Shown one piece after another: positions 1 through 38,783 of a stretch of 38,783 nt of DNA. Position 1 is the first letter of the stretch. Each line of letters opens with the position of its first letter. The notes beneath the pieces are model-generated. The model saw only the letters and a list, made by a program, of their open reading frames with translations, did no database searches and had not been told where the DNA came from. This DNA comes from Blautia sp. (GTDB taxonomy: Bacteria; Bacillota; Clostridia; Lachnospirales; Lachnospiraceae), in assembly GCA_023667395.1 (NCBI GenBank), contig JAMPAC010000001.1, forward strand, positions 769,287-808,069. Direction: 5' to 3'. The translations under genes and the position numbers were made by a program.

Positions 1-42
1 TGTTCCAAAATCTTTTGTCAGGTCACAAACTGATAATTCCAT
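1..42 (-). CDS. ABC transporter ATP-binding protein, N-terminal 14 codons only
   Basis: The window edge cuts this gene. Reading leftwards from an ATG at 42, the visible residues are MELSVCDLTKDFGT, which match the usual first beta strand of an ABC ATPase (the stretch ending in the aromatic A-loop region). An AGGAGG ribosome site lies just upstream at about 47-52. It follows the membrane protein and sigma-factor genes on the same strand, so it is probably the ATPase of an ABC exporter in that operon. The Walker A motif and everything after it lie outside the window, so the call rests on a short stretch and on context. Confidence 0.6.
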   Translation of the reverse strand, partial: MELSVCDLTKDFGT

Positions 43-244
43 AAAGCCTCCTATTCCAGTTCCGTCTCTTCACTTCAGCGCCCAGATATCAGAAAGGAAA
101 TTCCATCTGCAAAAAACGCAGCTGGATTTTCCTTTCATGTGCCGCCCTTTGGCACATTGCGCTTCCGTTCCGAGACTGTTTTTATTCCAGTTCCCACAAG
201 TGGAAACTTTCTCACTTGTGAGGACTTGTTCCGGTCTCTTCACT
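43..244 (-). other. structured intergenic spacer with repeats and hairpins
   Basis: About 200 bases between the membrane-protein stop and the ABC ATPase start, with no convincing gene. It holds two copies of an intergenic repeat at its ends (53-80 and 184-248) and two hairpins between them. The larger hairpin has 18-base arms at 93-110 and 118-135 with a 7-base loop and two mismatches. The smaller is GTGCC/GGCAC at 139-155. The layout suggests insertion of a small palindromic element between two repeat copies, or an RNA-processing or attenuation site inside the operon. Which of these is correct cannot be told from sequence. Confidence 0.6.
53..80 (-). repeat. intergenic repeat copy 1 (short form)
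   Basis: On the plus strand it reads ATTCCAGTTCC followed by GTCTCTTCACTTCAGC. It matches the two ends of the longer copy at 184-248, as if the central hairpin had been deleted. On the transcribed minus strand it ends directly at the AGGAGG ribosome site of the ABC ATPase gene. Confidence 0.65.
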
Positions 245-248
245 TCAG
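184..248 (-). repeat. intergenic repeat copy 2 (long form with hairpin)
   Basis: On the plus strand the element starts ATTCCAGTTCC, has a central inverted repeat (CACAAGTG and CACTTGTG arms), and ends GGACTTGTTCCGGTCTC then TTCACTTCAGC. In the transcribed direction it begins exactly at the TGA stop of the membrane protein. The same outer sequences flank a different hairpin in the leuB-ilvD gap. Confidence 0.65.
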
Positions 249-1021
249 CACTCCGCATACATCCTCACCGTGGAGCCTGTGGCGGCGGCTGCGAACAGGG
301 CGAAGCCCAGAAGCGCCACGGCAGCCAGCGCTCCCGTACCCGCGTCCAGGATGAATTCCAATACCTCCTCCTGGCGCAGCAGGTAAGACGCTCCCAGAAC
401 CCACGCCGCCATCATCAGGGACAGGGGCAGGGCATTGTCCGAGAACGCCATGCAAAGCAGCGCCGCCGCTCCCAGGAAAAACATGGCGGCGAAAGCGCAG
501 AAATAGAGTTCCAGCAGTTTCCCGTAACGCGGGAACGCGGCCAGACCCGCCAGCAGCACGAATAACGCGTTCGCAAGCATTCCTGCCCACAGACGGACAA
601 AATAGATTCTTGCAGGGGCATATTTGCAGGTTTTCTCCAGCTGAACCAGATTCTCGTCACGGTATTGCAGTTCGCGGATCACATAGGCCAGTATCGGCAC
701 AGGTGACACAGCTGTCATAAGGGAAAACTTCATAGCTTCATCCCCTGTCCCCAGCAGTGAAACAACTACAAAACTCCCCAACAGGAACGCCGCCAGGAGC
801 CAGAAAAACGCCGTGCCCATTGTGGAACAGGAAAATGCCGCTTTCCAGAATCCCGCATCCCGGATGCCCTGCCTTTCCGCGTAATGGGAAACCGCCCTTT
901 TACAGACCGCTTCCACTTCTTCCAGGGGCACTTCAGGAACAGGCGCGTTTCTGATACCAATGACGATCTGTTTCTCCCATTCGGATAACTCTTCAGAATA
1001 CTTATCTGCCTCTCTCATCAT
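245..1021 (-). CDS. multi-pass membrane protein downstream of an ECF sigma factor
   Basis: A 258-residue protein with a soluble, charged N-terminal part (about residues 1-60) followed by roughly six hydrophobic segments: about 70-90, 95-115, 145-165, 170-190, 195-215 and 230-250. I recognise no named family. It overlaps the sigma-factor gene by 20 bases and has a GGAGG site 5 bases ahead of its ATG, so the two are translationally coupled. It is followed by an ABC ATPase. It may be a regulator of the sigma factor or part of an ABC-2 type permease. The soluble N-terminus followed by membrane helices resembles anti-sigma factors in layout only; no zinc-binding anti-sigma motif was seen. Confidence 0.7.
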   Translation of the reverse strand: MMREADKYSEELSEWEKQIVIGIRNAPVPEVPLEEVEAVCKRAVSHYAERQGIRDAGFWKAAFSCSTMGTAFFWLLAAFLLGSFVVVSLLGTGDEAMKFSLMTAVSPVPILAYVIRELQYRDENLVQLEKTCKYAPARIYFVRLWAGMLANALFVLLAGLAAFPRYGKLLELYFCAFAAMFFLGAAALLCMAFSDNALPLSLMMAAWVLGASYLLRQEEVLEFILDAGTGALAAVALLGFALFAAAATGSTVRMYAEC

Positions 1022-1535
1022 ATTCCTCCAATTCTTTCCTCAACTTGTCCAGCGCGTACCGTATCCTTGCTTTCACAGTGGTTTCCAGGGCTTTCGTGAT
1101 CCCGGAGATCTCCCGAATCGTGAAACCGCTGTAAAAACGCAGTATGACGGCCTCTTTCTGGTCCGGCGGCAGATGTGCCAGGGCAGCCTCCACATCGCTT
1201 TTTAAATCCGCTTCGGCAGTCTCCGCACCGCCCGCTGCCATTTCCTCCGAAAGTTCCATACATTCAGGATGCCGGGCAAGGGTACGGTAATAATTTTTCA
1301 AATGATTGGAAGCGATCGTGAACAGCCAGCTTTTAAAGGGCGCCCTGGGCTTATACCGTGAAATGCCCGCCACCATCCTGATAAAGACCTCCTGGGTCAG
1401 GTCTTTCGACTGATGATAGCTGCCCGTGTTCTTATAAAAGTACGCGAAAACAGGCTGGTAATAGCTGCTTATTAAGTTGTTCAGCGCATTTTCATCTCCT
1501 CGCTGTGCGCTTTTCACCAATTCAGTTTCCTGCAC
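1002..1535 (-). CDS. ECF-type RNA polymerase sigma-70 factor
   Basis: An RNA polymerase sigma subunit of the small two-domain type. The N-terminal half carries region 2 (core binding and -10 recognition, with DLTQEVFIRM and a WLFTIASNHLKNYYR stretch). The C-terminal half carries region 4 (LPPDQKEAVILRFYSGFTIREIS, a helix-turn-helix for the -35 element). I prefer a GTG start at 1535 because a GGAGG site lies 5 bases upstream. An ATG at 1547 is possible but has no clear ribosome site. It is the first gene of an operon with the overlapping membrane protein and an ABC ATPase, an arrangement typical of envelope-stress or peptide-resistance responses. What it senses is unknown. Confidence 0.85.
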   Translation of the reverse strand: MQETELVKSAQRGDENALNNLISSYYQPVFAYFYKNTGSYHQSKDLTQEVFIRMVAGISRYKPRAPFKSWLFTIASNHLKNYYRTLARHPECMELSEEMAAGGAETAEADLKSDVEAALAHLPPDQKEAVILRFYSGFTIREISGITKALETTVKARIRYALDKLRKELEEYDERGR

Positions 1536-1666
1536 TTCAGCCTCCATGACGCCGCACCGCCGCTTCTTAAATGTCTGCGTCTCTATAGTATAAAACACCG
1601 GATGTACTCAAAAAGATATAATCATGGGAAATTTGAACAGAATATACAGATCAAATAATTAAGACA

Positions 1667-1705
1667 TCTCCCCCGCTTTGCCCTTAAGGCATTCCGCAGG
1701 GGAGA
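1667..1705 (-). other. inverted repeat between mscS and the sigma-factor gene
   Basis: Ten-base arms TCTCCCCCGC (1667-1676) and GCAGGGGAGA (1696-1705) pair with one wobble, and a second small stem (GCC/GGC) lies in the loop. No T-run follows on the minus strand, so it is a poor intrinsic terminator. It could be part of the leader or control region of the sigma-factor operon. Confidence 0.4.
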
Positions 1706-1770
1706 GAATTGATATGCAACTTGATTCATTTCAATGCAGTTACGTTTCCACTTGAAAACAAAGACGCCTC

Positions 1771-2673
1771 TTATTCGCTCTTCACATGCACATCCAGCTG
1801 GTTATAAGGAATCTCAATGCCCGCCTCGTCCAGCGCCAGCTTGCAGTTCTCCGTGACGCGCCACTTTCCGCTCCAGAAATCCTCCTGGGCGAACCAGCAG
1901 CGGACGCCCAGGACAACGGCCGATTCCGCCAGTTCGTCCACGAATACCAGCCTGTCCCTGTCCTTGACCGTCTTCTCATCCTCCTCCAGTACCTGCTGCA
2001 GCACTTCCTTCGCCTTTTTTAAGTCTGCCCGGTAGGAGATACCCACCCTGATATCCATTCTGCGGTGGGGTTCCGCGGACACATTGACCAGGCTGTTATT
2101 TGCCAGATTGCCGTTTGGCAGGATGACGGCCTGATTGTCAAAGGTCAGCAGCTTGGTGTAAAAAATCTGGATTTCCGTGACGGTTCCCTCCTTGCCGGAG
2201 GAGTCCTCCCTGATATAGTCCCCCACCTTAAAAGGCTTTAAGATCAGGATCAGCACGCCGCCCGCCAGGTTGGAAAGGCTTCCCTGCACCGCCAGGCCGA
2301 TGGCCACGCCTGCAGAACCGAGCACCGCCACGATGCTGGCCGCGTCCAGCCCGAAAGAGGACGCGATGGTCAACGCCAGCATCACATACATCGCCGCTTT
2401 CACAAAGGAATCCACAAACTGGATGGCTCCCACCTCCACATTCGCTCGCTTCATGGATTTTTTGACAATGCTGCGTACCAGCTTGATCAGCTGCACGCCG
2501 ATCAGGAATACCACCACCGCAAGCAGTACCCTGATCCCCAGATTCAGCGCCTTTTCAGGAAGAGCCGACAGATAAGACTTCAACACGCCCGGCTTCATCA
2601 GTTCTTCCATTTCTTCTATGATTTCCACATTCTCCGCCTGCGCAGCCGCCGCAAGTCCCAGAACATATTTCAT
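1771..2673 (-). CDS. small-conductance mechanosensitive channel, MscS family
   Basis: A 300-residue MscS-type channel that opens under membrane tension to release solutes during osmotic downshock. Three hydrophobic segments occupy about residues 38-65, 85-110 and 115-155. The pore-lining helix region GSAGVAIGLAVQGSLSNLAG is intact, followed by the beta domain (PFKVGDYI) and a C-terminal alpha/beta domain ending in a polar tail. I place the start at the ATG at 2673 because GGAGG sits 6 bases upstream; a GTG further upstream would bury that site. Length and motifs fit a full MscS. It appears monocistronic, with intergenic gaps on both sides. Confidence 0.92.
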   Translation of the reverse strand: MKYVLGLAAAAQAENVEIIEEMEELMKPGVLKSYLSALPEKALNLGIRVLLAVVVFLIGVQLIKLVRSIVKKSMKRANVEVGAIQFVDSFVKAAMYVMLALTIASSFGLDAASIVAVLGSAGVAIGLAVQGSLSNLAGGVLILILKPFKVGDYIREDSSGKEGTVTEIQIFYTKLLTFDNQAVILPNGNLANNSLVNVSAEPHRRMDIRVGISYRADLKKAKEVLQQVLEEDEKTVKDRDRLVFVDELAESAVVLGVRCWFAQEDFWSGKWRVTENCKLALDEAGIEIPYNQLDVHVKSE

Positions 2674-2901
2674 CCCAACCTCCACGATCCCGCTTCACGG
2701 GATCCGCCTTGTCGTATCTGAAGCTTTCGCTGCCGCGCCCTTTACCTGTTCCGTTTTCACAGTTTATGCTTTTGGGGCAGCAGTTAGGAACTGCCCATTC
2801 ATAATTTGTGCATTTGACTTGTCTAAATCCGCGCAGTCTGCGTTGTCATCTGCACAAGTTGTTTTCGGACAGTTCCTTATTTCTGTGATGGGAGCCGCTC
2901 T
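2674..2901 (-). other. non-coding spacer with hairpins between glgB and mscS
   Basis: No credible gene. A 7-base stem with a 5-base loop (GATCCCG/CGGGATC, 2686-2704) stands just upstream of the mscS ribosome site. Further in, GGAACTG-type and CAGTTCC-type arms face each other across about 90 bases, with a local GCAGTT-AGG-AACTGC hairpin. It may contain the mscS promoter and an RNA structure. I could not match it to a known riboswitch or small RNA. Confidence 0.45.
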
Positions 2902-5436
2902 CTATGCTGTCTCCGCATCCCTGACGGTTTTTTTGCCTTTTGCAGGGCCTGATTTTGCTGCGGTTCCCGATTTCGCGGATCCTGCTTTCTTTCGGGGCTT
3001 CTTTTTTGCAGTTTCCGCTTTCTTTGCAGGCTCCGCTTTCCCTGCGGTTTCCGCTTCCTTTGCAGACACCACTTTCCCTGCGGTTTCCGCTTTCTTCGAA
3101 GACAATTTTTCTGTCTTTGTTCCCTCCGCATTCGCGGCCGCCACTTTCTTCGCGTTCCCCGCTTTCTTCTCCGCTTTCCTTACAGGCACGTTCTCCCGGA
3201 TCCGTCTCTCGATCTCTTTCTCCAGTTCCTCCTCCGTAAAAGGAATGAACTCCAGGATGCTCAGGGAAAGGGGCGCAAGCTTTACGGTGATGGACTGATA
3301 CCTGCCGTCATGCTCCCTCGGCTTCGTCTTCTTTACCCTGCCGTTCACCTCGCCGGAGCCGCCGTACTTCTCATCATCTGTATTCAGGATCTCCTTATAT
3401 TTCCCCTCATAAGGCACACCCGTGGTAATCTCCTGGGGGATGCCCGCGAAGTTTGCCACCACAACCAATATCTGCTCAGGATCCTTTCCCCGCCTCGCAT
3501 AAGTCAGGTAGCAGTCCTGGGCGGACACATGGTTGATCCATTCAAACCCTTCCAGGCTGTCGTCCAGCACGGAAAGTTCCGGCCTTGTCCGGTACAGGTG
3601 GTTCAGGTCGCTGACCAGCCTGGAAATCCCCGCATGGGCATCCACCTTGCGCAGTTCCCACTGCACGGTGCGACCCTCGTTCCACTCGTCAAACTCTCCC
3701 AGATCCTGTCCCATAAAAAGCAGTTTCTTGCCGGGATGGGTCATCATATAACCGTAAGTGAGCCGCAGGTTTGCGAATTTCTGCTCCATATCCCCGGGCA
3801 TTTTCCCCAGCATGGTAGCCTTGCCGTGAACCACCTCGTCATGGGAGAATACCAGCATGAATTTCTCCGAATAAGCGTAGATCATGCTGAAGGTCAGTTC
3901 CCCGTGATGATGGCTCCTGAAATAAGGATCGTACTTGATATACTGCAGGTAATCGTTCATAAAGCCCATGTTCCATTTCAGGTCAAAGCCCAGCCCGTTG
4001 TCCTCCACATCCCCCGTGATCTTGGGGAACGCGGTGCTCTCCTCCGCAATGCTCAGCACGCCGGGATTGCGCTTTTTCAGGATGGAATTGAGATGCTTGA
4101 TCATCTCGATGGCTTCCAGATTCTCATGGCCGCCGTAAATATTTGCCACCCACTCGCCGTCGTTCTTGCCGTAATCCAGATACAGCATGCTTGCCACCGC
4201 GTCCATCCTGATACCGTCCGCGTGGTATTTTTCCACCCAGAACAGCGCGTTTGCGATCAGATAGTTGGATACCTGGGGACGGCCGTAATTGTAGATCAGG
4301 GTGCCCCAGTGAGGGTGGAATCCCTGCCTGGGATCCAGATGCTCATAGAGGCAGGTTCCGTCGAAATTGGACATTCCATAGGTATCTCTGGGGAAATGCG
4401 CAGGCACCCAGTCCAGGATCACGCCGATCCCCGCCTTGTGCAGTTCATTCACAAAGCACATGAAATCCTCCGGCGTGCCGTACCGCGCGGTGGGGGCGTA
4501 ATAACCGATCACCTGGTATCCCCAGGAAGCGTCCAGGGGATGCTCCATCACGGGCATCAGTTCCACATGGGTATATCCCATTTCTTTCACATAGTCGATG
4601 ACCTTTGGCGCGATCTCCCGGTAGTTGGCAAAATCTTTTCCCAGCTTCGCCCGGACAAAGGAGCCCAGATACATTTCGTAGACGCTGACCGGGGCGTTCC
4701 CTTTCTGGAACTGCTCCCTCCTTTTCAGGAATGCGGCGTCCTCCCATTGGAAGCCGCTGATGTCCGTCACCACCGACGCCGTGTCGGGGCGAAGCTGCGC
4801 TGCGTTTCCGTAAGGGTCGGCTTTCAGGTAGGTCAGGCCACTCTGTAACTTAAACTCAAATTTATAATTGTCTCCCACTTTCGCGTCAGGGAGGAATATT
4901 TCAAAGATGCCGGAATCTTCCAGCCTGCGCATCTGGTTCGTCCTGCCGTCCCAGTTGTTGAAATCCCCCACCACGCTGGCACGCAGCACATTGGGCGCCC
5001 AGACCGCGAAATAAACTCCTTTCACGCCGTCCAGTTCCATGGGATGCGCACCCAGCTTTTCATAGATGGTATAATGGATGCCATTGGAAAATTTATCCAT
5101 ATCGTTTCTGGTGATCTGGGACGCGAAACGGTAGGGATCCCCATGGACTGTTTCCATCCCTGCGTTGTCCGTCACCAGGTAATGGTACTCTTTCAGATTT
5201 TTCTCCGGGATCAATATGGCAAAATAGCCGCCCTCATCCGCCGCTTCCATGGGCACGGCGCGGCCTGTTTTCTCCAGGACCACCGACGCCTTTACCGCCC
5301 CCGGAAAATAGGCCTGTATCAGGGTCTGTGTTCCCGACTTGTGGGGTCCCAGCAGGGCATGGGGATTGTCGCTCTCGGAATAAGTGATCTCCTCAATTCC
5401 CGCCCAGTTCATCAGCTTATAAATCTTATTGGTCAT
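2902..5436 (-). CDS. glgB: 1,4-alpha-glucan (glycogen) branching enzyme with Lys/Ala-rich tail
   Basis: Makes alpha-1,6 branches in glycogen by cutting and transferring alpha-1,4 chains. After an N-terminal segment comes a CBM48-like domain (about residues 125-225, containing VWAPNV and DFNNWDG), then the GH13 barrel. Catalytic residues visible are D412 in GIRMDAVASM, E465 in IAEEST and the Asp of FSHDEVVHG near 535. The start ATG at 5436 has an AAAGGA site upstream. The protein is 844 residues, longer than most family members, because the last roughly 90 residues (about 754-844) are a low-complexity Lys/Ala/Glu/Thr tail with repeated KAETAGK-like units, similar in composition to histone H1-like tails. 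It may share a transcript with the DUF1015 gene 74 bases upstream. Confidence 0.95.
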   Translation of the reverse strand: MTNKIYKLMNWAGIEEITYSESDNPHALLGPHKSGTQTLIQAYFPGAVKASVVLEKTGRAVPMEAADEGGYFAILIPEKNLKEYHYLVTDNAGMETVHGDPYRFASQITRNDMDKFSNGIHYTIYEKLGAHPMELDGVKGVYFAVWAPNVLRASVVGDFNNWDGRTNQMRRLEDSGIFEIFLPDAKVGDNYKFEFKLQSGLTYLKADPYGNAAQLRPDTASVVTDISGFQWEDAAFLKRREQFQKGNAPVSVYEMYLGSFVRAKLGKDFANYREIAPKVIDYVKEMGYTHVELMPVMEHPLDASWGYQVIGYYAPTARYGTPEDFMCFVNELHKAGIGVILDWVPAHFPRDTYGMSNFDGTCLYEHLDPRQGFHPHWGTLIYNYGRPQVSNYLIANALFWVEKYHADGIRMDAVASMLYLDYGKNDGEWVANIYGGHENLEAIEMIKHLNSILKKRNPGVLSIAEESTAFPKITGDVEDNGLGFDLKWNMGFMNDYLQYIKYDPYFRSHHHGELTFSMIYAYSEKFMLVFSHDEVVHGKATMLGKMPGDMEQKFANLRLTYGYMMTHPGKKLLFMGQDLGEFDEWNEGRTVQWELRKVDAHAGISRLVSDLNHLYRTRPELSVLDDSLEGFEWINHVSAQDCYLTYARRGKDPEQILVVVANFAGIPQEITTGVPYEGKYKEILNTDDEKYGGSGEVNGRVKKTKPREHDGRYQSITVKLAPLSLSILEFIPFTEEELEKEIERRIRENVPVRKAEKKAGNAKKVAAANAEGTKTEKLSSKKAETAGKVVSAKEAETAGKAEPAKKAETAKKKPRKKAGSAKSGTAAKSGPAKGKKTVRDAETA
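3015..3105 (-). repeat. imperfect tandem repeat encoding the glgB tail
   Basis: On the plus strand the stretch CTTTCCCTGCGGTTTCCGCT recurs about 45 bases apart, with a partial third unit. The repeats encode the KAETAGK-type units of the branching-enzyme tail and could change copy number by slippage or recombination. Confidence 0.6.
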
Positions 5437-5510
5437 ATCTGTCTTCCTTTCTTTTTTATAAAAGTGTTCCCATTATACGATCATAACAAAATCTCCCTTT
5501 TTCACCATTT

Positions 5511-6746
5511 TCACAATGTATGCAGGAACAGTCCGCTCCTGAGTTTCGGTTCAAACCAGGTGGATTTTGGGGGCATCAGCCTGCCCGCGTCGGCCACCGC
5601 GAACAGTTCCCCGATGGAGGTGGGATACATGGAAAACGCCGCTTTCATATCGGTATGCACCCTTCTCTCCAACTCCTCCAGTCCCCGGATGCCGCCCACA
5701 AAATCAATGCGTTTGTCCGTCTTGGGATCATGGATTCCCAGCACAGGCTCCAGAAGATGGTTCTGCAATAACGATACATCCAGTCCCTCCACTGCGTCAT
5801 CCGAAAGGATATGCTCCCTGGCGGTAAGGCAGTACCACTGATCCTCCAGATACATGCCGAACTCGCCCTTTCTGCCGGGGTGGAAAGGCTCCGTGCCTTT
5901 TGCCTCCACCTGGAAATCCTGCCCGATCCTCTCCAGGAATCCGGCCGCGTCATATCCGTTCAGATCCCGCACCACACGGTTATAATCCATAATGCGCAGT
6001 TCCTCGTCAGGGAACAGTACGGAAAGGAAATAGTTGAATTCCTCCTCTCCCGTGTAACCGGGATTTTCTTCCCTTCTCTTTAGCCCCACCTTCACGGCGG
6101 AGGCGCAGCGGTGGTGTCCGTCGGCAATGTACACCGCAGGGATCCCGGCAAACTCCTCACGGATATCCGCAATCTTTTTATCGTTGCTGATGACCCAGAC
6201 CCTGTGCCCGATACCGTCCTCGGAGGTAAAATCATACATCGGCTGTTCCGCCTTTGCCTCCGCAATGATATCCTGCAGCACGCTGCTGGAGCGGTATGCC
6301 AAGAAAATGGGACCTGTCTGCATGTTGCAGACGTCCACATGGCGGATGCGGTCCTGCTCCTTATCCGCCCTGGTATTTTCATGCTTCTTGATCACATTGT
6401 TCCGGTAGTCGTCGATGGAGGCGCAGGCCACGATCCCGGTCTGGCTCCTGCCATCCATGATCTGCTCATAGATATAGTAACAGGGCTTTTCCTCATGGAC
6501 AAATTTTCCCTCCGCTATCCTGTCCCGGAGCAGCTTCGCCGCCCTCTCGTAAACCTCCGGCGCGTAGGTGTCCACCTCCGGCCCGAAGCCCGTCTCCGCC
6601 CTGTCGATGGCAAGGAAAGAGTCTGGATTGGCCGCCACCACTGCGCAGGCCTCCTGCCTGTTGTAGACGTCATAGGGCAACGCCGCGATTTTTACCTCCA
6701 GTCCGGGAGCCGGACGGTAGGCGGAAAAAGGTCTGATCTCTGCCAT
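5511..6746 (-). CDS. DUF1015 family protein
   Basis: A 411-residue protein of the DUF1015 family, starting MAEIRPFSAYRP, which is the characteristic opening of that family. Other conserved stretches are ALPYDVYN near the N-terminus, a central YIADGHHRCASA motif (about residue 210) resembling the ParB/sulfiredoxin-like nucleotide or phosphate-binding loop, and a C-terminal part with LPPKSTWFEPKL-like sequence (here MPPKSTWFEPKL). No biochemical role is established that I know of; family members often sit near serine-synthesis genes, and serA/serC are nearby here. The start at 6746 is set by GGGAGG 9 bases upstream, although the frame stays open further. A recombinase remnant lies just upstream. 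Confidence 0.9.
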   Translation of the reverse strand: MAEIRPFSAYRPAPGLEVKIAALPYDVYNRQEACAVVAANPDSFLAIDRAETGFGPEVDTYAPEVYERAAKLLRDRIAEGKFVHEEKPCYYIYEQIMDGRSQTGIVACASIDDYRNNVIKKHENTRADKEQDRIRHVDVCNMQTGPIFLAYRSSSVLQDIIAEAKAEQPMYDFTSEDGIGHRVWVISNDKKIADIREEFAGIPAVYIADGHHRCASAVKVGLKRREENPGYTGEEEFNYFLSVLFPDEELRIMDYNRVVRDLNGYDAAGFLERIGQDFQVEAKGTEPFHPGRKGEFGMYLEDQWYCLTAREHILSDDAVEGLDVSLLQNHLLEPVLGIHDPKTDKRIDFVGGIRGLEELERRVHTDMKAAFSMYPTSIGELFAVADAGRLMPPKSTWFEPKLRSGLFLHTL

Positions 6747-6852
6747 AAAATATTCCTCCCTGTTCTCTCTTGGAAAACCCCAAACCCCATAAATAAAGGT
6801 TTTCTCATTACTTTTATTAGTATACGCGCCTGCCTGAACCTTGTAAAGTCCA

Positions 6853-6969
6853 TTTATCAATCTTACTACCGTTGCTGGCGTGTCTGATAAAATCATAAAG
6901 GAGATCGCAGGACACAAGGGACAAGGCGTAACGGAAACGGTGTATACTCACTTTGAGACTTTGAGATAG
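6853..6969 (+). pseudogene. C-terminal remnant of a tyrosine recombinase/integrase
   Basis: Reading on the plus strand, the last 38 codons before a TAG at 6967 give AGVSDKIIKEIAGHKGQG then VTETVYTHFETLR. This is the usual C-terminal box of phage or transposon integrases, with the GH of box II and the catalytic Tyr in VYTH. The catalytic Arg and everything upstream are missing, and no start codon or ribosome site is present. It is a scar of an integrated element next to the first type I toxin locus. Confidence 0.75.
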
Positions 6970-7021
6970 AAGAACTTTGAGACACGATCAACAAAATATA
7001 ATCTAAAGCAATTCTTTACTC

Positions 7022-7050
7022 TTGCACTCTCCGCCTACTTATGGTATATT
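7022..7050 (+). promoter_or_regulatory. promoter of antisense RNA, type I locus 1
   Basis: TTGCAC at 7022-7027 and TATATT at 7045-7050 with a 17-base spacer, a near-consensus sigma-A promoter. It has the same hexamers and spacing as the promoter at 19477-19505 of the third locus. Confidence 0.8.
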
Positions 7051-7056
7051 ATAGGC

Positions 7057-7150
7057 ATAAAAGACAACCGCCCACAAGGTGGGTTGACCGATTAAAGAGA
7101 TAGAAATTCCACCCCGTAACCTGCCAAAGTTTTAAGGGTGGGTTTTCTAT
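7057..7150 (+). ncRNA. predicted antisense antitoxin RNA, type I locus 1
   Basis: A roughly 90-base transcript is predicted from the promoter at 7022-7050. It begins with a CCCAC-AAG-GTGGG hairpin (about 7070-7082) and ends at a CCACCC/GGGTGG stem (7109-7114 with 7136-7141) followed by GTTTTC. It is convergent with the toxin mRNA and stops close to the toxin stop codon. Short stretches (GCCCAC and AGAGAT) are complementary to the 5' leader of the toxin mRNA, as in Fst/RNAII systems. No coding capacity is evident. The terminator is weaker than those of the other two loci. Confidence 0.6.
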
Positions 7151-7155
7151 GTAGC

Positions 7156-7245
7156 TTACTTACAGAACGTAAAAACGAATGTAAATAATGCCAAAAGGAA
7201 TAGACCAAAGGTCATTAAATCCTTAAAATCAAAATGATTTTTCAT
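7156..7245 (-). CDS. holin-like type I toxin, locus 1
   Basis: A 29-residue peptide, MKNHFDFKDLMTFGLFLLAL then FTFVFTFCK, with one hydrophobic membrane-spanning segment. It resembles the Hol-Tox/Fst class of membrane toxins that depolarise the cell when over-produced. A GGGGGTGATGC ribosome site precedes the ATG at 7245, matching the GGAGGGTGATGC site of the third locus; a second ATG two codons earlier is less well spaced. A convergent antisense RNA is predicted downstream. The C-terminus lacks the Lys-rich tail of the other two toxins, so this copy may be divergent or weakened. Confidence 0.6.
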   Translation of the reverse strand: MKNHFDFKDLMTFGLFLLALFTFVFTFCK

Positions 7246-7311
7246 AGGCATCACCCCCATTCTTTCAAAAATGAGAGATCAGCCCACCCTGCAACACGAT
7301 TGTCATGTTAT

Positions 7312-7340
7312 ATTTTATCATATTTTCTTTTATCCCACAA
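7312..7340 (-). promoter_or_regulatory. promoter of toxin mRNA, type I locus 1
   Basis: On the minus strand, TTGTGG (7340-7335) and TAAAAT (7317-7312) are separated by 17 bases. Transcription would start near 7305 and give a leader of about 60 bases before the toxin ATG. Confidence 0.65.
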
Positions 7341-7427
7341 TCTGTTTATGTGCCTTCCCTAGTATCATTTTATCAAAATAAACTATACACAACAAGCGTC
7401 AGGTGCTAAAATTATGAAAAAGATGGT

Positions 7428-7481
7428 GAGGGGGACGGGCTGATGGAGGATTATGGCTATGGGGACGCCGCCGTCCCCCTC
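7428..7481 (+). other. long inverted repeat with two competing stems
   Basis: GAGGGGGACGG (7428-7438) pairs perfectly over 11 bases with CCGTCCCCCTC (7471-7481). A second GGGGACG at 7461-7467 can pair instead with CGTCCCC at 7472-7478, and TTATGGC (7451-7457) with GCCATAA (about 7482-7488). The structures are mutually exclusive. The site lies about 50 bases upstream of the small gene at 7538 and is not followed by a T-run. Confidence 0.5.
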
Positions 7482-7537
7482 GCCATAACCGTACAACCGC
7501 CCTCTCCGAACAAACTATAACAGAAAGGAAAAACGCC

Positions 7538-7822
7538 ATGACCGAAGAAAACAAAAAACTTTTAGCCAGGATCAACTCCTATGCGGAGAGCGCCCTGGGC
7601 GAAATCGATCCGCAGAAAGTTCCCGTCTCACAGCAACTGGAAAAGCTGAAACCTATTATGGGGGAAATCGCAAAAGAAAAAAACATGAGCCTGGAAGACC
7701 TGTTCATCCTGTATATGGACTTACAGAGTGAGGCAGCCTGTTCCGCCCAGAAGAAGCTGGAGGACAGCCTGACAGACTTAAACGACGGAGCCGACGGCAG
7801 CATGCCGCTGCTGTTCCGCTAA
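7538..7822 (+). CDS. small hypothetical protein (94 residues)
   Basis: A 94-residue soluble, mostly helical, acidic protein with no signal peptide, membrane segment or catalytic motif that I recognise. Features are an N-terminal TEENKKLLARINSYAES helix, a central EKNMSLEDLFILYMDLQSEAA helix and a short polar C-terminus ending PLLFR. It has an AAAGGA ribosome site and its own terminator, and it is one of very few plus-strand genes here, so it looks real. It converges on serA. No function is assigned. Confidence 0.7.
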   Translation: MTEENKKLLARINSYAESALGEIDPQKVPVSQQLEKLKPIMGEIAKEKNMSLEDLFILYMDLQSEAACSAQKKLEDSLTDLNDGADGSMPLLFR

Positions 7823-7830
7823 TTTTAAAA

Positions 7831-7867
7831 AGAGGCCTGCGCCACACCGCAGACCTCTCATTTTTTC
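7831..7867. terminator. bidirectional terminator between 7538-7822 and serA
   Basis: AGAGGCCTGCG (7831-7841) pairs with CGCAGACCTCT (7848-7858) with one mismatch. It is flanked by an A-run on the left and TTTTTT on the right, so it can stop transcription from both the plus-strand small gene and the minus-strand serA. Confidence 0.85.
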
Positions 7868-7870
7868 CGG

Positions 7871-9034
7871 CTATTTCACGATCCTGGCCCGGAACACGCC
7901 GTCTATCTTTTCCAGCGCCTCAATGATATCCGCCGTGGGAGCGGTCTCCACATCCATCATGGTGTACGCCACTTCTCCCCTGGACTTGTTCATCATATCG
8001 CTGATATTGATTCCCTTATCACCAAATTCAGCCGTGAATTTCGTGATCATATTGGCGATATTCCTGTGGAAGATCGCCACACGCCCCGCCTTGGTGCAGA
8101 CGCCCATATCGCAGGCGGGATAATTCACGCTGTTCCTGATATTGCCGTTTTCCAGATAATCCATCAACTCCTGCACCGCCATCTTCGCGCAGTTGTCCTC
8201 CGCCTCCTCGGTGCTGGCGCCCAGGTGGGGAATCACGATACAGCCGGGCTGTCCCGCCGTGACGGGATTGGGGAAATCGGAAACATAACAGCGTACCCTG
8301 CCGTTTTTGATCCCCTCCAGCACTGCCTTTTCGTCCGCAAGCAGATCCCTTGCAAAGTTCAGGATCACCACGCCGTCCTTCATTTTGGAGACGGCTTCCG
8401 CGTTAATGGTATTCCTGGTGGAATCCAGCAGGGGCACATGGATGGTGATAAAATCGCACTCCGCATAAATATCCTCCACGTTGACCACATGCTTCACCTG
8501 GCTGCTCAGGCTCCATGCGGCGGAAACGGACAGATAGGGGTCGTAGCCGTACACTTCCATGCCAAGGCTGATGGCCGCATTTGCCACCTTCGCGCCGATG
8601 GCCCCCAGGCCGATCACACCCAGCTTCTTGCCCTCGATCTCCGTGCCCGCAAACTTTTTCTTCTCTTTCTCAGCCGCTTTGGCGATATTTTCATCCGCTG
8701 CGGAACCTTTCACCCACTCGATGCCGCCCACCACATCGCGGGACGCCAGCAGCATGCCCGCAAGCACCAGTTCCTTTACGCCGTTGGCGTTTGCGCCGGG
8801 GGTATTGAACACAACAATGCCTTTCTCCGCGCACTTATCCAGCGGAATATTGTTGGTGCCTGCACCAGCCCTTGCCACAGCCAGAAGACTGCCGGGCAGT
8901 TCCATATCGTGCATGGCGGCGCTCCTCACCAGGATACCCTCCGCCTCCGTTACATTGTCGGTCAGGACATAATCCGCCGTCAGGCTGTCCAGGCCGATCT
9001 TTGAAATGGGATTCAAACATTTTATCTTAAACAT
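7871..9034 (-). CDS. serA: D-3-phosphoglycerate dehydrogenase
   Basis: First step of serine synthesis: oxidises 3-phosphoglycerate to 3-phosphohydroxypyruvate with NAD. The 387-residue protein has the 2-hydroxyacid dehydrogenase substrate domain, a Rossmann fold with GVIGLGAIG (about residues 139-147), the NAD-binding Asp region (YGYDPYLS), the active-site Arg in NFARDLL and His in PHLGAST. A C-terminal ACT domain of about 70 residues (from GRVAIFHRNIANMI) probably binds serine as feedback inhibitor. Start ATG at 9034. It lies downstream of serC with a small membrane gene between them, all on one strand, and is probably co-transcribed with serC from the promoter at 10526-10554. Confidence 0.95.
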   Translation of the reverse strand: MFKIKCLNPISKIGLDSLTADYVLTDNVTEAEGILVRSAAMHDMELPGSLLAVARAGAGTNNIPLDKCAEKGIVVFNTPGANANGVKELVLAGMLLASRDVVGGIEWVKGSAADENIAKAAEKEKKKFAGTEIEGKKLGVIGLGAIGAKVANAAISLGMEVYGYDPYLSVSAAWSLSSQVKHVVNVEDIYAECDFITIHVPLLDSTRNTINAEAVSKMKDGVVILNFARDLLADEKAVLEGIKNGRVRCYVSDFPNPVTAGQPGCIVIPHLGASTEEAEDNCAKMAVQELMDYLENGNIRNSVNYPACDMGVCTKAGRVAIFHRNIANMITKFTAEFGDKGINISDMMNKSRGEVAYTMMDVETAPTADIIEALEKIDGVFRARIVK

Positions 9035-9104
9035 GATGCTCTCCTTCTTCTACTGTTCTCTTTTCGGGAAGTGTTTCGGTTAAAGTTGTTCTGCAAATTG
9101 GAAG

Positions 9105-9287
9105 TTACGTCTCTTTCTTTCCAGTCTTTTTCCAATTTACGATCCCAATAATAAGCCAGCTCACTGCGATTCCCAGGGTAACCATTACACTATTGGGCAT
9201 ACTCCCTAAACCGATCAGCACTGCGCATAAAATGGCTCCTAATGACATGATCAAACTTATCAATACGATTGCCTTATGATTTTTCAT
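9105..9287 (-). CDS. small two-helix membrane protein between serC and serA
   Basis: A 60-residue protein with two hydrophobic segments (about residues 7-27 and 33-51) and a Lys-rich C-terminus (NWKKTGKKET). An AGGAGA ribosome site lies 8 bases ahead of its ATG, and it stands in the serC-serA gap in the same direction, so expression is likely. I recognise no family. A role related to serine metabolism or transport regulation would be inference from position only. Confidence 0.65.
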   Translation of the reverse strand: MKNHKAIVLISLIMSLGAILCAVLIGLGSMPNSVMVTLGIAVSWLIIGIVNWKKTGKKET

Positions 9288-9380
9288 GAAATCTTCTCCT
9301 TCGCCATACGCCGGTTTACTGATATCATCATAACCTTTTTAGCGGGCATGCCATTCCGAAAAGACAGCTTTCCTATCAAC

Positions 9381-10466
9381 TTATTTCAGGTTCTCGGCCT
9401 CAAACTTCTTCATGAACTCCACCAGCTTCTCCACGCCTTCGATGGGCATGGCGTTGTAGATGCTGGCGCGCATGCCGCCCACGGATCTGTGGCCTTTCAG
9501 ATTCTCGAAACCGGCTTCCTTTGCTTCTTTCACAAATTTGGCGTCCAGATCCGCGTCCCCTGTCACAAAGGGAACATTCATCAGGGAACGGTCTTCCTTG
9601 CGGACAGTGCCCCTAAACAGCTTGCTCTCGTCCAGGAAATCATACAGGATCTTGGCCTTTTTCTCATTATATTCTTTCATGGCGGACAGACCGCCCTTTG
9701 CTTTCAGCCACTTAAACACCTTGCCGCAGATATAAATGCCGTATGCGGGCGGCGTGTTGTACAGGGAATCATTATCCGCATGGATCTTGTATTTCAGCAT
9801 GGTAGGCGTGCCGGGAAGCACATCCTCGGTGATCAGATCCTCCCGGATGATCACAATGACCACGCCCGCAGGCCCAATATTCTTCTGTACGCCGCCGTAG
9901 ATCACGCCGTATTTGGTCACATCCACGGGCTCGGACAGGAAGCAGCTGGACACGTCGGCCACCAGGGTCTTGCCCTTGGTGTTGGGCAGTGTCTTGAATT
10001 TTGTGCCGTAGATCGTATTATTCTCGCAGATATATACATAATCCGCATCCTCGCTGATGGGCAGGTCGGAACAATCCGGGATATAGGAAAAGGTCTCATC
10101 CTCGGAAGACGCGATCTTATTGGCCTTGCCGTAAAGGCACGCCTCCTGATAAGCTTTCTTAGCCCACTGGCCGGTGACGATATAATCCGCCACCTTATTT
10201 TTCATCAGGTTCATTGGAATCATGGCAAACTGCTGGCTCGCGCCGCCCTGCAGGAACAGGACCTTATAATTGTCGGGAATGTTCATAAGTTCCCTTAAGT
10301 CTGCTTCCGCCTCCTTGATGATCGTATCATAGGCCTTGGAACGGTGGCTCATCTCCATGACGGACATGCCTGTCCCCCTGTAATCCAGCATTTCCTCAGC
10401 GGCCTCTTTCAGCACCTCCTCAGGAAGCACCGCAGGGCCTGCGGAAAAGTTATACACTCTTGACAT
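9381..10466 (-). CDS. serC: phosphoserine aminotransferase
   Basis: Second step of serine synthesis (phosphohydroxypyruvate plus glutamate to phosphoserine) and also used in pyridoxal phosphate synthesis. The 361-residue protein begins with the family signature YNFSAGPAVLPEEVL. It has the PLP phosphate-binding GGASQQFAMIPMN (about residues 75-87) and the Schiff-base Lys in YGGVQKNIGPAG (about residue 195), with the ADVSSCFLS segment just before. Length is normal. The GGAGGATT ribosome site precedes the ATG. With serA downstream, this forms a ser operon. A serB phosphatase is not seen in the window. Confidence 0.96.
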   Translation of the reverse strand: MSRVYNFSAGPAVLPEEVLKEAAEEMLDYRGTGMSVMEMSHRSKAYDTIIKEAEADLRELMNIPDNYKVLFLQGGASQQFAMIPMNLMKNKVADYIVTGQWAKKAYQEACLYGKANKIASSEDETFSYIPDCSDLPISEDADYVYICENNTIYGTKFKTLPNTKGKTLVADVSSCFLSEPVDVTKYGVIYGGVQKNIGPAGVVIVIIREDLITEDVLPGTPTMLKYKIHADNDSLYNTPPAYGIYICGKVFKWLKAKGGLSAMKEYNEKKAKILYDFLDESKLFRGTVRKEDRSLMNVPFVTGDADLDAKFVKEAKEAGFENLKGHRSVGGMRASIYNAMPIEGVEKLVEFMKKFEAENLK

Positions 10467-10525
10467 TTCATAATCCTCCTCAGAATTTCAGTGATATACC
10501 TGAAACTATTTTTAAGCATAGGTAT

Positions 10526-10554
10526 AGAATAATCTCTTCATTTGCTTTAGTCAA
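10526..10554 (-). promoter_or_regulatory. serC promoter
   Basis: On the minus strand TTGACT (10554-10549) and TATTCT (10531-10526) are 17 bases apart. Its -35 box abuts the decayed PIN gene, so it marks the boundary between the ser operon and the decay zone. Confidence 0.65.
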
Positions 10555-10983
10555 CTACATTGTTAAATTTTTTTCAAAAAGTTGTGATTTGGCGTAACAG
10601 TTCCGTGTCTTGTCCAAACTGTTACGATTTGGCTTGATAGAGCCAGGACAATGTGGCAAAATTCCGTCACAAAAACATCGACATCTTCCAGTAATCGCTG
10701 TATAAAGAATCGGATAATCCTTCACATCTCTGATTTCAAATAAAGCTTCATCCAATATGTCTGGTGAATATACATACTCATAATTCATCTTCGCAAGCAA
10801 TACATCTATCACTCCAACCCTGGCAGGAAATTTTCTTCTGACAACATCCTCTAATTCCTCTACAATATACGAAGACAGAACCAACTGGTGTTTCGTAAAA
10901 ATACACTCCATCATCCGGTTCATTTTCTCACCGGAAAATACCAATAATGAAATCAGTACATTTGTGTCAACCATTACTCGCAA
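10555..10983 (-). pseudogene. PIN-domain toxin, frameshifted and 3'-replaced
   Basis: The first roughly 95 codons encode a PIN-family ribonuclease toxin: MRVMVDTNVLISLLVFSG with the first catalytic Asp, then VEELEDVVRRKFP and DVKDYPILYTAITG with later acidic positions. After ITG the frame reads RCRCFCDG, whereas removing one A near 10686 restores DVDVFVT, the usual family sequence, so there is a one-base insertion. Even in the restored frame the expected GDKDF motif is absent and unrelated sequence with inverted repeats follows. A TTG start at 10983 abuts the antitoxin stop. Toxin activity is probably lost. Confidence 0.8.
10593..10626. repeat. inverted repeat at the broken end of the PIN gene
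   Basis: CGTAACAGTT (10593-10602) and AACTGTTACG (10617-10626) are perfect 10-base inverted repeats, and GATTTGGC occurs directly repeated beside each. The repeat sits in the foreign 3' part of the PIN pseudogene and may be the end of a mobile element or a recombination site. Confidence 0.5.
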
Positions 10984-11242
10984 TTATTTCACCGTTCTTT
11001 CTTTTCGCATTTCCTTAACCAGCGCCACAACATCCTCTTCTGTCTCCAGGCCAAGTCTCTCTGCCTCCCCCGCAAGTGCAGTCTGAGCCTCTCTTAGCGC
11101 TTCCATAGAAGAATTTGCTAAATATACACGTCCTGCCTCCTCCATAAAAAGCACCTTGCTCCTTTCCTTAATACCTAACTTTTTTCTAATCTCTATTGGT
11201 ATTGTAATCTGCCCTTTGGACGTAACGACAATCTCCCTTCAT
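10984..11242 (-). pseudogene. AbrB/MazE-type antitoxin with frameshift at codon 3
   Basis: From about 11234 the sequence encodes IVVTSKGQITIPIEIRKKLG, a textbook SpoVT/AbrB swapped-hairpin DNA-binding domain, followed by an acidic helical tail ending RKERTVK. The only well-placed start, ATG at 11240-11242 behind AAGGAG, is out of frame by one base. Removing one G from the GGG run near 11235 gives MKEIVVTSKG, the expected opening. The gene therefore appears inactivated by a one-base insertion. It directly precedes the PIN toxin (stop and TTG start adjoin), as in a standard antitoxin-toxin operon. Confidence 0.8.
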
Positions 11243-11295
11243 CACGCTCCTTGCTTTCCTTACTTTACGATATCCATTTTATTTCTAATATTGAT

Positions 11296-11709
11296 TTAAC
11301 ACATCTTTTTGTAAATTAACATTCCGTTACCATAAGGGTCATCTTCTGCCTCTAATTCTTCTCTGACAAATTCATAACCATTCTTTTCAAGAACTCTTAC
11401 CGAAGCATTATTCCCGTTCATAACACGTCCATATAAAATGTTAATTCCAAAAATCTCAACTATATACTTTGTCATTGCCATTAAAAGTTCAGTAGCATAC
11501 CCTTTTCCACAATACATTTTACAAATACCGTAGCCGATTTCCACCTCTTCTGGATTTCCCTCCACTTCATTTACCCCTGTATCACCTATCAACTCGCCTG
11601 TACATTTTAATTCAACAGCCAGTACATATGGTAAATGTTTATTGTTGACACAATTGATATAGAAATTGATTGCCCTAAGCGCCAAAATCCATACTTGAAT
11701 TTCTGCCAA
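11296..11709 (-). pseudogene. GNAT acetyltransferase, 5'-truncated
   Basis: A RimJ/RimL-like GNAT N-acetyltransferase fragment. The central strands (LAVELKCTGELIGDTG), the acetyl-CoA loop region YCGKGYATELL (Q/R-x-x-G-x-G/A type) and the C-terminal NNASVRVLEKNGYEFV are all present. The usual first 40 or so residues (typically opening with TERL) are missing. The only start is a TTG at 11709 without a clear ribosome site, and an outward promoter for an antisense RNA overlaps that end (11695-11723). It most likely lost its 5' end to the neighbouring insertion; a shortened functional enzyme is less likely. Confidence 0.65.
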
Positions 11710-11723
11710 GATTATGTTATATT
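11695..11723 (+). promoter_or_regulatory. promoter of antisense RNA, type I locus 2
   Basis: TTGAAT (11695-11700) and TATATT (11718-11723), spacer 17 bases. The -10 hexamer and spacing are the same as in the antisense promoters of loci 1 and 3. Confidence 0.75.
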
Positions 11724-11729
11724 GAATGT

Positions 11730-11868
11730 AACGAAAGGCATCTGCTGTAACAGATGCCTCTCAAACGGATAGTGTCCAACTCCAAAAGTGGATGCTCCCA
11801 AGCAAAGGTTTAATGTCCTAAAGGACACCGCCTAGCCTGTTTGCCGACAGGTTAGGCATTTTTATTTT
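11730..11868 (+). ncRNA. predicted antisense antitoxin RNA, type I locus 2
   Basis: Predicted transcript of about 140 bases from the promoter at 11695-11723 to the terminator at 11830-11868. It opens with a perfect GGCATCTG/CAGATGCC hairpin near its 5' end and contains a GTCC-TAAA-GGAC hairpin before the terminator. Its 3' end overlaps the last codons of the convergent toxin gene. It has no evident coding capacity. Confidence 0.65.
11830..11868 (+). terminator. terminator of the locus 2 antisense RNA
   Basis: GCCTAGCCTGT (11830-11840), loop TTGCCG, ACAGGTTAGGC (11847-11857), then ATTTTTATTTT. It is an 11-base stem with one wobble and a T-rich tail, a strong intrinsic terminator on the plus strand. 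Confidence 0.85.
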
Positions 11869-11978
11869 CGCTTGTTCTTCCTATCTATGTAGGCAGGCAA
11901 CGCTATCAGCAGAGTTCCGAAAGATACCAATAGAGCCAGTATCCCCAGAAAAACCATAATAATTTCATAATCTGTCAT
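11862..11978 (-). CDS. holin-like type I toxin, locus 2
   Basis: A 38-residue peptide starting MTDYEIIMVFLGILALLVSF and ending IDRKNKRK: one hydrophobic helix (about residues 6-30) and a basic tail. This is the standard form of the putative holin-like toxin (Hol-Tox) family widespread in Clostridia. A GGGAGGTGACGCTG ribosome site precedes the ATG at 11978. The toxin mRNA promoter lies at 12091-12119 inside the tail of the MobV pseudogene, and a convergent antisense RNA covers the 3' end. By analogy with Fst, it would disturb the membrane if unpaired with its RNA. Confidence 0.8.
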   Translation of the reverse strand: MTDYEIIMVFLGILALLVSFGTLLIALPAYIDRKNKRK

Positions 11979-12056
11979 CAGCGTCACCTCCCGTCTGGTG
12001 TAAGTCCGGCTAATCATGGATTATACCGGCTGAGTTTACAGTGACAGCTTGGGAGG

Positions 12057-13171
12057 CTACCACCCCGTCGAGGGGCTTTTCCGTATGGAAATTTTAACAT
12101 ATCCTTTACGCTCATTCAAGCAGGATTTGAACAAAATGCGGAGCAGCCTGCCCCGCATTTTGAAATCATCATACGCCAGAACAACCTCCCCTTTTGATGT
12201 CTGCCACGAGGCAATCTCCGGAAAGGTGACAAACTTTTCATAGTGAGGGATAGGGATGCGGTACTCCTTTAACAGCCTGCCGAGAGGGGTATAGCCATAC
12301 GAACTTGCCGCCCGTATATCCCGTTTTTTCTCCGCGAGTTTCGTAAACTCCCTTACCAGCGGAATCATGGAGAACAGCTTATAAAGAAGTATTTTGAGTT
12401 TGTCCAGCATACTGATAAAATCCAGCCGCCTGTCAAATTCCTGATCCAGCACACCGATATCCTCTAAAAGCCCATCCTTTTTCATTTTCATTTGTTCCAT
12501 TTCATTCTCTGCCCTGCTGACATCATTCACAAGAATTTCTTTCTTGGAACGCAGGATAAGCGTGTCCGTCTTCAAGGACAGGTTTTCCTCTTTTATTTCT
12601 TCCTGTTCTGCCTGCAGCTTTTGTTTCGTTTCCCTGCCTTCCGTTTTTATCTGTATCAAGTCTTTCTCTGCCCCGGCAATCTCTTTTTTCGTGCCGGACA
12701 AGCGGCTTTCTGCCTCGCTAACTTTCTTTTCCATCTGTTCCAGGCGTACAAAAGTGTTATAGAGCAAATCCTCTTTTTCATCAATCCGGTTCTCTACGGT
12801 TTCCAGACGTCTTGTTGCCTGCTGCACCTTGTACTCTGCAACCGTCAGGTCATGGTTTTTGCCTTTCTGCTTGCCCTTTACAAATACGTTGTAATAAATA
12901 AGCATCTGTATACTGGCGGTTCGCCGTAAACTGTCCTGCAGGATGTTCTCCAGCGTTTTGGGAGTGAAAACAGAGCGTTTTGATACCTTTGTTTCCAGAC
13001 CGCGCTTGAACCCCCTGCCTATTGGTGCGCCCACGACGTGCATGTGGGGCTTGCCTCATCAAAGTGTACGACCGCATTGGCAACCTTGAAATCCGGCATT
13101 TCCTTCTGTAACTGCTCCCGTAAGGTGTCATATACCTTACAGATGTTCTCTTTATTTTCTTTTATCTTGTA
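12057..13171 (-). pseudogene. MobV/Pre plasmid mobilisation (recombination) protein, truncated and frameshifted
   Basis: Encodes the C-terminal two thirds of a Pre/Mob relaxase that nicks plasmids at oriT. The conserved AVVHFDEASPHMHVVG motif, with the metal-binding His residues, is split: the upstream frame reads HFDEASPTC and the downstream frame HMHVVGAPIGRG. A missing C in the run at 13046-13049 explains this. A long coiled-coil region (about 12450-12850) and a C-terminal tail ending PSTGW follow. The N-terminal part is absent beyond 13171, where an in-frame stop appears. It is a remnant of an integrated mobilisable element, with type I locus 2 at its 3' end. Confidence 0.85.
12091..12119 (-). 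promoter_or_regulatory. promoter of toxin mRNA, type I locus 2
   Basis: On the minus strand TTGAAT (12119-12114) and TAAAAT (12096-12091), 17-base spacer, embedded in the last codons of the MobV pseudogene. The predicted start is near 12084, about 105 bases before the toxin ATG. Confidence 0.7.
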
Positions 13172-13233
13172 TTAATTATGAAAACTGACACAAAACAGGA
13201 TGCACGCCTCCGCCGTCCCTTTTGCCCATCCCC

Positions 13234-14640
13234 TCAATAAAACATCACCACCGGCGTCCCGATCTCCACCTGCTCATACAGCTGCGCCATGACCTCCGTA
13301 GGCGTGTTGATGCATCCATGGGAACCATTGGTCTGATAGATCTCGCCGCCGAATTCCGAGCGCCAGCTGGCGTCATGGATCCCGATGGCGCCCTTGACGG
13401 GAACCCAGTATTTCACGGGGGACGCATAGCCCGGTCCCCGCAGCACCCTGTTGCGCTGCTTGCTGTAGACAAAATTCACACCCTGGGGCGTTCCCCGCCT
13501 GCCGCCTCCGGTGTGCCCCGTCACGATATCCGTTTCAATGACCAGTTCGCCGTTCACATAATAATACATTCTCTGCTGGGTCATATCCACCTCGATATAG
13601 GTATCCCCGATATCGTTCTTTCCCCGCACCAGACCCTGCCGTATATATGCCGGGATATGCACTTCCTCCCGGTTCTCCTCCAGGGCCAACCTCAGATACG
13701 CAAACTCGGCCTCCTGGTCGATGGTAGTGCCATATGTGCCATTGCCGGGCACCTGCACCACATCCCCCCTGGTACTCTGGAAACTGATCTCTTTCTCATA
13801 GGTATCGTATTCTTCCGCCAGCTGGCTGACAAAAGCCCTGACCCGTTCCGGATCCGCCACCAGCTCCCCCGCCTCATCCAGAAAGGGCAGGCCCGTTGAC
13901 TGATCCACCCTCAGGAAACTCCCTGAAATGCCTCCCCGCAGGGACATCATCTGATCTCCCATATCATAGACGATACCGCACTGCTGGAACGCATCCACCT
14001 TTTCCCAGAGAGCCAGCAGTGTCATCTGCCATGCCGTAGGGGACAGGTCGTAAATACAGCCCGACTGCACCATATCCACCTCATAGCTGCCGTCCGTCAC
14101 GCTCTCCAGAACCCGCTGGAAAAGCAGTTCCGTATCCAGCCGATGCTCCAGCCCGTTGTCCAGCACCCAGCCCTCCGTATCGGAAAAACGGATCCTGACC
14201 CCGGCCTCCCTGTCCGTCTCCTGCCGCACAGGCTCCAGTTCCTCCAGCATCCGCCGCAGCTGCTCCTCATCAAATATGGGCGTGGGCAGCAGTTCATGAC
14301 TTTTCTGCAGCATGATATTTTCCACCCAGGACAAAGGATTCTGCCGACGGATAAACTGTTCCAGGGGCTCCGTATAATCCGCCACGTAACCGGTTCCGGC
14401 AAGATCCAGCTGATAGGCGTTCCCCGCCCCGTCCAAAATATTGACGACAGGAGCCTCCGCCCTGGCGGAAAGCTCCTGATTTACCTCTTCCACAGATTTT
14501 CCCGTACAATAGACGCCGTTGATCCATGTATTCACCGGAAAATGATCCCGGTAATAAAGCGCCAGCAGAAGAAACGCCGCCGCGATCAGGAGAAATCCCA
14601 TCAGGAAAAATCTTAACAGAAATCGACGCAATTTCTTCAT
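13234..14640 (-). CDS. L,D-transpeptidase (YkuD) with PG-binding-like N-terminal domains
   Basis: A membrane-anchored peptidoglycan L,D-transpeptidase that forms 3-3 cross-links or attaches proteins to the wall. An N-terminal signal-anchor (about residues 5-28) is followed by a long extracytoplasmic region of the type often annotated PG_binding_4 (about 30-320). The YkuD domain (from YIEVDMTQQRMYYYVNG) has its catalytic signature near the end: HDASW, then the SHGCINTP motif with the nucleophilic Cys. The ATG at 14640 is preferred because GAGGGG lies 4 bases upstream; an ATG four codons earlier is also possible. It follows ilvB by 26 bases on the same strand, so it is probably the last gene of the leuB-ilvD-ilvB transcript, an unusual partner for amino-acid synthesis. 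Confidence 0.92.
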   Translation of the reverse strand: MKKLRRFLLRFFLMGFLLIAAAFLLLALYYRDHFPVNTWINGVYCTGKSVEEVNQELSARAEAPVVNILDGAGNAYQLDLAGTGYVADYTEPLEQFIRRQNPLSWVENIMLQKSHELLPTPIFDEEQLRRMLEELEPVRQETDREAGVRIRFSDTEGWVLDNGLEHRLDTELLFQRVLESVTDGSYEVDMVQSGCIYDLSPTAWQMTLLALWEKVDAFQQCGIVYDMGDQMMSLRGGISGSFLRVDQSTGLPFLDEAGELVADPERVRAFVSQLAEEYDTYEKEISFQSTRGDVVQVPGNGTYGTTIDQEAEFAYLRLALEENREEVHIPAYIRQGLVRGKNDIGDTYIEVDMTQQRMYYYVNGELVIETDIVTGHTGGGRRGTPQGVNFVYSKQRNRVLRGPGYASPVKYWVPVKGAIGIHDASWRSEFGGEIYQTNGSHGCINTPTEVMAQLYEQVEIGTPVVMFY

Positions 14641-14666
14641 GTTTCCCCTCATTTGCCCCTGTCTCT

Positions 14667-16340
14667 TTAGTCTTTCAGGTCATCCCCGTCAAATACCTCG
14701 GCGATGGGCGCCCCTGCGGGAACCATGGGGAATACCTTATCGTCCTCCGGGATCATGCATTCAATTAATACTGGCGCTTTCAGGTCGATTGCCTTTCTGA
14801 TGGCGGGTTCCATCTCCTCCTTCGTGGTCACGCGGATGGCGGCGCATCCCAGCGCCTCCGCCACCTTGCAGAAATCCACCTTGTCGTTTAACACTGTCTG
14901 GGAGTAGCGTTTCCCATAAAACAGAGTCTGCCACTGGCGCACCATGCCCAGCACATGATTGTTGATGACCACCTGGATGATGGGGATATTATATCTGCTG
15001 GCGGTGGCAAGTTCGTTCATGTTCATCCTGAAACAGCCATCCCCCGCAATGTTGATGCAGAGTTTGTCCGGCTGCCCCACCTGCGCGCCGATGCAGGCTC
15101 CAAGGCCATATCCCATGGTACCCAGACCCCCGGAGGAAAGGAATGTGCGGGGCTTCGTATAGTGGTAATACTGCGCCGCCCACATCTGATGCTGTCCCAC
15201 ATCCGTGGTGATCAGGGCGTTGCCTTTGGTCACTTTGTCAATGGTCTCGATCACATAAGGACAGGAAAGCTGCGCATCGTCGTATTTCAGAGGGAATTTT
15301 GCCTTTAAATCTTTTACCTTCTGCATCCACTCGCTGTGATCCTGCTGTTCCAGGCTTCCGTTCAAGGTCTGCAGGATCAGCTTCAGGTCGCCGATCAGGC
15401 TGGCGTCCACACGGATGTTTTTATTGATTTCCGCCGGGTCGATGTCAATGTGTACGATCTTCGCTCCCTCCGCGAACTTCTTCGGATTGCCGATCACGCG
15501 GTCGGAAAACCTCGCGCCCAATGCAATCAAAAGGTCGCATTCGCTGACGCCCAGGTTTGACGCCTTGGTGCCGTGCATACCGATCATTCCCGTATAACGG
15601 TCGCTGTTTCCGTCAAAGGCGCCCTTGCCCATAAGGGTATCGCACACGGGGGAATCGATCAACTCCGCAAATTTGGCCACCTCGTCATAAGCCTCCGACA
15701 GGATGGCGCCGCCGCCCAGATAGATAAAGGGCTTCTTCGCCTCTTTGATATAGGATTCCACTTTCGCAAACTCCTCTGAGGAGGAAAGGCTCACCCGCTC
15801 CGTTTTCTTCACTTCACAGGGGGTATATTCGCAGACCGCCGCCGTCACGTCCTTGGTGATGTCCACCAGCACCGGGCCGGGACGTCCCGTCCTTGCGATA
15901 TCAAAGGCCTTTCGCAGGATGCCCGCCAGTTCCTCCACATTTTTCACGATAAAACTGTGCTTGGTGATGGGCATGGTCACACCGGCGATGTCCACCTCCT
16001 GGAAGCTGTCTTTTCCCAGCATGGGCAGCGTCACATTGGCGGTGATGGCCACCATGGGAACGGAATCCATGTATGCGGTGGCGATGCCGGTCACCAGATT
16101 GGTGGCGCCGGGGCCGCTGGTAGCCATGCAGACACCCACTTTTCCGGTGGCGCGGGCATAACCGTCCGCCGCATGGGCCGCGCCCTGCTCATGGCTGGTC
16201 AGAATATGGCGTATCTCGCTGCTGTGCTTGTAAAGAGCGTCATAGATATTCAGGATGGCGCCGCCGGGATACCCGAAAATGGTGTCCACCCCCTGCTCCT
16301 TCAGACATTCCACAACAATTTCAGAACCGTTCAACTGCAT
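14667..16340 (-). CDS. ilvB: acetolactate synthase, large (catalytic) subunit
   Basis: Condenses pyruvate to acetolactate (valine/leucine branch) or with 2-oxobutyrate (isoleucine branch), using ThDP. At 557 residues it has normal length. Visible motifs: GYPGGAILNIYDAL near the N-terminus, the catalytic Glu region (SHEQGAAHAADGYARATG, about residue 50), FAD-type central domain, and the ThDP motif GDGCFRMNMNELATA (about 435-450) ending with NN. It sits between ilvD and the L,D-transpeptidase in the same operon. No small regulatory subunit (ilvN) is seen in the window, so it may be encoded elsewhere. Confidence 0.95.
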   Translation of the reverse strand: MQLNGSEIVVECLKEQGVDTIFGYPGGAILNIYDALYKHSSEIRHILTSHEQGAAHAADGYARATGKVGVCMATSGPGATNLVTGIATAYMDSVPMVAITANVTLPMLGKDSFQEVDIAGVTMPITKHSFIVKNVEELAGILRKAFDIARTGRPGPVLVDITKDVTAAVCEYTPCEVKKTERVSLSSSEEFAKVESYIKEAKKPFIYLGGGAILSEAYDEVAKFAELIDSPVCDTLMGKGAFDGNSDRYTGMIGMHGTKASNLGVSECDLLIALGARFSDRVIGNPKKFAEGAKIVHIDIDPAEINKNIRVDASLIGDLKLILQTLNGSLEQQDHSEWMQKVKDLKAKFPLKYDDAQLSCPYVIETIDKVTKGNALITTDVGQHQMWAAQYYHYTKPRTFLSSGGLGTMGYGLGACIGAQVGQPDKLCINIAGDGCFRMNMNELATASRYNIPIIQVVINNHVLGMVRQWQTLFYGKRYSQTVLNDKVDFCKVAEALGCAAIRVTTKEEMEPAIRKAIDLKAPVLIECMIPEDDKVFPMVPAGAPIAEVFDGDDLKD

Positions 16341-16354
16341 AGTAATATCCTCCC

Positions 16355-16393
16355 ATTCCAGTTCTATTCCAGTACCGTCTCTACACTTTCACT
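16355..16393 (-). repeat. intergenic repeat copy 3 (ilvD-ilvB gap)
   Basis: On the plus strand ATTCCAGTTCT then ATTCCAGTACCGTCTC then TACACTTTCACTTT. It matches the ends of the elements at 53-80 and 184-248 with a duplicated ATTCCAGT. It runs from the ilvD stop codon to the GGGAGG ribosome site of ilvB. Confidence 0.55.
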
Positions 16394-18056
16394 TTATTTC
16401 CAATATGGCGCCCCTGTTGCCGCTTGTGACCATCTTCTCGTATCTGGACAGATATCCGGTGGTCACCTTGGGCTCCCTGGGCTGCCAGTTCTTTGCCCGC
16501 TCTGCCAGTTCCTCGTCGGAGACCTTCACATTCAATGCAAGTTCCGGAATGTTGATGCTGATGATGTCCCCCTCTTCCACCAGGGCAATGGGGCCGCCCA
16601 CCGCCGCCTCCGGGGAAACATGGCCGATGGACGCGCCCCTGGACGCGCCGGAGAACCTTCCGTCAGTGATCAGCGCCACGCTGGAGCCAAGACCCATGCC
16701 CGCGATGGCGGAGGTGGGGTTGAGCATCTCGCGCATACCGGGGCCGCCCTTGGGGCCTTCATAGCGGATCACCACCACGTCTCCCGCCACGATCTTACCA
16801 CCCTTGATGGCCGCAATGGCATCCTCCTCACAGTCAAATACCCTGGCAGGGCCTTCATGCACCATCATCTCCTCCACCACTGCGGAACGTTTTACCACGG
16901 AACCGTCAGGGGCAAGGTTGCCTTTCAGCACGGCAAGGCCGCCTGTCTTGCTGTACGGGTTATCCACGGTGCGGATGACCTGGGGATTCCGGTTCACCGC
17001 ATTGGCGATATTCTCCCCGATGGTCTTGCCTGTGACTGTCATACAGTCTGTATGCAAAAGCCCGATGTCCGCCAGTTCCTTCATCACCGCGTACACGCCG
17101 CCCGCCTCGTTCAGGTCTTCCATGTAGGTAGGGCCTGCTGGCGCAAGATGGCACAGATTCGGGGTCTTCTCGCTGATAGGATTTGCAAAGCTGATATCAA
17201 AATCAAAGCCGACCTCATGGGCGATGGCAGGCAGATGGAGCATGGAGTTGGTGGAGCATCCCAATGCCATATCCACCGTCAGGGCATTCATGATCGCGTC
17301 CTTTGTGATAATGTCGCGGGCGCGGATATTCTGGCGCAGCAATTCCATGACCGCCATACCTGCGCGCTTTGCCAGCTTGATCCTCTCGGAATAGACCGCA
17401 GGGATCGTTCCGTTGCCCCGAAGTCCCATGCCCAGAGCCTCCGTCAGGCAGTTCATGGAGTTGGCGGTGTACATGCCGGAACAGGAACCGCAGGTGGGAC
17501 AGACCTTGTTCTCAAATTCCGTCACATCCTCCTCCGTCATTGTCCCCGCAGCGTAGGAGCCCACCGCCTCGAACATGGAGGAAAGGCTCCTCTTCTGTCC
17601 TTTCACATGGCCTGCCAGCATGGGGCCGCCGGATACGAACACGGTGGGAAGGTTCAGCCTCGCCGCCGCCATCAGAAGTCCCGGCACGTTCTTGTCGCAG
17701 TTGGGCACCATCACCAGGGCGTCAAACTGATGGGCGATGGCCATACACTCGGTGGAGTCCGCAATCAGGTCCCGGGTCACCAGGGAGTACTTCATGCCGA
17801 TATGACCCATGGCAATGCCGTCGCAGACCGCAATCGCGGGGAACACTACAGGCACGCCGCCTGCCTCCGCAACACCCAGCTTCACGGCGTCCACGATCTT
17901 GTCAATGTTCATATGGCCGGGCACGATCTCATTATAGGAACTGACGATACCCACCATGGGCTTCTTCATTTCCTCCGCCGTAAAACCCAGCGCGTTAAAA
18001 AGGCTCCTGGCCGGCGCCTGCTGCATACCGGCTCTTGCGTTATCGCTTGTCATCAT
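16389..18056 (-). CDS. ilvD: dihydroxy-acid dehydratase
   Basis: Dehydrates dihydroxy-isovalerate and its isoleucine-pathway analogue to the 2-oxo acids; an iron-sulfur enzyme. The 555-residue protein shows the Cys ligands in [18 protein letters not shown] (about residue 120) and [19 protein letters not shown] (about 190), the conserved [14 protein letters not shown] opening and a C-terminal [14 protein letters not shown]-like stretch (here [13 protein letters not shown]). Start ATG at 18056 with an AGGAGG site. It is the middle gene of leuB-ilvD-ilvB. Confidence 0.96.
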
Positions 18057-18078
18057 AAAAATTATCCTCCTGTTTTTG

Positions 18079-18116
18079 ATTCCAGTTCCTGTTTACAGGA
18101 ACTTGTTCCGGTCTTA
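18079..18116 (-). repeat. intergenic repeat copy 4 (leuB-ilvD gap)
   Basis: On the plus strand ATTCCAGTTCC then a perfect 7-base hairpin GTTCCTG-TTTA-CAGGAAC (18085-18102) and CTTGTTCCGGTCTTA. The outer ends match copy 2 while the inner hairpin differs. It runs from the leuB TAA to just before the ilvD ribosome site. Confidence 0.6.
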
Positions 18117-19199
18117 TTTTATCCGCTCAGCCAACAGGTCGCCCATCCGGCTGCAGCCTACTTTTGTGCAGCCCTCAGACATAATGTCCACGGTGCGGAA
18201 GCCGTCCGCAAGCACCTGCTTTACCGCTTTCTCGATAGCGTCCGCCTCTTTGTCCAGGTCAAAGCTGTAGCGCAGCATCATGGCGGCACTCAAAACGGTG
18301 GCGATGGGATTTGCAATGTCCTGTCCCGCAATATCCGGCGCGGAACCGTGGCTGGGCTCATAGAGCCCGAATTTGCTGTCGTTTAAGCTTGCGCTTGCCA
18401 GCATACCGATGGAACCAGTGACCATGCTTGCCTCGTCCGACAAAATATCGCCGAACATATTTTCCGTGAGGATCACATCGAACTGCGCCGGATCCTTTAC
18501 CAGCTGCATGGCGCAGTTGTCCACCAGCATATGCTCCAGCGTCACTTCCGGGTAATCCTTTGCCACTTCCTCCACCACTTTCCTCCAGAGGCGGGAGGAA
18601 TCCAGCACATTCGCCTTGTCCACGCTGGTCACTTTCCTGCGGCGCTTCATGGCGATGTCAAAGCCCTTGATGGCAATGCGCTTGATCTCATTCTCATCAT
18701 ACGTCAGGGTATCGATGGCTTTCAGCACGCCGTTCTCCTCTATCGTCTTGCGCTCGCCAAAATAAAGTCCGCCGGTCAGTTCCCGCATGATCAGCATGTC
18801 AAATCCGGCCTTGCTGATCTCCTCCTTTAAAGGACAGGCCCCTGCCAGTTCGTCATATAATACCGCAGGACGCAGGTTTGCGAAAAGGTTCAGCGCCTTC
18901 CTGATGCCCAGCAGTCCCGCCTCGGGCCTTAAGTTGGGGGGCAGCTTATACCAGGGGGAAGTGGTGGTATTGCCGCCGATGGAACCCATCAGCACGGCGT
19001 CCGCCGCTTTCGCCTTTGCCACAGCCTCCTCCGTCAGGGGGACTCCGTGCACGTCAATGGACGCGCCGCCCATGAGGATGTCCTCGAATATCATCTTATG
19101 CCCGTAGAGTTCCGCTACCTTTTCCAGTACCTTTTTGGCCTCTCTCACAATTTCCGGCCCGATCCCGTCGCCGGGGATACATGTAATATGCAGTTCCAT
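18114..19199 (-). CDS. leuB: 3-isopropylmalate dehydrogenase
   Basis: Oxidatively decarboxylates 3-isopropylmalate in leucine synthesis with NAD. With the start at 19199 ([18 protein letters not shown]) it has 361 residues, the normal length; the open frame extends 24 codons further but without family similarity. Visible: the GDGIGPEIV opening, the substrate-binding Arg residues in [10 protein letters not shown] and [11 protein letters not shown], catalytic Lys region, the metal-binding Asp residues, and the nucleotide-binding [15 protein letters not shown] (about 280-294). First gene of the operon with ilvD and ilvB. leuA and leuCD are not in the window. Confidence 0.95.
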
Positions 19200-19279
19200 T
19201 TTCTCCATCCTTTCCAGTCGTATGATCCGCATGATTCCTGTTTCTGCTTTTTCTTCCATATAAGGCATCATTTCATCTA

Positions 19280-19308
19280 ATCATACCTTAAACAGGGGGA
19301 AATTTCAA
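19280..19308 (-). promoter_or_regulatory. leuB-ilvD-ilvB promoter
   Basis: On the minus strand TTGAAA (19308-19303) and TATGAT (19285-19280), 17-base spacer. Transcription would start near 19273, giving a leader of only about 75 bases, too short for a standard T-box. Confidence 0.7.
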
Positions 19309-19476
19309 CTGGATTATGTATCTTGTTATACCAGCAAAAGTCGCTTTTATTATGATTTCAATTTATTCCAAAACCACTCCAGCAGAATCTTTGACTTACT
19401 ATCCCTTGATAAGCAGATAATATAGCAAGCAAAGCAGGAACAATTTGTAGCAGTTCAGTATTCAATTAAAAACCTC

Positions 19477-19505
19477 TTGCACCATGCCGCCAGATATGCT
19501 ATATT
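19477..19505 (+). promoter_or_regulatory. promoter of antisense RNA, type I locus 3
   Basis: TTGCAC (19477-19482) and TATATT (19500-19505) with a 17-base spacer, the same hexamers as the locus 1 antisense promoter. Confidence 0.8.
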
Positions 19506-19560
19506 AAACACAGAAAGAGGGAAAGCCATAGAAGCGGCTACTCCCATTATTAACTACTTA

Positions 19561-19573
19561 AACCCTCCGAAAA
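19561..19573. repeat. direct repeat unit a, type I locus 3 (partner at 19740-19752)
   Basis: AACCCTCCGAAAA occurs at 19561-19573 (inside the antisense RNA) and identically at 19740-19752 (complement of the toxin mRNA leader). Such repeats let the antisense RNA pair with the toxin 5' region. Confidence 0.8.
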
Positions 19574-19578
19574 GGGTC

Positions 19579-19618
19579 AGCCGTCACTAGTGCGAATAGT
19601 GGCGGCTATTTCTTTTTT
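19579..19618 (+). terminator. terminator of the locus 3 antisense RNA
   Basis: AGCCGTCACTA (19579-19589) pairs with TAGTGGCGGCT (19597-19607) with one wobble, followed by ATTTCTTTTTT. The right arm overlaps the toxin stop codon. Confidence 0.85.
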
Positions 19619-19701
19619 CCCTTGTAAATCTGATAGATCAAATTGGCAAGGGCAACAACGAGTATCCCTACTTGGATCAAATCCGCATATGTAACATACA
19701 T
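19606..19701 (-). CDS. holin-like type I toxin, locus 3
   Basis: A 31-residue peptide, MYVTYADLIQVGILVVALAN then LIYQIYKGKKK: a single membrane helix with a basic tail, a classic sequence of the putative holin-like toxin family. The ATG at 19701 follows an AAAGGAGGGTGATGCA ribosome site; the frame is open further upstream but those codons lack support. mRNA is expected from 19801-19829, with a leader of about 90 bases that contains the complement of the antisense repeat. It sits directly downstream of the HerA-nuclease operon. Confidence 0.85.
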   Translation of the reverse strand: MYVTYADLIQVGILVVALANLIYQIYKGKKK

Positions 19702-19800
19702 TGCATCACCCTCCTTTCTTTCGTCTGGAGGGCTGCTTGAACCCTCCGAAAAATAAGAGGGGGATAACGCCGCCTTGGCTCCATGGTTTCCCATACCGAC

Positions 19801-19829
19801 AATATATCACATTTCTGCCCATGTGGCAA
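19801..19829 (-). promoter_or_regulatory. promoter of toxin mRNA, type I locus 3
   Basis: On the minus strand TTGCCA (19829-19824) and TATATT (19806-19801), 17-base spacer. Confidence 0.7.
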
Positions 19830-19960
19830 GATTTGCAAAGCGAAATCCTGCACACGATAATAGGCAGTCCCACATTTATTTTGTATTAGTATATCCTGTC
19901 CTTACGGGGGACAATCAACCAAATCTTTCTGATCTTAAATTATCCCACTACTATAGATGT

Positions 19961-20347
19961 TTAAAGTAAAACAATATTCTTTCCTGTTTCAAATGCTTTT
20001 AAAATTTTTGACACACCATCACATGAAGCAATAAGATTTTTGACCTCGTTCGCCTGTTCCCCACATGTAATGACCCCGGTCCCGAGATTCTTTCCCAGTT
20101 TGGGATTATTGTGAATCAAACTGAATATTTTTTCCTCTTCATCTTCATTCAATTCATCAAAATAATCACACCATTCCTGCGCACGGGATTCCACAAACAA
20201 TTCTATCGTCCCTAATGCCTCCATTACACGATCAGGAATATCAGTTATTGTCCTTGAAAAATGCACCCCTGCGCACTCAGCATTCAATTTGAAAAGCTGC
20301 CTCAGTTGTTCCGCTTCCGATTTGTTTTCCGTTATATAAATCTTCAT
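19961..20347 (-). CDS. 128-residue protein, last gene of the HerA-nuclease operon
   Basis: A soluble, acidic, alpha/beta-looking protein. It opens with MKIYITENKSEAEQLRQLF and ends with a segment LIASCDGVSKILKAFETGKN. I recognise no family. Its ATG overlaps the stop of the nuclease gene (ATGA), and a GAAGGAGG site inside that gene precedes it, so the two are translationally coupled and probably made in similar amounts. Small acidic partners placed directly after a nuclease are often inhibitors (immunity proteins), which is my leading guess, but a structural or regulatory subunit is equally possible. Base composition is AT-richer than the housekeeping genes. Confidence 0.75.
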   Translation of the reverse strand: MKIYITENKSEAEQLRQLFKLNAECAGVHFSRTITDIPDRVMEALGTIELFVESRAQEWCDYFDELNEDEEEKIFSLIHNNPKLGKNLGTGVITCGEQANEVKNLIASCDGVSKILKAFETGKNIVLL

Positions 20348-21312
20348 TTTCCAAAGACCTCCTTCATTGTGCTTTCAACCTGTTTTACACTGACATCGGA
20401 AATGACAAGCTTTGTGTTGTATTTATTGCAAACTCCTTCAGCCAAACCCGGCTGGGTATCTTTCATATCGGAAGTGGTCAATAACACGCTCTTACCTTCA
20501 TGACCCGATAATTGGTTCGGAATATCATTTTGATTTTTAAGTTCACCATTCAAATAATCCTTTATTCCACACTTACATTCAACAAACAGGCTCTCACCCG
20601 GCTGAATTACTGTCCCCAGCACTTCAATTGGCTTGTCCGCGTTATTATGCGCAATAACATCAGGTCTTGTTTTCCCACTTTCGCCATCAATGTTTCTTTG
20701 TGTACTCTCCACGTCAAGGCCAGCGTCAGTCAATGCATCCTTTGTTGCAATTTCCAGAATCTGGCCTTTTGCCGAATCCATCTTTCTCTTTGCGCTATTC
20801 TTTTCAAGTACAGACGCTTCCGGGTTATTCAGTGTATCCATTGCATCACTCACGCGATCCCATAATTCACTTTTTTCAGGATGCTTTTCCTTGAGACCCT
20901 TTAATCCATCTTTAGTACTGATTTCTTTCTCAATCTGTTCAAGAGCCGAATCCGGTTTTTCAATCTTTTCCACATCGACTTCCTGATCAACAGGCAATTC
21001 GACCCTTTTATCAGGATCAAAAACTTTCTCCTGGTCTTGTTCGCGAACCAGTGGATTTTCAGGCACATCCGCCACTTTTGTATTCTCGGGATCATCCTTT
21101 TCCGTTTTTTCTTTTACACGCTCCCCTATCTCTTTAGGCAGCTTTTCAGACTCCAGAGACCCTCCTATCTCTTTCGGAAGCTTCTCCGTTTCTTTTTCCA
21201 GCGACTCTCCTATCTCTTTCGGAAGTTTCTCCGTTTCTTTCCTCATGACTGCGCCAGTTACTTCCACAGACCTGGCGCTCATTTCCCTTTCCATTGCAAA
21301 TGTTTCAATCAA
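20344..21312 (-). CDS. PD-(D/E)XK nuclease-like protein with N-terminal EKLPKEIG repeats
   Basis: A 322-residue protein in two parts. Residues 1-130 are charged and low-complexity, with EKLPKEIG three times (28-35, 43-50, 56-63), probably an extended or coiled linker. Residues 180-310 fit a restriction-endonuclease-like fold: helix Glu E187 in KGQILEIATKDALTDAG, D218 in TRPDVIA, then E245-x-K247 in LFVECKCG, the usual E...PD...ExK order. The best start is a TTG at 21312, overlapping the HerA stop and preceded by an AGGGGG site; an ATG six codons in is possible. It is coupled both to the ATPase upstream and the 128-residue protein downstream. It probably cleaves DNA, powered or fed by the ATPase, but substrate is unknown. 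Confidence 0.75.
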   Translation of the reverse strand: MIETFAMEREMSARSVEVTGAVMRKETEKLPKEIGESLEKETEKLPKEIGGSLESEKLPKEIGERVKEKTEKDDPENTKVADVPENPLVREQDQEKVFDPDKRVELPVDQEVDVEKIEKPDSALEQIEKEISTKDGLKGLKEKHPEKSELWDRVSDAMDTLNNPEASVLEKNSAKRKMDSAKGQILEIATKDALTDAGLDVESTQRNIDGESGKTRPDVIAHNNADKPIEVLGTVIQPGESLFVECKCGIKDYLNGELKNQNDIPNQLSGHEGKSVLLTTSDMKDTQPGLAEGVCNKYNTKLVISDVSVKQVESTMKEVFGK

Positions 21313-24300
21313 TACGTTAACCCCCTTCCCTCCACGCTCCGGTATCGTTGGACAAGTCTGCCCTCACTTTCGGCTTCTTTGAAAATGGCCTGCATGGCAA
21401 ACCTGCGAATGTGGTCGATCAAAATGTCATCGTCAATTTCCAGGTATGTGCATATCCTCTGATTAACCTTCTCTACCCCTTTGTCCGCATCTTCTTCTGA
21501 TTCCAGGACATCTCCCAATTTCTGCCCATCAAAAACATTGTAGGCAACGATCTCCCTTTCTTCATCCGTAATATCCTTCCCCTCCAGAACAGACAATAAA
21601 ATCCTTTTTGTTAATAAGGAATTTCGCAGACTGTTGATCCAGTCCCGCACAATATCCGCATCTTCATCCTTTATTTCATATCCGTCCCTGATCCCGAATA
21701 CTCTGTTCAGGAAATGCTTCAATACCTGGGAATCATCCCTGGGATCATAATGAAAAGGCCTTTCCTTTTCATATTTTTCAAAATGGCACAAAACGGCCTC
21801 AACCCAGTCATTCTGATATACTGCCGCCACACCTTTAGGCAGCTTGGCAAGTTCGACGATCTGATCATCCGATAACGCCATGGAAGAACCAACAGGTTTC
21901 CTGTCCAGATCATCGGGAAGCCGCAATGCAATCTTAGTATTGGTATTACGGATGACGGCTTCGTCCAATAAAGCAGGCGCCTGATCGGCAATAATAAAGC
22001 CTTCTCCATAAGTCCTCATTTCAGCGATGGAATTGGTCAGCATTTCCACTGCTTTCCCCTGTAGATTTGCCCCCTCCTGAGACTGATTTACAGATGTCTT
22101 TCTTAATAGATTGTGGGCTTCTTCCAATACCGTCACATGGCGCAGCGGCACATTCATTTCCGCTGAACATAAGCGATATTCCTGCAGTTTCATGACAAGA
22201 ATGCCCATCAACAATGATTTCGTCTCCGTTGAGCCAACCCGGCTCAGATCGATGATCACATTATTATCAAAAAGTTCTTCATCGGAAAGTTCCCTGCCCG
22301 AGCAGAATATCTGTCCGTTTATCCCGTTTGTCAGTGACAGCACCCTGGTGATCAGCGCTCCGGAATAATCACTCTTTGTATCGGCCGAATATAAGGAAGA
22401 ATCCATTACCTCCGGCAAAGTCTCTATCAGATCCGCAAAAGTCGGGAAAACCAATGGAACGCACCTGGAATGTCCTAAATTCCAGCCGACCTTTTCGTAA
22501 CTCTTCTCAATAGCATCCTTTAATATGGCAGGCATTGCGGCATACATCGGCCAGCAGGCATTAAAGATCTCAACCAGCCTGTCAATGTGTTCCAGGACAT
22601 GAATTTCCTGCGGAAACGAAAACGGATTGATCTTAAGCAGTTCCGCCTTGGCAATGTTTGTGCCGTATACTTTACAGTCGCCTCCAAATATATTTTTATA
22701 TTCACCCTTGGCCGGTTCCACAACCAGATACTTCACCTTATTATCATGCAATCTACTTATCAGCTGATATATCGTATTGGACTTACCCGTTCCCGTTGAG
22801 CCTGTGACAAACACATGTGAAGCCAGACTGTCAACATCCAGTTTCACTTTACTCTCTTCATCCCTCCTCATATGGAATACGTTTCCAATCTCGATCTCTT
22901 TCCCGCTGCTGTCCTCTCCCTCCGTAAATTTATGTACCTCCCTGCCAAAAGACGCGCTTTCCAGTACCGGAAGACCGCTTACTGATCTGCTTGGAAAATT
23001 CAGGGCCTTTGCCAGTTCTTTTCCCGAAAGGGACAACGTCAGGTCCGCCTCGATAGGATAGATCATCTCAACCTTCGGATGTCTCAGGCAAAACCTGGGA
23101 TGCCGTAACTTCCTGATCTCATCCAGTATTACAGCCGTTCCTCTCGCCGTCTCTATATCTCCTCCCGTCCACAGATTAATGGCCTCTTTTGCGGAAAAGG
23201 ATTTGTCCCCCTGGGTCAGCGACAGGTACATATGCGCCACATCCTCCGCAGTATCCGCATCCTCAGAAATCGCGTAGGCAGCAAACTTCCACATCCCCAG
23301 AGCCGTACATTCATCCATCCTTTCGACCTGTTTTTCAATGGTATCCAGCAAATGCTTGACCCCATAATTCATATAAGTTCTGGTCATTCCTTCGCTTTTG
23401 CCGACCTGTTCCATCCGATTAAGCGTTTTGGACATATTTACCCCAGCATTAAAACCAAGGCTGCCAATAAACTGCACTCCCACGCTTGCCCCTGCATTTA
23501 CCCCTACAGCCGCTCCCGCACCCAGCATTTCCGACTCTGTGACAGAAGCGTTGGACTGCCATTGCATGAAGGGAGATAATTGCGAATAGATTTCGGAAAG
23601 ATCCGCCTTGACAGCATCCTGCTTTTGAAACGGCTCCGCAAGCAACACCAGCGTATATTCCTCTTTTTTTTGGGAAGGAACGATCCCATCTAACAGCTTT
23701 TCTATATTTTGACTGACAAAATCCTCTGATTTATCAGATGCAAGATTGGAGACCGCCGCCACACTGTAATAGAATGCATCGCCATCTTTGTCCTCTCCGA
23801 TTTCAACGGGACTTCCCTTTACTGTCTTCATTATTTGTGCGCCTGGAAAATTTCCCATCAGGGATTTTCTCAGTCTTTCGGCATATTTATCCGCCATATC
23901 AGGGGCGTCGCTTTCACCTACATTAGAGATTGCGATCGTAACCTTGCTTCCCATCACTGTTCTTCGGTAGATCAGCGCGATATTACAGTCCTGGTTCGCC
24001 AGTGCCTGATAAACATTGACGAGTTTATCCATATTTTTTTCTTTTGCATCTGTCACCCACTTTGTAATGTCAAAATACCGCACTCGGTTTTCCGTCTTGA
24101 ACTCTCTTTTTTGTTTTATTTCTGCCTTTGGAATCATAGGCGCATATTTCCTGCTGAGTTCGGGCAAATATGCCTGATAAATCTTCATTGCATAAGAGTT
24201 CATGATCGTTTCCGTTCTTCTCTCATCTTCAGTCATATCCTGAAGATACTGCTTTCGAGCCTGCTCTAATTTCTCTGCCTGCTCGTCCGTGATCACTGCG

Positions 24301-24389
24301 TTTTCCACTAATAATTCATCGCCCTTTTGCAAAATCGCGCCCTTAATCCTTTTTGACTGTTGAATGGATTCTTTCTTTTCTCTGCTCAT
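21309..24389 (-). CDS. HerA/FtsK-superfamily (DUF87-type) pumping ATPase, 1026 residues
   Basis: A large ATPase of the HerA/VirB4/FtsK class that normally forms a hexameric ring moving DNA or protein. The C-terminal half carries Walker A GSTGTGKS (530-537), Walker B HVTVLEEAHNLL (751-762, with E756/E757), a QA/DQ sensor-like IIADQAP (about 799-805) and a possible Arg finger around NTNTKIALRL (815-824). The N-terminal 500 residues are family-specific, with a Gly/Ala-rich stretch at about 289-318 and a following NYGVKHLLDTIEKQ helix. An SD lies 10 bases ahead of its ATG, which is 6 bases past the upstream gene. It overlaps the nuclease gene. HerA-nuclease pairs are known in archaeal end resection (HerA-NurA) and in several anti-phage systems. 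Confidence 0.9.
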   Translation of the reverse strand: MSREKKESIQQSKRIKGAILQKGDELLVENAVITDEQAEKLEQARKQYLQDMTEDERRTETIMNSYAMKIYQAYLPELSRKYAPMIPKAEIKQKREFKTENRVRYFDITKWVTDAKEKNMDKLVNVYQALANQDCNIALIYRRTVMGSKVTIAISNVGESDAPDMADKYAERLRKSLMGNFPGAQIMKTVKGSPVEIGEDKDGDAFYYSVAAVSNLASDKSEDFVSQNIEKLLDGIVPSQKKEEYTLVLLAEPFQKQDAVKADLSEIYSQLSPFMQWQSNASVTESEMLGAGAAVGVNAGASVGVQFIGSLGFNAGVNMSKTLNRMEQVGKSEGMTRTYMNYGVKHLLDTIEKQVERMDECTALGMWKFAAYAISEDADTAEDVAHMYLSLTQGDKSFSAKEAINLWTGGDIETARGTAVILDEIRKLRHPRFCLRHPKVEMIYPIEADLTLSLSGKELAKALNFPSRSVSGLPVLESASFGREVHKFTEGEDSSGKEIEIGNVFHMRRDEESKVKLDVDSLASHVFVTGSTGTGKSNTIYQLISRLHDNKVKYLVVEPAKGEYKNIFGGDCKVYGTNIAKAELLKINPFSFPQEIHVLEHIDRLVEIFNACWPMYAAMPAILKDAIEKSYEKVGWNLGHSRCVPLVFPTFADLIETLPEVMDSSLYSADTKSDYSGALITRVLSLTNGINGQIFCSGRELSDEELFDNNVIIDLSRVGSTETKSLLMGILVMKLQEYRLCSAEMNVPLRHVTVLEEAHNLLRKTSVNQSQEGANLQGKAVEMLTNSIAEMRTYGEGFIIADQAPALLDEAVIRNTNTKIALRLPDDLDRKPVGSSMALSDDQIVELAKLPKGVAAVYQNDWVEAVLCHFEKYEKERPFHYDPRDDSQVLKHFLNRVFGIRDGYEIKDEDADIVRDWINSLRNSLLTKRILLSVLEGKDITDEEREIVAYNVFDGQKLGDVLESEEDADKGVEKVNQRICTYLEIDDDILIDHIRRFAMQAIFKEAESEGRLVQRYRSVEGRGLTY

Positions 24390-24395
24390 ATGCTT

Positions 24396-24833
24396 CTATG
24401 CCTCCCTGAATGAAAACATTTTTTCAATTTCTTCCTTGCCTGCCTGCAGTCTTTTTTGCTGTTCGATCAATTTCCCCATGCCCACCTGCACAAGACTGTT
24501 TTTCTCTCCATCATCTCCTACAACTGCACTGACACTATCCGGCTCTTCATACGCTTCTTGTGTTGCCAGTGTGCCCGACGCCACGGGAATATTCCATACT
24601 TCCTCTACCTTTGCTTTTAACGCATTGCGCCAGGCATCAAAGGCTTTTTTCCCCTCTTTTCTGATAATGTCTTTGCCTCTCTTCCAAACCTTTTCTAATT
24701 CTGCTTTATATGTTCGTCTGGCACGTGAAATTGTACTGTAATCACGCTTTTGAGGCTGTTCTCCGGCAACTGGAATCTCAAAATACTTATACTGTTCAAC
24801 CCACAAACATATACTTTCTTTCTGATTCCTCAT
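24396..24833 (-). CDS. 145-residue helical protein of the HerA-nuclease operon
   Basis: A soluble protein with a basic, helical central region (SRARRTYKAELEKVWKRGKD) and a C-terminal helix (MGKLIEQQKRLQAGKEEIEK) that could form a coiled coil. No known domain is recognised. It overlaps the HTH gene by 38 bases and ends 6 bases before the HerA gene, so it is part of the coupled block. It may bridge the ATPase to DNA or to the nuclease; this is inference. Only one start codon (ATG at 24833) is available, with a weak ribosome site, consistent with coupling. Confidence 0.7.
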   Translation of the reverse strand: MRNQKESICLWVEQYKYFEIPVAGEQPQKRDYSTISRARRTYKAELEKVWKRGKDIIRKEGKKAFDAWRNALKAKVEEVWNIPVASGTLATQEAYEEPDSVSAVVGDDGEKNSLVQVGMGKLIEQQKRLQAGKEEIEKMFSFREA

Positions 24834-25245
24834 TCCTGATCAGTTCCCGCACCAGCATCTGATCACTTTGCGGGACACAGCAGGCAATGAGCCGCTCAAG
24901 CATATCCGTCATTTCTTCCTTCGTAAATGCCCTGCTGTCCAGAAGGATCTTGCATAAAGCAAGAATCTCGCTGTCTTTCAGTTTTATTTTGTAAATCTGC
25001 TCCAGCCGATATCCTTTCCGGATCCTGTCATAGACCACAGAATTCAGATATCCCGTATGCTCCGCGTCCGCGTCAAGGAAGTTTCTGATATCGTCTATAT
25101 CCCGCTGGATGCTTCTCTCATTGACGCCGTAGGCGCGGGCTTCCTCTCCTTTTTTCACCACATCCCCATTCAGAAGCTTCGTATAAATGGACAGCACCCT
25201 CCCGATCTTATCCCCTTTTGCCCTATCCATCCCCGTTTCGCTCAT
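24796..25245 (-). CDS. HTH transcriptional regulator of the WYL/YafY type lacking its WYL domain
   Basis: A 149-residue protein with an N-terminal winged helix-turn-helix (GDKIGRVLSIYTKLLNGDVV, then NERSIQRDIDDIRNFL), the usual HTH_11 start of WYL-family regulators, followed by the linker (ILALCKILLDSRAF). It stops where a WYL domain would normally begin, at about half the family's length. An AAAGGAG site precedes the ATG at 25245. The gene overlaps the next gene and opens the HerA operon. WYL proteins (BrxR, CapW) commonly repress phage-defence operons. Either the sensing domain was lost when the operon arrived, or this is a compact repressor. Confidence 0.8.
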   Translation of the reverse strand: MSETGMDRAKGDKIGRVLSIYTKLLNGDVVKKGEEARAYGVNERSIQRDIDDIRNFLDADAEHTGYLNSVVYDRIRKGYRLEQIYKIKLKDSEILALCKILLDSRAFTKEEMTDMLERLIACCVPQSDQMLVRELIRNEESERKYMFVG

Positions 25246-25313
25246 ACTTTTTCTCCTTTGCCCGTTCCGTTTCTGACCGGACTGTTCCTACGGCTCCCTG
25301 CCGCTATAACTCC

Positions 25314-25344
25314 ATTATACACAGCTGCCATGACAGAAAGTGTC
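25314..25344 (-). promoter_or_regulatory. promoter and candidate operator of the HerA-nuclease operon
   Basis: On the minus strand a perfect TATAAT (25319-25314) lies about 70 bases before the regulator ATG. The -35 region (ACTTTC, 25341-25336, spacer 16) is poor and falls inside an inverted repeat GACA-GAAAG-TGTC (25332-25344 on the plus strand). A weak -35 covered by a palindrome suits repression by the HTH protein encoded first in the operon. Confidence 0.55.
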
Positions 25345-25357
25345 CATGTGCATTTTT

Positions 25358-25885
25358 TCATCCAAAAAATTGATGCAGCGCCGCCATCGCCCCCAGAAAC
25401 ACCACATTCCCCGCCGTAAACAGCGCGATATATTCCCCTTTGCGGCCGCTTGCCCCTTTGGCGATATATTTATAAGAGATCAGGCTCGCCATGGACGCGA
25501 TCAGGGTTCCCAGCCCGCCCAGGTTCGTCCCCACGATCAGTCCCTTAAGATCCTCCGTAAACCCGGACAAAAGCAGCGCCGCCGGTACGTTGCTGATGAC
25601 CTGGCTGGCAGCGATGGCGGTATAGACCTCCCTGCCTGCGATCATATTCTGCAGGAAATCCCGAAAAGCCGGGATCCTGCCCACATTCCCCACAAAGACG
25701 AAAAATCCCGTGAATGTAAGGAGCAGGGAATAGTCCACCTTTTGAAACACCTGCCTGTCCATCAGAAGCACCATGATGATCACCGCAGCAAAAGCCGCCT
25801 GCCACAGTATCACATGCGCCACCGCCAGCAGGATCGCAACGCACAATACCGTTTCTTTTTTGAAAAACGCAAGGATCCTGTTCAT
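25358..25885 (-). CDS. anion permease (ArsB/SLC13-like), shortened
   Basis: A 175-residue membrane protein matching the second half of ArsB/NhaD/SLC13-type permeases: LLTFTGFFVFVGNVGRIP, the conserved SQVISNVPAALLLSG hairpin and GTNLGGLGTLIASMASLIS. Full-length relatives have about twice this size. The first 20 residues (FFKKETVLCVAILLAVA) resemble the true N-terminus of such proteins, so an internal deletion joining the two ends near residue 22 is the simplest reading. A GGAAGG ribosome site is present. Transport activity is doubtful. It lies between the HerA operon promoter and yajC, on the same strand as both. Confidence 0.65.
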   Translation of the reverse strand: MNRILAFFKKETVLCVAILLAVAHVILWQAAFAAVIIMVLLMDRQVFQKVDYSLLLTFTGFFVFVGNVGRIPAFRDFLQNMIAGREVYTAIAASQVISNVPAALLLSGFTEDLKGLIVGTNLGGLGTLIASMASLISYKYIAKGASGRKGEYIALFTAGNVVFLGAMAALHQFFG

Positions 25886-25929
25886 TTTCTTAAGCCTTCC
25901 TGATCATCATTTGTAATCCGGAAAATCAT

Positions 25930-25971
25930 AAAATGCTGTACCAGCGCATGGATACGCCGGTACAGCATTTT
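25930..25971. terminator. bidirectional-type terminator downstream of yajC
   Basis: AAAATGCTGTACC (25930-25942) pairs perfectly over 13 bases with GGTACAGCATTTT (25959-25971), extended by GCG/CGC inside. It ends the vanY-tgt-yajC transcript before the permease gene. Confidence 0.85.
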
Positions 25972-26007
25972 ACTTTTCACATACTTTATTCCATTTGCAG
26001 AATGCTT

Positions 26008-26331
26008 TTAATTTGCCTCCGGCTTCTCCACACGGCTGATAGCGGATTTTTCCATGGGGATACGGCAATTCTTGTTATTGCCAAACTCCACAATGACCAT
26101 ACTGTCCTGGATATCGATCACGATGCCGTAAAATCCGGATGTGGTGCACACGCAGTCTCCCACTTCCAATGCGGACAACATGGCCGCCAGTTTCTTCTTC
26201 TCCTTGTTCTGGGGTCTTATAAAGAAAAACCACATTGCCGCGATCATGAGACCGTATACGAGCAGCATACTCAAAAAACCTGCTGTTCCGCCTGCAGCAG
26301 CCGCGTCCGATTCCGTCAATAATATACCCAT
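26008..26331 (-). CDS. yajC: preprotein translocase subunit YajC
   Basis: An accessory membrane subunit of the Sec translocase (with SecDF). The 107-residue protein has one N-terminal membrane helix (about residues 17-39) followed by the signature FFFIRPQNKEKKK and a small cytoplasmic beta domain with VGDCVCTTSGFYGIVIDI. Ribosome site GGAGG, ATG at 26331. It follows tgt, the common tgt-yajC order in bacteria, and ends at the strong terminator at 25930-25971. Confidence 0.94.
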   Translation of the reverse strand: MGILLTESDAAAAGGTAGFLSMLLVYGLMIAAMWFFFIRPQNKEKKKLAAMLSALEVGDCVCTTSGFYGIVIDIQDSMVIVEFGNNKNCRIPMEKSAISRVEKPEAN

Positions 26332-26424
26332 TTTTCCTCCATTCCGACGCCTCGCGCCTGTCTGTCATTCCAAAGAACTATGATACACAAAAATACAATT
26401 TATGGCAAGCATTTTATACTTTTT

Positions 26425-27552
26425 TTACAGTTGAGCCATGCCCTCCAGCTTATGCCGCTTATATTCCGCAAAACATCCCCCATCCAGCGCGTCCCTGATC
26501 TCCTCCATCATGGTATTGTAAAAATACAGGTTATGGAGCACGCACAGGCGCATCCCCAGCATTTCCTTTGCTTTCAGGAGATGCCTGATATAAGCCCTGG
26601 AATACCTCCTGCATGCAGGGCAGCCGCAGCCCTCCTCGATGGGATTCTCATCCAGTTCATACCTTGCGTTGAACAGATTGATCTTGCCGTGGTTGGTATA
26701 TAAATGTCCGTGCCGTCCGTTCCGGCTGGGATAAACACAGTCAAAAAAGTCGATGCCTCTCTCCACGCCCTCCAGAATGTTCGCGGGCGTGCCCACGCCC
26801 ATCAGGTATGTGGGCTTGTCCTTGGGAAGAAAAGGCACTACCTCATCCAGGATATGGTACATTTCCTCGTGGGTCTCCCCCACCGCAAGGCCTCCCACCG
26901 CGTATCCATCCAGTTCCAGTTCCGCAATCCGTTTCGCGTGCTCGATCCTGATATCCGCATAGACCGCGCCCTGGTTGATGCCAAACAGCAACTGGTCACG
27001 GTTGATGGTATCCTCCAGGCCGTTGAGCCTTGCCATCTCCCGTCTGCAGCGTTCCAGCCATCTGGTGGTCCGCTCCACGGAGGCCTGCACATAATGCCGA
27101 TCCGCCTTACTGGGAGCACACTCGTCAAAAGCCATGGCTATGGTGGAAGCCAGGTTTGACTGGATCTGCATGCTCTCCTCCGGCCCCATGAAAATCTTAT
27201 GCCCGTCTATATGGGAATTGAAATAAACGCCCTCTTCCTTGATTTTTCGCAGTCCCGCCAGGGAAAAGACCTGGAATCCGCCCGAATCCGTCAGGATCGG
27301 TTTCTTCCAGGACATAAATTTATGAAGTCCCCCAAGCTGCTTCACCACCCGGTCTCCCGGCCTTACATGGAGATGGTAGGTATTGGAGAGTTCCACCTGG
27401 GTCCCGATCTGCTCCAGGTCTTCCGTGGACACGGCGCCCTTGATGGCCGCCACCGTCCCCACGTTCATGAACACCGGCGTCTGGATCACGCCATGCACCG
27501 TCGCGAACTCCGCCCGCTTGGCCCTGCCCTCCTGCTTTAGGATATGATACAT
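26425..27552 (-). CDS. tgt: queuine/preQ1 tRNA-ribosyltransferase
   Basis: Exchanges guanine-34 of GUN-anticodon tRNAs for the queuosine precursor. With the start at 27552 (MYHILKQEGRAKRAEF) it is 375 residues, normal length; GGAGGAATAGGGTG upstream supports this start. Visible: FMNVGTVAAIKG, the active-site Asp in TDSGGFQVFSL (about 90), GGLAVGE, the nucleophile region DFFDCVYPSRNGRHG (about 265) and the zinc site CGCPACRRYSRAYIRH near residue 305-320. It starts 5 bases after the vanY-type gene and is followed by yajC. Confidence 0.96.
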   Translation of the reverse strand: MYHILKQEGRAKRAEFATVHGVIQTPVFMNVGTVAAIKGAVSTEDLEQIGTQVELSNTYHLHVRPGDRVVKQLGGLHKFMSWKKPILTDSGGFQVFSLAGLRKIKEEGVYFNSHIDGHKIFMGPEESMQIQSNLASTIAMAFDECAPSKADRHYVQASVERTTRWLERCRREMARLNGLEDTINRDQLLFGINQGAVYADIRIEHAKRIAELELDGYAVGGLAVGETHEEMYHILDEVVPFLPKDKPTYLMGVGTPANILEGVERGIDFFDCVYPSRNGRHGHLYTNHGKINLFNARYELDENPIEEGCGCPACRRYSRAYIRHLLKAKEMLGMRLCVLHNLYFYNTMMEEIRDALDGGCFAEYKRHKLEGMAQL

Positions 27553-27556
27553 CACC

Positions 27557-28630
27557 CTATTCCTCCCCCAGTTCATCCCAGAATTCCTCCAGGGTAATGC
27601 CTCTTTCGGTGATTACGGTGGCGGCGTCCACCCCCACATAGCGGAAATGCCAGGGTTCATAATCGATGCCCGTTATGTCTTCCTTTCCCTTGGGATATCT
27701 CAGGATAAAACCATATTGGTAGCTGTTCTCCGCAAGCCAGATTCCCGCCGGGGTTTTGGCAAAGCCCTCATTCAGGTCCTTATAGGTATCCGACACAATA
27801 TCAAGCGCAAGACCCAGCCTGTGCTCGCTGGCCGCAGGCACCGCCACAATCCGGCTGCCCCGTTGGTATGCCTCCAGATAAGACATACCCCTGCTCATAT
27901 AGGATCTGATCTTTCTATCAAACAATGCTTCCTGCCGTTCCAAATCCCGATAAGGGGAGCATATCTGAAGAATGATTCCATCTTCCTTTGCGTCCTGGAG
28001 CATATTGAGAAGTTCGTCTATGATGCGGGCATCGCAATGCATCCGCCCTTTCATGGTCTGGATATCGCCCAGAGGGAAATCATAACCGTCAGGAATGGAA
28101 TGCTGCTTGTTGATCAGAAGCAGCTTCCAGTCGTCTTTGGAAAATTCCACGGCTTCCCCCGCCGCCGTAGGTTCTTCCCCGGCCCCGTTGGGCCGTGTCG
28201 CCGCCAGGATATCGTCCGCGCTGTATTTCGTCTCAATCTCCATGCCGTGGGAGGTTTCCACGATTTCTCCCTCCAGGCCGATCTCCTCGTCTTCCAGAAG
28301 CGCCAGTTCCTCCAGGTCGATCTCCGTCTCCTCCGCCAGCACAATGTTCTGCGCCTCCTCGGAGACATTGTTCAGGTTAAGGTCATTCTCCATGCCGGAA
28401 ATGAACATGGGGAAAGAGAAACTGCTGTACACCACAAACAGCAGACAGGTCAGAATCAGCATGGAAAAACGTTTCACATTCCCTTTTGCATACGCAGCAC
28501 ACCAAAAAGGCAGCCTGCCCACAAATTCCACAGGTTTCATGCAGATACGGTGAAAACGGCTTTTGCCGGAGACATATGCTGTTTTTTTGAGAAAACGTTC
28601 CTCAAGCGTCGGTTTCATTGTCATTTGCAT
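27557..28630 (-). CDS. membrane-anchored M15 (VanY-type) D-Ala-D-Ala carboxypeptidase
   Basis: Probably trims terminal D-Ala from peptidoglycan stem peptides outside the cell. With the start at 28630 (AGTAGGTG site upstream) it has about 357 residues. A cytoplasmic N-terminus of about 50 basic residues is followed by one membrane helix (SMLILTCLLFVVYSSFSFPM, about 55-75), an acidic low-complexity linker (EEAQNIVLAEETEIDLEELA and on) and the peptidase domain. Zinc and catalytic residues are seen in SEHRLGLALDIVSD and EPWHFRYVG, with ICSPYRDLERQEALF before them. The acidic linker is unusually long. It leads the vanY-tgt-yajC unit and is divergent from aroC. Confidence 0.92.
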   Translation of the reverse strand: MQMTMKPTLEERFLKKTAYVSGKSRFHRICMKPVEFVGRLPFWCAAYAKGNVKRFSMLILTCLLFVVYSSFSFPMFISGMENDLNLNNVSEEAQNIVLAEETEIDLEELALLEDEEIGLEGEIVETSHGMEIETKYSADDILAATRPNGAGEEPTAAGEAVEFSKDDWKLLLINKQHSIPDGYDFPLGDIQTMKGRMHCDARIIDELLNMLQDAKEDGIILQICSPYRDLERQEALFDRKIRSYMSRGMSYLEAYQRGSRIVAVPAASEHRLGLALDIVSDTYKDLNEGFAKTPAGIWLAENSYQYGFILRYPKGKEDITGIDYEPWHFRYVGVDAATVITERGITLEEFWDELGEE

Positions 28631-28727
28631 TCTGCACCTACTGTTCAAAATATACTCATAATCTATTATATCATATCATACTTTTTTCCTATGTGCACTA
28701 CTTTCTTTAAAAAAATGCGAGTAACAG

Positions 28728-28756
28728 TTGCTATTTTAAAAATATACCATTATAAT
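28728..28756 (+). promoter_or_regulatory. aroC promoter
   Basis: TTGCTA (28728-28733) and TATAAT (28751-28756), 17-base spacer, about 60 bases before the aroC start. Confidence 0.75.
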
Positions 28757-28815
28757 TTAGATATACATACTTATTCCGATCAACATACTATTGGCATATT
28801 TTGGAGGATGATCAA

Positions 28816-29916
28816 ATGGCGGGATCCGTATATGGAACAATTTTTAAGATCACAACCTGGGGGGAATCCCATGGCTCTGCCCTGGGCGTCGTCATCGACG
28901 GCTGCCCCGCAGGGCTGCCTTTGTGCGAAGATGATATCCAGAAATACCTGGACAGGCGCAAACCCGGCGCCAGCAGCATTACCACTCCCAGGAAAGAGGA
29001 CGACAAGGTGGAGATCCTCTCCGGCGTCTTTGAGGGAAAAACCACCGGCGCCCCCATCTCCCTCCTGGTCCGCAATACCTCCCAGAATTCCAGGGATTAC
29101 AGCGAGATCGCGTCCTACTACCGCCCCGGCCATGCGGATCTGACTTATGACGAAAAATACGGCTTCCGGGATTACCGCGGCGGCGGACGCTCTTCCGGCC
29201 GCGAGACCATCGGGCGCGTGGCGGCGGGAGCCATCGCCTGCAAGATCCTGGCACAGATGGGGATCACTGTCTGCGCCTATACCCGCTCCATCGGCGCCAT
29301 CCAGGCGGATATGAAGCATTTTGACCGAGCTGCCATCCTGGAGACCGCCACCGCCATGCCTGACCGCAAGGCAGACAACGACGCCATCTCCTATCTGGAA
29401 GGGGCAAAAAAGCAGTCCAATTCCGTAGGCGGCGTCATGGAATGTACGGTGGAGGGAATGCCCGCGGGCATCGGCGATCCCGTCTTTGAGAAGCTGGACG
29501 CCAACTTGGCAAAAGCGATTATGTCCATCGGCGCGGTAAAAGCGGTGGAGATCGGCGACGGATGTCAGGTCTCCTCCCGCCTGGGCACGGAAAATAACGA
29601 TGCCTATTACATGGAAAACGGCAGGGTTGCAAAGGCAACCAATCACGCAGGCGGCATCCTGGGCGGCATCAGCGACGGAAGCGCCATCGTGATCCGCGCC
29701 CATGTAAAGCCTACCCCGTCCATCTATACGACCCAGCAGACGGTCAACAAGTCCGGGGAGGATATCCACGTGAACATCAAGGGCCGCCACGACCCCACCG
29801 TCATCCCCAGGGCGGTGGTGGTCATGGAATGCATGACTGCCCTGACGCTCCTGGACGCCATGCTGGTGAATATGTCAGCAAGGCTGGAAAATGTGATTGA
29901 TTTCTATAAAAAATAG
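28816..29916 (+). CDS. aroC: chorismate synthase
   Basis: Last step of the shikimate pathway: converts EPSP to chorismate using reduced FMN. The ATG at 28816 (MAGSVYGTIFKITTWGESHG) has GGAGG 8 bases upstream; the frame is open to a TTG at 28801 but that has no support. 366 residues. Signatures: TTWGESHGSALGVVIDG, YRGGGRSSGRETIGRVAAGA (about residues 125-145) and a C-terminal GRHDPTVIPRAVVVMECMTA. It is monocistronic, with its own promoter and terminator. Confidence 0.97.
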   Translation: MAGSVYGTIFKITTWGESHGSALGVVIDGCPAGLPLCEDDIQKYLDRRKPGASSITTPRKEDDKVEILSGVFEGKTTGAPISLLVRNTSQNSRDYSEIASYYRPGHADLTYDEKYGFRDYRGGGRSSGRETIGRVAAGAIACKILAQMGITVCAYTRSIGAIQADMKHFDRAAILETATAMPDRKADNDAISYLEGAKKQSNSVGGVMECTVEGMPAGIGDPVFEKLDANLAKAIMSIGAVKAVEIGDGCQVSSRLGTENNDAYYMENGRVAKATNHAGGILGGISDGSAIVIRAHVKPTPSIYTTQQTVNKSGEDIHVNIKGRHDPTVIPRAVVVMECMTALTLLDAMLVNMSARLENVIDFYKK

Positions 29917-29927
29917 ACTAATACTTC

Positions 29928-29966
29928 AAAAGCAGCCATTTAATAACGGCTGCTTTTTCTTTTTAT
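29928..29966. terminator. terminator between aroC and the lactonase-like gene
   Basis: AAAAGCAGCC (29928-29937) pairs with GGCTGCTTTT (29948-29957), followed by TCTTTTTAT. The A-run on the left arm lets it work in both directions between these convergent genes. Confidence 0.9.
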
Positions 29967-29993
29967 ATAACAGGGACATTGTCCTGCCCAACA

Positions 29994-31040
29994 CTATGAC
30001 AACTTATGGAAAATAATGCAGTTAGGCACATCCACCTTAACCGCCGGTCCGTTCATGATCAGCGTCTTATTCAAAGGATCCACATGGAAAAAGGTCATGT
30101 CATTGGTCTCATGATTTAATGACACCATATATTTATTGTTGGGGAACAGGCTGGCGTCCTTGGGGTATTCCCCGCTGATGGGCAGGCAGAACAGCCGGGT
30201 CAGGAAACCGGTATCCTTATCCACGCTGTACAGCACTGCGGAGTTATCCCCCGCATTGGTGCTCAGCAGGAAATTATAATCCTCCGAAAATGTCAGCGCG
30301 CTGGAGGCATTGGCCCTCACATTGCCGATATTCTGGACTGTCTGGATCTTCTCGAAAACAGGGGCATCATTCCTGTCCTCATAAGAATATACATCAATAA
30401 AACATTTCCACTCATGGACGATATAGATGAACCTGCCATCCTCGGAAATCTTGATGTGCCGCGGCGCGGATTCCAGTTCGCTCCGGATGATGTCCACCAG
30501 CCTGACCTTGCCCAGCTTTGCGTCAAACCGGTATACGTTCACATGATCCATCCCCTGATCCGCCACCAGCAGATACTTATTGTCATGGGTCATCCTTGCA
30601 CAGGTGATATGGGGCCGGAAATTCCTCTCCGCCACGCTGCCCATACCCTTATGATAAATTTCATCTGTTATTTTCCCAAGGGAACCATTCTCTTTCAGCC
30701 GCAGCACCGTAAGCTTGCCGTCATGGTATCCCGCCACGAACAGGTAGCGGTCCGTGTAATCGGTGGAGACATAGCAGCCCCTCATCCCGTTGATGGACGC
30801 GAAATTCATCATTTCCAGGCTGCCGTCCGCCTGGATGCAGTAGGACTCAATCCCGAAATCCGTGATGGAATAAAGAAATTTTCCGTTATGGGAGATCGTC
30901 ACATAAGAGGAATTGGTAATCTCCACCTTGCCTTTCTCATGGAATCTTCCCTTTTCCATATCCACATCATATATTTTAATGCCATGTTTGTCCCCCTGCG
31001 TATAGGTGGATACATATGCCACATATTTCTCCTGTTTCAT
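29994..31040 (-). CDS. beta-propeller lactonase-family protein (6-phosphogluconolactonase-like)
   Basis: A 348-residue cytoplasmic protein of the seven-bladed propeller lactonase (Pgl/YbhE-like) family. Repeated blade motifs can be seen, such as YVTISHNGKFLYSITD, FIYIVHEWKCFIDVYSYE and LTFSEDYNFLLSTNAGDNSAVL, each about 45-50 residues apart. HITCARMTHDNKYLLVADQG in blade 4 corresponds to the conserved His/Asp/Gly motif of the family. Ribosome site AGGAGG, ATG at 31040. Some members hydrolyse 6-phosphogluconolactone in the pentose phosphate pathway; others act on different substrates or none known, so I do not assign pgl. Confidence 0.88.
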   Translation of the reverse strand: MKQEKYVAYVSTYTQGDKHGIKIYDVDMEKGRFHEKGKVEITNSSYVTISHNGKFLYSITDFGIESYCIQADGSLEMMNFASINGMRGCYVSTDYTDRYLFVAGYHDGKLTVLRLKENGSLGKITDEIYHKGMGSVAERNFRPHITCARMTHDNKYLLVADQGMDHVNVYRFDAKLGKVRLVDIIRSELESAPRHIKISEDGRFIYIVHEWKCFIDVYSYEDRNDAPVFEKIQTVQNIGNVRANASSALTFSEDYNFLLSTNAGDNSAVLYSVDKDTGFLTRLFCLPISGEYPKDASLFPNNKYMVSLNHETNDMTFFHVDPLNKTLIMNGPAVKVDVPNCIIFHKLS

Positions 31041-31086
31041 GGGAAATACCTCCTGTTCTGCTTTCTTCTAAATATAGCACAAATGA

Positions 31087-31120
31087 AAACAGCGGTCAAC
31101 CTTCATAGGGACCGCTGTTT
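31087..31120. terminator. terminator downstream of the Cys-rich gene
   Basis: AAACAGCGGTC (31087-31097) pairs perfectly with GACCGCTGTTT (31110-31120). On the minus strand it is followed by TCATTTG. It separates the Cys-rich gene from the lactonase-like gene. Confidence 0.75.
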
Positions 31121-31160
31121 GTGGTTTTGTGGGTTTTGTGAATGGCTCAACTGTACCCGG

Positions 31161-31562
31161 CTATGCATCGCAGCCGCAGTCGTCATTGGATGAGGAACGG
31201 GAAACCTCCGGGAAATCCTGCCAGCGGGGAGGATTCATGTTGGGAACATCACAGCTGTTATTTTCAGCCATTCTGTCCCCTCTTCCTTCCCTTGCTTCCG
31301 GGCAGACGGGATTCTCAGGTTTGCAGCCGCAATCGTTATCGCGCTCTTTCAGGGTTCTCATCACTGCCCTCTCGCTGCCGCATTCATCCACGGCATTTTC
31401 CACAGCGCGTCTGCACCTGTTCCCCGATCCGCCTCCATTACAGCCGTTATTGCTATTACAGCTGTTATTATTACACCCGCAAGTATTACTGCGGCCAGCG
31501 CCCTGGTTCCATCCGCAGCCCCCAAAACAGGATAACAGAAGAATGATCCATAAACAGTTCAT
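31161..31562 (-). CDS. small Cys- and Asn-rich exported or membrane-anchored protein
   Basis: A 133-residue protein with an N-terminal hydrophobic segment (MNCLWIILLLSCFGGCGW) and then a Cys/Asn/Gly-rich low-complexity region (CGCNNNSCNSNNGCNGG). I count 15 cysteines, several as CGC pairs, including one at the very C-terminus (DCGCDA). The middle part (CRRAVENAVDECGSERAVMRTLKERD) looks helical. I recognise no family; similar Cys-rich short proteins occur in Lachnospiraceae without known function. The start at 31562 has only a weak GGTG site. It could bind metal, form disulfides on the cell surface or belong to a spore or envelope layer; all are guesses. Confidence 0.65.
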   Translation of the reverse strand: MNCLWIILLLSCFGGCGWNQGAGRSNTCGCNNNSCNSNNGCNGGGSGNRCRRAVENAVDECGSERAVMRTLKERDNDCGCKPENPVCPEAREGRGDRMAENNSCDVPNMNPPRWQDFPEVSRSSSNDDCGCDA

Positions 31563-31656
31563 ACTTTTCACCATTTAATCTATTTACTGTATTCTATTCT
31601 GCCATCCGGAAACCGTGTCTGTCCGCAGCCCTGTTTTCCTTTGTCTGTTTTATGGG

Positions 31657-32199
31657 TCAGCGTCTTTTTCCCAGCAGTTTCCTGCGGATATACCGGAAAG
31701 TCTTCTCCTCCCCCTCTTTTGCCAGCATCCTCAGTATATGTTCCAGGTTTCTGGCGGTTTCGGGATGAATCGGCGCCTTTCCTTTTCCCTGCAGATAATA
31801 TTCCAGAGGGGAAGCGTCCGTATACTCTTTTCCTTTATACACCTTGCTGGCGGCGATCCTGTCCATGACCATTTCCGCCAGATAGCGGTTGGGCATGGGT
31901 ACCGGTATCATGCTGCCCGGAGCCGCTTCCATACTGTAGTCGATCCAGTATTCATAATGATGCTTATTCCGACCCTTATGGTGGAGCCACGCCCCGGAAT
32001 ACCCGATATCCTCGCGTTCCGCGTTGTTAGGACTCCGGTTGCCCTGATAATATTTCATACCCACTTTGAACTCCGCCGGACTGTACTTGGACAGATCATG
32101 CAGAATACCCTGCTTATACAGCCCCACCCGGAAACATCCCTGGGCTACCAGGTACTTATGCATGGTAATTGTCTTAAAATGGTTCCACGCCTTACCCAT
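31657..32199 (-). CDS. DUF5662 family protein
   Basis: A 180-residue protein that opens MGKAWNHFKTITMHKYLV, the typical start of DUF5662 proteins. It contains HDLSKYSPAEF (about residues 34-44) and a His-rich WLHHKGRNKHHYEYW (about 71-85), a spacing of His and Asp residues that resembles HD-type metal phosphohydrolases, although membership in that superfamily is only my inference. The start overlaps the stop of the GlgX-like gene by 8 bases and has a GCAGGAAAA site, so it is translationally coupled to it. No function is known to me. Confidence 0.85.
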   Translation of the reverse strand: MGKAWNHFKTITMHKYLVAQGCFRVGLYKQGILHDLSKYSPAEFKVGMKYYQGNRSPNNAEREDIGYSGAWLHHKGRNKHHYEYWIDYSMEAAPGSMIPVPMPNRYLAEMVMDRIAASKVYKGKEYTDASPLEYYLQGKGKAPIHPETARNLEHILRMLAKEGEEKTFRYIRRKLLGKRR

Positions 32200-34051
32200 T
32201 TTTCCTGCTCTTCCTTTTCACCAATTTTTCCTGTTCCCGCACACTGCGGTATATGGCGGCGCTTCTGGGCGGGAGACGCCGGATATACTCTTCCTCCGCC
32301 GCAGTTTCCTCCCCCGTGGCAAAAGCGCGCTCCCACTTCATGCCCTTGGGCAGCCTGGGCAGCGCCAGTTCATGGCTTTCCCAATGCATGTTCATGGCAA
32401 GATACAGGAAGTCGTCCTCGCTCCCATCGGGGTTTACCGCATATTTACCGCAGTAGAGGATGCCGATGTGCCGATTATAACTCTCTGTCTGAGCCCGCCA
32501 CGCGTTTTTCCCATGGTAGGACAGATCCGGATAACCGCAGGAAAGATAATCCATCAGCTTTGCCTCCTGCTTCCCGCGCAGGATGGGATGCGCCTGCCTG
32601 AAACGCACCAGCTGCTTCCAGAAATCATACAACTCCTGGTGCTTCTGCAGATCCCGCCAGTCCAGCCAGGCCACGGCATTGTCCTGACAGTAGGGATTAT
32701 TGTTGCCCCGCTGGGAATTGCCGAATTCGTCCCCCATGAAGATCAGGGGCATGGACTGGGTGCACAGCAGCATGGTATAGGCGTTCCTGATCTGCCTCTG
32801 CCGCAGTTCCCGTATCTTCAGCTTGCGGCTGTTCCCCTCCTCGCCGCAGTTCCAGCTGCAGTTATAGCTGGTCCCGTCCCGATTCTCCTCGCCGTTTGCC
32901 TCGTTATGCTTATAGTCGTAGGACACCATATCCATCATGGTAAATCCATAGTAATTGGTAAGATAATGCACCCTTCCCATCTTCGGCGGGATCCTGCGCA
33001 TCTGGTACATCACGCTTTCCAGCATATTCTCATCGCCTTTTAAAAATCGGCGCATCGTATAAAGATAATCATCCTGATAACAGGCCAGGTTAGGAACGTC
33101 CGCCGCCCCATCCCTGCCATAAACAACATCCGTATTGAAATGATAGTACCAAAGCTTGGTATCCGCCAGCAGCGGGTCCGATGCCACTGCTTCCACCTGT
33201 AAGTCCGTTCCCATCAGGTGAAAGCCGTCCACATGGTACTCCAATACCCAGAAACGCAGGATCTCCGGTATGGAAGCCGCCCTGACTTCTTTGGGAAAGT
33301 AGAACTGCATCACAAGTTCCATGCCGTTTTTATGGAGCGCCCTCACCAGTTCCTTAAATTCCGTAACGGCGTCTTCCCCTGCGGCGTAGCCTGCCTTTGG
33401 CGCATAGTAATAGCCCTCTTTATACCCCCAGTAGTTCAGCTTCGGTTCCCGCTCCTTTGGCTGGGGGCAGTAACCAGCCGCCGGATCCGGATCCGGTTCC
33501 AGTTCCAGGAATTCATAGCTGGGCTGTAATTCCAGGGTTGTGATCCCTGTTTCCTTTAAATAGGGGATCTTCTCCATGATGCCCCTGTAAGTTCCTTTAT
33601 AAGTCACTCTGGAGGATGGGTGCGCCGTGAATCCACGGACATGTATACAGTAGCCTACGCTTTCCGAATAACTCAGGCGGGGGTGTTTGTCCCCCTCCCA
33701 GTCAAATTCCGCCGTAGGGATCAGGGTTTTTAAGTCACAGGTGTTTTTTAATTTGCCATACCCTTTCCTGCTGTCGAAGCTTCTGCCATAGGGATCGGGA
33801 AGCTTCCGGTCGTCCTCATAAAATTGATATGATATCTGGTCCGCCCGCAGGTCATCCACATATTTGCAGTAGACATTGCCGATTTTTTCCTCAGCAGAAA
33901 AAGCCTCTTTCCGAAGCTGTCTTCCAGTCTTTCTGTTATATAGGATCACTCCGCAGGAGGCTGCCTTTGTGGCATGGGCAAAACGGATTCCGCCGGCCTC
34001 GGCATGAGCGCCAAGAGGGTAAGGATTTTGCTGCATTCTAGTTTTTGTCAT
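32192..34051 (-). CDS. GlgX/isoamylase-like GH13 protein with catalytic motifs lost
   Basis: A 619-residue protein with the layout of glycogen-debranching isoamylases: N-terminal CBM48-like domain, GH13 barrel and C-terminal beta domain. Non-catalytic family motifs are well kept (HNEANGEENRDG, SWNCGEEG, FMGDEFGNSQRGNNNPYCQDN). All four catalytic regions are changed: region I reads VMQFYFPKE (247-255) where DVVYNHT is usual; region II GFHLM (276-280) instead of GFRFD, so nucleophile Asp and Arg are gone; region III around KLWYYHFN (299-306) has no acid Glu; region IV reads NYYGFT (366-371) instead of AHDGFT. The protein is therefore probably a glucan-binding or regulatory pseudoenzyme. Start at 34051 behind GGCAGGA. 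Operon with DUF5662. Confidence 0.85.
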   Translation of the reverse strand: MTKTRMQQNPYPLGAHAEAGGIRFAHATKAASCGVILYNRKTGRQLRKEAFSAEEKIGNVYCKYVDDLRADQISYQFYEDDRKLPDPYGRSFDSRKGYGKLKNTCDLKTLIPTAEFDWEGDKHPRLSYSESVGYCIHVRGFTAHPSSRVTYKGTYRGIMEKIPYLKETGITTLELQPSYEFLELEPDPDPAAGYCPQPKEREPKLNYWGYKEGYYYAPKAGYAAGEDAVTEFKELVRALHKNGMELVMQFYFPKEVRAASIPEILRFWVLEYHVDGFHLMGTDLQVEAVASDPLLADTKLWYYHFNTDVVYGRDGAADVPNLACYQDDYLYTMRRFLKGDENMLESVMYQMRRIPPKMGRVHYLTNYYGFTMMDMVSYDYKHNEANGEENRDGTSYNCSWNCGEEGNSRKLKIRELRQRQIRNAYTMLLCTQSMPLIFMGDEFGNSQRGNNNPYCQDNAVAWLDWRDLQKHQELYDFWKQLVRFRQAHPILRGKQEAKLMDYLSCGYPDLSYHGKNAWRAQTESYNRHIGILYCGKYAVNPDGSEDDFLYLAMNMHWESHELALPRLPKGMKWERAFATGEETAAEEEYIRRLPPRSAAIYRSVREQEKLVKRKSRKNG

Positions 34052-34081
34052 AATATCCTGCCTTTCTCTCCAGATATTTTT

Positions 34082-34110
34082 ATTATAATGTATTGCAGGA
34101 AAAATCACAA
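34082..34110 (-). promoter_or_regulatory. promoter of the GlgX-like/DUF5662 operon
   Basis: On the minus strand TTGTGA (34110-34105) and TATAAT (34087-34082), 17-base spacer. It overlaps the divergent promoter at 34093-34121. Confidence 0.75.
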
Positions 34111-34121
34111 GATATTATACT
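34093..34121 (+). promoter_or_regulatory. promoter of the DUF1292 gene
   Basis: TTGCAG (34093-34098) and TATACT (34116-34121), 17-base spacer, interleaved with the divergent minus-strand promoter. Confidence 0.75.
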
Positions 34122-34178
34122 TAAAACTGTAGTGAAAAACGTATTACACGCAACGGTTACACACCATGGAGGATGCAT

Positions 34179-34496
34179 ATGGCAAAACAAAACGATTATG
34201 AAGAGGAAGAGATGACCGTGGAACTGGAACTGGAAAACGGCAAAACGGTCAACTGCGCGGTCATCACCATAATGACCGTGGAGAAAAAGGATTACATCGC
34301 CCTTCTCCCCCTGAACGAAAACGGGGAAAATGAGGACGGCGAAGTCTGGTTCTACACTTACAGCGAAAATCCGGACGATCCCAACGAGGAGCCCATCCTG
34401 GATTTCATCGAGGATGACGATGAGTATGAAAAGGTGGCGGATGCTTTCGACGAGTATCTGGACAACTGCGAATTTGACGAACTTGTTGAGGAATAA
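34179..34496 (+). CDS. DUF1292 family protein
   Basis: A 105-residue, strongly acidic protein of the DUF1292 family (relatives of B. subtilis YrzB), common in Bacillota and of unknown function. The pattern is typical: MTVELELENGKTVNCAVI, then a YIALLPLNENG strand, EVWFYTYSE and an acidic C-terminal helix region EYEKVADAFDEYLD. The ATG at 34179 follows GGAGG by 6 bases; an ATG two codons earlier would be too close to it. It has its own promoter and converges on the helicase gene 30 bases downstream. Confidence 0.9.
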   Translation: MAKQNDYEEEEMTVELELENGKTVNCAVITIMTVEKKDYIALLPLNENGENEDGEVWFYTYSENPDDPNEEPILDFIEDDDEYEKVADAFDEYLDNCEFDELVEE

Positions 34497-34526
34497 CCCG
34501 GTCAGATCGGCTTATGCAAAGCTTTG

Positions 34527-36434
34527 TCAACAGTCTTTCAGCAATGGATTCAAAAATCTGGAGGGAAGTCTGGAGCCTGTATTGTCATTCAGATACAGCA
34601 GTTCCAGGCTTTTTGCCGCCCTGGTCATGGCCACATAGAAGATTCTCCGCTCCTCCTCGCAGGCCTCCCCGTCCGGCATTTTCCCATGGGGAAACACCCT
34701 CTCGTTGCAGTCCGGTATCAGCACATGGTCAAATTCCAGTCCCTTGGAGCCGTGGACCGTCATCAGCCAGACCGCCTCTTTTGACGAGGAATCATCCGCC
34801 TGCTTTTCCGACCGCTTCAGGGATTCATTGTATTCCTCCCGGGCCGCCAGCCAGTCTTTTGCCGTCTCAAACCTGCCCGCATCCGCCCTGACCCATTCCA
34901 GCGTTTCCTGCCACTCCAGCCATCTGTCGGGATGTCCTTTGGACTGTTCCCTTAAAAATTGTTCATACCCCACAGCCTTGCAGATATATGCCACCGCCGC
35001 CTTAAGGGATGCCCTGCCGATGTAGCGCAGCTGCCTTTCCAGCAGTTCCAGGGCGGCACGCTGTTTCGGCACGCTGGCATAATAAGCCCTGATGCGCTGA
35101 AAGGAATCTCCGGCTGCCGCCGCTTCCCGGCTGATATACCGGGACGGCCTGTTGCAGATGTACAAAAAACGTTCCCTGCTCCACTCCCCCTGCGCCAGCA
35201 GGAGGTAGGCGGTAATGTCCCTGACGATGAAGTGTTCATAAATGCTCTGAACCTTTTCCTTCATGATATAAGGGATGCCCGCCCTGCGCAGCCTGGCTGC
35301 AACGCCCTGCATCATGATGTTTGTGCGGAAAAGGACGGCGCGGCTCTGGCGGTAAGGGGATTCCGCCAGGCGGCGCAGCAGGTATTGGTACTGGCTGTCC
35401 CTGTCGGGAAAACACTGTACGGTTACGGGAGATATCTTCCTCTGACTGGAACTATTCACAAGTTCAGGAAATCCATCAGGGTTTAAGCGCCTGACAGCTT
35501 CCGGCGATCCATTACGATCCGCAGGGCGCAGGTCTTTCGGGAAGCGGTTCTTATTTTCCCCGATCACTTTCCCGGATGCCGCGATGATCTCCCCGCAGCT
35601 CCGGTAATTCACATTCAATAACAGCTGTCTTGCATTGAAATCTTCCTGAAAATTTTTCAGGCATTCCGGCTGCGCCCCCCGGAATCCATAGATCGCCTGG
35701 TCGTCGTCCCCCACCGCGAAGAAATTATATGGCGGTCTTGCCAGCAGTTTTATAGTCTCATACTGGACAGGGTTGATATCCTGGAATTCGTCCATCAGGA
35801 TATGGTCGAAGCGGTTCTGCCAATACTGCCGCCTGCGAGGCTGTTCCGCAAGCATTTTCCGGCACTCACAGACCATATCGTCGAAATCCACGGCTCCCAG
35901 CTTCCCCCTTGCCGCCTCATATCGCGCAAGGATCTCCGGGAAAGCCGACTGCCACTCTTTCGGCGCCTTTTGGGCCGCTTTTTCCATGGACAGGGTATTT
36001 TTATAGAAACTCATGGCGTTCAGGATGGCTGCGGTATCTTCCTGTATAAGGTCCTTAAAGGCCTCCTCCGACACCTCTTTCAAGATGGGCAGTAATATCT
36101 TTTTCTTCCGGGATTGGTTTAAGGGATGTTCCGTCCTGACACAGCCGGACTCTTTTAACATATGATAGAACACGGAATGAAAGGTTCCGAAATTGACAGG
36201 CAGGGTGACCGGGGAAAGCTGCCGGAAACGCCGCTGCATGGAGGCTGCGGCATCCTTTGTAAAGGTGATCACAAGGACACGTTCCGGGGGCGTGCCCCGC
36301 TCCAGTAAATAGAGGATACGTTGAGTGATGGTGAAAGTCTTGCCGGAGCCGGGGCCCGCCAGTAACAGCAAAGGCCCCTCTCCGTGGGTCACAGCAAGCC
36401 GCTGCGCTTCATTCATTTTAGAAAAATCAATCAT
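34527..36434 (-). CDS. UvrD/PcrA-family superfamily 1 DNA helicase
   Basis: An ATP-dependent 3'-5' DNA helicase of the UvrD/PcrA/Rep type. With the start at 36434 ([15 protein letters not shown]) it has 635 residues, shorter than PcrA (about 720-750). Motifs in order: Walker A AGPGSGKT (about residues 25-32), [10 protein letters not shown] (Ia), [11 protein letters not shown] (II), [14 protein letters not shown] (III), NYRS (IV), [14 protein letters not shown] (V) and FYVAMTRA (VI). The start overlaps the gltX stop by 8 bases, so it is coupled to gltX. A second pcrA elsewhere may handle the housekeeping role. Confidence 0.94.
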
Positions 36435-37887
36435 TTTCCAGCTTCTCGATTCCTTTCCGGATCCTCCGCAGGCTTTCCTCCTTGCCAAGCGCTTCCATGA
36501 TCTCAGTTGCGCCCGCCGGGGTCATCTGCTTGCCGGAAACCGCAGTACGGATGGGCCACATCACGTATCCATTCTTACAGCCCTTTTCCTCAACGTATTG
36601 CAGCAGCCTCTGGTACAGCCCGTCATTGCTGTAATCCGACTGCTCCTCCAGGATGGGCAGAACCTCTTTCAATACCTCCAGGGAGGAAGCCCTGTCCGTC
36701 TTCATCTTCTTATGGGTGTACATTGCCACATCATACTCCGGCAATTCCTCGAAAAAGTCCACATGCTCCGCAATATCGGGGAATACCTCGATGCGGGTCT
36801 TTACCATGTTGGCGATCTTTTTCAGGTCAAAGTCCTTTTTCAACACTTCTTTCAGGTAAGGCTCCGCCATCTCATAAAACCGGTCGAAATCCATGGCCTT
36901 GATATATTCGCCATTCATCCAGCGAAGCTTGACCGGGTCGAACACCGCAGGGGACTTGCTGATCCGGTGGTAATCAAATTTCTGTATCAGTTCCTCCAGA
37001 GAGAAGATCTCCTGGTTATCCTCCGGGCTCCATCCCAGCAGCGCGATATAGTTGACGATGGCCTCCGACAGAAGCCCCTGCTCCAACATCTCCTCAAAGA
37101 TGTAGGAACCGTTCTCGCTTCTCTTTGCCAGCTTCTTGTGGTTTTCATCGGTGATCAGCGGCAGATGCACATACACCGGGCTCTGCCAGCCGAAAGCGTC
37201 ATACAGCCGCTGGTACTTGGGGGAGGAGGACAGATACTCGTTTCCCCGCACCACATGGGTGATGTTCATGGTATGGTCGTCCACCACATTGGCAAAATTG
37301 TAAGTGGGATAGCCGTCCGACTTGATCAGGATCATATCGTCCAGTTCGGCGTTCTCCACGGTGATATCCCCATAGAGTTCGTCATGAAAGGTGGTCGTCC
37401 CCTCGTTGGGGATATTCTGCCTGATGACAAAGGGCTTTCCCGCCGCCAGGTTGGCATCGATCTCCTCCCTGGAGAGGGACAGACAGTGCTTGTCGTACAC
37501 GGAGATCTCTTTCCCCTCCATCACTTCCGTCTTCAGGCCGGCAAGACGCTCCTTGTCGCAGAAGCAGTAATATGCCTCCCCTTTCTCGATCAGTTCTTTG
37601 GCGTATTTCATATAGATGCCGGTCTTCATGCGCTCGCTCTGGACATAGGGGCCGTAGCCGCCGTCCTTGTCGGGGCCTTCGTCATGGCGTATGCCCGTCC
37701 TTTCCAGGGTACGGTAGATCATCTCCGTGGCGCCCTCCACAAACCGTTCCTGGTCGGTATCCTCAATGCGCAGCATAAAGTCGCCGCCCTCGTGTTTTGC
37801 GATCAAAAATTCATATAACGCGGACCTTAAATTCCCCACATGCATCTTCCCGGTGGGACTGGGCGCGTACCTTGTCCTGATCTTCAT
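36427..37887 (-). CDS. gltX: glutamyl-tRNA synthetase
   Basis: Charges tRNA-Glu (and in many Bacillota tRNA-Gln) with glutamate. The 486-residue protein has the class I HIGH-type motif in [20 protein letters not shown] (residues 7-26) and a KMSKS-type motif that reads [10 protein letters not shown] (about 250) instead of the usual KLSKR. The N-terminal Rossmann domain contains [15 protein letters not shown], and an all-helical anticodon domain follows. The ATG at 37887 follows a weak purine-rich ribosome site. Followed by the overlapping helicase gene. Confidence 0.96.
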
Positions 37888-37933
37888 TTCTCTGTACCCA
37901 TCTGCGCGTTGCGGCGCGCACTTTCCTGAAATA

Positions 37934-37955
37934 TTGGATACGCATTTTTATCCAA
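37934..37955 (-). other. hairpin in the gltX leader
   Basis: TTGGATA (37934-37940) pairs with TATCCAA (37949-37955), within the leader between the gltX promoter and ATG. A second GC-rich palindrome (GCGCG/CGCGC, about 37905-37920) lies next to it. A role in expression control is possible but not shown. Confidence 0.45.
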
Positions 37956-37965
37956 CAGTGTATTT

Positions 37966-37994
37966 ATTCTATTCCCTTTTTTGGAAAAGTGCAA
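37966..37994 (-). promoter_or_regulatory. gltX promoter
   Basis: On the minus strand TTGCAC (37994-37989) and TAGAAT (37971-37966), 17-base spacer. Confidence 0.7.
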
Positions 37995-38014
37995 CAGATA
38001 ATAAAAGAATTTGC

Positions 38015-38425
38015 TTAGTAAAAATCAATCATACAGTCCGTTAAAGGAAACGACTGCATGTCATTCAACACAATGGCATCCGTATCAATATCAATTCCGG
38101 CCAACTCTTCATTTAACGCCTTAGCTCCCTGTTCAAGCTGCTGTCGCCACCCTTCAATATCCCCCTTATAAGAAACCGCCTCATATATGTCACCATTTGG
38201 CAAAGTAATCTTACATCTTTCCACTAAAACTCCTCCACTTTGAGGAATTTTGGGCGGAACATTAAATAACTCGTGAAAAAGTTTAGCGAAATTAACGTGA
38301 CTTTTATTAGAAACATAACGAAATTCCCGACCTTCAACAAGGTAGGTACCCGGCACTCTTCTCTCCTTACGAATTGGATGTCCAAGCACATGCTCTAATA
38401 GTTCTTCTGAATTCATTTTACCCAT
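38015..38425 (-). CDS. 136-residue hypothetical protein, possible immunity protein
   Basis: A soluble protein with no recognised domain. Segments look alpha/beta: EELLEHVLGHPIRKE, GTYLVEGREFRYVSNKSHVN, CKITLPNGDIYEAVSYKG, and a C-terminal helix-strand QQLEQGAKALNEELAGIDID. A GGGGGAGG ribosome site precedes the ATG. The ATG overlaps the stop codon of the fragment upstream (38418-38557) by 8 bases. Small soluble genes coupled to the 3' end of a larger gene are typical of toxin-immunity pairs; with the upstream gene reduced to a tail, this would be an orphan. AT-richer than gltX. Function is a guess. Confidence 0.65.
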   Translation of the reverse strand: MGKMNSEELLEHVLGHPIRKERRVPGTYLVEGREFRYVSNKSHVNFAKLFHELFNVPPKIPQSGGVLVERCKITLPNGDIYEAVSYKGDIEGWRQQLEQGAKALNEELAGIDIDTDAIVLNDMQSFPLTDCMIDFY

Positions 38426-38557
38426 TGTGCCTCCCCCTGATCACTTCATTAGCTGTATCAATTCCAAACTTCTGCGTCACATATCGCTTAATCTGCTTCA
38501 ACTCCTCATGGGCATCCTTTGATCCGCAAGCTGCCGAACATCATCGGGGCTGAACTG
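38418..38557 (-). pseudogene. C-terminal fragment of an unknown protein (possible toxin tail), frameshifted
   Basis: Minus-strand reading gives FSPDDVRQLADQ and, after one base is added at the A-run near 38518-38520, KDAHEELKQIKRYVTQKFG then IDTANEVIRGRHNG and a stop. The two frames join smoothly only if a base has been lost. An in-frame stop lies just upstream of the fragment. The helical, basic tail ending at the start of a small gene suggests the last part of a secreted or contact-dependent toxin. I cannot name the family. Confidence 0.45.
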
Positions 38558-38562
38558 TCACG

Positions 38563-38588
38563 CATTATGAAAGATTTCTTTCATAATG
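38563..38588. repeat. perfect 11-base inverted repeat
   Basis: CATTATGAAAG (38563-38573) and CTTTCATAATG (38578-38588) with a 4-base ATTT loop. It lies at the point where the upstream fragment loses coding similarity and is followed by AT-rich sequence up to about 38700. It may be an operator, a terminator stem or an element end. Confidence 0.6.
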
Positions 38589-38732
38589 ACATAAATTTTC
38601 AGATTTCTTTATTTTAAAATGCAATTTCTGCAAGCATAAAGTCACTTTACCAGTCGTATAACATACGTTATTATATTTTACATACCCCACATAATATAAA
38701 GAAATATCCTCCCACGCCAGTCTGCAGCCCCC

Positions 38733-38783
38733 CTACTGCCTTTCTTTCAGATAAAGCCCCACCCTGTTCTGAATGGCATCCAC
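38733..38783 (-). CDS. C-terminal end of a gene cut by the window edge
   Basis: The last 16 codons of a minus-strand reading frame, VDAIQNRVGLYLKERQ, ending in TAG at 38733. The amphipathic helix ending in basic residues looks like a normal protein C-terminus, but it is too short to name. No clear terminator follows before the AT-rich spacer. Confidence 0.4.
   Translation of the reverse strand: MDAIQNRVGLYLKERQ

What the first reader, a model, noticed from the sequence alone, without database searches (positions are those of the whole stretch)
19961..25345. Five-gene coupled operon: HTH regulator, 145-aa protein, HerA-like ATPase, PD-(D/E)XK nuclease, 128-aa protein
Seen: all five genes are on one strand, each overlapping or within 6 bases of the next (38-base, 6-base, 4-base and 3-base junctions), behind one TATAAT promoter. 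The ATPase has intact Walker A (530-537) and B (751-762); the nuclease candidate has E187, D218 and E245-x-K247. Known: HerA-type rings pair with nucleases in archaeal HerA-NurA end resection and in several anti-phage systems, and WYL-type HTH proteins often repress defence operons. Inference: this is a defence or DNA-processing system in which the ATPase loads or activates the nuclease, with the 145- and 128-residue proteins as adaptor and inhibitor. I do not recognise this exact gene set as a named system. An alternative is a protein translocase with a nuclease effector and its immunity protein.
Basis: partly seen in the sequence, partly recalled or inferred. Interest (0 to 1): 0.85.

Follow-up and report, generated by a model that had tools for sequence, protein, structure and literature searches.

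The report
Truncated bacterial toxin-delivery gene cluster
What looked like a five-gene defence operon is a damaged copy of a widespread, apparently undescribed gene system that pairs a molecular pump, often with membrane-shaping dynamin-like proteins, with interchangeable toxins and their matching antidotes, and so may be a new way in which bacteria poison rivals or themselves.

Summary
The five ORFs exist, but two are fragments. Gene 1 is a WYL-type regulator cut at residue 140 of about 318. Gene 2 (145 aa) corresponds to the C-terminal end of a 444-aa protein found in a congener. The two homologies meet within about 2 bases (nt 24824-24826), so one deletion probably joined them. The three downstream genes are open and belong to a family that I walked in 101 loci. 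Its ATPase has a HerA/VirB4-type core and a Ser/Thr/Gly-rich insert. It is followed by a toxin (median 219 aa) with an interchangeable C-terminal domain, then an immunity gene. Immunity clusters map strictly to toxin clusters. Toxins of one locus share N-termini but not C-termini. Upstream there is usually a dynamin-family or related protein (72 of 88 loci), and in 31 of 81 loci a tail-anchored protein. HerA-nuclease defence is not supported. Export to other cells is inferred; an intracellular suicide role is not excluded. The nuclease fold rests on motif residues only. Ten searches of an open-access library found no description of this system.

The parts
25314..25319 (-). TATAAT, possible -10 element
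   Evidence: not listed as a promoter-like site by the scan
24796..25245 (-). Truncated WYL-type regulator: residues 1-140 (nt 24826-25245) homologous to regulators of about 313-344 aa; the last 9 residues have no counterpart
   Evidence: 67% identity to a 318-aa regulator of L039 up to residue 140; the matches of other regulators end at residue 139 or 140 too; PADLOC WYL model E 1.1e-5
24824..24826 (.). Inferred deletion junction: regulator homology ends at 24826, homology to the 444-aa protein begins at 24824
24396..24833 (-). C-terminal fragment (about 141 aa) of a protein like the 444-aa one of G725, which has a dynamin-type N-terminal domain and a helical rest; not an intact adaptor
   Evidence: C-terminal dynamin profile 19.1 bits, first of 544 sequences
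21309..24389 (-). ATPase, 1026 aa; DUF87/HerA central domain at residues 499-725
   Evidence: Pfam DUF87 52 bits, NCBIfam CedD 99 bits, below its cut-off of 600; 64-member alignment
23367..23582 (-). Variable insert of the ATPase (residues 270-341), 71 aa here (range 52-263, median 153 in 64 members), rich in S/T/G/A/N in the family
20344..21312 (-). Putative toxin: N-terminal linker with LPxxIG repeats, C-terminal candidate PD-(D/E)XK nuclease
21124..21225 (-). Three LPKEIG repeats of the toxin N-terminus (residues 24-57 of 316); similar repeats occur in toxins of other C-terminal families
20995..21021 (-). FDPDKRVEL segment, recurrent in toxin N-termini
20344..20847 (-). C-terminal candidate nuclease region with E181, D212, E239-x-K241 (316-aa numbering)
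   Evidence: invariant in window, L059, L117; no family or PDB support
19961..20347 (-). Putative cognate immunity protein, 128 aa
   Evidence: travels with this toxin family in 3 of 3 loci, 38% and 34% identity

Best explanation
The locus is a deletion derivative of a polymorphic-toxin system. In the complete form a WYL-type regulator precedes an operon of (i) a dynamin-family or dynamin-derived protein with a shared N-terminal domain, (ii) often a small tail-anchored protein, (iii) a VirB4/HerA-like ATPase, by its family probably a hexamer, with a variable insert, and (iv) one to several toxin-immunity pairs. Proposed mechanism: the ATPase recognises the locus-specific N-terminus of the toxin and threads it through or to the membrane, aided by the dynamin-type and the tail-anchored protein; the toxin's C-terminal enzyme damages nucleic acids or proteins in a target cell; the immunity protein protects the producer and its kin. 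In this genome one deletion of roughly 1.5 kb (estimated from the lengths of relatives) fused the front half of the regulator to the last third of the dynamin-derived protein; ATPase, toxin and immunity genes stay open. Shown: truncation and junction, toxin modularity, cognate pairing, matching of toxin N-terminus to locus. Inferred: that the ATPase moves the toxin, that the target is another cell, that the PD-(D/E)XK assignment is right.
For: Pfam on the first gene behind the ATPase, 94 scanned: Colicin-DNase 35, WHH 35 (the two sets may overlap), Endonuclea_NS_2 12, LHH 12, Gln_amidase 2; second gene, 93 scanned: SMI1_KNR4 29, DUF6985 19, YezG-like 8, PoNi_C 2. At E 1e-5, 84 loci: 14 toxin and 15 immunity clusters; 0 of 2733 pairs of loci with different toxin clusters share an immunity cluster (at E 1e-3 the share is 0.067); 49 of 77 pairs of loci with close ATPases carry different toxin clusters (clusters at E 1e-3). 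Ten loci with two effectors: N-terminal z mean 12 within a locus versus 2.4 between loci, C-terminal z between -0.9 and 1.8. N-terminal similarity follows ATPase relatedness among toxins with different C-termini, 0 of 500 permutations reach it. Deletion. Tail-anchored small protein near the ATPase in 31 of 81 loci versus 1 of 80 and 0 of 168 in controls.
Against: No secretion was tested. Toxins carry no known export domain (no WXG100 or LXG among the 17 families). WYL regulators, HerA-type ATPases and dynamin-like GTPases are also known from anti-phage systems. The correlation is weak (Spearman 0.11). The N-terminal motifs were picked by eye before they were counted. The nearest ATPase in the tree of 64 (L059; G725 was not in that tree) has a dynamin tail not similar to the window's fragment; the only strong match of the fragment is the G725 protein, which has no P-loop motif. 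The window's toxin fold has no database support.
Confidence: 0.6

Rival explanations
1. Intracellular suicide or anti-phage system: the ATPase and the dynamin-type protein sense infection or membrane damage and release the toxin from its immunity protein inside the same cell.
For: WYL, HerA and LeoA/LeoBC models of a defence collection match the regulator, ATPase and some GTPases; toxins lack known export domains; several loci are on plasmids.
Against: Strictly paired, exchangeable toxins and immunity proteins of families known from polymorphic toxins; several effectors per locus with one shared N-terminus. PADLOC hits to the GTPases are weak.
Confidence: 0.28
2. HerA-nuclease defence or DNA-processing complex: the ATPase loads or activates the neighbouring nuclease.
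For: HerA models of PADLOC match the ATPase, best E 2.4e-20; the PDB sequences matched are HerA-type helicases or generically named ATPases. PMC9503650 (passages) mentions HerA-like ATPases coupled with a sirtuin or, in variants, with a KTSC-domain protein and an endoDNase.
Against: The neighbour changes from locus to locus and includes putative metallopeptidases and papain-fold enzymes; the second gene changes with it; the 145-aa 'adaptor' is a fragment.
Confidence: 0.06
3. Accessory of a conjugation or type VII apparatus: the ATPase is a spare VirB4/EccE-like part that works with a machine encoded elsewhere.
For: CoCoNuT authors describe an EccE3-like plus VirB4-like ATPase with a variable beta-strand insertion and consider conjugation or secretion (passages of PMC11090510); Pfam TrwB_AAD_bind matches over 55 residues with 24.1 bits, above its cut-off of 20.5; VirB4 models match far below cut-off.
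Against: In the annotated toxin-type plasmid loci the neighbours are regulator, dynamins, small protein, ATPase, nuclease and SMI1-like or hypothetical protein, not transfer genes (the Exiguobacterium locus has no annotated dynamin or regulator); no WXG or LXG family in 94 first downstream genes.
Confidence: 0.06

Closest known systems
EccE3-HerA/VirB4-like ATPase of extended Type III-A CoCoNuT systems (PMC11090510; passages read)
   Same: Similar plan: N-terminal region, insertion of variable length, HerA/VirB4-type ATPase, a small protein in the operon, no WXG100. The authors report an EccE3-like fold and a beta-strand insertion for theirs.
   Different: There it is an add-on to an McrBC-type system; here it stands with dynamin-type proteins and toxin-immunity pairs. 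I could not test the EccE3-like fold or the strands, and made no sequence comparison with CoCoNuT ATPases.
Polymorphic toxin systems (PMC3482391; passages read)
   Same: Shared N-terminus, exchangeable C-terminal enzyme, adjacent cognate immunity; nuclease and immunity families of the kinds treated there (family names recalled, matches).
   Different: The passages that I read name FtsK/HerA-type ATPases for type VII, its relatives and type IV; 'dynamin' does not occur in the held main text (first 300,000 of 357,715 characters).
HerA-nuclease or HerA-Sir2 anti-phage systems
   Same: DUF87/HerA ATPase core.
   Different: Partner not conserved; long N-terminal region and insert; toxin-immunity pairs.
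LeoABC-type bacterial dynamin systems (PADLOC LeoA, LeoBC)
   Same: Weak similarity of three of the GTPases tested.
   Different: The large dynamins of L034 (752 aa) and L068 (853 aa) match no PADLOC model at E 1e-3; ATPase and toxin cassette are additional.
NCBIfam NF033849 serine-rich protein and NF053655 CedD
   Same: ATPase region aligns (44 and 99 bits).
   Different: Both far below the curated cut-offs (650 and 600 bits).

Membership tests
Polymorphic toxin system | Toxins share an N-terminal part while C-terminal enzymes differ | tested here: met
   window toxin versus L039 toxin: only N-terminal residues 9-66 of the 322-aa form align, 40%, E 3.5e-7
Polymorphic toxin system | Adjacent immunity gene that travels with its toxin family | tested here: met
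   0 of 2733 pairs of different toxin clusters share an immunity cluster at E 1e-5
Polymorphic toxin system | Delivery by a known trafficking route marked by an N-terminal domain | tested here: not met
   no WXG, LXG, PAAR or RHS family among the 17 families found for 94 first downstream genes at E 1e-3
Polymorphic toxin system | Toxicity and protection by the partner | not testable with these tools
   needs expression
HerA-nuclease defence/resection | HerA ATPase core | tested here: met
HerA-nuclease defence/resection | Conserved partner nuclease | tested here: not met
   this nuclease in 3 of 84 loci; other enzymes elsewhere
HerA-nuclease defence/resection | N-terminal HAS barrel | tested here: inconclusive
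   the best stretches of the HerA models lie within residues 468-878; no structure prediction was available
Type VII (ESX) secretion | WXG100/LXG substrates and EssC-type ATPase | tested here: not met
   no such family among 94 first downstream genes; one DUF87 domain in the window ATPase
Type IV secretion/conjugation | VirB4/VirD4 plus channel genes | tested here: inconclusive
   TrwB_AAD_bind 24.1 bits over its cut-off of 20.5, VirB4 models below cut-off; no transfer genes directly beside the loci; not searched elsewhere in those genomes
CoCoNuT (EccE3-HerA variant) | McrBC-type core genes in the operon | tested here: inconclusive
   none annotated in five plasmid loci; not searched with models in the others
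LeoABC dynamin system | LeoA/LeoBC proteins | tested here: not met
   only weak partial matches
PD-(D/E)XK nuclease (window toxin) | Restriction-endonuclease fold with E, D, E-x-K residues | tested here: inconclusive
   residues invariant in 3 of 3 members; PADLOC Can1 E 0.006 over residues 176-281; no Pfam, PDB or profile support
WYL-domain regulator (window gene 1) | HTH plus WYL domain | tested here: not met
   front part present, rest missing after residue 140

The most novel reading that the evidence does not exclude
A new toxin-delivery machine that spans several phyla: a dynamin-type protein with a shared N-terminal domain (GTPase domain optional), a tail-anchored adaptor and a VirB4/HerA-like ATPase whose S/T/G-rich insert may form part of the conduit, dedicated to toxins that carry only a short locus-specific N-terminal address. 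It would be a secretion system type of its own, used in monoderm and diderm bacteria alike.
Probability: 0.45. Interest if true: 0.92.

Novelty: new variant of a known kind. Interest (0 to 1): 0.72.

Why it matters
If the ATPase delivers these toxins, it adds a compact route to the known ways in which bacteria exchange toxins, and gives uncharacterised gene runs annotated 'dynamin - hypothetical - ATP-binding - HNH - SMI1/KNR4' a testable role. [quoted passage not shown] I did not check that it is this system. It would also make an open question testable, namely what many bacterial dynamin-like proteins are for.

Tried and rejected
HerA-nuclease defence: rejected because the partner changes. 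Fragment as C-terminus of a true dynamin: first supported by a tail profile, then refined, because the nearest intact relative is a 444-aa protein without P-loop motif, and the dynamin tails of the nearest ATPase relatives tested do not match. The missing parts elsewhere in this genome: only weak matches (E 0.005 for a dynamin of the family; E 0.003 for the regulator's C-terminal half; the 444-aa protein finds only the fragment). Pfam Dynamin_N finds three other dynamin-family genes on contig C179 that lie in a different gene setting. More relatives of the window toxin: none in viral contigs or plasmids, and in 392 genomes of the order only the window's own. Toxin fold through another candidate nuclease family: no match. 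Immunity-type genes further downstream: few in 94 genes scanned, not pursued. Literature: ten searches listed no paper that I recognised as describing this system in the open-access library; subscription papers and preprints were not searchable. Passages were read in PMC3482391, PMC7159879, PMC11090510, PMC13262394 and PMC9503650; no paper was read whole.

Rows dropped: the walk covered 101 loci. L092 (same contig as L042) and the distant L036, L037 and L038 were left out of the Pfam tallies; L076, L094 and L100 have no downstream gene in the walk (101 to 94). For the toxin tests L032, L046, L048, L049, L050, L096, L108, L110, L111 and L116 were left out by eye because the first downstream gene did not look like a compact nuclease-type toxin, although L048 and L050 do carry effector-like genes (94 to 84). 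Two more were too short for (84 to 82). For one search, 10 of the 11 loci printed were used; L109 was dropped because its third gene did not look like an effector.
Full report
What is there. The window lies in contig C111 of an unnamed 4.4-Mb, 206-contig assembly. Five minus-strand ORFs run from 25245 to 19961. By eye, the flanking genes look like branched-chain amino-acid genes on one side and yajC and a tRNA-ribosyltransferase gene on the other (recalled, no search). GC is 0.41-0.48 in the 1-kb windows from 19 to 25 kb against 0.48-0.59 in those from 13 to 19 kb and from 25 to 30 kb.

Genes 1 and 2 are fragments. Gene 1 matches regulators of 313-344 aa beside related ATPases; the best match is 67% over residues 1-140 with a 318-aa protein, and there the similarity ends. 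PADLOC's WYL model gives E 1.1e-5. Gene 2 has no convincing family match. A profile of the last 190 residues of 35 upstream dynamin-family proteins ranked it first among 544 sequences (19.1 bits; next non-self 11.2; best of 200 shuffles 5.0). A search of 138 genomes of the genus with gene 2 found one other genome, G725. There a 444-aa protein without P-loop motif lies in front of an ATPase 57% identical to the window's. Gene 2 aligns to residues 324-442 of it (score 165.5, z 14.3, best of 300 shuffles 77), and the reverse search at E 1e-5 finds only this fragment in the window's genome. The regulator homology ends at nt 24826 and the homology to the 444-aa protein begins at nt 24824; the reading frame of gene 2 is open from a stop codon at 24842. 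In G725 a C-terminal remnant of the regulator (profile positions 257-313) lies at L153 12234-12404, just in front of the 444-aa gene, which fits the ancestral order regulator - dynamin-derived protein - ATPase - toxin - immunity. One deletion of about 1.5 kb (estimated from the lengths of the relatives) explains the window. An assembly error is not excluded.

The ATPase family. Pfam sees DUF87 at residues 499-725 (52 bits) and a short TrwB match just over its cut-off. The eight PDB sequences found by profile are HerA-type helicases or generically named ATPases. In the window's family 46 of 397 genomes have a match at E 1e-40. A DNA search with the ATPase gene of an E. coli plasmid found only that same record among 5426 complete E. 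coli genomes. Between the N-terminal part and the ATPase core sits an insert of 52-263 residues (median 153; 64 members), 71 in the window, on average 59% S, T, G, A and N.

What follows the ATPase. I walked the operon in 101 loci: window, 20 fetched from plasmids and relatives, 80 from the scan. In 80 of 84 toxin-type loci the first downstream gene starts within 30 bases of the ATPase's end; its median length is 219 aa, that of the next gene 127.5 aa. Pfam finds nuclease toxin families in many of the first genes and known immunity families in many of the second. Clustering at E 1e-5 gives 14 toxin and 15 immunity clusters, with no immunity cluster shared by different toxin clusters (0 of 2733 pairs); at E 1e-3 the share rises to 0.067, because two large immunity clusters merge. 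Of 77 pairs of loci with close ATPases, 49 carry different toxin clusters (clusters at E 1e-3). The window's toxin and immunity form one cluster each with those of L059 and L117.

A shared address. Toxins begin with a short variable segment, often followed by an acidic linker (read). LPxxIGE-type repeats occur in 10 of 84, FDPDKR-type in 7 of 84, IKPE-type in 10 of 84. Controls: 0, 0, 0 of 84 immunity proteins; 0, 0, 2 of 929 upstream chunks; 6, 0, 10 of 1680 shuffles; 0, 0, 0 of 39 toxin C-termini. These patterns were chosen by eye from the same sequences. A test without chosen patterns: among 1758 pairs of toxins from different C-terminal families, N-terminal similarity rises with ATPase relatedness (Spearman 0.11; 0 of 500 permutations reach it; mean z 0.55 at the lowest and 15.5, n = 6, at the highest relatedness). 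In ten loci with two effectors the N-termini match each other (mean z 12 versus 2.4 between loci, Mann-Whitney p 1.6e-5) while the C-termini do not. In L114 a putative metallopeptidase and an HNH-type toxin share 33 of the first 52 aligned positions.

What precedes the ATPase. Of 88 loci with at least 3 kb upstream (window and the distant loci L036-L038 and L048-L050 included), 72 have an upstream match to the dynamin profile, which contains the N-terminal domain; 76 carry the N-terminal domain, 73 upstream and 3 (L046, L108, L111) only downstream. A strict P-loop motif was seen in an upstream protein of the operon walk in 46 of 96 loci. Pfam Dynamin_N passes its cut-off in five of ten proteins tested, and Septin in one GTPase of L039. 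The G725 protein and the corresponding proteins of L032 and L035 show no P-loop motif, so the GTPase part seems optional. A small protein with a C-terminal hydrophobic segment lies within two genes of the ATPase in 31 of 81 loci, against 1 of 80 and 0 of 168 in controls.

Mechanism. The pattern is that of a polymorphic toxin system with its own constant module. I infer that the ATPase handles the toxin through its N-terminus, because that is the part matched to the locus, and that the dynamin-type and tail-anchored proteins place this at the membrane. Export to another cell is the likeliest use (about 0.6), release inside the same cell on infection the main rival (about 0.28). Whether the window copy still works without regulator and dynamin-derived protein is unknown.

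Known or new. The closest description that I found is a variant of CoCoNuT operons with an EccE3-like domain, a variable beta-strand insertion and a VirB4-like ATPase, for which the authors considered conjugation or secretion (PMC11090510, passages). The polymorphic-toxin survey PMC3482391 (passages) names FtsK/HerA-type ATPases for types VII and IV and has no 'dynamin' in its held text; PMC7159879 (passages) has none either. PMC9503650 (passages) mentions HerA-like ATPases coupled with sirtuins or endoDNases in conflict systems. 'Dynamin' together with 'polymorphic toxin' occurs in two papers of the library, which by title and abstract concern Neisseria meningitidis and its human host. In this library of open papers I did not find the toxin system; it may be described elsewhere.

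Limits. No structure prediction was possible, so the nuclease fold is motif-level only and the HAS-barrel test is open. ORF starts in the 101 loci are computed, not curated. Locus counts are not corrected for relatedness.

Noticed in passing
L139 (G000 contig C179), 2591-9854: Three dynamin-family genes close together (587, 690, 582 aa) with, by eye, zinc-ribbon and M48-type peptidase genes between them, in the window's own genome; a different dynamin cluster.
   Followed up: partly
L046, L096, L108, L110, L111: A branch of the ATPase followed, instead of a compact toxin, by a protein with the dynamin N-terminal domain (521-526 aa; in L111 about 2.3 kb downstream); Big_2 and transglutaminase-like families appear in the tallies that include these genes.
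   Followed up: no
L044, L063, L064, L067, L068, L072 (third gene behind the ATPase): A second cassette: putative metallopeptidase with HELRHAYQ-type motif plus a 96-98-aa partner, its N-terminus resembling that of the nuclease toxin beside it (z 4.0 to 15.9).
   Followed up: partly
L153, 12234-12404: The congener's locus shows only a C-terminal remnant of the regulator, so regulator loss may be recurrent in this genus.
   Followed up: no
L129, 8946-9902: A locus without a dynamin match: the ATPase is preceded by a full-length regulator and a 318-aa protein with an N-terminal hydrophobic Gly/Ala-rich region.
   Followed up: no
MT837341.1 (hit H21): A 7-kb record labelled 'Bacteriophage sp.' encodes an ATPase 41% identical over 76% of the query; it may be a mislabelled contig or a carried locus.
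   Followed up: no
[quoted passage not shown] it could be this system.
   Followed up: no
L040, 1660-2306 (minus strand): The toxin gene appears split into two short frames (131 and 65 aa) in front of an immunity-like gene; described only.
   Followed up: no
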